A program made the position numbers and the translations under genes. Shown one piece after another: positions 1 to 64,000 of a stretch of DNA of 64,000 nt. The stretch is taken from the NCBI GenBank assembly GCA_949317995.1, contig OX439049.1, positions 15,066,395-15,130,394 on the forward strand, in the 5' to 3' direction. The DNA comes from Acholoe squamosa. Lineage: Eukaryota > Annelida > Polychaeta > Phyllodocida > Polynoidae. How positions within the stretch are numbered: the stretch's first letter is position 1; every line of letters starts with the position of its first letter. The notes under the pieces are model-generated. The model saw nothing but the letters and a program-made list of their open reading frames with translations. It had not been told where the DNA came from and ran no database searches.

Positions 1-3000
1 GAATCAAATGTCCCTGGACCATAAAATAAGGGGCGATGGACAATACCACTCATTTTAGTCCTAGAGGTAAGCAGGCATACTGCGTTTTATTATTATAGGA
101 GTAGTCATTTAGATTAGCACTAGGGTCAGTGCAGAGGGATTTTATCTTGGCAATATATAGTTTATGAATAGATATATGTTTATACTCCTGGCGCCATCTA
201 CTGTTAAAATGATGCCCCTTCTATCTATCCAGTAAATAAATGCGCAATTTACCATTGACGTGACCAAGCTAACCCCAAAACCCTAAACAAACTCAATCAC
301 TTTACATTACCATAACCCCTGAATATGCTACTGAGTATAAAGTCACAGCATTTTTACTGCCAATTTAGATTAAATCTTGGCAAATCTGAGAAAAAAAACA
401 TAGGATTTATCTTATCTATCATAAAGAATTGTAACACCGTTGAGCCAATTTTTAACCTTGTGTCATTGTGGAAGCCAGTGTTTAGGATTATTTCTGGCAT
501 CTTGATTTAATTCGGAAGCAGTTAGTAGCGTGGTTGCTCGATGTATTTAGACAAAAGAAAATCAAGATTCCCTGGTAGGCAGAATTATAAACTCCTAAGT
601 CAACTTCTATGATTCATTCATTTTTATTTTTCATATTTCGATTCTCACAAATTCAAATTAGACATTCAGTTTTACTCTATACACACAAGCAGAAATGACG
701 TTACATTATGTAAATATATGCAAATTGAAACATCACAGATGAAGGGGGTGAAGCCATGCTTTTCTTTTTTTACAAAGTGACCCTTTTGGAAAGATTTTGA
801 TACTTATATAGAAGATAAAAAGGACAGGGGAAAAGGGATGGGATGCTATTTTCATTCCAATATTTACATTTGAGTAGACAAAGGCAGCCCATATCTTTGT
901 GAACTAAACAAATTCAACAGCAGACTGAGCTGTTGAAGTTTTATGTGCAACTCAAGGAGAATGTGTTAAAATACAATGAAAGTTAGGGGAGGGGGTGATC
1001 TCCAAAGGATCATTATTAAGCATGGTTTAGTGAAACTATAAATGAATCCAGTGAAATTTGTACATGCTATGTGTACCTTGATGATTCTCTAACGGCAGTA
1101 ACCCATTAGCCTAATTGTAGTTGACCAACCGCCTATCTGAAGCTCATTTTTCAATATGTTTACTACTATAAGTCCTCGCGTTAAGGGCATATCCTAAAAG
1201 CGACAATCATATCAACCGTGCATTGCAGGATTGTCTTGAGTTGGACTTGTGTCTTATCGGTGAGGTAATTTTACAATGACTCGGTGCTAAACTGCTCCAA
1301 ATCAAGTAGCAGGATTGTCTCAAGTTGTGGGGTGCGTCTTATATGTGAGGGATGTCCTCTACGTAATGTCCTCTTAGAAATTGCCAGGTGAGCATAGGTC
1401 ATCAGTTAGAAACTAGGCTATTGGAATACTGCTTTCAGTAACATACACTGAGGAATAGATCAGGATCAGATGAAATAATGATAAAACATTTACAAACTGC
1501 AGGAAATCTTATCAATCAAACATATATACATATACTCTGTTATTGCACTGTACACCACACATACGTCAGTCACCTACTAACATATACCATACAAGGGAAT
1601 TAATAATGCCTTTATAAATAGTAATAGTCATATTTACATCTTGATAGTATAGTTACAATATTTTGAGAGAGGTGCATATATATACTGCTCATCTTTCACA
1701 TTTAGAGAGTTAAGGTTTACCTACTTGAGACCTACTTGAATAATTTATATGAAATATGCAATTATTGGGTTTTAATTCCAATGTTATATTATAGAAATTG
1801 ACAACCATCTCAACATGGGGTACATCCTGAACACACACTCACACCTATATCTTTGGTCTTTTCCATCATCATCTACAAATACTCTGAGTGGAAGAAAACA
1901 CGAGAGACATATATATGGTGTCCTATTAACACTATGGTCAATGATTATTATTATTATTATTAAAGGTAATATCTATCAAGAATAAATAATATTAATCCTA
2001 GATATTGATTACTACTAGAACTTGTTTAATCACCTATTTTGTAATATATACAACAACAGTAGGTGATGAAATATAGCACCAATTGGAACTCTGACATAAG
2101 CACGAGATGACACCGCATCACGTGGTACACCAAATTTGATGACGTGCATCCTGAGGTGTGCACCTATAAGGACAATATTTACCCATAATACACTGGGAGC
2201 TACTTAACATAGGCTGCAGGAGCACAGAAACACCTTTCCTTGGGGATGTTACATTAGTTGCATATTGATAATGAAATAATCAGAAACTTAACAACAGATT
2301 ACAAAACCAACAGCTGTTGCTGAAGCATAACACAATGACACTTTTCACAATTCATATGGCACTTGTGTAACATCCCCCGTAAGTGTTAAACTTGTACATC
2401 TATAGAGATTATGGCCTATACCGGAGCAGCACAGAGATACTGATACGTATATCTACCTATAACTATCATCATATACCAAGTCTAAATTTATTACTGGGAG
2501 GAAGCCTGAGCAGGAATCCGTTGTGCGTACAGGAAGTCCAGCGGCATCGACTGCAATGAATTCTGCCAAGTCTCTCAAAATCACATCGATCACGAGATTT
2601 CCCTCTACTTTACCCAGTCATAATTGGTATACTGTAGTTTTCTTTAAAACTTGCGTAGTCACCTTTCAAACTCTATCTAACTTGTCACTAAACACGTATA
2701 CGGTATACATGATTGACTCTGTGCGTTTGAAGCCGTTCTAAAACATTGTTACCCTGAACTATTTTAAAAATGATGAACCCTTCTCATTTCACTCTGTCTT
2801 CATTAATAACACAAGAAAATACATGACTCCAAGTCTGCAGGATAATATTTTAAGTTTTGTGTTCTATCCCCATAACGACAGTTTTGGGGAAAGTACGCAG
2901 AAGCGGTAAACATTGCCTGAACCGTCGTTTTCCTGAGAACGTCTTGAGTCGCGACATGTCTCACAGCATGTAATTGTGATGTCACACCATATATGCATGC

Positions 3001-3258
3001 ACACTTTGAGGTAGCGTTGCTTTCTTGGTGTCCCTCCATTGGGAGATACACGAGACATGTATAGACTATATATGTGTACTGTCAGTTAGTAGCTATGTAC
3101 TGGTTGTATATGCACTTCCACATATACACAGTCTTTGTACATAGTGAGGTACACTAGTAACATGTAGTAGCTTTTGAGGTATTACATTTTCATTTAGATG
3201 TATTTGACATTGTTGTGTCATACGTTGATATTCCCTATGCTAGATGATGCTGCGAAAA
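1..3258. other. 3' flank of the astacin gene
   Basis: AT-rich sequence without a convincing reading frame or repeat family member. The part next to 3258 is expected to be 3'UTR of the minus-strand gene. Reading frames of 60-80 codons occur here but show no domain text or exon structure. I see nothing else. Confidence 0.5.
2487..2492 (-). terminator. Possible polyadenylation signal of the astacin gene
   Basis: The minus strand reads AATAAA here, about 770 bases past the stop codon. I saw no earlier AATAAA between it and the stop. With only one hexamer and no transcript data this is a weak call. Confidence 0.25.
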
Positions 3259-3331
3259 TCATTGGTGATTGTCACGAACACACTTGTTACCCTGAGGTTT
3301 GTAGTCCCCGCAACACTCGGGGCCACATGGC
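3259..3331 (-). CDS. Exon 13 of the astacin gene: end of TSP1 domain and stop codon
   Basis: Encodes residues 927-950 and the TGA stop at 3261-3259. The acceptor TTTTTTGCAG fits phase 2 of exon 12. The text PCGPECCGDYKPQGNKC supplies the last four cysteines of the TSP1-like domain (929, 933, 934, 944), and the protein ends a few residues later. There is no GPI signal or transmembrane segment, so the product is secreted rather than anchored. Confidence 0.9.
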
Positions 3332-6300
3332 CTGCAAAAAAGATCAATGCAAAATTATATGATTTTCAATTCAATTGTTCATTTGGGTTTTTGTTATTAA
3401 GGTGGTAATGGGTCTTGCCGTGTTGTCCCAAGGGATTGTAATTTACATGATAGCTTCTAAATATTAGGTATGAGTAATCTAAGATGCATAATTTGTAATA
3501 AATAACATAATGAAATATTGTACCTATCCTACAAATGATGGGCAGCAGGTACTTACATGTAATAAATTCTAGCAATATACATTAGACACCAGCTCTGACA
3601 TTTCTTTTCATTACAGGTCTCGTCACGGGTGGCTATCCTGATGAAAGAAAATAGAAAACAGGGTCAGTGATATCTGACAGGCATCAATGAAGTGAGAGTA
3701 TTACATTGGTATTCAAAGACTTATATAGATCTTTGTATATGGGGATTTATCTAGCAGGAATTAAACTAAATGTAAATTTTGGACTTATGATTATGTAAGT
3801 CATAATATTATGACGTTTGCATTGAATCATTAAGTGTATGATCTATGTGAATCACACAGTGTTCCTGTTTTACTGAAATGCAGTTCCTTATATCTCAATT
3901 TCTGTCAAAGGCAATTGCCTTCTTTGTAGGAGATCATTATAGCTTTAATTCGAAGGCTACTGCCAGGGATTGCCTTTCCTTGTAGGAGATCATTATGGCT
4001 TTAATTCTAAGGCTACTGTCAGGGATTGCCTTTCCTTGTAGGAGATCATTATAGCTTTAATTCTAAGGCTACTGTCAGGAATCGTCTTTCATTGTAGGAG
4101 ATCATTATAGCTTCAATTCTAAGGCTACTGTCAGGAATCGTCTTTCAATGTAGCAGATCATTATAGCTTTTATAACTATTATCATCCTTCTAATACAATA
4201 TCATTACTTACTGGTTTTGTACACCATTTGGCCGGGTACAGATATATCTCCACCTTTGTCGCCCACAGCCTCCACAACTCTGCGAGCATTCGCCCACCTT
4301 CTCCCACAAACACATCTCTGGATCACGCCCCCCACCGTAGACATAAACGGGGATCTGTGATGTTGCTGTAGTTGGTAAAGGTGTTGTTGTTGTTGTAGGT
4401 ATTAATATTGTTGTGGGCCGCCGTGTTGTTGTTGTCCACTGTTGTGTTGTTGTTGTCGGCCGCCGTGTTGACGTTGTTCGCTTTGTTGTTGTGGGCCTCC
4501 TTGTTGTTGTTGTGGGCCTCTTTGTTGTTGTTGTGGTTGTTGTAGGTTTTTGTGTTGTTGTTGTGCGTTGTAAAGTTGTTGTAGTTGGCCTCTGTGTAGT
4601 AGTTGTAGTTGTGGTTGTGGGCACAGGCCGTTGATTGTTTTGACTTGTTGTTGGACCATTTCTGACTGAAATAGAAAATTGTATATTTCAATATTGAAAG
4701 ACATAATGATATGTTACATGGCTCTTGTTAGATTTTACCTGGAGTATTTAAGAAACTAAAGGGGCCTGTTTTTGACTCCCTACAATGAAAGGTTTACTAA
4801 TTATTGAGCAATTCATACATTAGACTTACCTAGTTCCCTGACTCGGTGGAAGATGGTCTCAGGATGGCGGGCATCTCGCAGTTGATTAAACGGCAGTGTG
4901 AAAGAATTAGCTGAATGACCTGAGAGAGCATCTAATGTACTGCTCCTTACTTGATCACCTATGCCGACACTAACTATTCTGATTCCAGCTTCACGAGCCT
5001 GCATAGCACCTTGGTAGATGATCCCTTGTGGGAAGTTCTTAGGGAAGTTTGAGTCGGTGACAATAATGGCAACATCTGGTACATTTGGGCGGTTGCGCCT
5101 GCGGTCAAGCAGTACCTCGTGCTGAAGAAGCCATAGTGCCTTGTAAGGGTTCGCATCCTCTGGATCTCTTCTGATACCTTGGATGATGTCCACAATGCCA
5201 TCAGCATTGCTATGACTGCCAAGTGGAACACTGACATTGGCATATTTGGCATAACTGATAACACCAACTCTGTCACGGTCGTCCCTCAAGTCCACATGGT
5301 TTAGGAGCAAACGAATGAAGTATGTTACCTGGCCCCAAGGTTTACCCAAGTTGCTTCGGTCCAGGAGGATGACTATATCAGCCCGTTCATCATCAATGAC
5401 TGGAACATTAGATGAGGAATAGCCAGGGATTGTTCGACGAGGTGGTGGTCGTGGGCGAGGAGTTGTTGTCGTTGTTGTTGTTGATGTGCGGGATGGCTGG
5501 CTATACCGTTCACAATAGGGCCCGGAGAAGCCAGTGCGACACTCACACACCTGAGTACTTGGAGACGACTGCCAGCAAAAGGCACCATTTCTGCAGGGAT
5601 TCTTCGCACACCTCTTCTTGACTGCTGTGTATTGGAACTTGAAGCCTCGCCTGTTGTTGGTGAGCGAAGTCTGAGATGTAGACTTGAAGATTAGAAGCAT
5701 CTTATTGTCCTCTGAGAGCAGATCATCTCTGGGTGTGTTTGAACAGCAAAATCTGGTGTACAGAGAGAAAAAGGAATACTTAAAGACAATCAGAATTCAG
5801 GGTGTTGAGGAAGCAATAATTTTGATATTGTATAGAGTGTCATGCAATTTGATTCCCGGGATTTTTAGTTTCTAATGGGCGGATGTTCAGACATAAGCAC
5901 ATTTTCAGTCACCCCTATATTAGCGCTATTACAGGCCTATGTAAGTGGATGTTTGGCAGCTCGCAGGAACACTAACATACATCTATATACACATCATATT
6001 TCACATAGAACTAAGGACATTTATGTAGATTATCCAGGTCACCTTCTCCCAATACTGCGAACACTATACTTCTGGAGACATAACGGTCTCCTTTAAGTAG
6101 CTATAGGCATCCACAGAATAACTACTGGAGGGCCTCAAGTCCTTTAATATGTGAGGCATCTTGTAATTCATTCCTGGCCAACACTTCAAGACACCTCAAT
6201 GACATTACAAACAAGCCGTCACTTTCCCTTTACCCCTTACAGCATGTAGTTCTCATAATGACTCTAGCTTCCATTCCACAGCAGCATACAACCCCAATAC

Positions 6301-9223
6301 TAACATGAAATTCCTCTCCGTCTATTCATGGGAAAGAGGAATTTATTAGTGAGTAGATGGTGATGGTAAACGGAACTTGTCGGGTTGTAGAATTACTCCT
6401 CTTAGAGCTGCTGATACAGTAGTGCATCATGTCGGCTGCTCGCCAGCACTGCATTGGTGCATCATGCCGACCTTCTGGGACTGCATCAACCCAGCAGAGT
6501 CGTCATAATACATTAATGCATTAGAGGCCCTTAACCGGTGAAGAAATGCTACCGCAATCTTCCATGCCTTTGGTCATCATGATCCAGGAATGCAGCCCTG
6601 GGGAGTAACTCATCAGCGCTGCATTCAGGCATCATGCCGAGCCTGTAGTATCAAGAACTTCCCTCATGATGCACCAATGCAGTATTTACAATCAGGCTGA
6701 TCAACACTTCATTGATGTACCACATGGACAGGAAGCTTTAGGCACCATATGGCCTCTAAGTAGTTAATTAAAATTTGCCTACCTTGGGCCTGTGCTGCCC
6801 AGGTCTCCATTGTAGCGGATCTCCAACCAGTGGCGACATCTGTTGGAGAAACAGTAGAGGCCGAACTTGTCTTTAAAGGTCAGCTTTACCTGGTAGCCCT
6901 GTGGAGCCTGTGTGAGGGAGAAAATAAGAGGAATTCTTAGATAATATGACATGTTGACATCCTACACGTTGCAAAGGATGAAAACGGCAGTAGTAAAGTC
7001 AATTAAAGGCAATGTATAACCCATAAACTTTCAGGATATCTGGCTCATGTATCTAATCCTACTTGCTGATGCAACAACGGCGAATCTACCCAACAGCAAC
7101 AGGAAAAGGGCTTTTACTGCATTAATCTATAATACAGCACTAAGGGTGTCAGTGATATCTGAGAGTACAGCCCAGGTGGACCACCACCTGAGGGGGATAC
7201 CTGGATCTAATTTACTTCTAATGCTCAATACCAGGGCAGATGCTACTCTTTATGTGGAATGGTAGGTTTACTATTAAATGGTATCATCAATGTGACAGAC
7301 AAATCACTATTATGTGCTGCATTATTGTCTGTTGTACTTGATAGTGTCTATCCTATCCAAAAGCCCTTATCACTGATTACAGGTTAGAGGTAGTATTAGG
7401 GGTATCACCAGTAGTAACCCCTTCCCCTGTTTTAGCTGCATATTGAATATGAACCCCTGACCCTGTTGTAGGCTACATACATAGTACCGGTGAGGGGTGC
7501 ATGTAAGATCTCCATCACCCCACCCTCCCGCCTCCCCATCTTAACACGCACCCAGTACACTTTGAACCCCTTAAGGACCACAATATTCGTCATGCACAAT
7601 AGTCCTCTGGCGTCATAAATGTTTTTCCCACCTTCACAATTGATGCATTTACAAGGTGTATACTTCTAGGGTCTCAGCATGCATGATAGAAGAATGGTCA
7701 TGGCTTCTGTGCTTCACTCAACAGCGCTGTATTGACACACCATGACACTACCATATGATATTGATAATCAGATCTTGAGGCATTATTTAACCATTAAGTG
7801 GTTCAGTGTGCCTATATACATCTCTGTCCCGCCAGCCTCATCCCTTTGATATGGTGTATCAATCTATTCGCTTGGACATGGTGCATGAATGCACCATTAG
7901 GGGCCATCCACAAATGACGTCATGCTAAAGGGGGTGAGGGGGGGGGTCTAGCCCAGCATGACGAAATAAATTTTCCGTAGTCCCTCAGCATTGGCAAATT
8001 GTCAAAAAAAAACATGACGGGGGGAGGGGGTCAAAAAAGGTCAAATTTTGCATGATTTATGGATGGCCCCACAGTATGAAGTAACTAACTAAGGAAACAC
8101 TTTAGTAATATCACAATAACTTAATACGTACAGTGATCCTCCAGCTGCACTGGGTGCCTATGTCGTAGTACCCGCGGTTGTAGCCTGGAGACGTCACCTC
8201 CTTAGGACGACGTTCTACCTCTGCTTGTGCTGTCAGCTCTCCTCCACACTGTCCTGAAGAAGATGGGCAATGTTAAATATTACTCTTCACATACAGAATA
8301 GTGGTGTTAACCTTTAATACCTGCTATAGTTGATGCTGCCCTGGAGAGGAACTCCTAGGACTGCATTTAATGTTCCATGCAATATTTATATGCCTCCAGA
8401 AGGGTCGGTGTGATGCTTCAATGTAGTGCTGGTGAGTCGACTCAACAGCACTACATTGGTACGCCATACTTCCCACACAAGGAGATCAGAGATAAGTTTT
8501 GATTTATCCGAATGTTAGGTTTGATAGCCTCAGGGGAAGAATTCAGCGAAGTATAATTTTCATACATATCCTGTATGTTCAAGGCTGGCGTTGAATTTGA
8601 TTGAACAGTACTTGGAATGGTAATTTATTTACAATAAGAGATGAGAAGACTTACTATTGACTTTGACATCCTGACAGTAGGTACCGGTGAGACCATCCGG
8701 ACACCGACACCGGTAGCAGTTCTTGGGGTCCTGGTAACCACGGTTCTCACATGGACGGGCCAGTTTGATATTAGCACACCGGTCTGCAGGTATAACAAAT
8801 AACTATTGATAAGGAGTCATGTGGTTTTATTCATTAAAGGTAATTTAAGAGTAAATAACTTTGGGGCAGAGGTTAGAAGGAGTTGGGCAAATGGCCCTAA
8901 ATGTCTTTCCCTCCTTGTCTCTGTCTCCTTGTCTCTGTCTGTCTCTCTGTCTCTCTATCTCTCTTTCTGTCTGTCTCTGTCTCTGTCTCTGTCTGTCTGT
9001 CTTTGAGCTTCTTCACCTTTTGATATACCCTTTTCAGGGGGGTGGAGGTGTCGATAGTGTTGACATACTCACGGAATGACTCACGCTTCACGTTGTTGTA
9101 CACCAGTTTGGTTCTGGCTTGTTCTTGGTAATATGCTAGCATATTTCCCAAGTTCATGTTGCTCTCAAACTTCCTCAGTGCCTTCCTTCTGAGTCTTCGT
9201 GACTCGCTGTCTCTGTCTCTGTC

Positions 9224-9286
<63 letters not shown>

Positions 9287-12200
9287 TACTCTCCAATTCC
9301 AGTTTATCCCCTCACCTTCTAAGAATAAGACCTCCCATTAAAAGAATCTGGTACCTATTCTTAGACAGGACTGATTCGCAATTTCAGTCATGTCCATGGC
9401 TCAGACAGACCCCCAACATTCACCTAGAGCCCTCCCACTCCATCACAAGTTGATCTGTTTCATTCCACCTTGGACTCCCAAGCTTTCTTATATATTGTCT
9501 GGGTCTCACTTTACTTAATGACTCACTGTCAAGGAAAAAACCACCAGGATGAAAACTAGATTCTCTGGGAAGTCATGTATATTGCATTCAGGTTAAAATC
9601 TTTTAAGTGTGGTGCTGAGTATGTTATTTTAAAACGAATGGCTTCTTTTTCTGCTAGCTTCTGCAAACCTTCTTCCATGTCATTTGAAATTAGTGACCAG
9701 AATAAGAACATTTGGAGACTGGATAGTCCAAAATCAGTTATCATGAGCAGGGGGCCGCATCTAAGGGTAACCCCACTATGGACAGATGGCTGGATTTTCT
9801 GAAAGATATCTAATACCTCTGCATTTCTAACGTTTTTGCTTCGATCCCTGCAGCTAGTGGATTCTACATTTATTCTCATTACAAAGTCAGTATGCTCTGT
9901 TAGCTATGTACTATAAGGTTGCAGATATAGTTGGTATGTATTTGATTCTGCAATTCAAAATTCCAGCTGCCCATACTGCAGAAGAAATTGTATCTAGCAC
10001 AAGAGGAAAGATAGGTATATTGCACTCTATGACCCTGGATGTTCTAGCTAAGAGGAGAGACAAGACATAGGATATGGCAGTAAAGGGAATGAAATGTCAT
10101 ACATAATTATTATACAAGGAGTTTGGTCACAGCTTTTGGATGGCTATAGTTGTACTAACTCAAAGTACATGGGTCGGAAGTCTGCATTAATGTTACTTAT
10201 GTGCCAAAACATACACTGGATCCAAACCAATGAGTTATCTAGTCCTTCAAGGGTTTGGAATGATAAGAGAATTGTACCCACCGGCACAGTAGGCCAGGTT
10301 AATGATCTTGATGTCAGCAAATGAAAGCTCCACTCGTTGTCCAATGGTACGCTGATACAACGGGTTGGTTGTCTCCACTGTGTTTAAACCACTCGACGAA
10401 AATGCCTGCAAGATACAATAGTTTCAAATTTAGTAAAACAATTATGGTTTCAAATCTAAATCAGTTTTATCATCAAATGATTGAATGTGCATGAATCCAA
10501 TGCCCTGCTAGATTGTAGATGCTCCTCATCTCAAACTTTACTATCTTAGATCCATGCAGGTCGTAAAAAGTGTACCGATTTCTCCTGTTATTGAAATCTA
10601 TAAGTGGTTTATAGTACTGTGGTAAGGGTGGCTGGGATGACAAGACAAGATCAGAGGGTGAGATCTCTTCATGCCATAAACCCAATATTGAATGTACTAT
10701 AGCCTCGGAGGTTAGAAGGACAGTTATAAACCATTTTAAGGCTGCACAGAGCTTTTTTTCTTATTTTGGTGTAGATGCATGAATACATCACTGGCAAGGA
10801 ACTAGGAAGTCTCGCAGTTGGATTAACTGAAGAGATGGCATGAACCACCGACGCAGCGCTTGTGAGTTACTCACCAGCATTGTGTTGGGGCATTATGCAG
10901 GCAATGGAGATCTTTAGGTATCATGTCTTCATGAAGGGATTAACCTAGACTTACAGTGTGAAAGACCAGTGGAGTGGTAGCAGATTAGGATCTGGTCTCA
11001 AATCTCTGTTCCCTTTCAGAGACCTACCCTTATCATACCCAGAGGGACAGGTGCTATACAACACACAATAAAGATGTAGGCCCTGTGTTCTCCTATAGGC
11101 AAACAGTATGGTGCTGGCGCCATCATCTCTTGTTATTAGGATCTGAAAAGGCCTATTCCTTCATTTCTATTATGCATATCTCTTTGGAGACCGCATAATG
11201 CCTCCGGGTTTATGTTCCATTGTGGCCATCATACTCTAGTATAGTTCTGCGTGTCTATTTACAAGGATTGCATTGTTGCATCAAGGTGACCCTGTGCGAC
11301 TGAATCAATCATGTATGGTCAGCATGATGTACATGGATGTTGCCCTAGTGAGTAACTCGCTGGGCCTACATCCATGCATCAATAGTATGCCGAGAAATGG
11401 TTATACTGCATGTGGCCCTTACAGAGTAAGACCCCCATGTTGGGTAGATCCTCAAAGGTCATGCACAAGTGGGGCATAGTTTTATTTTGACATTTTTGTA
11501 CCTCAGTACAATTTTCCATCCGTGAGTCCTTGATAAGAGAAGGTCAATAGTAGAAATCCTTCAAAATATTTTTATCTCAAATCAAAGACCGTGCTTTCCT
11601 ATGAAAGATAGAACATGCACATTGTCGGTTTTTGTTTCCCAAGTGTGCAATAAATTTATTATGCGTCAGCGACTAAAATCAGACACAATTGAAAATGGAA
11701 TACGCACCCTTTTCATAAAAAGGCTTGAGCACATGATACAACTAGCTTGCCTGAGAAACTCAATATACGGTACTAGTATCACTAGTATTATCAACTGTAC
11801 AGGCCAATGGGTCTCCTTTTATTGTGGTGCCATAGGGTCTCTATAAGGACACATGTAACTACACATAAGATATACGGCAGTGTAGGGGTCTGGTAGGTGT
11901 TTTAACATGTGGGCTTCGTCTTAGAAGTTGGGATAGAGGGAAAACATCCAGGGTTAGAATGACGCATTTAAATTAACCATATATGGTGCGCTGTCTTGAT
12001 GTTTCTAGCTCTATTAAGCTTTTGGGTTTGCTGATGACTTCCTAACCGGTATTTCCAGACTGACATTTTAAAATAGTCATCATGACGGTAAATCAGCGGT
12101 ACCAAGAACCAAATCTTAGTGGCATTGCCTGCATGGGTACAAGAAGACAGTAATCCCTGACATCAGCAAAACCTCACTGGCTAGGAACTCACACTTGCAG

Positions 12201-15200
12201 TATCCAGGCCTGACTTTAGAGATGAACAAACTGCAATGGGCTGGGACCGTGCACATATCAGTGCTGGGAAAGGTCTTGACAAAGGGAAATAAACTTGGAA
12301 GTATAAAGTGACCATCACAAGGACTAATGCAGCCTCAGCTAAATCCAATCTGAACATAAAAGGACCCTTGCCAGAGGGATGCCCACCAGCCGCCTCGTAA
12401 TCAAACATATGAATGGAAAATTTCCAATCCCTTTTCCAGGACGTCCAAACTGGAACAACATTAACCTTTCTATGCACAAACAATGAAATAAAAAGAGCTT
12501 ATTGTCCTCCATGTTTGAGCAAACTTGGATCAGATAAACTGAAGTACACAGTTCTATGAAGCCCCACCCATACAGGCCCAGGAGCTACAAGTCAGATAAC
12601 ATGCTCGTCCTTTTTTTCTCAATGCCTACCTTTGTTAGTGATCCCTTTGATCTCATCCTTCCATGCTCTAGGCCACCCTCTATGGGCCTCACCCTCTAAC
12701 TGCTGTAACTCTCTGAATGTCACATGATACCTTCGGGTTGATGGTACCTGGTAGTCATGATACATCAATGATACACTTCTTTGGAGCATCATGCTGACAC
12801 TTCGGAAGTGTATCAACCAAGTAGGAGCATCATGGAAACTAATGGACGTGCGGCATTAATGCATCATGTACCACTAAAAGAGTTACCAACCACTAGAGCA
12901 GAGGTAAAGAGAGCAACACATGAATCAATTCACATCAGGTTATGTGTGATTTACTAATCACAACAGGTGATTAACACTCTCATTGGACAGTGGGGTGATT
13001 ATGGATTCATTAATTAATGTTTTTCATGTGGTCTGGCAGAGGTTAACTGCTGGAGATTATCAGGAACCATCAGTATACGCCCTACATCCAACGCCTGCGC
13101 CTATCTAACTATCTACTATAGTGTAGCTCTGTGCATTCTCGGGTTTTGGTAATTAGGTCGTTCAAGCCTATACCTGCATGACACCTGGTAAATAATGTAG
13201 TTAGGGCTACATAAAGACAACTATTAGAGAGGTTAAGATATGAATGTGTACCGCAACGCATACGTGTAACGCCATAGGTCACGTGGAGGGGGGTATCCCA
13301 AGCCAGCAGTACACAACCTGTAGACCAGCCGTTTTGTACGTGTAGGGGGTGTTCTACACATACATGTAAGGAGAATTGATATATAAAAGAATTAAATGTT
13401 TGTATAATTGCAATGGGTCTGCCAAAGTAAAAAAACAGACAGATGGTTACCTGGTGTAGGTGTAAATTGGTCCAATTCTAATTATATCACAGGGCGATTA
13501 GCTTTTGTTTTAACCACTTAGACGATTCAGGTGGGACCACATACTTTTGTGTTGACAGACTCATATAGATTTAGTTCATCTTAACCACAATATGTCTACT
13601 TGTACTGGAACCTGTACCTGTAGACCTATACTCTATGGACACAAGTAATGCAGAAAATGCTGTAAGATATATACATATACGTGTGCTGTGTATGTTTTCA
13701 GAATATACAAATATCATACACCACTAACCTTGTTCTCCTTTACATGTAAGATCCCACTGGTACCCGTATAGCTATGATGCCACCAACCATATAAGTTTTT
13801 AACCTTTCCCAGCCCCTATCTGCCCCTAGCATTTCATCTTTGTTTGGAAGACATTCCAAAACAAACACATACCAACCCACTGCTACTATATACACCAAAC
13901 ACACAACAGAATTACTATGCCTAAAGTGGACAATTCTAGTTCTACTTACTTTTTTGTGAGTCATTTTGAATAACATGTAATCTACTTTCTGTCCAACGAA
14001 GTATACCCTATCATTTACTTTAGCATGGGCGTGTAAAGCAGGGGGGCAGGGGGGACATGTTCCCCCACTTTTGGCCAAATCCTCAAAAGGTCAAAACTAA
14101 AAGGTCAAGCAAAGGGAGGTCAAGAATTGCAGAAAGCCCCCCTGGTCCCACCCACTCTGAAACTGCTTCCCACGCCCCTGCTTTAGATTATTCAAAATAG
14201 TATCTCATTATGCTCCGAGTTGTACTTAATAATATATGTTTTCCAACATTAAATTATCAATAACCAGTTTCCTGCCAATTACAGCCACAACATTAGGAGG
14301 AACTCCTTACCATCCCCTTTAATGGCCACATAACCCTTAATTGCTCCCCTGGGCCCTGTGTCTATACTTTTCTGAGTTCTACTCTCCTGCTCTATTGAAG
14401 AGAGCTGGCTAGGACAACTTAAGAAACACTAATGCCATGGTGCCATCCACCTCCAGTGCACCTCTCACTGGTATATACTTAGGGCCTTCTACCTATTCAT
14501 TTGTGCCTTATATCTTATGTGTAATCAATTGAAATACATGGATCCTGTTTCTATAGTAGGCTGTGGATGGCACCATTTGCATTAGTGTCTCTTAAACTCA
14601 AACTGAGTCCCATCTGCTCCATTGATAAAGGCAAAATTGTTGCTTTTCAAACAATTCTTCTGCCAACCCTTATAGGTGGACAACACAACTTTAAATAAGT
14701 GAAATATACATGAAAACCTGGATAATTCATTTGATGATAGATGAGCTGAAATTCAAGGATTTTGATGGCACCATTGCATGAGTGTTTCTGAAGTTGTCCT
14801 ATCCAGCTCTAGCCAATAGAGCATTAGAACAGAACTCAAGTTTAGAAAAAGAAGCATGTTTTTGCAGGGTCTGCACTATTAGCTTTGCATTCAGGTATAC
14901 AATCAGGGCTATGATGGCAGCAAAGTTGGTTAGAAAACAACAAATTTACTTACACCAATAGAACAGATGGGACTCAGTTTGAGTTCTCTCCAAAAGTTTA
15001 GAAACAGAGGCAGTTTTTGCTCTATTCATTTGGATCTAGGCCCTTGGCTAACACATGCTCAGATAGAACTCAAACTGAGCTATTTAGGATAGAGCAACTT
15101 AATAAACACTAATGCAAAAGGTGCCATCCAAACCAACTATTGAAACAGGGCATGCTCGATATGATGTATGAATGCAGCACTATCGAGCTACCCATCCAAA

Positions 15201-18200
15201 CAAAATTCCTGCATCACTAGTGTAATTAAGTCGAGATGGATCATCATGGGCCCTTAATGGGTTTAGACGTATGGTATGCCCTATAGCTATTGGTAGCCTG
15301 GGTATAATAGTTATTGCATTATAACCGAACCTTATATATTTATTAATGCATACATGCATTATGTTCACCATGTGGTAATAGTACACTCCTGTATGGGCAT
15401 CATGAGGCACTGCAAGCAAGTAGACCCACCAGCACTGCATTGGTGCATCACGACGATCACTAAACATGAATTTTAAGGCACCATGAGGCTCTCAAAGGAC
15501 TAAAACATATGATAACTACCTGCCCCTATTATAGACAAACTAAAAGCCCATTGAGCCTGTCAGTTATGGCAGTCAGCCAAAGACTACTCTGCTGTAACAG
15601 GTGCCGCCTGTAATACACCCAATACACTTAAATCGAATAACTCCTCCATGGGCAGGGCTCCAGTATAGTACCTTAGTAGACATGCAATGTGTGATATGGT
15701 TCGTTAGAGATATGTATCAATGCTCAAGTCTCACAGAAGGGGTTCAATAGCCTATAGTGTGAACTGCAACTATGACCTTTTACAAAGTATCAAACTTTAC
15801 CCAATTCTTGACAGGTTTACTAAATGACGCATGTAGTGCTAGTGGCATTCAAGGATATGGATTTACACTCATGAGATTTGGGAATTTGACTTTTGAAGTT
15901 ATTAATTTGTATGATTACATCTCAAGGCAAAAGTACGTATACAAAAATATACCAGGGTTCGTACTTATTCTATTCTTTGCGTGAGACAACTTTAGAAACG
16001 AATGCTAATAAGGCAGTTTACTCACTTTTGCTCTGTAGTGCATCGCAGATCCCATGTCGTAGGGTACATTTTTATCTTCTATGAACTTGGCTAAGACCAT
16101 GGCAAAGTTGCCCTCTGCTCCAGGGGAGATATTGTCTTTAAGTATCCGGATATAGCTATCCCGGTCTATCCGCTGGTGCTCATGAAACAAGCCCAGTGAG
16201 TGGCCGATCTCATGAGCTATGTATCCTACCTGGTGATTGGATGAAGGAATAGAAAACGTTAGAGATTTCTCACTGGTCGTCTCGTAATTTATCAGGTAAA
16301 CTTTGTTGTTATTATCTTCTATATTTTCTCTAAACCTGTTTCTCTATGGCAGGCCTATACTATAGTTTGCCTCTTGGTATCGCTTTGATTTCATGTAAGC
16401 TAACTTGCATTATCGTAAATAATAGTATCAATTTGTAATCCATAATGTAGTGAGATAAGAAACACTCACTGAGGAGAAACAGTTGTAGGAGAGGTAGACA
16501 GGCTGAGGGGTGACAGAAGACCGGCCGATATAGGAATAGCACCTGAAAAAAAATCAAAGATCACAGTTATGTAGGATCTAAAATTGGGGTTTGATATTCA
16601 AAGGGAAACAAATCCTTTACAGTACATTCTTTGTATACTATCCATCTAATTAGAATCGATTTAATCAGGGCAATAACAAGACTTTGAAAACCAACAGCCT
16701 TTTTTATAGATAAGAAAGACAGTCAGAATCTAACTCTGTATACATGTATAAGCTAGTCACAAATAGCAGGATTATTTTATGTGAATAACTTCTTCCCGTA
16801 GAGATAGCATTGCACGGCCGATCGCCACACCCCCAGTGGCGTAACATGTGCCGATCGACCACAGCGGCCGATCCACCACTGCAGCCTCGTTCTGGGTGCA
16901 TGTAAACATTCAAAATGGCCATGGGCGCTCGTGCGGTGAACTACGGTACCGGATTTTGATAATTTTTCCTTATTTAAACCCTCTAAAAACATAAAATAAA
17001 TATAGAACTAACCTCCCCTGGTGTCCTCGGTGGACGATCCATCCCTCGGGAGACAACTCCCTCGTGGTGGATCGACCACCTCGTACATCACGGTCGTTTA
17101 GTTCTATCTATTTACCTCATAGCTATGACGGGTAGCTACGTGAGCAGTAAATGCTTTCTTTATGCAGCAGGCTTATCTATCTGCTTTATGAACAGTTTAT
17201 AAGTTTGTTCTAGGAAACAGGGCGACCTATAGTAGTACATGAGTTAGTCATAGCTATCAGGGTCAACCTGCTATAGGAGCAGTATATGAGTAGCTCATGT
17301 TGAACAGGGACAGCATACTGAACTCTGAGTAGTATAGGCCGTGGATCTAGGGACCAGGGTACTCTGTGAGTAGTATATGAGTCGGTCATAGCTATCAGGG
17401 TCACCCTACTGCTCTGTAAGTAGTATATGAGATGTTCGTGTTTAGTAGGTTTATCGAACTGCTCTATATAGGTTAGCCTAATTATATCAGTAGAATAAGA
17501 CGTTGTTTGAAATCTTTTCCTTAGTGACGTTGGTGCTGAGTTCTACACTTAAAAATGCAAGTCCCCCAAATAAAAGGAATTTCATTTCTATAAATTATCC
17601 ATGCAAAGTGATCTTAACTACTCACCCATAGCCGCCAACTTTAGAAAAGAGTAGATGGGGTTCAGTGACTCGTTGATTCACTCGCTGTTCTACATACTCC
17701 AGACACGTATCCTTAGTCCACATATCTATAGCTTTCCTTATAATTGTGACCTCATGGTCACCTGGAAAGTCAGAAAAAATAGATAATAATGTAGTTACTG
17801 GTGATCAGGTCATAAATACAAAAAGAAAGTTTACCTGATGTACGTCTGTAGTCTAGTTTGTTTAATACCGACTGATGAGAATTTAAAAAGGCTTATTTCC
17901 ACACCATTATATTGCAATTACACACTTTATCCTTGGATAAGTGTCTTCAAAATTATTTCATAACAATCCCAGAACTATTAAGACAACAAAATAATACATA
18001 ACATAATCATATAACAGAATATTAAACTTACGTAATGTGCCATCAACCTTGTAATATATTTTTGTTGGCCACTTGGTGACAGGAAAATCAGCAAAGCGCC
18101 TGATCTTCCTCTTAACCCTCGTCCTTCCACCACACATGTTACTGATCTGCTGGTCAAGGACATCAATCTGATCTGTGGTCAGCATCAGGTCCTCCTCTAT

Positions 18201-21200
18201 ACAGAACTTACACTTCTTATTACCTGATGGCTGTTGATGGAAATGAAGGGAATATATCAGTTTTGAGCAAGGCAATGCATATTGAATCGTTATGTTGAGT
18301 ATATAGGACAGGAATATTTCCATGTAATAAGAAATCTTTCATAAGAAAGGGATCAGAATTCTCGGTCTGACATATAATTTTGTAATATTCATTATCAAAG
18401 AATTGAGTCTGAGTAGCATACCGAACTAATCTCCGGGTGTGGGCATTGCTCATTTCATACTTAGATCAACTGAACAATAGTTTGTATGCTGGCACGAAAA
18501 TGGCTTTTGAATGTATGTGTTTACGTTGGTCCAAATAAGCCAAACCCAGCAGACTAAGTTCCATTCTGAAAATCTCTATTTGTTAGTATGACAAACCATT
18601 ATCATCTCAGCATCTCTGGCCATTTCTCACCAGGCTTAAACTTACCCAAGGATGGACCTTCTGATAATACATGTGTTAGTGTTATCACATCCAGTTTCAA
18701 ATATAGCGAGCACTGAAAATTGTTAAAGTGAGATTTGCTCCAGGGCACGAGCCCGCTATAGATCATACAGCTATCATGTAAACACTACTGTGCTAAGCTT
18801 GCATAAGGTGCACACGATGCTCAAATGCAGCATGGCCAGTGGTTGGCATAATATATAATGCAGCCTACTTGCCAGGGATGATTTCAATCATCATGCTGGT
18901 CTAACTGGGGCACTACCCAAAGGGAGGCATGGAGGAGAAATGCAGTACTGTTGATTCGAATCACCAGCACTGCATAGCATTCTCATATCATTCCTACCAA
19001 CGAACATAAGCCCTAAGGCATTATGTCACCCTTAAAGGGTTAGGGAACCAATGAAAACTGAGATGTCAATGATAAGATGGTGATGAGACTTGCCCTCTGG
19101 GCAGGGTTTAGTGTAAGATGATAGAGATAGGGGTAGAGGGAGCTGTCAGTGAGTGGCGTGCTTATCCAACATGACTGTATGCAAGGCGTGGTTTTTACTC
19201 ATGCTAGAGCCACTAGGACTGGGGGGTATCTAGAGCCTAAAAGGTGGTGGCGTTGAACAAGTCATGGGATTATCATACAGATTTAGAGGGGTTTATTCAG
19301 TGGAGGCATTAAAGGTTTGTATAGAGCATGAATGCAGCACAAATGCAGCATCGATGCATCATGTCAACCCTACAGGGCTGATACCCTCGTGAAGAATCTG
19401 CAGTTCTAATGCAGTGCTGGTGAGTAGACTCGCCACATTTAGTCAAGCGGCTGCATTGGTGCATCGTGACGACATAGGACCATGAATCTAAAAGCGTATT
19501 GCCTTATCTAATCAGCAAAGATGTCTAATACTCACCATAGGTAACTGGTCCCTGACACTGGCTACATTGGCATTGATACAGCTAGCTGCCATGTCTTGTA
19601 TAGCTTTACATCGTGCCTCTATATTGTCGCAGGGTTGGCAGTGGTCACACTCCATGTATTGTTGTTTGTCGCAGTCGTACCGTAAACGTTCTTCTATTGT
19701 ACTATTTTGTGTTAGCATCTGACGTGGGTACCACATTTCACCTCTGGCCTGTAAAATATAGAAAAACATAAAACACATGAAAAACAGTGTAAGGTTCATG
19801 GGAGAAATATAAATCAAGATCACTCACCACATTCATAAATGTGGTGAGTGAATGGTTTGCACTCGTTATTCTACTAAAATATTATTATGGAGTCTAGGGG
19901 GGCATGAAGATCATTTTTCATACAAGTACATTGGTTGATCAGGCTCTCTACTAGACAAATAGCAAATACCCAATATAACAGAGAGTTAAGGGACATTGCC
20001 AATACATACAACTTAACTTTTCCCTAAATATACATATACATGGAGGCACTGGAGAGGGGGTAGGGAGAATTAGGAGGAGGGAACGAGCTTGTGTACCACA
20101 CCATCAGGGTGGAACCACTCCATGGTGGGAGACGCCAGATGATCGACTTGGGAGCAGGTATGGCATATAGCCAAGACACAGGGAGACCCAGCGACCTGGT
20201 CCCACACCCCAGCCACCACAGCTTCCGCCCCCAGCACACCACCCAGTGTAATCATAGTAATAACTGATGATTATATACAAAATTGAAGGGATAGAGACAC
20301 ATGCATAGGAACAACAGTTTAACATTTTAATTACTGTCAGTAGTTATGTTATACCTTTAGTCTGATTAAATTATACCAAGCAGCCTCCACATAAAGACAA
20401 CCTGTCTTGGACTCACACCAACCCTGCCGCAACCTGCCAACACTCAATAGTGGCATCTACATGTACACTGAGTGATAATAGGGAGGCTACTTTCCATCAT
20501 TATATCCCTCTCCCAGTGAGCTCCATAGAAACCCAAGGTAGAGGGAGGATCCAGACAAATCTGTAACTTTACAATACAGGGGTATATACTGACTGAGGAC
20601 ATCATAGGGGATTAGTAGTACCGTAGTAGTTCACACAGGTGCCTGTGGGAGTTGTTTTTCTTTTTGATTCAAACTATTGTAGCCCTGGTGCTGATACAAG
20701 ACAGAGGGTTATCTGTAATATAGTTTTAGTGTTTAAGAATTATTTTATCACACCTATGCCCAGCCCTATAATTATCTGAACTCTCGTTTAGGTCTGGTGG
20801 ATGTTTAAGACCCCAACACTTACCTAAGCCAATATGGCATTGTGGGCACGGGGTGATTTTGCTGACAGAGTCAACCCTAAATGGTAGTCAGGGAAACATG
20901 AGAGGTAGTGTAAGAGAAGAAATAGGAAGAAGGTAGAAATGTGATCATGCGCCAACTGACTTGACTGTGATGGGATGTAAGCAGAAATGCAATGTGGGTG
21001 TCCTACTCAATCATGCTCCACCTGGTGGCCATTCCTTGTGCTATTAGTAATGTGAGTATAGGGACCTCACAGGAGAGTGGGAATAGTGATGTTTTCACTT
21101 TCCATATTAACCTGTATTGTATCTGTCTGCCACATTCTATTCACATGCAGCCTGTGTGGGAGCCAGTTATACCATAAAGAAACACCTATGCTCTCATGGG

Positions 21201-24200
21201 TGGTATTAAAGTCATTTGCATAGCATAAATTGCATGAGAATTAATCTTTAAAATTACATTCCTAAATGTGATTTCCACCCCAAAACGGGGTGTATACACC
21301 ATGTCATATAGAATGTTATACTATTTGCCATCCATGGTAACTGCCTGCTTACTAGCAGATGGCCATGATCAAAGATGACCTGCATTTACCCGACTGTGAA
21401 GAACTGAAGGGGGGAGGATGGAAAGTAGATGGATACATCTGTACATGTGTGTGGCACACATAACCAGGGGGTAAGGTGAGATGTAAAGGGAAGTCTCACT
21501 TGATGTAGAATTGATTGGGCAGGTAGAGAAACTGATCCATGTTTAGGAGAATTGTATCTATGGGTAGTATAGAAAGTTTCGGGTACTATTAAGCACTGGT
21601 TCCACAGGCTTAAATCGGTCGGATTAGCATTGATCCGACCGATATTTTCTTTACTTTTTATATATCATAAATCGTCGGATTAGGGCTTTCCCGACCGATT
21701 CTACGCCTGTGGAACCAGCGCTTTAGGTAAGAGGATGGATAATGATAGTGTGGATGTTGTAATGCTATTCCTATGAAGACTGCTAGTTTCATTATCGCAT
21801 TATACCCATCGGTTCGGATGATGCATCAGTTAACGTAGATTGTTGCCAGCATATCGTCCATCAGGGTTAGCATAATGCATCACTGTAGCCCTGACAATCT
21901 GCAACATCACTACAGATGGGTATGATTCATTTATACACCCTCGAGACTTAAGGGGCTAAGAGTTGGTGACTTATGGGGAGATCAAGGTGATTGTGTCCTC
22001 AATCAGTCATCCATGACTTAACTCTTTAAACATAGTTACAAAAAAAGACATCTTAAGCTATCACCAATGGGGCCAAGGCCAAGGGCATGCTGTCCTCTGT
22101 ATCCATATTTAGCAAGCCTGCATCCATATATAGCAACCCTGCTTTGTTCACTACTCGTATTACATGACATTTTGGTGACAGGCTTAAATTGAAGCACCTT
22201 TGGGAAGGTATAATTATGACATTGCCTCAAGCCAGAAGCAGTCATATCTATCCACATTTTGTGGTGAGACTAATACAAGTTGATGGGAATCTCAAGACCC
22301 TGGGATGAGGTCTGTGGTTGTGGTTGGTTAGTTTTGGCAAAGTTTGAGAGTAGACATAACCTGATAGGTGTGTTTTAGGTAGTGGAAATAATGCGGCCCC
22401 AGCAGTCAATGGTTCAAAGATAGTGTGTTGGCAGGACCTGAGAGGAACAGTCGCCCAGCCGTGGAGGAGACTGCAGTAGTTAACGTAAGGAGGTTGGGGA
22501 AGGGGATGGGTCGAGACTTAACATTATATCTGTGTAATATAATGACTTATCCTAAGGGGCCCACCATCTTGTCCCCCAAAGATATCGCTGGTACTATGGT
22601 AATAAGGAATCACTACACTGAACACCACCTAGATTGAATTAGCTATAAGGACCTGCAGTGTTATAATACATTTTTACCTCCCTAGGTTTTCACTTAAGCA
22701 GAGGGGATTCAATTGAACTGCCAGACTCCTTAAGGTAGGTATCCAGGTGCCTACCTGTGAGATGGGGATAGGCAGGGCACTGGGATCAGGGGATCACAAA
22801 GGATGATCCTGCAGGATCCAAAATCTACCTAGAGGATCCACATCAAAGGAATACCTCAGCATAGTGTACCTGACGACCTGTTCCCCTCCTGAGGCCCCCT
22901 GACCCTCCTCACATCTTAACACTATCTTGTGCTGCATGTGTGTAATATGTGTAGAGGACAAGGCTGCTGTCAAACCTTTCACGGCAGAACGATGCCTCTG
23001 ACGTCATATTCCTTTGTAACCATGATGTAGCAATAGAGTGCTGTGAAATCCCCTTGCCAGCACATTAGAGGACCATGTCAGATCTTTGAGAAGGTGCCAG
23101 CCCTGCAACATCAGCATTATGAGCATGAGTAAGGCCACCATGACGACCAAATGAAGGGCATTAGAGCATTGAAGCACTTGACCTGTGGCCCCTAAAGTGT
23201 TAACAACCAACCTCCTGAACCTCCCCACTTACATCCTCTTCCACCCATTACAGGCAGCAGTCATCCAGCCTCATAAACCTAGTCCTACACCCCACCCCCT
23301 TCCTTAAACAGCAACCTTAGTCCTAATTAACTTCATTATAATGTATTCAGGGTATCTAGGCCTGGGCCTACATCTCTAAGCCTAACTAACACAGTGTTGC
23401 CAGGCATGGCCTATCATTACAATTATTTCTTGGGTCGTAAACTTGTCCTAAAGCAAGAAGCTTTCAGATATACTAGGTTACTGGGAGATTGAAGTGGGTC
23501 ACTATCCCAAGCCCCTCCCACCCCCGCCACATCTCCTGTTCTAACCATGACGGCATGCTCTGGTGACCACACATCCCTCCCCCCAACCCACCCCAACCCC
23601 TGCCCATCACACGACGGCGACCAGACGCAACCAGTTGATGACTTCCGGCCCGTAATTGTGGTGTTCGTTTGGTCACGCCTGGGTTGGGATGGAGGATGGG
23701 GAGAGGGGCTAGATGTCAGAATGTATATAACATGGAGGTGTGGACCTTGTGAAAAAGGAGCTTTTGTGTATGCTGGGATACATAAGTGCATCAATGGTGC
23801 ATTTTAATGTATGATTGCAGCACTGGCAAGTCTACTAGCCAGGGATGCATTAATATACCCCTAAACGGTCGGCACAGTTAATTCTTTTCAATAGAGAGAC
23901 TTTACATTTGCATTCATGTATCAGGCCGATTAATATTAGCATGAATTGTTAATGGACAAAATACTGCTATGCTAAGCTTTTATTCCTACCTTACTGTTAG
24001 ATACTCAGTCGGTACTGTGTCTTTTCTGGGCCGTTCGTTTGAACATGGAGCCGAGTACTAATCTCCCTCCAGACCCCTCAGAGAATTCCAGTACTATGGA
24101 GCTATGGGTGAATGCTAATTCAAAGAAATGATATTAGTTATAATGTTTTATAGCCATTTGAGCTTACAACTGTGCCCAGAAAGATGTAAACAAAGGCTTC

Positions 24201-27200
24201 CCATTTTCAATATTGATTCCCTGGAGATGTGCATGTTGCAAATTTACTGCATTCTCTAATTATTTTCCTTATCATCCCACAACGCTATCAGCCTGTAGCG
24301 ATAACGGATGATAACCCCTAAAAGCCAGAATAGAGAGATAATTTTCATATTTTGCCCATCGGGGGTGTGCATGTGCTCCATATGGTAGATAGCGCACCTG
24401 GCGTGTGTTATCAGCGATAACATACTTGATAGGGCCTTTTAAAGGCAGCATGATGCCCTCAGGTTGAAGTTCTCTGTTTAGCATTTTGGACTATGTGTGT
24501 TGGTGATTCTATTCAGCAGAACAGTATTGGTACATCACACTAACCATTTAGGTGTGGCAGATTTAGAAGGGGGCGTTCTGAGCGTGGTTACCCTCCTTTT
24601 TCTTCTTTATTTAATAATTTTCCTGTTTATTTTGGAACCAAGCCAAAAGGGCGGACCGTGCATCAATACAGCCCTCACCAGGGCTCGCCATGCAGGGCTG
24701 CATGGCTTAATGGACTATATGTTGTTCTGCAAGGTTTATGTACGTTGGTCATGCAGCATGTGAATTGCACTTGTCACACCCCTCCCCTCCCCAACATGCT
24801 GCACATGTGTGTACATGCATGTTGTGTGTAGACTGGACCGTGCAGCTGCATCTAGGTTATATACATTTACTAGTCTGGAGATAAAAATTTACTCACACAC
24901 AAGAAAGATAAGGTCCGGCAAACAACAAAGGGGATAGCTGTACTTGATAACCTGAAATAAGCATCATTCAGATGCTATAGTTATGCTAATGTGTCCCTGA
25001 TACAGCCAGTTTAGAAAAATAACTAAGCATTAGGGAACAATAAGAGCAATAACCTGGAACGAGTATGTGAAAGAGCTAAACAGGTTGTTTCTGGGAAAAC
25101 GTCCCTACATCTTTTCATAGAATCAGTCCCATGCACTATCATTAACTTGAAAAAAACGTAATAGGTAACACATCTGCATATATCCATGATCCACTTTTGC
25201 CTTTAATAAGAAAAGCTTAGGCATAGATTTCCAAGCCACTTCACCACAGGAGGCTATTTCAAAATAATGTGTATCTGCCTGTCACTCATTTGAAGTATGC
25301 TCCAGTGTTTATACGGAACATGCGCTTATTTGAGGTACATACATTAGTGCTTCATATCTACTCTATCCATAGGAGGCCCCAACTGCTTATAATTATGGGC
25401 AGATACGGCAAACAGAGCTCTGGCGTCTGTCAGTCTGTCACACAGTCCATGCCCACAACTGACACATACACTAGAGGCTGGGTAATTGGGCTGGCGGCAC
25501 ATGTTATATGTCTATTGGGGCTTAATGTAGCTATACACCTATATTTTATCCTTCATAGTTATCTGTAAATTTCAACATAAACCCTCCACTTTGTGTGGGT
25601 GGAGCCAGTGATGGACGCCAGGTGCCACCATCTGCAAGTGAACCTGCTTCTCCCCTTCTATTTACAGGAGTGAAGAGCTCCAAATTTACCTGACAGCTTT
25701 CAGACAAGACCACATACTTGAACTTGGACCTGATCTTCAGTTATGGCGGACTTTACAGCAGGAATGTATCCCCATTATTTCCATTTTTCCTACCATCATA
25801 TTATGCCAACCACAATACAGGCAATCACAGACAATCAAAAGTGGTTGTCTATAGTTTGCACAGTGGAAGTCCAAAAGTGGCCGTGGAAGACTGTTATCTA
25901 TCTTTTCATACATGACTTTATACATTATCAGATAGGCCTACGCCCAATTCTATGCTGTATTTCACTTAAGCCATCTGCGAAAAGATATCTTAGTACATGG
26001 GACAATAAGACCCCCTTTCTCAGTACATGTCACATATTTTCTCTTAAGAATACATGCATTTACATGGCACTGGTCCCTGCTAACCAATGTTTGTCATATC
26101 TACCTATAGGCCTAAGGTGTAATTCATAGAGGGCAAATGACAGATTTGAAAAGCATACTAATCCAGGATGCAGTAACCATAGCCATAAGGTCACCTTAAG
26201 ATGCGCAGGGCCTGTTACCTTCTCATGCATGGAGTAACAGATCCCAGTACTTTATTTCTTAGCACAGCTGTGCTGTACGTCATAATGTCTTCTTTTTCCC
26301 TGTAGGCCAATTCAGGTATAATAGAGCGGAAGAGGCAGCCGCTGAATGGTTTTGTATCATTAAATCATTTGTAGCCTATAAATAGCAGGAATGTATGTAA
26401 CACAGTGCAAGGCAATCCCCAGCGTTACTAGAAATCTGAAATCTGACTGAAGCCTTTACCATTAAAAGCCTAGGAAAACTTAGGTGCCTGTGGGTCTTAA
26501 ATGCAGATGTAACTATAGCAAGTGGCTTATCGAATATTTAAAGCAGTGTCAGATCGTTAGTTTTTTCATCTTTTTTTTCAGAAAACAAAACGAATTTACC
26601 CACTTGCTAACACTTTATCGATACCCTAATGGTGGTTACCTATCTAAGGGGTAGAGGGTGCATTTTATAATTCTTGTTTTTGAAATCCCCTCACGCAGAA
26701 AGTGTCCAGCTCCTGCTGTCATTTCTCTAACATTTACAATTCTGTTACTGATCATTTGCTATTCTGTAAATGATCGTTGGTGGGTTCAGGGGATAATTTC
26801 ACATGTTTCTACAATACCAACGCACAACCCCTGTCATAACTTGAATGGGTGACTTCATAATCTCTCTAGAAACCACCCCTTGTTTGGGAAGACAGTGCTA
26901 AGGAACCAGTTTCACAGTTTTCTCTCAAGAATCGTCTTCAGTGTAAGTAAAGGGCGGAAGGGACTGGTGTGAGCTGTGTTCTCTTGGCTCGTGGTGAGAT
27001 TCCCTGGATCCCTGCCAAGCCTTGGATCATATGGAGTGTCACAGTTTGTGAATCCCCCCATCCCCCCCCACACACACACACCCATTTACACACACACTGT
27101 CTCCACCAACAGCTAGTTCATTCATCCTACATGCTTGTATTTTACTAGACATTCGGCCAAATTTTTGCTCATTCTAGCCCAAATTGGCCGAATGCTATAA

Positions 27201-30200
27201 AGCAAAGGTTATAACTGTAACTGATTTGCATGCTCTGGGTAAACCATCACACCCTAGATTAGTACTAAAAAGAAGCAGGACTAAACCAACATAACCAGCA
27301 AATTCAATGTTATGGTGTAGCAACACCCTTCCCATCTCCACTTTCCTTAAGAAATCCCCTTTAGCACCTTGATACCAAAACATCCATGCAAGCATGAAAA
27401 ATTGGAGCTAGGGTTCTAGTTCGGTCATTTATTGCTTCTTTAGACTTAAGGTGTTGGGGGCGGGTAACCATGCTCCCTGCTGCCATGGCCTTGGTGCACT
27501 GAGCAGAAACCCCCAAGGGGTAGTTTGTCCAAGACTCGACCACCCGATCCAGTTATTACCTAAAGCATTTAGGCAGCTAATTTTCACAAAGTTTATAAGG
27601 CTGTATTGGGGGTTTGTGCAGGTTCTATCTCATGCTATTAGTAAGGTGCAATAAATTGATTGTTGTATGCTACCTGAAAGTAAGTATCCTTGCACCTCGC
27701 TATAAGGCGCACCTTATATGCAAAATAACCTTCTCTTATATGCAAGGTTTTACAGTAGCTAGCTTTGGGTCCAAACTGGATAGAGTAGTCTAATATTGGG
27801 TGGTCTGTCCAATGTATAGTAAAGGTAAACTTGCATGGTAGGACTGCCCTGAACGTTAGGGGTTCATTTGACATGTATAGGCTACCATGTGTCACCAACT
27901 GTAGGAACCAGTAATACAGGTTGTGACATAGATGGAGTGGTGTACAGTCTGGTGGCTTTTCCAAAGAGATGGATGGTGTATTGGTTCTAGATAAAGACAT
28001 GGGGGTGCGGATGGAAGACGTATCGCTATTAGTGTGTGGAAAGTTGCTGATTCTCTGCCAGCGTGAATGGACTTGGGAATATAGCAACCCTGTAAAGTGG
28101 CTGTGTGGGAAACTTATAGTGAGTCCTGGGTCTGATTCCACAGGGCCCTTCAAAGGGGGTTAATGGCAATGAATATTGCTGAACGGGTAGACACTGGGAA
28201 GGTCTTATCAGCCTATACCAGGAGAGACAGTATAAATCCATCAAACAAACTAAAATTAAAATGACATTGAGTCTATCACATATGTCTGTAAATGGCAAAG
28301 TAAAGTGAGGTAATGTTGCATTGGATAATCAAACCTTACAATGCACCTTTTAAGGGTCTACAATATGTACGTGTATAATGTGTGTTAGGGGTCGGGTGGG
28401 ACGGGAAGTCCAGTCATATGATGGCAGCATAGTTTAGTCCTTTGGTGGCCATAATGCATAAGTGCAGCCAGGATATAGGAGAAGGTCAGCAAGATGCGCC
28501 AATGCAATCATGGCAAAGTAGCATCGCCAGCACTGCATTGCTGTATCGTGAAGACCAGAGGACAGGGATCTCTATACACCTTGTAGATCCTAAAGGGTTA
28601 ACACACCTTGCCATCGTCACGTGGCCTTATTTGCACGTACTGAGGCCCTATCCCTACGCACACACACCAGCCAGCACTTGATCCAAACCTGCAGCAGAAT
28701 AGCCCTTCAAGCAGAACATGATACCATGAGATATGTTCCTTTAACATCATGTTGCACCAATACACTATCAGCAATTAATCTATCTTTATTGTACAGGAGT
28801 GTGAATCATCAGGACACACTAGAGTATTTCACACCTGCTTGGGTCGTTCTGATGCATGAATGCAGCTCTGGAGAGAGAGTGACCTATAATAAAATAATGC
28901 ATTCAGGAAGACCAGAGGACATCAAATGGTTAAGGGAGGCCTACATCCGCAGTAAGGGCAAAGATGCCTGAAAACCCTTCACCTCCACCACAGGCAAACT
29001 CTCCCTCCCTCCTCCCTCAGCCACCCAACCAGGCTAATTGAATCCATTGTGCAGGGACAGACCAAAGTCTGAGTTTGTACTGTTGTCATTTTAGACATCT
29101 CCATTCTGGCCTGGGATCCACCCACAGGTGTGCCAGACATCCTCTCAGCTGATCCTCACAAAGCCCAGACTAGGTCATACATGGAGACTTTTTTCTTGCT
29201 TCATGACATGAAACTTGGTGAGGTTTTTTTTTTCTGGTTTGGTTTTTAGTCTGCTGCTCGACGCTATGCTTTACATAAAGCGGGGGTAGCAGCAACAAAA
29301 AGAGGCCATTGTGTACATGGGGAGGTTATCCAGGTATAAGAGGCTGGGGACCAGACACGGCGTAATCCTCCCCAGAGACAGAGGTGGGTACAATGCTGCC
29401 TGCAGTGACCCTTCAACCCTTGAACACTGTATTGGCTGCATGATACCTCCATGTTCCACTGCTTCTCAGTCTGTATGATGCACAAATGCAGCGTTTGGGA
29501 GTCTAGTCACCAACAATGCACTGGTGCATCATGCCAACCATTCTATGGGTTATTTTGTAGGGTCAGCATGAAGCATGAATGTAGCCCTGGTGAGTAGACT
29601 TGCCAGGGCTGCATTCTCCATCATAATGATGAATAGGCTTGATGCTCTATCTATTCATCAAAGGGTTTACTCTGCCCCTTTCTCCAACACCCCATTCCCA
29701 CAGGTCTCCCCTCACCTTTTCCACTGCACCCTCACACACAGTCACCCTACTTATGCACACCAGGAAGCAGCACTCACCCAGCAGCAGGAAAAACTGGTCC
29801 ACCCGACCTCACAACCCTCTAACCTCTGTATCCATCCTCCCAGATACCTAGAAACCCAGAAATGACAAAACCCAGAAATTACTAAGTGACCTATCTTCCA
29901 TCCACTGTAGAATTACATCTTAATGCTCGGCTTGTGCCCTCCTATTTCCACCTTAAGCAGTGAGGGTTGAAGGTGCCCCTGGCCTTGTTGACCTTGATGT
30001 ATTATATGGGTGACATGATCTTCACCCCACTAGACCCCACCCTCCCTACAGTCACCCATACCCCATACTATATTCACTGGGTGCCTTCCCCAACGTACCA
30101 TGTACCCAGTATTATGCCTTACACCTCCCAAAGCACACTGCCTCTTCTAGCATCGAACCCTCCCCCTACCCCCAAGGTACCCTGTTGGGGGTCAAAGGGC

Positions 30201-33200
30201 CTAGTGGTAGGTCGAAGTCAAGGAGTAGTTCTATCTTATAGGTAACAGGTCAGATCGGTAACAGGTCAGGTGAGTGGTAGCAGGTCAGGTAACTAATAGG
30301 TCACTCATTTCGGTTGGATCCCTGTAGGGAAGGTCCAGGTGTTCCACCCCCGCCCCCTCTGTGTGTATACCTACCTACCTCCCTCTCTGATCCTTTGTCA
30401 TCCTTCCATCCAACACACAATAACCCTTTAAGGACTACATAAGGCCTCAAGGCTTCATGTTCATTTGGTGTTATGATGCATCAATCCAGCCCTTATGAGT
30501 ACCCGCTGCTTTTGTGCATCATGTTAACCCTTCAGGGACGAATTCTGTCTGTAGGGCTGGCATGATGCATGGATAACGGTCAGGGTAGCATTCATACATT
30601 ATGATGACAAAGGAGCACAGTGGCATTAAAGAGGGAAGATCCACCACATCTCTTCTCCTCTCCACACATCCCTGTCCCTGTCCTTCACTATCTTACCCCC
30701 TCCCCCATTACCACATGGAGGTAACATGGTTTCTCTGGTCCAGTTGTCCCTGTATACCCAAACCAGTTAGGCTCTCCACTGTCTGCATCAGCTCTGCCTC
30801 TCCCCGATTTGTGGCCATTATCACTGCCTATCTGTCTGCCAAGCAGTACAAAAATACAATGTGGTTAATAGCACGGCTAGTGTACTGCTTCTCTCTCTAT
30901 AAACACTAGTGAGATGCTATTACATATGCAATCATAGATGGCCCATTCTTATCAATACGGGGATATAGAGGTAATATGAATTCATGAGATATCATCTCAA
31001 AGTACAGGGAAATCACTTATAGGGCCAAAGGCCGTGCTGTAATGCTAGCAGAATTAAAATAAAATATAGTGCAAATGTATATAATTAAACTAGAAGCTGC
31101 AGCTGTGTTAAGGTAGCTACGGTTGGAGACATCATTTATTAAAGGGACCCTCTATCTATTTCCGTATAGAACTGGCAATGTGCCACAAGGTAAAGCTTGG
31201 AGTGAAGGGGATGCAAGCTTTGATCAGCGATGGGTGACTATATGCCCTCTGACCCCCTAACCCTTTGAATTCCAGATGATGCTTTCACCCCTTGTTTCCT
31301 ATGTTGTGCCGAGGCAGTGCTGGTGAGTCTAGTCACCAGCACTCTGTTCATGCATTATGTTAACCCTGTATCCACATCATTGGATCCACATGATGCATGG
31401 ATGTAGATCTGGCGAGTTACTGAAATGGCTGGAATCGCAGCTATCAATGGGGATGATGCATTAAAGCACAATGAAACTGTCAGAGGGCCAATTCTAATGT
31501 CCAACCCCTTATACATTCACTGATGGCCTCCTCCCCCACTCATACATCACCAATGATCACCCTGGGCACCTCCCCCTCCATTTACCCCCCATAGAGCCAT
31601 CATGGTGGGATTGGCCACCAGCATTGGTGCTTTTCTACAGGCCATATTGAATAGGATGTGGCGCACGCCAGGGCTATTTTAGCATATCCCTGGTTGAATA
31701 GAGCCTACATTTGACCCATGGAGCATAGAGGCTTGTGGCCTGCGCCAGAGTTTACTGCAGTGCATCTTTGGTGGTCTGGGGACAAGCCTGAATGGTGCAG
31801 CTACGCCACCAGACTGTCAGATGCAAAGAAAAGCGACCACCAACTGGTGCGCATCTATTCTGTGTCAACCCCTGATTTAGGATGTGATGGGTGTGTTAAT
31901 AGTAGGCTCTCAGTACCAATCCTTGAGGAAATGTAAACCAATAAGAAAGGGGACTATACATCAAACATCAGGGTTCCATATATCACAGCATATCTCTATT
32001 ATAGGCTATAGGTTATTTCTCAATTGCAAGAGTTCCATATATCATAGTACATCTCACTTATATGCTCAAAGAGTCCCATATACCATAGTAGGCCTATATC
32101 TCTGCATTTAAGTCTGTTTCTCAATTATAGGAGTTCTACAATACATATCACAGCATGTTTCTATTCAGGTGTCCCAGCCCTTGGTATTGACCCAGTGTTA
32201 ATTCTCACATCCCAGGACGTTCCCAGGCCCAGTTCCTATGTATACATTTACTATTACCAAGATTACCTTTGCTCATCTATAACAGTGTTTATCCCAAGCA
32301 GGATTACAGCACTGTAAGCCCAGGTGTGAAGGCCAATATTTGGACAGGTTCTATTTGAACATCAGACCCTGTGCGTGACCAGGGGGTGGGTCCTGTACAT
32401 AATATTCACACACACACATCAGGCTGCTGATCAGGAGGGTGCTTTAAAATATGCTGCGACAAATGACTTGTTTATGCATGCTGTACGGTCTATGAGATCA
32501 TAGGCATAAGCTAATCTTAGCTTTTCTTGACAGGGTTTATGTGGGTCCTCATATGGTGCTTTTAGTTACCATAATCCTATTATTGACTTTAATGTGGTGA
32601 CCTAGACCATTTTCAATACAATTTCCAAGGCAGCTGTCGTAGCGTCGTGTGAAAGAACCGCCTGAGCATTACGATTTTTTACCCTTCTCATAATAATAAC
32701 ATCACAATTAAAGTTCGTACTCCATAGCCCACTTAAAATAATTATCTGGACAGTTTCCCAAAACAGAATACTGCAGAGCACTTAAAACAATTGTACACGT
32801 CTGCTCACAAAACGTCCCCTTGTGTACATACTATAGTTGTTGGATGGTAGGTATGCCAGCTTACCTTTCACCTATGTGAATTCGTAAAAATGATAGCAGG
32901 GTAGATTCAGGGTAGATTTTCTTGATGCCGTTTCTCGATTTTTTAGATATGATGCATTTCCTTTTGGAGAAATATTGATTTTAGAGTTGATATTATGTGT
33001 CCTTATGTTAAATGGATAAGATGAAACATAGCTCCATGCTCCCATTAGAAGGACACTGTGTCGGCTATAATACAGGTAGAAATAGGGGAGGGGCTATTTA
33101 GGAGTGGCGGGTGTGATATATCTCCTGATGCTTGCCCCTTATTTGCTTTAACACTTTGAAGACAGTATGCAATGCATATGTGTGTACATCTTTATTATTG

Positions 33201-33547
33201 TTATCAGATACACATCGATGCAATCACGGCGTCTGATGTGCTGAGGTTGCTTTGGTTTATCATGCCGAGCCGTTGAGAATATGTCAACCATGTGCGGCCA
33301 ATGTGATGAAATGGTCCACCCTGTGACATTTGTTCACCAAGACTGCATCATGCAGCTTGGACACTAAGGGCACTATGGCAATGTAGGGCCCAAAGGGTTA
33401 AGTCGTGTAAATCACCTGTATATAGCTCAGTCTACTTACCTAGTTATACCGCCTCCGCCTATCCTCATCAGCAGGTGCTCAGTCCTCCTGAGAGAGAGAA
33501 CTCCCTCCTCCTCAGTAATCTTACCCAACATGCCCTGTTAACTCTTG

Positions 33548-33628
<81 letters not shown>

Positions 33629-36600
33629 GATTTCTGGGTGGTGTTTGTCGAATGTATAAAATAACTTAATCTAAACCACTGATGTGTCAGTTAAGTAAAG
33701 GATATTCACAAGGAAAATTCCAACTACATATTATGTTTGAGGTCTAATCCAACAACAGTTTTTTTTTCCAAGTATTAGTGTATTAAATGACGTGGTAGAG
33801 AATAGGATGATCATGAAAACTAGAGGATCAGAGGAAAAAAAAACGGGTATGCTCATGAAAAAGTGGCAAATCTTAACGTTTTACCTTATGGCTAGATAGA
33901 CCTTTATGACCTATAACAGAATCCTATTCTTTGTATCTCGTGACAATCATAGCAGTATGAAAGTATTGTATAAAATGTTCAGACATATAATGGAGAGAGC
34001 CACCCTCACCCTCCAACGTCCCATTATCCCTTACTCACTTCAAGACAGCCCCCTTGGCGCCAGGCAGGGACCTTGAGACAATTGAAGCCCCTAATTACTA
34101 GGCTATAAAGAGCCCCCCCTTCACATGACACGCTCCAAGGTTGCATGTTTTAACATGTAACAACATGTAAGACGGGATAATGGGAGGAGAGATGTAGAGG
34201 TAGGTGACTGGCTCTGACGGTAACCCTTACTATAATGTTTACCTTTTAACCCTTTAATTACGGACCGCTGATTTTTGCATCTTTGTGATGCAAAAATGTA
34301 GCCCATGTGACTTACTCGCCAGGGCTACATTCATCCACCATACTGACTCTACAGGGTCGCTACATCCCGGAGGGTCAGCATGATGTACCAATGATGTGCT
34401 GTGGAGCAGACTCACCAGCACTTCATTAGTACAACCATAGACCTACACAATATATAGATAGAACTAAAACGACCGTGGTGTACGAGGTGGCCGATCCACC
34501 ACGAGGGGGGGTCTCGCGTTAGCCCGAGGGGGAGACCACCCCCCGAGGGGTGGATCGGCCACCGAGGACACCAGGGGAGTTTAGTTCTATATTTATTTTA
34601 TGTTTTTAGGGGGTTTAAATAAGGAGAAATTATCAAAATCTGGTACCGTAGTTCCCCGTACGAGCGCCGGTCCGCCATTTTGAATGTTTACATGCACCCA
34701 GAACGAGGCTGCAGTGGTGGATCGGCCGCTGTGGTGGATCGGCACACATTACGCCACTGGGGGTGTGCGGATCGGCCCTGCAATGCTATCTCTATGGGAA
34801 GAAGTTATTCACATAAAATAAACAACTGTGTGCAACCAGTGGGATTGTGTTGATCTAATACACATTGTCATTTCCATGATGCAAGAATGCAGCCATGGGG
34901 GCTATTTAACATGGCTGCATTTTTGTGCAATATGATACATAATCGGGGTGATACACTGTCTAAAGTGTTGCATGATGGTGGTAACAATGCTGTCGAGTTA
35001 CTCGCCGTAGCTGCATTAGTGCATCATGGCGAGAAATGAACAGGAATCCCTTACGCATCATGCCATACTTGGAGAGTTAAATGGCATAATTATTATGTAG
35101 TAGCTATAAGGTGATGGATGTTAAAGCTACTGTTACATGGGACAGGAGAACTTCCTATAGATAACCAGACACATCAAACAGAGGTCTAATATAAAGGTGG
35201 CATGAGAAGAGTGTTTTCCTTTCTGAATTTCTAACTTTTTACTCTCCCTGCACCGTCTGGCGAAGCTAGTCAATAAAATGATTGGCAGTGTAACAGCTTG
35301 CAACTAAATCAATGGGTGAGAGTTTTTTTATCCTTGAATTCTGCCCCAACATTCCTTTTCACTATCATTTCATTCTTTTCTTTCCGCCTTTTAAAAATAA
35401 ATGTGCTTTAATGACTCAAATATGACACATGGTCAATGATAATATTCAAATCAATTTACAACCTTTTTTATCATTTCCTTGTCACGATGTTGTATTGATT
35501 TATGAATTGACCAGCTAGATGGCCTGCTGTACAACCTTGGCTGTTGCACGTCCAATGACCATAAATTGAGTCATTGGGACATAATCAATGATTGCTGACA
35601 AATGGGGCATTATTTATTTGATGTTAATTGAAGGCCAAGGCTGTGTGGCACTGCTTCTAACCCTAATATGGAGAATGCATTGGGGTTTGCTCATATGATT
35701 ATGACCTAGATATTATTACTTCAAACTAGATCCCTCACACGGGAAGCTTTTCCATATATTATATTCCATTGATATGAGATCAGCAATTATACCAAGGAAT
35801 CTACCAGGTAGTTCCTTAGAGTTATAAATATTAATAATCTTACTGAGATGTCGGATTCCTTCTACCAAGTTCTCCTCCTATTTTCATTTGACTTTTGTTA
35901 CGATTATTCATTTCACCCCATCAAACCCATTTGTGCAAATGTACATGACTAATTGTGGTTAAAGTTATTGTCTGGTAGGGAATAAGATTCCTCCATGGAC
36001 ATTGACTAACCGAAAAAGCAGGGCACATGCATGTAGTAGTTGTGGAAAACCACAGTATATTTAAAAACCAGCCACAATATCAATGACATGAACCCACAGG
36101 GTTCCCTTAGGTTAAGATGTCTGGCTGCTCCATATGAGCATATTTCCTGTTCAAAAACCCTCTCTGAAAGGTTCTTCCTTTCACTGTCAGTGTTCAGTGG
36201 CTGGATGGGAGCACATGGGAGAGGCGACATTGTGTGTGTATGTGGGGGGGGGGGTGGGGGGTAGAAAGAGGGGGTAGGCGGTCGTAGGGACTGTTAACGA
36301 ATGGTGGGTACAGGGTGGGGGGATATGTGAGGTGATGGGGTTGAAAGGACGCCTTGCTCTGCTCTATTGTAGATATAGGACGGTACGTGTGCATGTTACT
36401 CCATAGAGACATCCACCGAACCCTGCCCAGCCCCCATCACGCACACACAGACATCTCAGCTGCGCTACACTTGTCATTCATGCTGAAGTCTGTGAACCTG
36501 AACGAGGTCAGGAGGGATCTGCAGCCATCCATAACCTACAAGCTACAACTCCCCTCCCCCCTCACCCATTCACTCCCCTCAACTTTATCCCACCACCAAC

Positions 36601-39600
36601 CCCAGGATAAGACATGGCACGAGGAAGGAAGAACAAGATGCAAAAACTCCCAGACCTACGGCTCAGTTTACCAGTGAGAATTACCAATCATCCGTCTATT
36701 CCGCCATTGGTGTCCTACCTTTGGTGTGTCAATATTTGAGTTTAGAATCTAAAAAGAAATGAAAATCTTTGTTGCCTGATGTGGTTGGAGTGTGGGTGAT
36801 GTATTTAAAGGGTCTACCACAATGCCATGGTTGACTATATATGGTGGGTTTACAGGTCTTCACCCCAGGGTCCTACTATATAATTAGCACTAAATCATAT
36901 GCCCACCTTATATGGTATATTAGATAGTGGCTCTCCCCAAGAACCAGCCTCAACTAGTTAAGCTGACTACCTCAGTATATATAGACTAGAGGACATGTTA
37001 GAGTGCTATATAAAATCATGTATGTTCTCATGGTAATGGGCTTGTATTACATGACAACATAATGCACCGGAAATGGTAGTAGACATGGCATATAGCCTCT
37101 AAACATTGTGACACATGTATGTATGCCATACTCATGTGAAATATAGCAACTGGGGGTTATAGCTAGATGTGGATAGGTGTGAATATATAGGCAGGGTGCC
37201 TGTGACACAGTGGGTTCCTTTGAAGGTTTGTACAACATGGTTCTGGTGATGGTAACCCCACCTGGTGGCCATGACCTGTGTAGGGGCACTGACCTCTAGT
37301 CAGGTAAAACAGTGCAGTTTGTAGTCAACATGAAGGTCAACTTGAGCTTCTGTGTATAGGTGATGAATTCATGTAAAAATCAAACGTGTATTTCAAATAC
37401 AATATAATACATCTGTTTGTGGTATAACCCCTCCTCAATATGCCAGATGAAGTCATAGTTGTATAGTTGGAAGCCTACCTTTTTGGGGAATCTAGATCCC
37501 ACCAATCCAAGGATGACAAGCTTATCATATTTACCTCAAATCCTTTCTATAGCAGGGAGGTCTAGAAAAGAAGGACTGGTAGCATGAAATCCTAACTATT
37601 ACCCATTCCCCTCACAGGTTCTTTCCCTTGTTCAACAGACGCCATAAGATGGCTACATCCACAGGTCAATATTAACAAAGTCTGGGACCCATGTGGGACT
37701 ACTGAAAAAGAGGATAAACTCTAAGTAAGTAAGAAAAACAAATCTAAAAGAAATAAAAGGGATAACATTGTGCTGGGTCGTGTCTACAATGCTGCGAGTG
37801 CAATTGCTTGTTAAGAAGGAGATGGGACCCAAAAAGTGGCATTTCATATTAGAAAGTGGTACCTTTTTTCTGTAGAAGAAGGTGGTTTAAATGGACTAAG
37901 GAGACATAGATCAGGCGCTACTGGGGTTATATGTGTTAAGAGTTACAAGTCTGTGAATTAGGTCTGAGGGGTGCCAGTTTATTTGCCTGCTTTCTAACCA
38001 ATGACCCCTACCAGGCCACCCTCTGTGAAAGACTGTATCACATTTTGATGAATAATTTCTGATTTAGTGAAAGGCGTTTTAAATATGTACAGCTTTTGAA
38101 TTAAAAATGGTTATCACCACTCGGCCACCTGTTCCCTGACACTAAGCCCAGTTTGCATTACATCACTCAGGGGATCTGTCTGGGTATAACGTAGAAACAC
38201 CAGCCATAGACAATTATCGATCTACATACAGCCATTGCCTGACCAGGGAGAATGTGTTACAAAATATAAATAAGATTCATTTCCGTCAGAAACAAACCAA
38301 TCATCGCCATATGCGATACAAACACCATAAAAAGCATTCTTACAGGACAACATGCTTCACAGAATCTCGATGCATTCACCATAACATAGTGCAGAATGTA
38401 ATCCTTTCAGGGGGGTGTATTGCCTAAATGGATAATCCATTCAATTGCATTTTAAATGCAGTAGTGGCCAATGGTTCATTGGGTGATGCCTCATTATAAT
38501 GTACGGGAGTTACTCCCCCGCCCTCCACATAAAGTCAACCCTGTTTGCTTTTAAAATACTCATACCGGAGCTTCTGACTGCAAGATCACTGTGCCATATG
38601 GTCTGCCATTATCACACCTTAAGGTCTACACTATCTGGTGTTATAAAGTGTGAGTCATTCACACATATTTGGGAATCTTCAGGTGTGAGAATGAAGGATT
38701 GATGCTTTAGAGTTTCAATAGTTTGAATGATTATAATGCTGCAATTTGGCAAAAGATATGATAACCTATTGGTCAGTCTGGAAACGCCCTTGATTCAGAA
38801 GGTCTGGGATAATATATGTAACAAGCCTTTGGAGGTATCAACTCTGACTTGTGGTTAGCTTTATGCTCCATAACGAGCCTCTAGTGCTGTCTAAGGGTCC
38901 TTAGCTCCTGTCTAGTGGTCCTTAGGGGAGGGAGGTGTATGGATCACCATGGGATTAGTTTGTAAGTATGGGATGTAGTACAAGTGGGATGGATGGAGAA
39001 GAAAGAGGCAGAGCAGGTTATAGCAATGAGGTTCAGCTTCTCCATGTCCCTGTTGATAGATGGTAGCCCACTACAATGCTATATTAGACCAGACTTCAAT
39101 CTTTTGTTGACCTTTCCCACTTCAATAATGACCAATGCTATGTATGTCGTCCTCTGTTCCACCTCCTCTCTCCTTATTCTCTCCTCCCTCTGTCTTTTTT
39201 AGGTTCAGGTCCTTCCATGAATGATTATGCTTGTTAACCGATGTTAACAGATTTTTTAGCTCTGATCGCATTTAAAGGCACAGGAAATCCAGCCATTGTT
39301 GATCTGGAGTTCCTCTTTACAGGGGGGACATGTGCTTGCGGCTGTAGATGCCTTGAGGTCAGCATTTACTTTTAGGTGGGTGAATTGAAAGTCAAATTCA
39401 TTATGTCCACTGCCTAAAGTCATTGAACATTTTCATTGATCAAGACAAAAGTGCTTTCCCTGTCAACATGAATGAAGGTTCCTTCTGCTAGGCCCCAGCT
39501 GGCACAACTGGTGGTGGCCCTGAGTGTAATATTTTAGATTTCAGCTAGAGCCAGATTATTTTTTCCTGTTTCCCTTTGTTGGTGTCTGTTTTTTTGTATT

Positions 39601-42600
39601 TTGGTTGCCATGGAGAAGCGTTCCATTAACTGGTTAGGCCTAGCGGTCATATGGTGTGAGGGGAGGTGGGTGAAAATGGTGAGGAGGGGTAGTGGTAATT
39701 ATGGTGTGACTTGGCTGGGTCTGTCTGGTTGTTGGCCTGCAGCCCTACTCCCCTTATCACATCACCCTGAGCCCCACCTGTAAGTAGTACAGGTTTATAG
39801 AACATCTACAGACACTGCTTATGTTCCCAGGTACAATCCTGTAACACTGTGGGCATAAGGATGCATATGAAAGCTATCAATGATGTATCAGGTGCTCCTC
39901 TATGCTTGAGACACTAAAGAAGTGCGTTTTAAAACTCTTCACTCCCAATATCCTTGTCTTCTCTTCTCCCTCCTCAAATTTCATATTTGAGTGCCTCAGA
40001 ACATGGTGTTATTAGGATCTAATTTTATCCCAGCCTCATTAAAGCAATTGGCAACAGAAACTCTCTGACCACATCTTATTGATATAACCAACTATCAGTG
40101 CAAACTGAAATGCCCCAAGATAATCCTGCAGTTAATGAGTGGTTATGAATTAATACAAGCAGTGCAGAGGCACTCTAAGCAATCCTGTTATCAATAACCA
40201 CATCCTTGTTTGTGTTCTGAACAGTTACACACACCATGGTAACAACACTTCCGTTTTAGTCCCATTGCTCATGTGTCTATAAGTGGTTCTGTGATTTTGG
40301 GCACTGATCCCAGTGTACTGGAACCACAAGTCTACGGGGAGTCCCTTCCCCACCACTTGAACAACATATGCAGGGTCAGCATTGGCATTGTTTACCCCAG
40401 TAGTGCGTGTAGAAAAGTGGCTGTCAATAAAAGGCACTCTGAACCCCCCCTCTCTCCTTCCACTCCTAGAGTACCCCAGGGCTGCCACTGTCCTTACCTT
40501 GGCAATGAGCATCATAACATATATGACCCTCCCATCCCTGGAATATCCTTGGTTTTATGGTCTCCCAGAAGGATTCCTGGAAGTAGAGGGTTTGCTGGGT
40601 GCACTGCATGTTAGTAGGTGATGTCAAGGGGTCTGTGGGTGCTATTGGCTGACAGCAAGCAATGGGGTGAAGTAAAGGAGTGGTGCTTGAGGTGCAGGGG
40701 TCACATCCTGGAGACTTGACCCTCTCTGGCAGCAGGAGGAGTAGAGAGCAGTAGGTCAGCAAGACTGCACCCATTGCCTCCCTGTTCCTCCATGGGCTGA
40801 AAGGGGGGGGGGGGGGAGTAGGATGCATGAGGAGAACGTCCTGGAGTGTCAGGTGTCTCAGGTGTATGACATATACAACTATAGGGGAGTCATCATTGTC
40901 ACACCTGTGGTGGATGTACCTGTCACATCTGGCAGGGAGAGGTAGTGTGAGGCACCTAGAGGTGACCAGGAGGGTGTTTCACATGATTCTAGGATTGCAG
41001 TCCCATTGGTCATACAGTGATATATTGTGGAGCTAGCATACAGAGGGGTGATAGGGTCATGCCACTAGGTCTCCTACGATGCTCTGGAGGTTATTTTATA
41101 CGTTTATGTATCACTACTATGAAATATTCTCTTGCCAGCCCTCTATGACAGCTGACATGTGGTGCTTTTGTATGATAACAAGCGAGGCCTATGCTCGCAC
41201 AGTACTATGCAGGAGGTGTTTCAAATTGATATAAGTGCTCGTAGCTTCCTGAGAAATAGCCTGTTGGTATCTCACCTGAGGCCTTAACCCCATATATCCT
41301 AACCATCAGCTGACACCCTTGCACTAGCAAATGACCACCTACCTAATCCAGACTCCACTTATCTGGTCATCCTATCTGTCTATCACCTCCTGTACCCACA
41401 ATACTGTACCCAAATACCCTACCTGTGAAAGGTAAACTGACCCCACCTGCAACCGGCCCTTCCAACCAGATCACAGAAAGGAGGGGGTGCTCATGCATTA
41501 TATGTAAACCATAGTTGGTGAAACACTTTGTAGTCGTTGGATGGAACACATAGTACTGTTAATATCCATTTAATGATATGATACCTTAAGTCCATCAAAT
41601 TAGTCAAGGATTTCCTTTCAATTAGATGGGCATTTCAGGTTGTTTGTACCACGATACTCTGAACAGCTCATAGTCCATAGGGCCTCCTCGAACAACTTGG
41701 AACATACAAATCAGTGTTATAGCTCTACACTGTATGAATGTTGGTCAAACTTGCATCAAACCCTGTAAGGTTTGGGTGGCTAAGTCACCCTCCCCTTAAT
41801 ACTCATTCCTGATCCCTATTAGCCTTTGTAACCTATATAGGCCTAATACAGGTCATGACCCCATGCTCTGTCAACCCTACAGCCCACCCCACTTGATCAT
41901 AGCCCAGGGGTACCTAGTAAGCTGGTCAATCTGGGTATATGGGTCCAATGTATCGTGGATAAAAGAAGGCTTCCAGGGGGCAGGACCAAACACATCCAAG
42001 TGACCATTCACTGACAATGTGTACCTTTACCACCAAATGAATGACTGTGACTACTAAGGACATTGCCGTTGCCTTTTTCACCTTGTCTACCCCCTTCCAC
42101 TCTCACCCTACCCCCTCCTCCTTGTCCTTGAACTCCTAATTGGGTCTAGTATCCAGATTTGGCAACTATGCTGTCTCCTTGGGCCCCACCCATATGGAAT
42201 AAGGCTGGGGTATTGCAGTATTAACATGTTATCTGCTAGTATCGGATTGCGGCCGACTTGTTCGGTCGTTCTCATTTCCTTCTCAGTGAAAGCCGCTACA
42301 ACATAGTAGGAAAAAGAGGATCTAGCCAGTGGTAAAAGAAGAAGAAAAATGCCAGGTCGATCTAAATCTGCCACCTAAAACCCTCTGTGCTCACCACCCT
42401 CACCTTCCTCCTTCTCTTACCCAGACACGGCTGGGGATCTTTTTGCCTCCTACCTGGCAGTCTTTACCCAACCAAGTCAGCTTTGAGGGCCCAGGAGGGG
42501 CTGGGTAGGTGGTGTAATGGTGGTGGTGGGGGAGTTATCAGTGTCAATGCTACAGAATAAGGCTGGTAGTGAGAGAGGTAAAGGAGGAGGAACACAAGGA

Positions 42601-44050
42601 AAAAAACTAGGAAAAAAGTGGCTATTGCTGTCTGGCTGTGGTTAATGTGACAGCAGCCCCCGCATCTGGATAGACAGACTAAGGATCTATTATACCATGT
42701 TGTCCAGTATGAGAGCTGGGATCAAAATAGGTGCTGGTCTTGAATATGCACCAGGGTGTTGGGATACTAAAACTAATATTAAACACTAGAAGTTGTATGT
42801 CACATACATATTGACCTCGTATGGACTTTCAGAATAATCTGTATTGGAATCTATATGTTCTGCAGTATGTAATTGGGCCAATACGGTATATACATCCATT
42901 ACATACACATTACAACTTACGAGATGAATCCTGCCCTGCATCCCTTAGGGCTACTACACCCTCCTCATTACTCCAGGTTCATGCTGTTTTTCTTTTGCCA
43001 TAGAGATTAACGCCCTCATATATCAGATGACCATAACATATATAATCGTCAAGGCAGCTGCTACTCCATAGATCTATTGCCCTTTTTATCCTCCAGCCCC
43101 TATAGCATATGGTGGCAGTCCAAGCAACTTGATCTATAGGCACAGCTAAGGATGGCTTCGTGTGGTTTTAGAGAGCAGCCATCAAGTTCCCTTTTTAGCT
43201 CTCACTTACGGAGGTCTATTGTGAAGGGTGTCTATTGTACACACACATCTACTGTGTTTATGAACAGGCGGAGGAGCTGGGTTTAGACAGGTATTCAATG
43301 AGGGCCTTTTTCATGAATACTTTTACAAGGTCTGATATGATAGGTATGAGGAGAAGGGACAGGGCTTCCTTACTTCATCAAAACCTACCCAGGTCTACTT
43401 CCCCTAGTGTCTGGCACCGCTCACAAAGTCACCAGGTCTTTTTCTTGTAACCTTCTGCATGTGTCATAAAAAGGGGTGAAAAGTGGGCCAGTTTGCACAC
43501 ATTCAATAAGGCATGTCTCTCTGCGGCTGAGTGGGTGGTATGCTGCACCATGAAAAGACCTTACTTCCTTACTAAGCCCAATCTGAATTAACTATAATCA
43601 TTTTTGATATCATGGTCATTCCTCTGAAACCCACTCTGAATTAATTATAACGTTCTCCTTCTACCCTGAGAGTGTGTTTCAGACTTGTAAATCATACAAG
43701 TGGCAGTGGTGTAAGGAAAGAAAAGGAAAGTAAGGCCTAAGGGTGGAGTCCGGGTTATTATAGTTAATAATGCACTCTGACTGTATATGAGACTGGATTC
43801 ATATGAAATAACCAGCTGTTATATTAGCAGTGGGGGCCAGGGACAATACACCCCCTCCCTTCTCCCTCCTCTACTTTCCCTGGTGCCAAGACCACCTGCT
43901 GAAGACATGGACAGACCTGGTGATGAATGGTAAAGTAGCATAGGTTTAAGTATATTAAAGTATATGACTTACCTGAATAAGGCTCAAGGTGCAACAGAGG
44001 AACAGCAGACACAGCAGCATCCTGGCTATATACTCCTGTAGTCCACACAT
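3259..44050 (-). CDS. NAS-like astacin metalloprotease with EGF, CUB, EGF, vWA and TSP1 domains (whole spliced gene)
   Basis: Predicted secreted zinc endopeptidase that would cut extracellular matrix or cuticle-type proteins. The coding sequence joins 13 minus-strand exons: 44050-43973, 19748-19536, 18230-18032, 17761-17626, 16542-16470, 16229-16026, 10405-10282, 8783-8655, 8253-8132, 6907-6783, 5752-4830, 4665-4212, 3331-3259. They sum to 2853 bases, 950 residues plus stop, with every junction GT-AG and every phase matching. Domains by residue: signal peptide 1-26, propeptide 27-142, astacin about 143-343, EGF 345-379, CUB 388-512, EGF 516-548, Thr/Pro linker 549-592, vWA 593-775, Thr-rich linker 776-888, TSP1-like 893-944. 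Astacin-EGF-CUB-TSP1 is the order of the C. elegans HCH-1/DPY-31 class (established knowledge); I do not recall a vWA domain in that class. The model is inferred from sequence alone, so extra small exons in the 24-kb first intron or alternative 5' exons are possible. Confidence 0.92.
3912..4167. repeat. 56-bp minisatellite, about 4.5 copies, in intron 12
   Basis: The phrase GTAGGAGATCATTAT recurs at 3926, 3982, 4038 and 4094, and as a variant (GTAGCAGATC) at 4150, an exact 56-base period. Each unit continues with AGCTTTAATTCTAAGGCTACTGTCAGG and variants. Copies differ by a few bases. The array ends about 45 bases from the exon 12 donor site. Confidence 0.95.
4212..4665 (-). CDS. Exon 12 of the astacin gene: Thr-rich mucin-like linker and TSP1 start
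   Basis: Encodes residues 776-927 (phase 1 in, phase 2 out; acceptor TATTTCAG, donor GTAAGT). Residues 790-870 are almost all Thr with Lys/Arg-Pro spacers (TKRPTTTTRRPTTTKRTT), made of ACA/ACT/ACC codons, so a repeat-built, probably O-glycosylated stalk. From residue 893 the text CLWEKVGECSQSCGGCGRQ matches the TSP1 repeats of NAS astacins (C...CGGCG.R.R.R.C). The WxxW motif for C-mannosylation is reduced to one Trp at 896. The repeat also gives long antisense and out-of-frame reading frames, which are artefacts. Confidence 0.92.
4830..5752 (-). CDS. Exon 11 of the astacin gene: end of CUB, second EGF, Thr/Pro linker and vWA domain
   Basis: Unusually long exon (923 bp; residues 468-776, phase 2 in, phase 1 out, GTAAGT donor). 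CUB ends with FCCSNTPRDDL and MLLIFKS through about residue 512. A second EGF follows (cysteines 516, 521, 527, 537, 539, 548; ECRTGFSGPYC). A Thr/Pro/Arg linker leads to a vWA domain at 593-775: ADIVILLDRS (first strand), DDRDRVGVISYA, YKALWLLQHEVLLDR, PDVAIIVTDS, AREAGIRIVSVGIGD, all in vWA order. The MIDAS metal site is incomplete: DRSNL at 599-603 in place of DxSxS, and no clear Thr at the second site, but Asp701 is kept. Sequon NVS lies at 640. vWA domains usually bind matrix or cell-surface proteins. Confidence 0.93.
6783..6907 (-). CDS. Exon 10 of the astacin gene: middle of the CUB domain
   Basis: Encodes residues 427-468 (phase 0 in, phase 2 out; acceptor CACACAG, donor GTAGGC). YQVKLTFKDKFGLYCFSNRC and HWLEIRYNGDLGSTGPR match the CUB segment of NAS-type astacins, where HWLEIRYN.D...TGPR.C is strongly conserved. 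Confidence 0.94.
7900..8070. mobile_element. 171-bp MITE-like element with GGGGCCATCC ends
   Basis: The left end reads GGGGCCATCCACAAATGACG and the right end is its imperfect inverse, closing with TTTATGGATGGCCCC. The inside is G-rich with poly-A and no coding capacity. This is a small non-autonomous DNA element or foldback in intron 9. I see no clear target-site duplication. Confidence 0.7.
8132..8253 (-). CDS. Exon 9 of the astacin gene: first part of the CUB domain
   Basis: Encodes residues 386-426 (phase 1 in, phase 0 out; acceptor CTTCAG, donor GTACGT). QCGGELTAQ and VTSPGYNRGYYDIGTQCSW are the usual opening of a CUB domain, with the first disulphide pair at Cys388 and Cys421 and the conserved Trp423. 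Confidence 0.94.
8405..8475. repeat. Palindromic GCAGTGCTGG-type element in intron 8
   Basis: GATGCTTCAATGTAGTGCTG is followed by GTGAGTCGACTCAACAGC and an inverted CACTACATTGGTACGCCAT. It is a compact hairpin of the family that recurs through the introns and fills much of the 401-bp intron 8 (8254-8654). Confidence 0.75.
8655..8783 (-). CDS. Exon 8 of the astacin gene: first EGF-like domain
   Basis: A symmetrical phase 1-1 exon for residues 343-386, the classic arrangement for a movable EGF module. Six cysteines (345, 354, 365, 368, 370, 379) fit the EGF pattern. The text CENRGYQDPKNCYRCRCPDG is close to the C.NGGY.DP..C..C.CP.G form found just after the protease in NAS-type astacins. Donor GTAAGT, acceptor CTGCAG. 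Confidence 0.94.
8784..10281. other. Intron 7 with two CT/CTGT microsatellites
   Basis: Pyrimidine microsatellites of TCTC and TCTG units lie at about 8908-9004 and 9208-9282. They create long spurious Leu/Ser-Cys reading frames on the plus strand and Glu/Thr/Arg frames on the minus strand. The rest, including a 107-codon minus frame at 9556-9879, shows no domain or exon evidence. Confidence 0.8.
10282..10405 (-). CDS. Exon 7 of the astacin gene: C-terminal end of the catalytic domain
   Basis: Encodes residues 302-343 (phase 0 in, phase 1 out). The text NPLYQRTIGQRVELSFADIK matches the conserved astacin segment P.YQ..IGQR..LS..DI, followed by the closing cysteine in NLAYC. The donor is GTGGGT, weaker than the others but the only one nearby that keeps phase with exon 8. 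It follows a 5.6-kb intron. Confidence 0.94.
14024..14180 (+). mobile_element. MITE-like element, copy 1, with CATGGGCGTG / CACGCCCCTG ends
   Basis: A 157-bp element with about 10-bp terminal inverted repeats. It is flanked on both sides by CTTTAG (14018-14023 and 14181-14186), a likely target-site duplication. A second copy lies inverted at 53994-54155. The inside includes GGGACATGTTCCCCC and runs such as AAAAGGTCAAAACTAAAAGG. It has no coding capacity. Confidence 0.85.
14373..15150. repeat. Nested inverted repeats in intron 6
   Basis: One arm pair is about 14545-14595 with 15100-15150 (GGATGGCACCATTTGCATTA against its inverse). A second pair is about 14376-14447 with 14757-14836 (sharing TTGTCCTA.CCAGCTCT and the GGCACCAT end). 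A third is 14590-14621 with 14956-14986 (CTCAAACTGAGTCCCATCTG). It looks like related foldback elements inserted into each other. No reading frame. Confidence 0.75.
16026..16229 (-). CDS. Exon 6 of the astacin gene: zinc-binding active site and Met-turn
   Basis: Encodes residues 234-301, phase 0 at both ends (CACCAG acceptor, GTGAGT donor). It carries the full astacin signature HEIGHSLGLFHEHQRIDRD at 239-257: zinc ligands His239, His243 and His249, catalytic Glu240, and the family-specific Glu250. The Met-turn YDMGSAMHY at 290-298 gives Met296 and the zinc-linked Tyr298. All catalytic residues are present, so an active metalloendopeptidase is expected. Confidence 0.97.
16470..16542 (-). CDS. 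Exon 5 of the astacin gene: edge strand and second conserved cysteine pair
   Basis: A 73-bp exon for residues 209-233 (phase 2 in, phase 0 out), with a run of T before the CAG acceptor and a GTGAGT donor. CYSYIGRSS corresponds to the astacin motif C.S.VGR.GG, and YNCFS supplies the next conserved cysteine just before the active-site helix. The spacing to the zinc motif in exon 6 is normal for the family. Confidence 0.93.
16543..17625. other. Intron 4 of the astacin gene
   Basis: A 1.1-kb intron filled mostly by a foldback element at 16772-17111 and, next to it, degenerate direct repeats of about 60-100 bases at 17105-17475 based on phrases such as AGTAGTATATGAG and CATAGCTATCAGGGTCA. Confidence 0.75.
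16772..17111 (-). mobile_element. Foldback element, copy A
   Basis: 340-bp GC-rich element that matches, inverted, the sequence at 34454-34821. Shared text includes GATAATTTTTCCTTATTTAAACC, GCAGCCTCGTTCTGGGTGCA and several GGCCGATCC/GGATCGACC boxes. One end folds on itself: TAGAACTAA...CTCGGTGGACGATCC pairs with GGTGGATCGACCACCTCG...TTAGTTCTA. No reading frame with recognisable content; non-autonomous element inferred. Confidence 0.85.
17626..17761 (-). CDS. Exon 4 of the astacin gene: N-terminal lobe of the catalytic domain
   Basis: Encodes residues 164-209 (phase 1 in, phase 2 out; acceptor TTTCCAG, donor GTGAGT). The text IIRKAIDMWTKDTCLEY matches the astacin helix and first conserved cysteine (I..A...W...TC..F). 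LLFSKVGGYG matches the conserved strand before the second cysteine. It follows exon 3 after a 270-bp intron. Confidence 0.94.
18032..18230 (-). CDS. Exon 3 of the astacin gene: end of propeptide, furin site and start of protease
   Basis: Encodes residues 98-163, phase 0 in and phase 1 out (GTAAGT donor). The acceptor CAACAG just before CCA keeps phase with exon 2; a second AG seven bases further in would break it. IEEDLMLTTDQ at 108-118 lines up with the FxGD-type segment by which astacin propeptides block the catalytic zinc, with Asp111 as the likely zinc ligand and the Phe and Gly replaced. The basic run RVKRKIRR at 135-142 is a furin-type cleavage site. The protease domain follows with FPVTKWPTKIYYKVDG, matching the usual WP..I.Y start of astacin domains. 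Confidence 0.92.
18231..19535. other. Intron 2 of the astacin gene
   Basis: 1.3-kb intron. Palindromic family members lie at about 18810-18905, 18930-19042 (ending CCTTAAAGGGTTA) and 19325-19480. No coding content seen. Confidence 0.7.
19536..19748 (-). CDS. Exon 2 of the astacin gene: cysteine-rich propeptide, first part
   Basis: Encodes residues 27-97, phase 0 at both ends, with a pyrimidine/A-rich acceptor ending TTTTACAG and a GTGAGT donor. It holds six cysteines (52, 60, 63, 66, 73, 83), including the compact run CDHCQPC, and an N-glycosylation sequon NST at 41. This lies between signal peptide and protease, so it belongs to the inhibitory propeptide. I do not recognise a named domain. 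A cysteine-rich prodomain is not what I expect of a typical astacin; it may form its own disulphide-bonded fold. Confidence 0.85.
21591..21724. mobile_element. 134-bp MITE with AAGC[A/G]CTGGTTCCACAGGC ends
   Basis: Left end AAGCACTGGTTCCACAGGC and right end GCCTGTGGAACCAGCGCTT are inverted repeats with one mismatch in 19 bases. Inner CGGTCGGAT / CCGACCGAT boxes add more pairing, so the whole unit can fold into one hairpin. No reading frame. Confidence 0.85.
28437..28601. mobile_element. Palindromic CCTTTAAGG-family element
   Basis: Bounded by GTCCTTTGGTGGCCATAATG on the left and CCTAAAGGGTTAA on the right. Inside are ATGCATAAGTGCAGCC and CGCCAGCACTGCATTGCTG, the core palindrome of the family. 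165 bp, non-coding. Confidence 0.7.
29470..29640. repeat. Two adjacent core palindromes
   Basis: The first is GATGCACAAATGCAGC...CAATGCACTGGTGCATC. The second is GCATGAATGTAGCCCTGG, TGAGTAGACTTG, then CCAGGGCTGCATTC. Each is a 60-70 bp hairpin around the shared centre GAGT(A/C)TAGTC or GAGTAGACTCG. Confidence 0.8.
30420..30600. mobile_element. Palindromic CCTTTAAGG-family element
   Basis: Starts TAACCCTTTAAGGACTACAT, then a core with ATGATGCATCAATCCAGCCC and TTTTGTGCATCATGTTAACC, and a second partial core. The right end is unclear. Confidence 0.65.
31256..31480. mobile_element. Palindromic CCTTTAAGG-family element
   Basis: Starts CTAACCCTTTGAATTCCAG. The core reads GGCAGTGCTGGTGAGTC, TAG, then TCACCAGCACTCTG, followed by a second core from GATGCATGGATGTAG. 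No coding content. Confidence 0.65.
33148..33402. mobile_element. Palindromic CCTTTAAGG-family element with both ends visible
   Basis: Left end TTAACACTTTGAAGAC and right end GGGCCCAAAGGGTTAA are imperfect inverted repeats around about 255 bp of degenerate core palindromes (CACATCGATGCAATCACGGC, TGGTTTATCATGCCGAGCC). Confidence 0.65.
33553..33627. repeat. TA dinucleotide microsatellite
   Basis: About 75 bases of uninterrupted AT/TA, inside intron 1. Likely length-variable. Confidence 0.97.
34246..34440. mobile_element. Palindromic CCTTTAAGG-family element next to foldback copy B
   Basis: Starts TTAACCCTTTAATTACGG. The core pairs GATGCAAAAATGTAGCCC with GGGCTACATTCATCC; a second core has ATGTACCAATGATGTGCTG and CAGCACTTCATTAGTAC. 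It stops about where foldback copy B begins. Confidence 0.7.
34454..34821 (+). mobile_element. Foldback element, copy B
   Basis: Second copy of the element at 16772-17111, in the other orientation and inside intron 1. The first 140 bases form a hairpin: ATAGAACTAAAACGACC...GTGGCCGATCCACC pairs with GGTGGATCGGCCACCG...TTTAGTTCTAT. The loop is G-rich (CGAGGGGG). Somewhat longer than copy A because of extra loop sequence. Confidence 0.85.
40498..40796 (-). CDS. Unproven exon candidate inside intron 1
   Basis: Minus-strand open stretch with a strong-looking acceptor (about 14 C, then TTTCAG) at 40797 and a GTAAGG donor below 40498, phase 2 in and phase 1 out. An internal Met at 40774 is followed by a hydrophobic run (MGAVLLTYCSLLLLLP), then a cysteine-containing segment (CDPC, ACCQP, HICYDAHC). 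It could be a first exon of a small secreted protein nested in the intron. Reading frames of this length occur by chance here, the C-run may be a simple repeat, and I found no partner exon. No function proposed. Confidence 0.2.
43973..44050 (-). CDS. Exon 1 of the astacin gene: signal peptide
   Basis: Encodes residues 1-26, ending in a hydrophobic, Leu/Cys-rich run (LLCLLFLCCTLSLIQ) typical of a secretory signal, then a GTAAGT donor at phase 0. There are two possible starts, Met1 at 44050 and Met11 at 44020; the shorter one gives a more classical signal peptide. Both have A at -3. An in-frame TAA lies a short way upstream, so the reading frame does not extend further in this exon. The exon fits exon 2 directly in phase but lies 24 kb from it, so the pairing is inferred from phase and from the need for a signal sequence. 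Confidence 0.72.
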
Positions 44051-44364
44051 GTTGGCAGTCCTTTTCCTAGTAATAATTGGTCCTGTAGAAGCAGCACTGT
44101 TTTAAAGCATTCAGAATGCTCCAACTCCTCCAAATGGCAACAGCAAAAAATGGTTCTGTGGCAATAAATAATCCTCGTAATCACCTAATCAAGTCCTTAA
44201 TTAATGGTGCTGACTTCCTTTGTGGCCCTGGGGTAGGATTATAAAAACTGCTGTGCTCATTAATAGAATCCCACAGTGGAGAGGGAGAGAACATGCAAGT
44301 CTGTCCACAGCAACATCAGCAGTAGCAGTTGCAATGGAAATACCAGAAGCCTTTCTATTCTCTA
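44051..44364. promoter_or_regulatory. Upstream region of the astacin start codon
   Basis: This 314-bp stretch lies directly 5' of Met1 on the minus strand. A TTTTTATAATCC stretch (near 44237-44248, minus strand) is only a loose TATA match. A possible acceptor (GCTGCTTCTACAG) ends at about 44084 and would allow a 5'UTR exon further upstream. No firm promoter element is visible. Confidence 0.3.
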
Positions 44365-44645
44365 CTACTGATGCCTGCTGATGTGTCCTGCTTCTCCACA
44401 GGTGTGCAAATGGTAGTCCTCCAGGGCCTCATATAGGGGGTTCTCGAGGAGGCTGGGGTAGTCTATGGTGGCCCTGGTGTGCACTACTATAAGTGCCTCT
44501 GTCCTTTCTCCTACCGGTATGGTCCTTAATGCACCGTTAACAGCGCAAGTCTGGGGTGCAGTAATGGCACTGGAGGCAATGGACAGTAGGGTGTGGAGGA
44601 GGCCTTGCACAAGTAGCAACAGAGGTATTAATGATAATATCAGCC
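44365..44645 (-). CDS. Unproven terminal exon candidate with an NPLY tail motif
   Basis: On the minus strand a pyrimidine-rich acceptor (CTCCACTCCCCTCTCCAG) precedes a 93-codon open stretch ending in TAG. It begins with a hydrophobic segment (LILSLIPLLLLVQGLLHTLL), then a polar part with YPSLLENPLYEALEDYH. NPxY of the form ENPLYE is the endocytosis signal of LDL-receptor-type tails (established knowledge), so this could be the last exon of a membrane receptor ending 315 bp upstream of the astacin gene. Just upstream, in another frame, is a Ser/Thr-rich stretch (STSTTPSTTSPTTTT) that would suit a stalk but needs a frame change. It may be chance; no known protein recognised. Confidence 0.28.
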
Positions 44646-45060
44646 CTGGAGAGGGGAGTGGAGCACAGGTGCTGATATAGTAGTAGTAGTGGGACTAGTA
44701 GTACTAGGAGTAGTACTTGTAGAGTTTGGGCCCCCGGCCGTCGTGCACTGCCTGCCAGACTCCAGGCAAGTGGCAGAAAGCATGGGTTTGAGCACCCTCT
44801 TAAGCACGGCCTGGCCAGTATAGGAGAGTTCCCACTGGCTGGCTGCTGCAGTACTGGTGTGTTGGGGGGTGCGGGGAGTGGGAGGGTGGGAGGCAGGATG
44901 GGAGGGAGGTAGGGGTGGGTGGGAGTGTGTGAGGTATAGGAGACGGCAGGTGACCTCTGTGATCCGCACTCAGCTGACTGAGTGGCGGCTGGGTGGTGTA
45001 GGAGGTGGTTGGTGGCAGCGGGCCGTGGAGGAAGGAGGAGGAGGAGGAGGAGGAGGAGGC
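44646..45060. repeat. G-rich and trinucleotide-rich low-complexity region
   Basis: The plus strand has TAGTAG runs, then GGGAGG/GGTGGG-rich sequence and a GGA repeat (AGGAGGAGGAGG) near 45030-45058. It yields a 153-codon Gly/Trp-rich frame on the plus strand that looks like a composition artefact. A good minus-strand donor (GGAGGTAAGTAAG) lies near 45075, perhaps from a non-coding 5' exon. Confidence 0.6.
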
Positions 45061-45562
45061 TGTCTCCTTACTTACCTCCTGGAGGCCTACAGTACATGTA
45101 CAGGCGTCACTCCAGCTCTAACCACCTCACAACAACCACAAGCGTCAGCACACTTTACTCTATGGTCCTACACCACTGCTGGAGCAAGCATAGTGCCTAT
45201 ATTCATGAGAATCCAAACTGCTACTACCTCCCCAGGTATTATAGGAACATGTGGACCTATGGCGTTAATGCATGAAGGGATCGAGGGCTACAGGGTCAAT
45301 GTAGTATTTGAGGGATGACATACATCTATACATTGTTAGTTCACTCATTTTCCAGCCACTCTAAGTGGCTACAACTATGACTTACCATTAGCTTCCTTAG
45401 GTATTTCTTTTTGGACAACAGTACCAAAGGAAAACTGTATACTGTAAGAATAATCGCCAAAATGGGCTCATCCCATGCTCCCTATGCTCTCCCCCTCCCA
45501 TTACCCTTTCACATTTCTTCTTCCAACGTGTCCCATAATGGTAGAACTATCTTTGGCCAGAC

Positions 45563-45820
45563 CAGGAGGGTCTTGCCAAAAAGCAGACGTGAACCAAAAA
45601 AGAAAATGTGCACGTTTTTGTATCCTAAAAGAGTGTCTTGATAATCGTTTTGATAAAACGTGCACATTCTTTGACACCTCAAAACGAGTTTTCCATACAT
45701 TCTGCTGTAATTTTTTTGTCAAGACTATGAAAACAAGTTAGGCCATGCACATTTTCCTCAGCACTCTCTGAAAATCTTTAGAGATATTCATCCTCGTTAT
45801 CTTTTGGCAAGACCCTCCTG
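45563..45820. mobile_element. 258-bp MITE-like element with perfect 19-bp inverted ends
   Basis: CAGGAGGGTCTTGCCAAAA at 45563-45581 is exactly inverted at 45802-45820. A second perfect pair inside, AATGTGCACGTTTT near 45605 and AAAACGTGCACATT near 45655, makes an inner hairpin. I see no target duplication and no transposase. Confidence 0.85.
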
Positions 45821-48647
45821 TCCTTTAATTTGAGCAGCCTTCTGTTGAATGCAAAGGGTTGAATTGACCTGCATCCTCAATACATAAAGTATTTGCAAAG
45901 AGAAAAAATTACAATATCATTATCCTCCATTCTTAGTTAGTTCTGAGCCTGATAATAGGTGTGTAAAGGCTTAATGTGATAACACTGAGATCCGTCCTGA
46001 TACTAGCCCCTGTTATCAATCCAAGGCTTTCATTTTCCACACCTCCCTACCCACTACCTTGTCTGCCTCTCTTTGGTTATATGACTGATTGCAACAATAA
46101 AAATGAAAGAAAATCCCTCTCACTGAAAGGTTTCAAGAAATAAAGAAGTCTGGCCTTCCCGACAGACTTGGTTATTAAGTCTCTGACAAAGATGAATGGG
46201 TGTTCCTCAATTGTCACCGGGGGATGGTCGGAGAACCAGCTCCCCGATCCTCGCCTTGTGTCTCCTCCACCACTCACGGTTGACTGCTTCCACTGAGTTG
46301 TCTGCAACAGGAAAGGAGTTGTAAGTGACATCATCAGGGCCCAGCATCTGTGACAGCTAGTGCACCAAAAACCTACAGGTTAATTATGTATCCGTGTAAG
46401 CAGCGTGAGATAGAGAGACCAAGGTGTGAGAGGACGAAGTGAGGAGGCAAGCAGGCAGTCATTAGTAAGCAGCATGCTGACAGCCTCAGTCAGGCCTTGG
46501 GGGGTCATTGTTGTCATCTCCTGGAAAGGATTGTCAAATTGATGTCACCTGATTTTTAGAAGATTGTTGGATATCTGTAAACCAGCACCTCCCTTGAAAG
46601 CTACAAGGTTAGACTTCTGTTTTTTTTTTCTTATTATCTTTCCTTTGATTTCATTCACTCTCCCCCTGCCCTTTTATGCTTCCTGTTGAAAAAGATCCAA
46701 TTCTCACGCCTTTATTAGCGTTTCAATGAATGGTACCATACCCTGAACATAACATATTTAATAGTTAAATTTAAATGTTAGTCTTAGTGAGAGATGAAGA
46801 ACAAGGTTGATGATATAGAAATGCAGTTTGACAAGCAGAAAGGGACATCCATGACAAGGGTCGTGGATGTTCCCTTTATGCTGTTGAGTCACGGATATAG
46901 TCCTGGAACATTCAAAGATATGCATTAACATTAATGCACATACATATTGAAACTTTAGAGAAGTCGAAGTGGAACTATGAGCTAATACAACTCCATTTTA
47001 TTGAGTACAAATGACTGGCACACACTTTTCATATAGAATGCAGTTTCAATCCACCCGAGTCGTCTGGTGCACACTTTTCAGTTGAAATACTTTCAAAGTC
47101 ACATAGCCCAGGGGCATCTCGGGTAAAATAAAGGAAACGTGACATAATTCTATTGAAAAACAAACAGTGTTCAGCACCAAAAAGGACGCCTTCTCAACTT
47201 GCGCATGCACATATATGGAGGTGCCCACCTCATTTCCGGGAATGCAGGCCAGGCTACTGAATGCAGCCTTGGGGAAAGTTTGAAACATTCTATGAACTCC
47301 TCTTGTACTTCTCTAGATCCCTGACAATTATGTCAGGTGCTATGACATAGCCTTGACGTATTATGTCAGGAGGAATGATATATCGTACTTTATTCATTGC
47401 TTTGTGAGCTGACCCTACAAACCCCTAGGGCTTTCACAAATGGCAGACGTTTATATTCAGATGAGCCGTTGTATTCTGTTGCATGCAGTTTTAGCTAAAC
47501 TGCTTTATACTAAAGTTTCTAGAATCAAGTACCGTGAATTTCGGACCAGCTTCTCTTGCATTTAACTTAAATAATTGTCCTAGTGAAACCAGTAAACCCT
47601 AGCCTGCCTGTTAGTGCACCGTAGCACTAAAGGTCATTTTGTACTTGGATTTGCTATTTCTTTGGTTGAATGTCGCCTAGTCTCTAGAAGCTGTCTATGA
47701 CCAGAATAGACACGCTAGAATCGTGAAAGGGGAAGCAGGGAAAATTGGGGAATTTCGAGGAAGCAAGCACCTTCAGCTAATTTTGGCATATATGGACTGG
47801 CTTGCGGTTATTTATTTATGTTTTAGGTGCACCAAAACGGCGCATGATCATTGAAGCCATTCTCCAAAGAATTAATCTGGAACAGTTTACAAAAGCACAC
47901 AAAGAAAGTCCTCGAAGCGTACTGCAGCATGATTGTGTGTAATAAATGGTCCACAGTAGCAGTAATTAGTAGTTTATGTCACCAATGCGAGTAATGGCTA
48001 AAGTTTAATCTAAACTAAATTGGTACAGTCTATAATGGTAATATCCGATAAAATGTTTGATCACATTATCGGATATGTTTATAAAGCGGCATAAATAGAT
48101 AAAAAAAATAGTTGAACAGTTAATAAACCATAAATACAACAATTTGGCATCTTGTATGATCTGACACAGTTAAGATTATGAAGTGGTAACTGGAAAAATT
48201 TTGTTATAAATTTGTCATTAATGGAACTAATCCATACTTCACCTATTATAGCATAGGGCATGAAGCCCGATCCACACACATAACTTCCCATCCTTTTAAA
48301 ACAAATCCACTAAAGTACAATAATTACTTCTTCTTTAATATATATGCTTACTTCCTGATTACAGTAAAGAGTCTTTGGCACCTAAAATCAGACTTTGAAT
48401 TGAGGGTCTAATTAATAGCATTATACCTATCATTTTGTATGAATGAATAGCATAATGGCACACCGCTTGAATAACGCCCTAGGGCGGGACGCGTGATCAG
48501 GAAGGCATATGAGGTGTGCCAGGGCCTGCTAACTGACAAAACAATAAACTAATTAAACCTGTCAAAGGTGTCTCAAGATGGTACGACTAAACCCCGTCAA
48601 ATTGCAGTGGTATCCCTCACTATATAATGCCATTGCAGCACTGTATC
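45821..48647. other. Upstream non-coding sequence
   Basis: Apart from the short exon candidate at 46207-46301 and a small palindrome at about 48040-48080 (ATATCCGATA against TATCGGATAT), I see nothing identifiable. Confidence 0.5.
46207..46301 (-). CDS. Unproven terminal exon candidate
   Basis: A clean minus-strand acceptor (CTCCTTTCCTGTTGCAG) precedes a 31-codon open stretch (phase 1) that reads SVEAVNREWWRRHKARIGEL and stops at TGA 46209-46207. The composition looks protein-like, but the piece is short, no partner exon was found and no family is recognised. Confidence 0.2.
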
Positions 48648-48895
48648 CTGTGTGGTGTTTCACAAGATGGCAATATTTACAACTGGTTATAACTAGATGT
48701 GATAGCAGTTTTAGGACTGGTTGTAGGCTTATAATAGCAGGTGTTTCTACAAAGGTCATCAGTATATTCTTTTACATTTCTCTATATGACCTGACCAAGA
48801 TAGGAGTGGTTGTAACTTTACAATAGTCATAATATGGTTTTAGAAATGGCTATTTTATGACCATTATTATCTTTGGCTTGTGAAACACCACACAG
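48648..48895. mobile_element. 248-bp MITE-like element with perfect 19-bp inverted ends
   Basis: CTGTGTGGTGTTTCACAAG at 48648-48666 is exactly inverted at 48877-48895. The inside is AT-rich with repeated GGTTGTA/TAACTAG-like phrases and no reading frame of note. No obvious target duplication. Confidence 0.85.
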
Positions 48896-50890
48896 CGTCA
48901 CTAAATGCTGGAATGACTGCCCTATCAAATCCTATGTAGTTACCTCACGAAATGCTGATTGTACTTGACAGTTGTAGTGTATTACCTACGACCAGCCATT
49001 CTAATCTTTAGGGTTTCAAATCATAGTGGATGTGTACAGTACTAGTAATATCTTCAGAAATGCTCTCCAGACTGAGACATAAAGGAGAGATGGCGGCATG
49101 TTGGGACCAGGTCCAGGTTTGTGGTTGCCCATGGTGCTACATACATGTACTAACATCACCACAGACACTGACCACAGACAATAGCCTGGGGAGGGATGGG
49201 GAAGGTTTTTATGGTTTTAAATAGGGTTTCTTTTTTTTTTAAAGTGAGCTTACTGGACCTTTATATTTTGAGCACTGATAGTTGATGGCATCATCCATAT
49301 AAATTATGTATTCTTTATGACTGGCTCACTGACTGACTATGCCAAACATCAAAGAGCACAGCAACAGTCTTGTCGACAGTCCAATCCTCAAAGACAGGTC
49401 GTTCACCTTTTGCACATCCAGGTAGATGCTAAAACTTAACAGGGGTAGGCAGATCGCAAAGTGCTGGAGCAAACGTACGAATCGTCGTAGCAATGCGTTT
49501 TCAATGGGATTGATAGGCAAATTGCTCCTGGAAAATTTTCAGATTCTCTGTTGTAAATTGGGGTATTGTAGGGGATGGGGAGGCGGCATAGGACCAAAAC
49601 ATTTCAGTTTCTACCTCTAGATAGGATATATGTTTTAGGAGATTTAGGAGAATATGCACCAAGATTTTGCCATAAGACTTTGGAATGAGTTGGGAAATTG
49701 CAGTCAGAAGATTACTATGGATCGGGGCCCTTTGTAGATTAACATCGAACCACGTGTACAAAGGCCGACTAGTGCCTCCCTGCAACAGTGCACACACTTC
49801 CTTATTAAGAGGAAAGTCTGCCAGTGATTATACCCTGATAAGAATTTTATACAAGGATCGTTAGGTGCATACATATATTAACGTCATTACATTTCTGCTC
49901 ACCTACTTGCACGGATGGGTATACCCAGTGCCTCTAATGGGTTCTACAGACGGAGTATCCATTAAAAACACCTAGAACCCCTCTGTCAGTCGATCAATGA
50001 CGTCACAGGACGTGGATCCTGTTGTGCTCTACAGGGATTCGACGTGGTACTCCAAAATTGCGTCTCCTTGGTCCTGGAGCTGGGTCAGGGGAGGGAGAAA
50101 ATGGATCCTCCATTAGTAAAAGGACAGGTGGTATGACGTGGACATTTTGTCATTATGCTATTACCCTCCTTGGGAGTGGGAAGAGAATTCATCATGGTGA
50201 CTTCTTAACATACTACTACTGCATCTTGAGTGTTGTACCAAAAGTTCCACAGGTGTAGCATTGATATTTGCATTCGTATGGCTGCGTACGATCGAAGTGA
50301 AATGATCCTCAGTCCAGGTTAGCACCATTTGTAAATCTCTAAACTCTACACTCCTCGTAGTATCCATATATCTGTGCTGTACATTACTGATAACCTTGGA
50401 GGAGGGTGCTATCCTTAACGAGGAGTGCCAATAAAGCTGTTAAAAACTCAGACAATCTAATCCAACATCTTCTCTTGTGGTAACTATGATGTAGGGCAAA
50501 CTAACTAGGATTGTGACTGAGGCACCAGTCATGAACTTCATGAATTCAAATTTCTCAATTTATCTGAAATGGGCCTAGTGAGGACATTCCACTCTAGGTC
50601 AGTTTCTTTTGTAATACTACCCATTCTGGATCAGTTGATGATTTATAAACCAAACCCATATATTGTGTATCGTGCGATGCATTTTGATTCCAAGAACTCC
50701 TGAAGGGGTATAAATGCCTATACCATCCGTGCAATATGTGTGCTATAGGGGTGATGTTAGGGCATAAAGCACTCTACTGTGACATTAATTAAGCTTGCAA
50801 GTGGATCCGGGTTTTCCCCTGATTTGAGTGAAGTCGTTCAGGTAACTGGTATCATAAAAGGCTGATGCACACAGAAGGTTCTTTTTTAAA

Positions 50891-51073
50891 TAAATGGTAC
50901 ATCTTTGACTTGAGCTAAAGGAACAGGTGGACTTCTGGTGGTAGGTTGTGTGATAATAGTCATGCTCTATAAATGGTACATCTTTGACTTACGCTAAATG
51001 AACAGGTGGACTTCTGGTAGTAGGTGGTGTGATAATAGTCATACTCTATAAATGGTACATCTTTGACTTATAC
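50891..51073. repeat. 79-bp tandem repeat, about 2.3 copies
   Basis: TAAATGGTACATCTTTGACT recurs at 50891, 50970 and 51049. Between them the units share AACAGGTGGACTTCTGGT and GATAATAGTCAT with few differences. Confidence 0.95.
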
Positions 51074-51658
51074 CTAGGAATAATGCATATGCAAAGTAGC
51101 CATGTGGATTGGGTGGGTTGTGTAAACACAGAGGTGACCGGGGACTTTGCTGACTGTCACACCCTGTCTCTACTACTAGAGGGGACTACACTGATAATGT
51201 GGTAGAGACTAGTTTTCCACCCATGGGTAGCACCCTCATTTTGAATTATCTAATAGAGGAATCGACACTGGAACACTGCTCCCAATAATGGGGCTATTCC
51301 TGAGAATATCGAAAAGCTAATAAGATTACATGAGAGAACATTTTGGTGATGTCTCAAGTCACGACTAACCTAACAATTATTGTTCTGTCTGTAATGATTT
51401 GTGAGACATTGTTCCCATTAAGAATAGGTGAAGAACATGCCCAATTTGAACTATCTTTTATAAGAGGATCTAGTTTTTCAAAACTTGAGGAAATGTCTCC
51501 CTTATCGGGTAAATACGCCTGTGGTCTCCCCCAGTTTCCTCTAGGGTCAGCAGAGAAAAGTGAAGAATTCCCCCAGAAACAATATATGAAGTCATGCCTG
51601 TGTTTTGAACATATGATGTAATACATGGAAGTTTGTGATAATATTATATTTGGTTAAC

Positions 51659-51731
<73 letters not shown>

Positions 51732-51734
51732 TAT
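51659..51734. repeat. TA dinucleotide microsatellite
   Basis: About 70 bases of AT/TA with a short imperfect tail. Similar to the array at 33553. Confidence 0.95.
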
Positions 51735-53993
51735 TGAGACCTTGAATTAATTAGGACAGGAAATCGGGGCTAGGATTAAGCCAATATTCAGAAGAAAGTC
51801 ATCACATCACAGACACACATAGTAGAATTTCAGCAATGATCCTCTTACAGGTGGACTTTATGTTCTCTCTACTCAGAAAACTAGTTAATGTTATCAATGA
51901 TTATACTTATAGTACACTGATTGGAACCTTAACGGGCTACGATGGAAGGATGGTGTTTTGTCATACAGCATATTCCAAAAGATGCCATGGATGCCTGGTT
52001 CAACCTGGTTCAAATAAGGTTTCTAAACGAAAAAAGAATCCCTTTAACATCAGAAGTAATAACTATCTGTCTGTTGATATCCATTATTTAACATGCATAT
52101 TGCTATAATTACAATTGGTTCCTCTAGCCGATCTGCAAACTACGCAGCATTCATATTCACTCAAATAACATCCAAAACAGATGGCCACAGGGGACACTTT
52201 CAAATCAACAACATTATTACAGAATTAATTATATTTGTTAAAGCAGACCTGCCCCAGGTGCACTCTCCTCTCCCATGCCTCAGTTCAAAGGGGATAAATT
52301 ATTATTTTGTCACCTTGTTTTTAAAAGTGTCTCATAATGCAATGGTCTTTATGATTCACATAATATTCCATTATAGTGTGGGTTCAAACCTTTCCTTTAT
52401 GAAAAATCAGCACTAATGGCTGATCTGCAAGCTACAGTGGGTCAACTTAAAGAGAGAAATGTCACATTACTTGCTACAATCATTGCCTAGGGCCAAAGGA
52501 CAAGAGTATGAGAGAAGAAGATTGCAAATGGTTAGTATCTCTGACAGGGTCTTTATCTTTTTTTACAAGAATTTATAGCTTCCTTTGGATTGTACTAATT
52601 AAGCTAGCACATAAAAAAACAGAGAGGATATGGTGGTTTGGATGGGATGGGGAGTGAACTTAGTACATATAAATTCATCTTTATTCGCTCATTCGCCTAC
52701 CTTCTGAGAATTGTATAGATACACGCAGTTACTACCCGGGCCAGGATACATCTAAATATTTACAAAGAAAACACACCAGCATGTGGTCAGTCCATAGCCT
52801 GCCTCCTGATAAAGGATACACCTCGGTAAAGGAAGTGTAGATAAAACATAATAATAAAGACCTATGCATGACTTGCAGTCCTTTCTTACCTACTTGGTGA
52901 TGTCATTTTGAACCAACCTCTTAGAGTATATATTTATGTCCAGAAAGCGTGACCTTGGGGAACGTGTTTATGATTAATTCTGATTAAGCTAAGGTGGTTG
53001 TCGCCCCCATCCGACAGTTGGACAGTAGGCTGAAAAACTACTGTCCTATGAAAGTATTGTTTTTCCTGTCAGAGAGTGCTGAAACCTGGGAACGGGGCTT
53101 ATATGGCCGCTTGTGCTCTACAAGAAATATCAGGACTTTACCTATCACGGATCCAAAGATAAGCACTGTTAAACGTAATTATAGGACCATATTGACCCAT
53201 CCTAACAAAATGGTACGGAAGTCGCAAATAGAAAATGTTTAGAAATTGCCATATTCATTTACAGCTCATCAGGAGCTTTCATTTGGTATATAACACTTGT
53301 ATATTTGAACCAGGTTGCCCTCTGTGGGTTGTCTAGCAGTAAATGTAGTTGTATCAATTAATAAAATATTAAACTAAGATAATAAACATATTAAACATAT
53401 AATAATTCATAAATCCTATATAATTCCTATGTAATGCTATATAACCACAAAAGTTATAGCTATGTCTATTAGGCATTTGGGGCTTTAAGTAAGTTTAGTA
53501 AGCAAGGTTTCTAAAAGACATCTACCCATAGGTTACAAAAATGCTAAAATATCAATTTTGAAACTTTTGATACTTTTGACACTATGCAACTTGAAAAGGC
53601 TATAGCTAGGCTTCTACATGTGCGACTTCAGTACTAATTTGTAAAGATGGGTCATGCCAATAACCTCTGAATGCAGACCCCTAGCTTCTTATAACACAAT
53701 CAGGTGTCCTACATGTAGGATAGTAGGCTTATGTGGGCTAAGATGTTTTATCTGATTTGCCGATATTAGAGTGAATCAACATGAGCTTGCATTTGCATGG
53801 TAGTTAAGTCTAGGAAAGGGCAGAAGTGTTAATTAACAGTTTCCCTGAAAAAACCTTGAGCAATATTTATGAGACATTGGCAGTCGATGATTTTGTTGGT
53901 TCATGTTTTAGCAGACACGCTCATATTGAGCTGCCTATAAGAAAATAAGATGTACACCTTAACAAAATGTCATTGAAATAATGGTATGATACT

Positions 53994-54155
53994 CCAGGGG
54001 CGTGGGAAGCAGCTTCAGAGTGGGTGGGACCAGGGGGGTTTTCTGCAATTTTTGACCTCCCTTTGCTTGACCTTTTAGTTTTGACCCTTTGAGGAGTTGG
54101 CCAAAAGTGGGGGGGGGACATGTCCCCCCTGCCCCACTGCTTTCCACGCCCATGT
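53994..54155 (-). mobile_element. MITE-like element, copy 2, inverted relative to copy 1
   Basis: Same family as the element at 14024-14180, in the opposite orientation: it starts CAGGGGCGTGGGAAGCAG and ends CTTTCCACGCCCATG. Flanking TACTC occurs on both sides, a probable 5-bp target duplication. Ends are approximate by one or two bases. Confidence 0.85.
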
Positions 54156-54733
54156 ACTCGTCCATAAGTTGCCAAAGATGCGTCATTATTTTCACATAGA
54201 TTACTTGTACCAGCGTACTGCCACCTGGGGCTTCTTGTAAAAATACTCTGGTTCACTGCAAAAAAAAAATATGGTGGTCCACTGTCCATGATCGTTCTAT
54301 TTACGAAGATCCCTTGTACATTTGACAGTTGTTTTTACAGTGTACATTGAAATCTTAACACACAAGTTGGGTTGGCATGGACAGTGTACGAGGCGTTAAC
54401 CCTAGATACATGCTCACATACCAGTATTGTAAATCTTAGAAAGATTAAGAGAATTAGGCCCAATGACAACAATGAGGATATGACATACTGATTAAGTGCA
54501 CGTAGACCAACCATCGAATAAAGGGACAATCCTTTACAAAGAATTACCCCGTATGACATTCTCAGGCTTTTGCCGAACTCCTTTCTATAGGATTACATTA
54601 TTCATCCCTCTACTCCCACGATCGCCCATTGAGAGAGTTTAAATTCATTTCATGCTATACAAACTCAACAAAGGTTTTTTTATTTATTTTCTAATTTATC
54701 TAACCTACAGAGTACACACCCTCTTGCTTCCCC

Positions 54734-54964
54734 TAACCCCTTGAGGCACTCATAGTACATTACAACACCGTGCCCAGTGGGCATCTTGCATGATTCAGAG
54801 TTAAGTTGACAGGGTTAGATTACTGCAATACCTTGGCCTTTTTAGATTGGTTCGTTCGTGAACGGTCAACTTGAAGCGACAATGCAGTGCTGGAAAGCAG
54901 ACATCGCCAGCAGGTGCAGTAATGCATCAGTGCATTAATGCATCTGTGGCCTTTAAAGGGTTAA
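54734..54964. mobile_element. Palindromic CCTTTAAGG-family element with both ends visible
   Basis: Left end TAACCCCTTGAGGCACTCA and right end TGGCCTTTAAAGGGTTAA. The core contains CAATGCAGTGCTGGAAAGC and a GCATCAGTGCATTAATGCATC run. 231 bp. Confidence 0.7.
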
Positions 54965-55143
54965 GCCTCAGGTAGGTGTGGTGGACCATGTCCTCTCCAT
55001 ATCCTGAATGAATTAATTGTGTCATCACAATACAGCCAGTGCAGATGGATCAATTATATTACGATGTAACTATAGGCACATTCACATAATGAGGCTCGCC
55101 TTAATATGAATGTATGATTTATTTCACACTGTGGTTTGGGTTT

Positions 55144-55446
55144 TCACGTAACACATCTTTTTGAACAGATCCGGTATTTTGACATTGAATCGCCCCACCT
55201 GTCAATGCAATCATAATACTTGAAGATAGTTTGACAATTATGAGAAATCTTCATGACAGCTGAATTTTCACATTTCTCTGTATAGTATTTGATATTCACG
55301 TGTTCGCCTTGTGAGCCTATGTACAAATTCAAACAATAGTAGGCTTTTGATGTTAACTTCCACGGGTTAAGACACCCTTGAAAATTTACAATTGCAGACA
55401 AACTGCCAGAATTGTAAGACATTTGATCAATTCCAAATGACTCCAA
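55144..55446 (-). CDS. Unproven cysteine-rich secreted-type terminal exon candidate
   Basis: Minus-strand open stretch of about 100 codons ending in TGA. It has eight cysteines in a spread typical of extracellular proteins: GCLNPW, YYCLNL, EKCENS, HNCQTIF, YYDCIDRW, RICSKRC. It begins after an in-frame TAG in a weak acceptor context (CTACATAG or TTTTGGAG), or at an internal Met eight codons in. The first Met has no signal peptide behind it, so an upstream exon would be needed. Composition and cysteine density look more protein-like than other reading frames here, but no family is recognised and length alone is within chance. Confidence 0.35.
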   Translation of the reverse strand: MESFGIDQMSYNSGSLSAIVNFQGCLNPWKLTSKAYYCLNLYIGSQGEHVNIKYYTEKCENSAVMKISHNCQTIFKYYDCIDRWGDSMSKYRICSKRCVT

Positions 55447-55561
55447 AAGAGACTATGTAGTTGTAGATCAGTTGCATGATGACTCCACTCAATCAAAAAA
55501 CATCGACAGGAAACTGTAAATGGAGTTGCACCAAGTAAAGTACAAAGGTCCCACTGCCTAG

Positions 55562-55766
55562 AACCTTTCAGGACTGCATGATGCCTAGCTTTCCTTTGAT
55601 GTCATGAATACAAATGTGCTTACCAGCACTATATTGAAGCATCATGCCAGGCCTTTGGGAGTGTACCAACCTGTAGGGTCAGCATGATGCAGCTGTGAGG
55701 ATTACATTGTATTAATGTACCATGGGCCATGTGGTATCAAATAACCATGCTACACATAAAGGGTTA
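55562..55766. mobile_element. Palindromic CCTTTAAGG-family element
   Basis: Starts ACCTTTCAGGACTGCATG and ends TACACATAAAGGGTTAAT. Inner cores include TTGAAGCATCATGCCAGGCC and GGTCAGCATGATGCAGC. 205 bp. Confidence 0.65.
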
Positions 55767-58280
55767 ATGTCAAGTGGATCCTCCTGTCCTTACGTCACGA
55801 TAGGATATACCTCATCAGGGGACCAGAAATTACTCTGGGAAACAAGACCACAAAGCGGATTCATTAACATCTAATCACCTCTTATCAGGATTAATGACCT
55901 AACACTAATCTCTCCAGACTGTTCTCCAGGTCAAAGGTTAATCCCATGACAGTTAAGGTAGTGTAACAAGGGATTTTATTTATCACTGTCGGGACACTGC
56001 AAATGTGACATAATCAAATTGTACTAAACAGATCTAAAGTGGATCAAAAGGGTGCGTTTGTAAAATATGTGAAGCCCACTCTGATTTCTACAAACTTCAC
56101 AGGAGCGGGGCATATCTCATCAAAATTAGCGATCATGATGTCTTGTCTCTCTTATTAGCTGGATTTATTTATTATCTGACTGACCCAAGCACTTCTGTTG
56201 AGGCCTGTTAACCGTAGACACAATCAATGCCTAATCTCACAGGGATTTGTTTAACCAACTATAGACCTCTATAGCTTGTCATATGAAAGGGGAATTTAAA
56301 AATCAATGGGTGGGAGACGGTTGTTGTTTACTTTTTGAGTTATTTGCTGAGGGCTTGTATCCTGAGTCAGATGCAGGACCAACTAAATCAGAGTGTCTAT
56401 CTGTGCCTTTACTAAAACGACTTTCCGATAATCAAAACAAATTATGATATTGAAAATGATAACGTTGGTGAACATTTTAGACCACTATCCCATACAACAA
56501 ACCCCCTTCCTTATTCCAGGGACCTTCTCAACACATCCTCGTCCCCCGTCCTTCCCATCCCCCACCACATCCTTACTACCACAGCCAGGACATTGTGCCA
56601 ACTGCTAACCTACCCTACCAGTCAACCAGACTTCATATTTAGCCCTGGATGAGTCTCTTCCGCCAACAGACTGAGTCACTGCCAAGCCTAGGGCTGCTTG
56701 GTGGAGGCAGTTTTTCTTCTCCTTGCTTGACTTATTTGTGTCCCTTTAGTTAACCACAGAGGTAGGTAAGCAGTTAGAGGGGTCTGCTGCTATTGTGAGT
56801 AGGCTATAGCTATTACATCTACCCCTCCCTGAGGCTATGACATCTGATAGTCACCTGTACTTATCAGGTCTGCCTGATCCTTCTTGTCCCTTTTCCTCCA
56901 TTATGTCTAGGTAACCTGAAGGCTTTTTGGCAAAAAGATGAAATGAGATAATCTAATTTAGAGGACAAAATGCGTCAATATAGACATGTGCTTTGGCATG
57001 GATGTCTAATTGTCTTTCCAAATTAAATTACACTAATTATGTCCTTATGGAAACGATTTGTGTCAGCTAATGACAACATGCTGGTTTGAAGCAAGAAGAA
57101 GATGACAATATTCGTATATTCTGAGCATGTTTGCATTTTGTCAGGACCCTTCAGGCACAACATAAACTTGATCTCTGAGCTGGGTAAGCTCAAAATTTTC
57201 TAAGGTCATTTATTTGCACATGTGTTGGGAAGGAGACACTGTGACTTTATACGGACACGTTCACCAATCACTGATGAAAAAATGAATATCACGATGCAGT
57301 TAATTATATCGTGTCTGTAATTGTAGGGTAATCAGACTGAGACTTGGAGTTACCTCAGGAGGTTTCTATCTCACCTCTTATCAGATAACTAGTCTAAACA
57401 CAGATGACACTGATGTGGCACCAGTGTCACTTCTCAGAGACAGCACACATCCCCGATATGGGCCACTGAATCGTTCTGCATGCAGTTAGTAGAACACAAA
57501 GTCGAAAAAATACGATAAAGGCCAATGCAGGAGAGAGTGGCAAATAAACCTCAACATTCATGACAGTCCATGATGTACGTTATCCCTGATGTAAATCAAG
57601 GTACCAGTACATGGTATCCAGACTGGTCCGATAAAAATAAATTGTGTCTCGGACACCTGATCCCGTGTATAGGCTCACAACGACTTCAGGTGTCGTGATA
57701 CTTAAGTTAAGCATATCTATCACTCTTGCCTATATAGACAGCTCTCAGAGAATCTTTTCAGTCTGGGCAATTTTGGGACAATAAACCTGTTTCTTTCAAG
57801 TTTCCTGCCATTTTGGCTCTGTTTTCACAGGATTTCGGCTGGCACCAGACTCCCATGCTGCAACATTTGCCAACAGACAGATGGAGAGTGTATGGGAGCC
57901 AACGTCTCACAAGATGTACTTATGCCAGCATACAATCATGTCGTGGTTGTTGGAACCATTGTATTTTGTATCAGCCTCACCCTTTTAGGAGTTACACAGT
58001 GTGATAGCTACAATGTGTTAATGACAAATTGTCATGTCTGCATGGCCAGAGAAACTTACCAGGGCTGCATTCATGCATGAGCCCAGCTTAATATGGAGGT
58101 AGCGGGATGAGGAGGTAGCGGGGTGCATTATCTTGCAAACTACCAGATTAACAAATGGTGTCACCACTGGATATTCTGTAACATCGGTATATAAACGCCA
58201 GACATGATACACAGTTCTGGAGCTTAATATATGCGTTTAGTTGATTCTAACAAAAGACTAACCAGGATTTGGACAGACTA
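55767..58280. other. Intergenic or unassigned sequence
   Basis: Mostly unique sequence. A partial core palindrome lies near 58045-58085 (CCAGGGCTGCATTCATGC). I see no supported gene. Confidence 0.5.
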
Positions 58281-58981
58281 GGGATCGCAACCCCAGCAAT
58301 CTTAGTGTAGGTACATATCATAAGACCTGGCCGGTCTACCCTATCTAATGCAGTGGTTGCAGGCCTGTCAGGAATAGCAGGTCCTGGGATTACTTCACTA
58401 TTCCTTTTCCAGCACTAAGATCACTGCGATCTTAGTGAAAGAATTGCATAGTGGTTTCACCTAAGTACAAGAGCACTTACAGGGAACACTCCTGATCGAA
58501 AGAGTGAATAGCCTGCTGCATACATTTAGAGGGGAGGGAGGATGTTTGCTGAGTGTCCTTGAGGGCTCTTAGGGCTACTCATGCGTTAAGTGCACTGTAA
58601 GGTAATTCTTCCCTTCTCTCTCTTTGTCCTGGGGGGGGAGGGCACAATGCTTCTAATAGGCAAGCATAAATCATACATTCATGGGAACAACTCTTGAATA
58701 CTGTTCGGGGGTCAACTGCACCCTGTGCTCTTTTGTTAGCCCATATGGGGATGGGGAACAATGGTATATACACTGTTGTGAAGAAGAGTGGCTCCACAGC
58801 TATTCCTTTATTTTGGGACTCTTACCCCTGTGCCCAGTCAGTACGTCTTGGAATAGTGTAGGAGGGCTGAGGCTAAGATGCGATATTAGTGCTGGCTAGG
58901 AAATGTGAACGCAGTCTAATCTTAAGATCGCTTAATAGGATAAGGTAGAATAATTCCTAAGATCGCTGAGGTTGCAATCCC
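58281..58981. mobile_element. 701-bp element with about 25-bp inverted ends
   Basis: Left end GGGATCGCAACCCCAGCAAT continuing CTTAG is matched, inverted with three mismatches, by CTAAGATCGCTGAGGTTGCA continuing ATCCC at 58957-58981. Inside, AAGATCACTGCGATCTTAGT (about 58416-58435) and CTTAAGATCGCTTAATAGG (about 58921-58939) repeat the same ATCTTAG motif, suggesting a nested or composite non-autonomous element. No transposase frame seen. Confidence 0.7.
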
Positions 58982-61900
58982 AGGATGTTTTGAATTAACC
59001 TCCTGGTGAGATGTGACCGTGGATATTTAAAAAGAAATATTGATTTTATTTTCTATTAAAACTAAAGAGTCCTTGAGAATAGATCCCATTGAAAAGAGAA
59101 CGTCACCTTGAAGGCATGCACTAGTAAGTCTAATTTTCTATAAATAGTTATCTTGATATTTCAGAAGATGGCAATTACTTCCTGCTGCAACATAATAACA
59201 AGGATATTGATATAAAATAAAAGGTTTCATTTGAAAAGAATGGTGTGGCTATCAGCTTTATTCTCTCATATACCTTGCCAGAAATACAACAAAATAAAAT
59301 ACCATATTAGCCTGTATAAAGTCTTGTAGTCTTATACAAGCACCGGTCGTGAAGGAGAAACAGAGAGGGTTAGGGAAACAGATCAATGCACTCAAATAAG
59401 TGCCTATCTTACAAGAACACCTGGGATAATATTGCTTCTAAGATATCTATGGGTACATGTGATCACAAGGGCCCAGTAATGTATCCTTTTATCATCCAGT
59501 AAACCATTCTGAGGGATACATGAGGTCATCATGGAGCATTTAGCTTGAAAGCAGACATAAATCGTACATAATGTTCTCATGTTCAATGTACTTAGCCATC
59601 CTCACAGGATGTCTATGCCCTCCTTGCTATGCTCTTACTGAAGCTAATGTGATTCAGATACAATATGGCTAGACAAGACATCGCCGAGAAAGGTCATTTA
59701 GGTAAAATATAGCCTTAGTAGATGGTTCTTAACAACAGAGTTATCTCCACTCATTTGCCGACCTGACTCACATTTTGACCCTATGCAATTTACCCTGACT
59801 AAAGGAAAAGAGTTATCATTTTATGTCCAAAGGATGACTTACTTATGTTGTGGATTAAGCTTTATGATATGTACTTTCTAGAGCATATATCGAGTCTAAT
59901 TAAGCCATGTTTCCACAGCACGCTAGAACTAGTAACAAAATATATACATTGTATCAGCAACCACATATACGATGGTTAATTTCCGATGACAAAGATACTT
60001 CCACAGTACATTTCTGATTTTGTTGATTTTCAATGAAGAAAATGAAATATGTTTGATATTTCATTGGCATACTAAAACAGAATGCACAAATTATCTAACA
60101 CGTTTGACTTGTCATTGGAAAAGGACGATGTAAGCAGTTGCCGAAATATTTTGTCGTTTAGACATTCTATCACTGTGGACACACCACTTTACCTGGTCTT
60201 AACCTGGATGAATAAGTCATGTCAGTACACGTGGTGTATGTAAGTGTAGTTGTCTCATTACTTTCAGGTCAGTCTAATTTATAGTGGTCCTGAAATAGTC
60301 TTAAGAATGTTGTACAGTCAGAAGGGTAATACATAAAAATTTACGATAGAGACCGTGTTTTCCTCAGCATCCAAAGGTCAATCAAAATGTTCTAATTCAG
60401 TTTATTTCATTCAATTCTACATCGTTTTAGGGTGTTATACTTATGTGAGTCTTGAGGTGCATACCCTCTCATTCTTGTTCCTCTTTATGAAATGCTCATC
60501 TAAAATGCATCATTTGACCTCGAGAAATTCGCCATTGCTTTTACGCTCATCTTCCTGATCTTGCAAATACACCTAACACATGGATACTGCGACCGTTATG
60601 GCATATATTCCTAATTAGAATTAATTTAGACATGTCTGGATATGAATCTAAGGGACAAAGGACCTTTGTCTGAAACAGCCTCCAGGTATCTGATACTTAT
60701 TACACTTCACAAGTGATCAACCTTTGCAAAACACCTGCAAATCACAAAGCGTTTTTTTTTTCAATAATAACATCAATGTTAACCTGGTACTCATTTGAAA
60801 CAGCCGATTAGTCAAAGGCTTATACGCCCCAATATGGGAATCTTCAAGAATCATGTCTAAGTGAGGACACAATACAAGGTCAGCTGGTTAACAAGGCTGT
60901 ATATATGTGCCAGACAGTCTATGTATGAAAAGGGTGCTACTTACACATAATAAAATCTGCACTATACTCTCTACAACCCCTAATTACCACTGTCTGCCTT
61001 ATGTATTATATGATATGGTAGGCCCTAGAGCCATCTAAGTTAGACTCACACAAGGAAAGTGTAAGTTGTCATTGTAGCACAGTATAGGAGACCTTCAGTC
61101 GAAAGATGATACTTTCTCAAAGCAAGTCTTCAGATAAGACTTGATTTTATCCTCATGATCTCTCAAAATTTGTGTCTCCTTTTCTCGACAATGCGCCAAT
61201 ATAGTGCTGGACCCTGACCCTGTCCCCTTGCAGAGTTCTATACATAGTAAATTGTCTAAATCAAGGGGGAGCACTTATATGTGTGAAAGTCAGAACCCTC
61301 CACTAACGAACATGATCCTGAGTTCATATTGGGGAAGAACTAGGTGATATCCCTATTGATGATTAGTTGATCCTGTGAACATCATTGTCAAGTATAGGCC
61401 TATATCCTATAATCTATGTCTAGACAGTTACCTAATTTAAGACTACGTCCTTTTGTTCCAGGTGTGAGGATGGTGGCATTTCTGTACTAGGACAGGTACT
61501 AAGGCACTTTGAACCCCAACTCACTTCCTGTGGACACAGGAGGTAAAAAGCCTCCTTACCAACCAGACCGTCGTGCCGTCTGGCTACATACAGCAAAGCA
61601 CCTGAGAGTAGAGGTCCTACACCTGAAGCACCAACCAAAACACTGCAAGAACCACCAGGCAATGTTCTAGGTACCTCTCTCCTTCCATTGCCAGCACACA
61701 ATGTACACACTGCACCATGATCGACATGTGCAGCACTGGGGAATAAAGACTGGGAATGAAGAAATAAAACAAGTAAAAGATAATAGAGTTTGGAGAGGGA
61801 TTCAAGCAGATGAGGATCTCTGGCTGGCTGGTTGGATGGCTGGTTTGGTTTTGGATTGGCTAGAGGTAGGTAGGTTATGCATGGACTGCAGAGCACAGAC

Positions 61901-62650
61901 GTCAGACTGGGAAGGATTAGATCACTTATAGTTATATATAATACACACTGTTTGTCTACACTGGTAATTCTGACTATATATCTCCAATACTATCATAGTT
62001 TAACTTGCTACATTGTTTTCTCTTTACCATAGGATGAAAATGAATGGAAGGGGGGGGGCTGTTAAGATGCATTGAGATGATGTTACAAAAGATTCCCTTG
62101 GCAGAGGAGATGTGAATACTGTCAATACCCTTGACTAATTGAGAACTAGGATCATTTTCATACAATTAACATTTGATTTACTATGAATCGAGATATTTCA
62201 TCCCATAAGCACAAACACTATCGTGGAGAGGACATTTATATGATGAATTAAACCATGTTATCCCATGATTCTGGATCAGATCATGCTTTTTTGGTCATAA
62301 CCCAGTTCTGTTATCAGGGTTTAGGCGAACTCTGAGATCTTTTATTTTTTTTTCTAAGACATCTTTGGAGTGATTCTGGACATGTTAATGAATTGGAGAA
62401 GTCAACCTCGCCATACATTTCCAGTTAAAACCGTTCAGAGTTCTATGGGGAATCGTACCTCGGCCACTGTGGCAATAGACAGACTCGCTGTCCACTACTC
62501 CATGCTGGATGGTACTAGAAACCAATGCTGAGGAGGATCGCTTGGCTATAGAAAATGTCTTCTACTGCAGTTATTCTGGGGTTATAAGGTAAGAAATTAA
62601 TACAAAATGGAGGAATTATTTTGATAAACGCATTAATGTATCTTTAACTC
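58982..62650. other. Intergenic or unassigned sequence
   Basis: A 154-codon minus-strand frame at 61432-61896 has two other open frames over part of the same stretch and no domain text. A neat acceptor-like site (CTTTATTCCCCAG) sits at about 61740 inside it, but none of the three frames stands out. No repeats of note. Confidence 0.45.
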
Positions 62651-62731
62651 AGGACTCGGTGGGGTTAGCTGAGAATAACCCCCTCCCACTGCACGGTCGG
62701 GGGTTATTCCCAGCAAACCCCACCAAGTCCT
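62651..62731. repeat. Inverted repeat forming an 80-base hairpin
   Basis: AGGACTCGGTGGGGTTAGCT, then GAGAATAACCCC, pairs with GGGGTTATTCCCAGCAAACC, then CCACCAAGTCCT, with a few mismatches over about 32 bp per arm and a short C-rich loop. Confidence 0.85.
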
Positions 62732-64000
62732 GGATCAAATAGAGAATACCATTCCACTGACAAGAGCAGACTTACTCTCAACTTATATGATAAGAGAATA
62801 ATTAGAGAATAGACAACGATCTTCTTCACATTGAGACTGTCTGTTGTCCTACGATGCACGAATGCAGGCAGTTGAGATGTGAAGAAGGAGTTGTCTATTG
62901 TATTTATAAAATATTGTACATTTCCTTCCAATCAATCAAGTACCCAATCAAGGTATTTGTACACCAATTAATGGCACTTGACTGGTTTACAGCTATGGTG
63001 ACCTTGCTCAGGTGTGCACTGTACTGCTATAATGCACTCAAGGTCACTTCCATCGTGCAGCAGAGCACTGCCAGCTGTGTTATAATACTCTACGCTGTAA
63101 CTTACATTTGTTGTATTCGAGCATTATTTCTTTATTTCTTTATTCCAACAATTTCTTTATTCCAATAATTATTCGATCATCATGGTTATTTGAGTTCCTG
63201 CTTTTCATGGAGGCAAGTGTGGTGTAGGTTTTGCCTGAGGTCAACACTTTCTTACCGAGAGTTGAAAAGGTGAGTTGGTCAAAGAGTATAATTATAAAAT
63301 GTTTTCAGAGTGTTCTCCTTATAGGCTGGGAACCAGACCAAGACCTTTACATTCCCACTATCAGAAAGAAATTGGATTCTGTAAATCAGCCTTTAGTTGC
63401 AGGTTCATCTGAGGATGCTTTCTAGATAGGACTTTCTGCAGATTACTTATATCTTCTATTTCATTGGTCTTTGTGAGCGTAAAGTGATCCTACACAAACA
63501 AAATCAGCCTAGTGCAATGGACTACCCAAAGTGCCCATAGATAATCCACAAAACTTTCCATCGTTGGCTCACATGTCCTTCCAGGATACACATTCACTTT
63601 GGAATACCTATTTGAGTGAGATTCTGACACCACTCAGTACAGAAATAACACTTTGTTGCAAGGAAATATCATTCCTTTTGGAAGTTTGCTTCTTTATTTC
63701 ATATATTGTTTTCAAAAAGGGTGGTAACAGAAACACCACAGGATGTCTTATCTAAAAGTTATTCTATTTCTACCCCACATACCCTGTGTATTCTTGTTCA
63801 TGATACCTCCTATATACCAAGGTAGCAGATTGTCCCATGGGCGCGGCCATTGCTGGAGCTTGTTACCAGTGAGTTGTACTGATAAGAACTATCAGATGGG
63901 TACCAGTTGACCCCCTAGAGGCCACCACCCGGGCCTGCAGTCCTTTCATGTATGTGTGAAAATCTTGGGTCCACACCAGACCTAAAATCACAGCCATTGG
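62732..64000. other. Unassigned sequence to the window end
   Basis: A few 60-100 codon frames on the plus strand, none with domain content or clear exon borders. Short TTTCTTTATTCC direct repeats near 63125-63170. Nothing else seen. Confidence 0.45.

Follow-up and report, generated by a model that had tools for sequence, protein, structure and literature searches.

A predicted annelid astacin gene in which a von Willebrand A domain with a degenerate metal site follows the astacin-EGF-CUB core

Does a single annelid gene place a von Willebrand type A (vWA) domain behind the astacin-EGF-CUB core of a metalloproteinase, and could this domain dock the enzyme on collagen or another matrix polymer? 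Both questions arise from a first-pass annotation of the window, the whole stretch of 64,000 nucleotides analyzed here. As modeled, the gene lies on the minus strand and comprises 13 exons (A–M, window positions 3259–19748), which keep a single frame throughout. The 12 introns are phase-consistent and the final TGA is the first stop; since the exon edges were set by eye at AG/GT, this phase agreement is no independent test of the model. The features are as follows.

43973..44050, minus strand: candidate signal-peptide exon (unproven), 24 kb upstream, with two nested ATGs
19536..19748, minus strand: exon A, Cys-rich portion of the pro-region (71 aa), open, flanked by an AG acceptor and a GTGAGT donor and joining exon B in phase 0; putatively assigned to the gene
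18032..18230, minus strand: exon B, end of the pro-region and start of the catalytic domain, placed by splice sites and phase; the Pfam Astacin match starts at model residue 53
17626..17761, minus strand: exon C, astacin catalytic domain (splice sites, phase and Pfam)
16470..16542, minus strand: exon D, astacin catalytic domain with the CYSYIGR segment (splice sites, phase and Pfam)
16026..16229, minus strand: exon E, active site HEIGHSLGLFHEHQR and Met-turn SAMHY; E 2.1e-21 as a lone exon
10282..10405, minus strand: exon F, C-terminal end of the astacin domain; E 3.3e-4 as a lone exon
8655..8783, minus strand: exon G, first EGF-like module (splice sites and phase)
8132..8253, minus strand: exon H, first part of CUB (splice sites, phase and Pfam)
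6783..6907, minus strand: exon I, middle part of CUB (splice sites, phase and Pfam)
4830..5752, minus strand: exon J (923 bp, one frame open throughout), holding the CUB end, the second EGF, a Thr/Pro linker and the complete vWA
4879..5382, minus strand: vWA domain inside exon J, with D, S, N or L, A, D in the columns of the metal site
4212..4665, minus strand: exon K, Thr-rich linker and start of the TSP1-like module (CLWEKVGECSQSCGGCGRQR)
3590..3637, minus strand: exon L, continuation of the TSP1-like module
3259..3331, minus strand: exon M, PCxxxCC tail and stop codon

The interval 4830..16229, to which the whole gene had been assigned, contains only exons E–J. The pro-region, together with the N-terminal half of the catalytic domain, is situated at 16470–19748, the Thr-rich linker with the TSP1-like tail at 3259–4665. 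A Pfam search with exons A and B returned a single row (E 0.2), far under its cut-off. Further upstream, a scan of positions 19760–45000 for hydrophobicity combined with a GT[AG]AG phase-0 donor was passed by one site only, the candidate signal-peptide exon. The uncertainty of this exon and the 5.6 kb separating exons E and F might suggest that two adjacent genes, one for astacin-EGF-CUB and a separate one for the vWA, had been merged in the model. However, the end of CUB, the second EGF and the vWA reside within one stop-free exon (exon J), so that the join of CUB and vWA in one gene, as originally proposed, holds without guessed splicing; a split-gene artefact is ruled out for this join by the single shared exon. 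Moreover, a paralog in the same genome (C15:14.948-14.953 Mb) repeats the order astacin-EGF-CUB-vWA on a single strand within about 5 kb. A merger of two genes is regarded as extremely improbable.

The product of exons B–M (869 aa) matches the Pfam Astacin profile with an E-value of 1.1e-55 (188.7 bits), and the hallmarks of M12A proteases are present in exon E, where the zinc-protease signature HExxHxxGxxHE and a Met-turn of the S.MHY type are intact. In the pro-region, EEDLMLT is read by eye at the position expected for FxGDI, with Asp kept and F and G replaced; FxGDI is described as the aspartate switch motif of astacin pro-regions in the accessible part of PMC9848320. The basic sites RVKR and KIRR are located close to the end of the pro-region in exon B. 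The enzyme would be synthesized as a zymogen whose pro-region is Cys-rich, and could be released by cleavage at these sites, just ahead of the catalytic domain. Downstream, CUB is matched in the exon B–M product with 9.3e-12 and the second EGF, as a segment alone, with 4.3e-6 (Pfam EGF), while the first EGF in exon G gives a weak Pfam EGF_2 row under the cut-off. This first module is also found in four of four paralogs inspected. In the PDB, the astacin-EGF-CUB part is matched best by the catalytic domain of BMP1 (5.8e-28), and BMP-1 cleaves fibrillar collagens according to the accessible text of PMC2824743. Substrates of the annelid enzyme may be extracellular matrix or cuticle proteins, which the CUB and EGF modules would position.

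Presence of the vWA domain had been set as a test beforehand and was confirmed by Pfam VWA matches to the spliced product (4.6e-19) and to the isolated segment (3.2e-20). Its nearest PDB sequence matches are collagen VI alpha-3 and the I domains of integrin alpha-1/-2. A model predicted from single-sequence input displays the strand-helix order of a vWA at low confidence (mean pLDDT 49.5). The best 50 of 1769 Foldseek matches (E<=10) of this low-confidence model are of the vWA fold. Among the matches listed are integrin I domains, vWF A1/A3, collagen VI and PTMP1. The closest solved sequences and folds thus take in I/A domains that bind collagen (those of integrin alpha-1 and -2 and vWF A3), and docking on collagen or matrix is possible. 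However, the metal site is broken at two of its five positions, with D-R-S-N-L in place of DxSxS and A in place of T, and only the last D kept downstream. The MIDAS pattern DxSxS...T...D is thus absent from the window vWA. Of 15 further vWA rows compared from this genome, each complete and distinct, 14 keep D-S-S-T-D in full. These columns argue against the usual ligand-binding mode, and any binding by the vWA should be metal-independent.

In a tree of the vWA domains of this genome, the window vWA sits on a long branch (2.3 versus a median of 0.61). Together with the loss of two metal-site residues that 14 of 15 other rows keep, this would fit a domain retained for structure only, be it a degenerate spacer or a protein-protein scaffold for dimerization or inhibitor binding, rather than a docking module. 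On the other hand, vWF A1 and A3 bind their ligands without metal, A-domains of collagen VI rank among its closest matches, and the frame is open across the whole domain, whose low-confidence model has a vWA-like strand-helix order. A purely structural role is considered rather unlikely, though it deserves to be taken seriously. As judged from the residues at the metal site, metal-dependent docking by the vWA is unlikely and metal-independent matrix binding is possible, so that the docking proposal is retained in its metal-free form. The eroded metal site and the long branch could also mark a pseudogene, that is a degenerating copy of a vWA astacin. Against this stand 869 codons without stop or frameshift, AG/GT at 24 of 24 intron ends (edges picked by eye), intact catalytic residues and an Astacin profile match of 188.7 bits, and decay of the gene is deemed very unlikely. 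The gene model stands up at the level of sequence, and the gene looks real.

The proposed domain order is borne out through the vWA, but the terminal TSP1 call is motif-level. No Pfam family is matched by the tail at E<=10, the PDB yields three matches at this threshold, all unrelated, and a search of the genome with the tail brought up nothing convincing apart from the gene itself (next match E 0.9). The call stems from the motif CSQSCGGCG and from a neighbouring paralog (C15:15.26 Mb), which displays a similar pattern in the same phase, WSEWGRC...CGGC followed by a last exon with PCxxCC ... stop; the tail piece of this paralog is likewise without a Pfam match. Overall, the annelid gene probably encodes a secreted multidomain astacin metalloproteinase tethered to the matrix through its vWA/TSP1-like end, where the EGF-vWA block, the Thr-rich stalk and the TSP1-like tail would anchor the enzyme to a matrix polymer or direct it there.

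Comparison with known astacins places this architecture near subgroup V of C. elegans (NAS-33 to NAS-38, including HCH-1 and DPY-31), with which it shares astacin, EGF, CUB and a TSP1-like tail and for which the accessible text of PMC2824743 gives the order astacin-EGF-CUB-TSP1. Unlike in subgroup V, CUB and tail are separated by an EGF-vWA block with Thr-rich linkers, the TSP1 is motif-level only, and the host is an annelid. The mitochondrial gene order of this genome, with genes named by eye, is the annelid one, and the telomere repeats are TTAGGG; on these grounds a nematode host is rejected. A top-shell or abalone host was likewise dropped: the egg-lysin family PF01303 gave no match, in a search with no signal anywhere, and the mitochondrial order was decisive. 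The suggested likeness to the HCH-1/DPY-31 type therefore extends over astacin, EGF (the first weak by Pfam) and CUB, but a TSP1 profile is not matched; the gene resembles the subgroup V type and is not classed as a member. BMP1/tolloid proteases are not known to contain vWA or TSP1. They provide the closest solved catalytic domain and likewise combine astacin with CUB and EGF modules, but possess several of each, five CUB and two EGF in the C. elegans homolog (accessible text of PMC2824743).

No recognisable astacin-EGF-CUB-EGF-vWA-TSP1 protein was found in the largely open-access literature searched. In the accessible parts of four articles, astacins and vWA domains occur in different proteins, with no fusion seen (PMC4334923, PMC12549020, PMC4460706, PMC3204972). 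The claim that no characterized member has an EGF-vWA insertion is not contradicted by this literature, but the astacin partner domains given in a 2023 review already include 'VWF (von-Willebrand-factor domain; PS50234)' (PMC9848320, Fig. 1 legend); these proteins share an astacin with a von Willebrand type domain, the legend giving neither order, species nor metal-site state. The Astacin-like Sfp of sea star de-adhesive gland cells is also a secreted astacin with CUB and stays on an extracellular layer, vWA or TSP1 not being mentioned in the accessible part of the article (PMC9382459). The annelid gene is a new domain combination within a known kind, not a new kind of system.

Within the same genome, the gene belongs to a weakly supported clade of six astacin genes, of which five were examined: the window gene, one vWA-MAM, two MAM and one TSP1-like gene. 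All five share the astacin-EGF-CUB chassis, and differences begin after CUB. The paralog at C15:14.948-14.953 Mb continues, like the window gene, with a Pro/Thr linker and a vWA; unlike there, the vWA occupies its own exon, has an intact metal site and is followed by a MAM-like exon, and inspection by eye showed no second EGF separating its CUB from the vWA. The genes at C15:8.78 Mb and C13:59.45 Mb share chassis and weakly supported clade with the window gene but carry MAM (4.4e-6 and 3.4e-6, respectively), and vWA was not matched in the 10 kb read at each. The two astacin-linked vWA domains are 28% identical and fall into one open four-row fork with long branches, two rows of which are the same C15:14.948-14.953 Mb sequence. 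Compared with other vWAs, the paralog domain reaches 93 bits, but it reaches 47.5 against the window vWA, whose own best other match lies at C11:65.07 Mb (56.1 bits), with the paralog third (46.9). By these comparisons, the two vWAs may be separate gains. We tentatively propose, as a possibility rather than an expectation, that in this annelid lineage the chassis was repeatedly retargeted via phase-1 module exchange after CUB (TSP1-like; EGF-vWA plus TSP1-like; vWA-MAM; MAM). Recruitment of vWA would then have occurred at least twice, on one occasion as a metal-independent binder.

Astacins cut collagens, cuticles and egg coats, with the choice of substrate ascribed to their tail modules. A clade in one genome with the same catalytic chassis and differing tails, including a vWA devoid of its metal site, would offer a direct test of whether tails set the target of a matrix proteinase. 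If true, repeated module exchange would have produced a small natural library of proteinases directed at different parts of the matrix by their tails.

The astacin gene of the window is encoded on the minus strand. When exons B to M, the edges of which were placed by eye at AG/GT with agreeing phases, are joined by script, they yield 869 amino acids, the first stop being the final TGA. Exon A and the sole signal-peptide candidate from the scan are located as follows:

19536-19748, minus strand: exon A, 71 residues of a Cys-rich pro-region, joining exon B in phase 0
43973-44050, minus strand: putative signal-peptide exon, 26 hydrophobic residues

The first-pass annotation had described an astacin-EGF-CUB-EGF-vWA-TSP1 protein with the vWA starting at residue 593, which equals position 496 of the present model plus 71 residues (exon A) and 26 residues (43973-44050); it therefore probably included the latter exon. 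Cys content is unusually high in the pro-region (CDKQQYMECDHCQPC...KCKFC; window 19536-19748 and 18150-18230), where EEDLMLT replaces the usual FxGDI. The latency of the product may differ in mechanism from that of standard astacins. Exons K and L are separated by an intron that contains a 56-bp tandem repeat (window 3913-4170; 4.6 copies, 92% matches).

Pfam searches of the 869-residue product identified Astacin (residues 53-244, 1.1e-55), CUB (301-412, 9.3e-12), EGF (419-450, 8e-4, slightly below cut-off) and VWA (496-656, 4.6e-19), which confirms the vWA. Searched alone, this second EGF segment exceeded the cut-off (4.3e-6). The zinc motif HEIGHSLGLFHEHQR and the Met-turn SAMHY are intact, and the nearest PDB match of the astacin domain is BMP1 (5.8e-28). 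The end of the CUB domain, the second EGF and the entire vWA are encoded in a single open frame by exon J (4830-5752), so that the most unusual join of the gene is free of splicing and the vWA belongs to the same gene as the CUB-EGF part.

By sequence, the vWA is nearest to collagen VI alpha-3 (PDB, 9.6e-21 summed over repeats, with no single repeat significant) and integrin alpha-1 (PDB, 4.8e-8). The AlphaFold model, predicted from a single sequence, is of poor quality (mean pLDDT 49.5) and shows, at this low confidence, the vWA strand-helix order; the 50 Foldseek matches listed are vWA-fold proteins, the best being the integrin alpha-1 I domain with collagen peptide. Among 18 other aligned vWA rows, 15 were compared after exclusion of one duplicate of the C15:14.95 Mb paralog (see below) and two rows lacking the first loop. 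The metal site reads D-S-S-T-D in 14 and D-S-S-D-D in one, and D, S, N or L, A, D in the window vWA, where a one-residue gap in the loop leaves N or L at the third position by comparison; Ser is missing there under both readings. This weakens the simple metal-dependent form of the proposed docking on a matrix polymer. We prefer a mechanism in which the vWA would tether the enzyme without metal.

The C-terminal CLWEKVGECSQSCGGCGRQR...ETCNEKKCQSWPCGPECC region resembles a TSP1 module, as had been claimed, at motif level; no Pfam family matched it at E<=10, and none of its PDB matches was relevant. A genome search with this tail returned its own exons and a single further match (E 0.9).

The 1.48-Gb genome (63 contigs, TTAGGG telomere repeats) includes a 15,641-bp mitochondrial contig (C63) with the genes, identified by eye, on one strand as nad4L-nad4-[gap]-nad1-nad3-nad2-cox1-cox2-atp8-cox3-nad6-cob-atp6-nad5, the annelid order; the gap is the expected site of the rRNAs. 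At about 4440-4860, before nad1, some 400 bp translate as YMYM in several reading frames on each strand and are thus mostly TA dinucleotide repeat.

Across the genome, 71 exon-level astacin matches were listed. A tree built from 31 active-site exons over 68 columns groups the window gene with five other astacin genes at 83/78, under the starred level of the tool; these five without it reach 94/86, likewise unstarred. Four of the five were examined beyond the active-site exon; the fifth, C13:59.47 Mb, was covered at that exon. The paralog at C15:14.95 Mb reads astacin-EGF-CUB-Pro/Thr linker-vWA-MAM-like (VWA 5.8e-32; MAM 2.1e-5, slightly below the Pfam cut-off). At C15:8.78 Mb and C13:59.45 Mb, astacin-EGF-CUB is followed by MAM above the cut-off (4.4e-6 and 3.4e-6), and the 10 kb read at each locus gave no vWA match. 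The paralog at C15:15.26 Mb is astacin-EGF-CUB with a TSP1-like exon about 8 kb further and no vWA within the 40 kb searched. It carries WSEWGRC...CGGC and a final PCxxCC...stop exon in the same phase as the window gene, which supports a common tail at motif level; its TSP1-like piece likewise had no Pfam match. In this region (C15:15.2635-15.2644 Mb), several partial EGF-exon copies, three of them spaced 80 bp, lie in a row beside the intact one, like a minisatellite arisen from a coding exon.

The EGF-vWA block of the window gene starts at the site of a phase-1 GTAAGT donor, read by eye, in the CUB-ending exon of the C15:14.95 Mb paralog and finishes at a phase-1 donor, borders as expected for class 1-1 exon shuffling. 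The vWA of this paralog has an intact metal site and scores 93 bits against other vWAs versus 47.5 bits against the window vWA; being much closer to the others, it is compatible on sequence grounds both with two separate gains and with one gain followed by fast change in the window copy. No further vWA lay within 100 kb of an astacin match among the matches listed, coordinates being compared by eye over three incomplete vWA lists, each with 150 scored candidates (of 178, 459 and 310, respectively). About 85 vWA matches (hand count, among matches listed) occupy 138 kb of the minus strand at C11:60.121-60.259 Mb, many with identical scores and mostly spaced about 1.0-1.5 kb; this is a very long tandem vWA array, which may be a single giant gene or a family in expansion.

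Among the papers listed by literature searches, none was recognisable as describing this domain order. Subgroup V, the C. elegans NAS astacins with astacin-EGF-CUB-TSP1, is defined in PMC2824743 (accessible part). A secreted astacin-CUB protein that stays on an adhesive footprint is described in PMC9382459 (accessible part). The portions available of PMC3204972, PMC4334923, PMC4460706 and PMC12549020 contain no astacin-vWA fusion. VWF (PS50234) and TSP are named among astacin partner domains in the available text of PMC9848320, so the pairing of astacin with vWA is already catalogued there.

In conclusion, the gene is predicted, and probably is, a real and functional multidomain matrix astacin, and its vWA is unusual, though precedented. 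The more interesting point than docking is the exchange of tails after the CUB domain inside one astacin clade, a reading made slightly firmer by the two MAM matches above cut-off.
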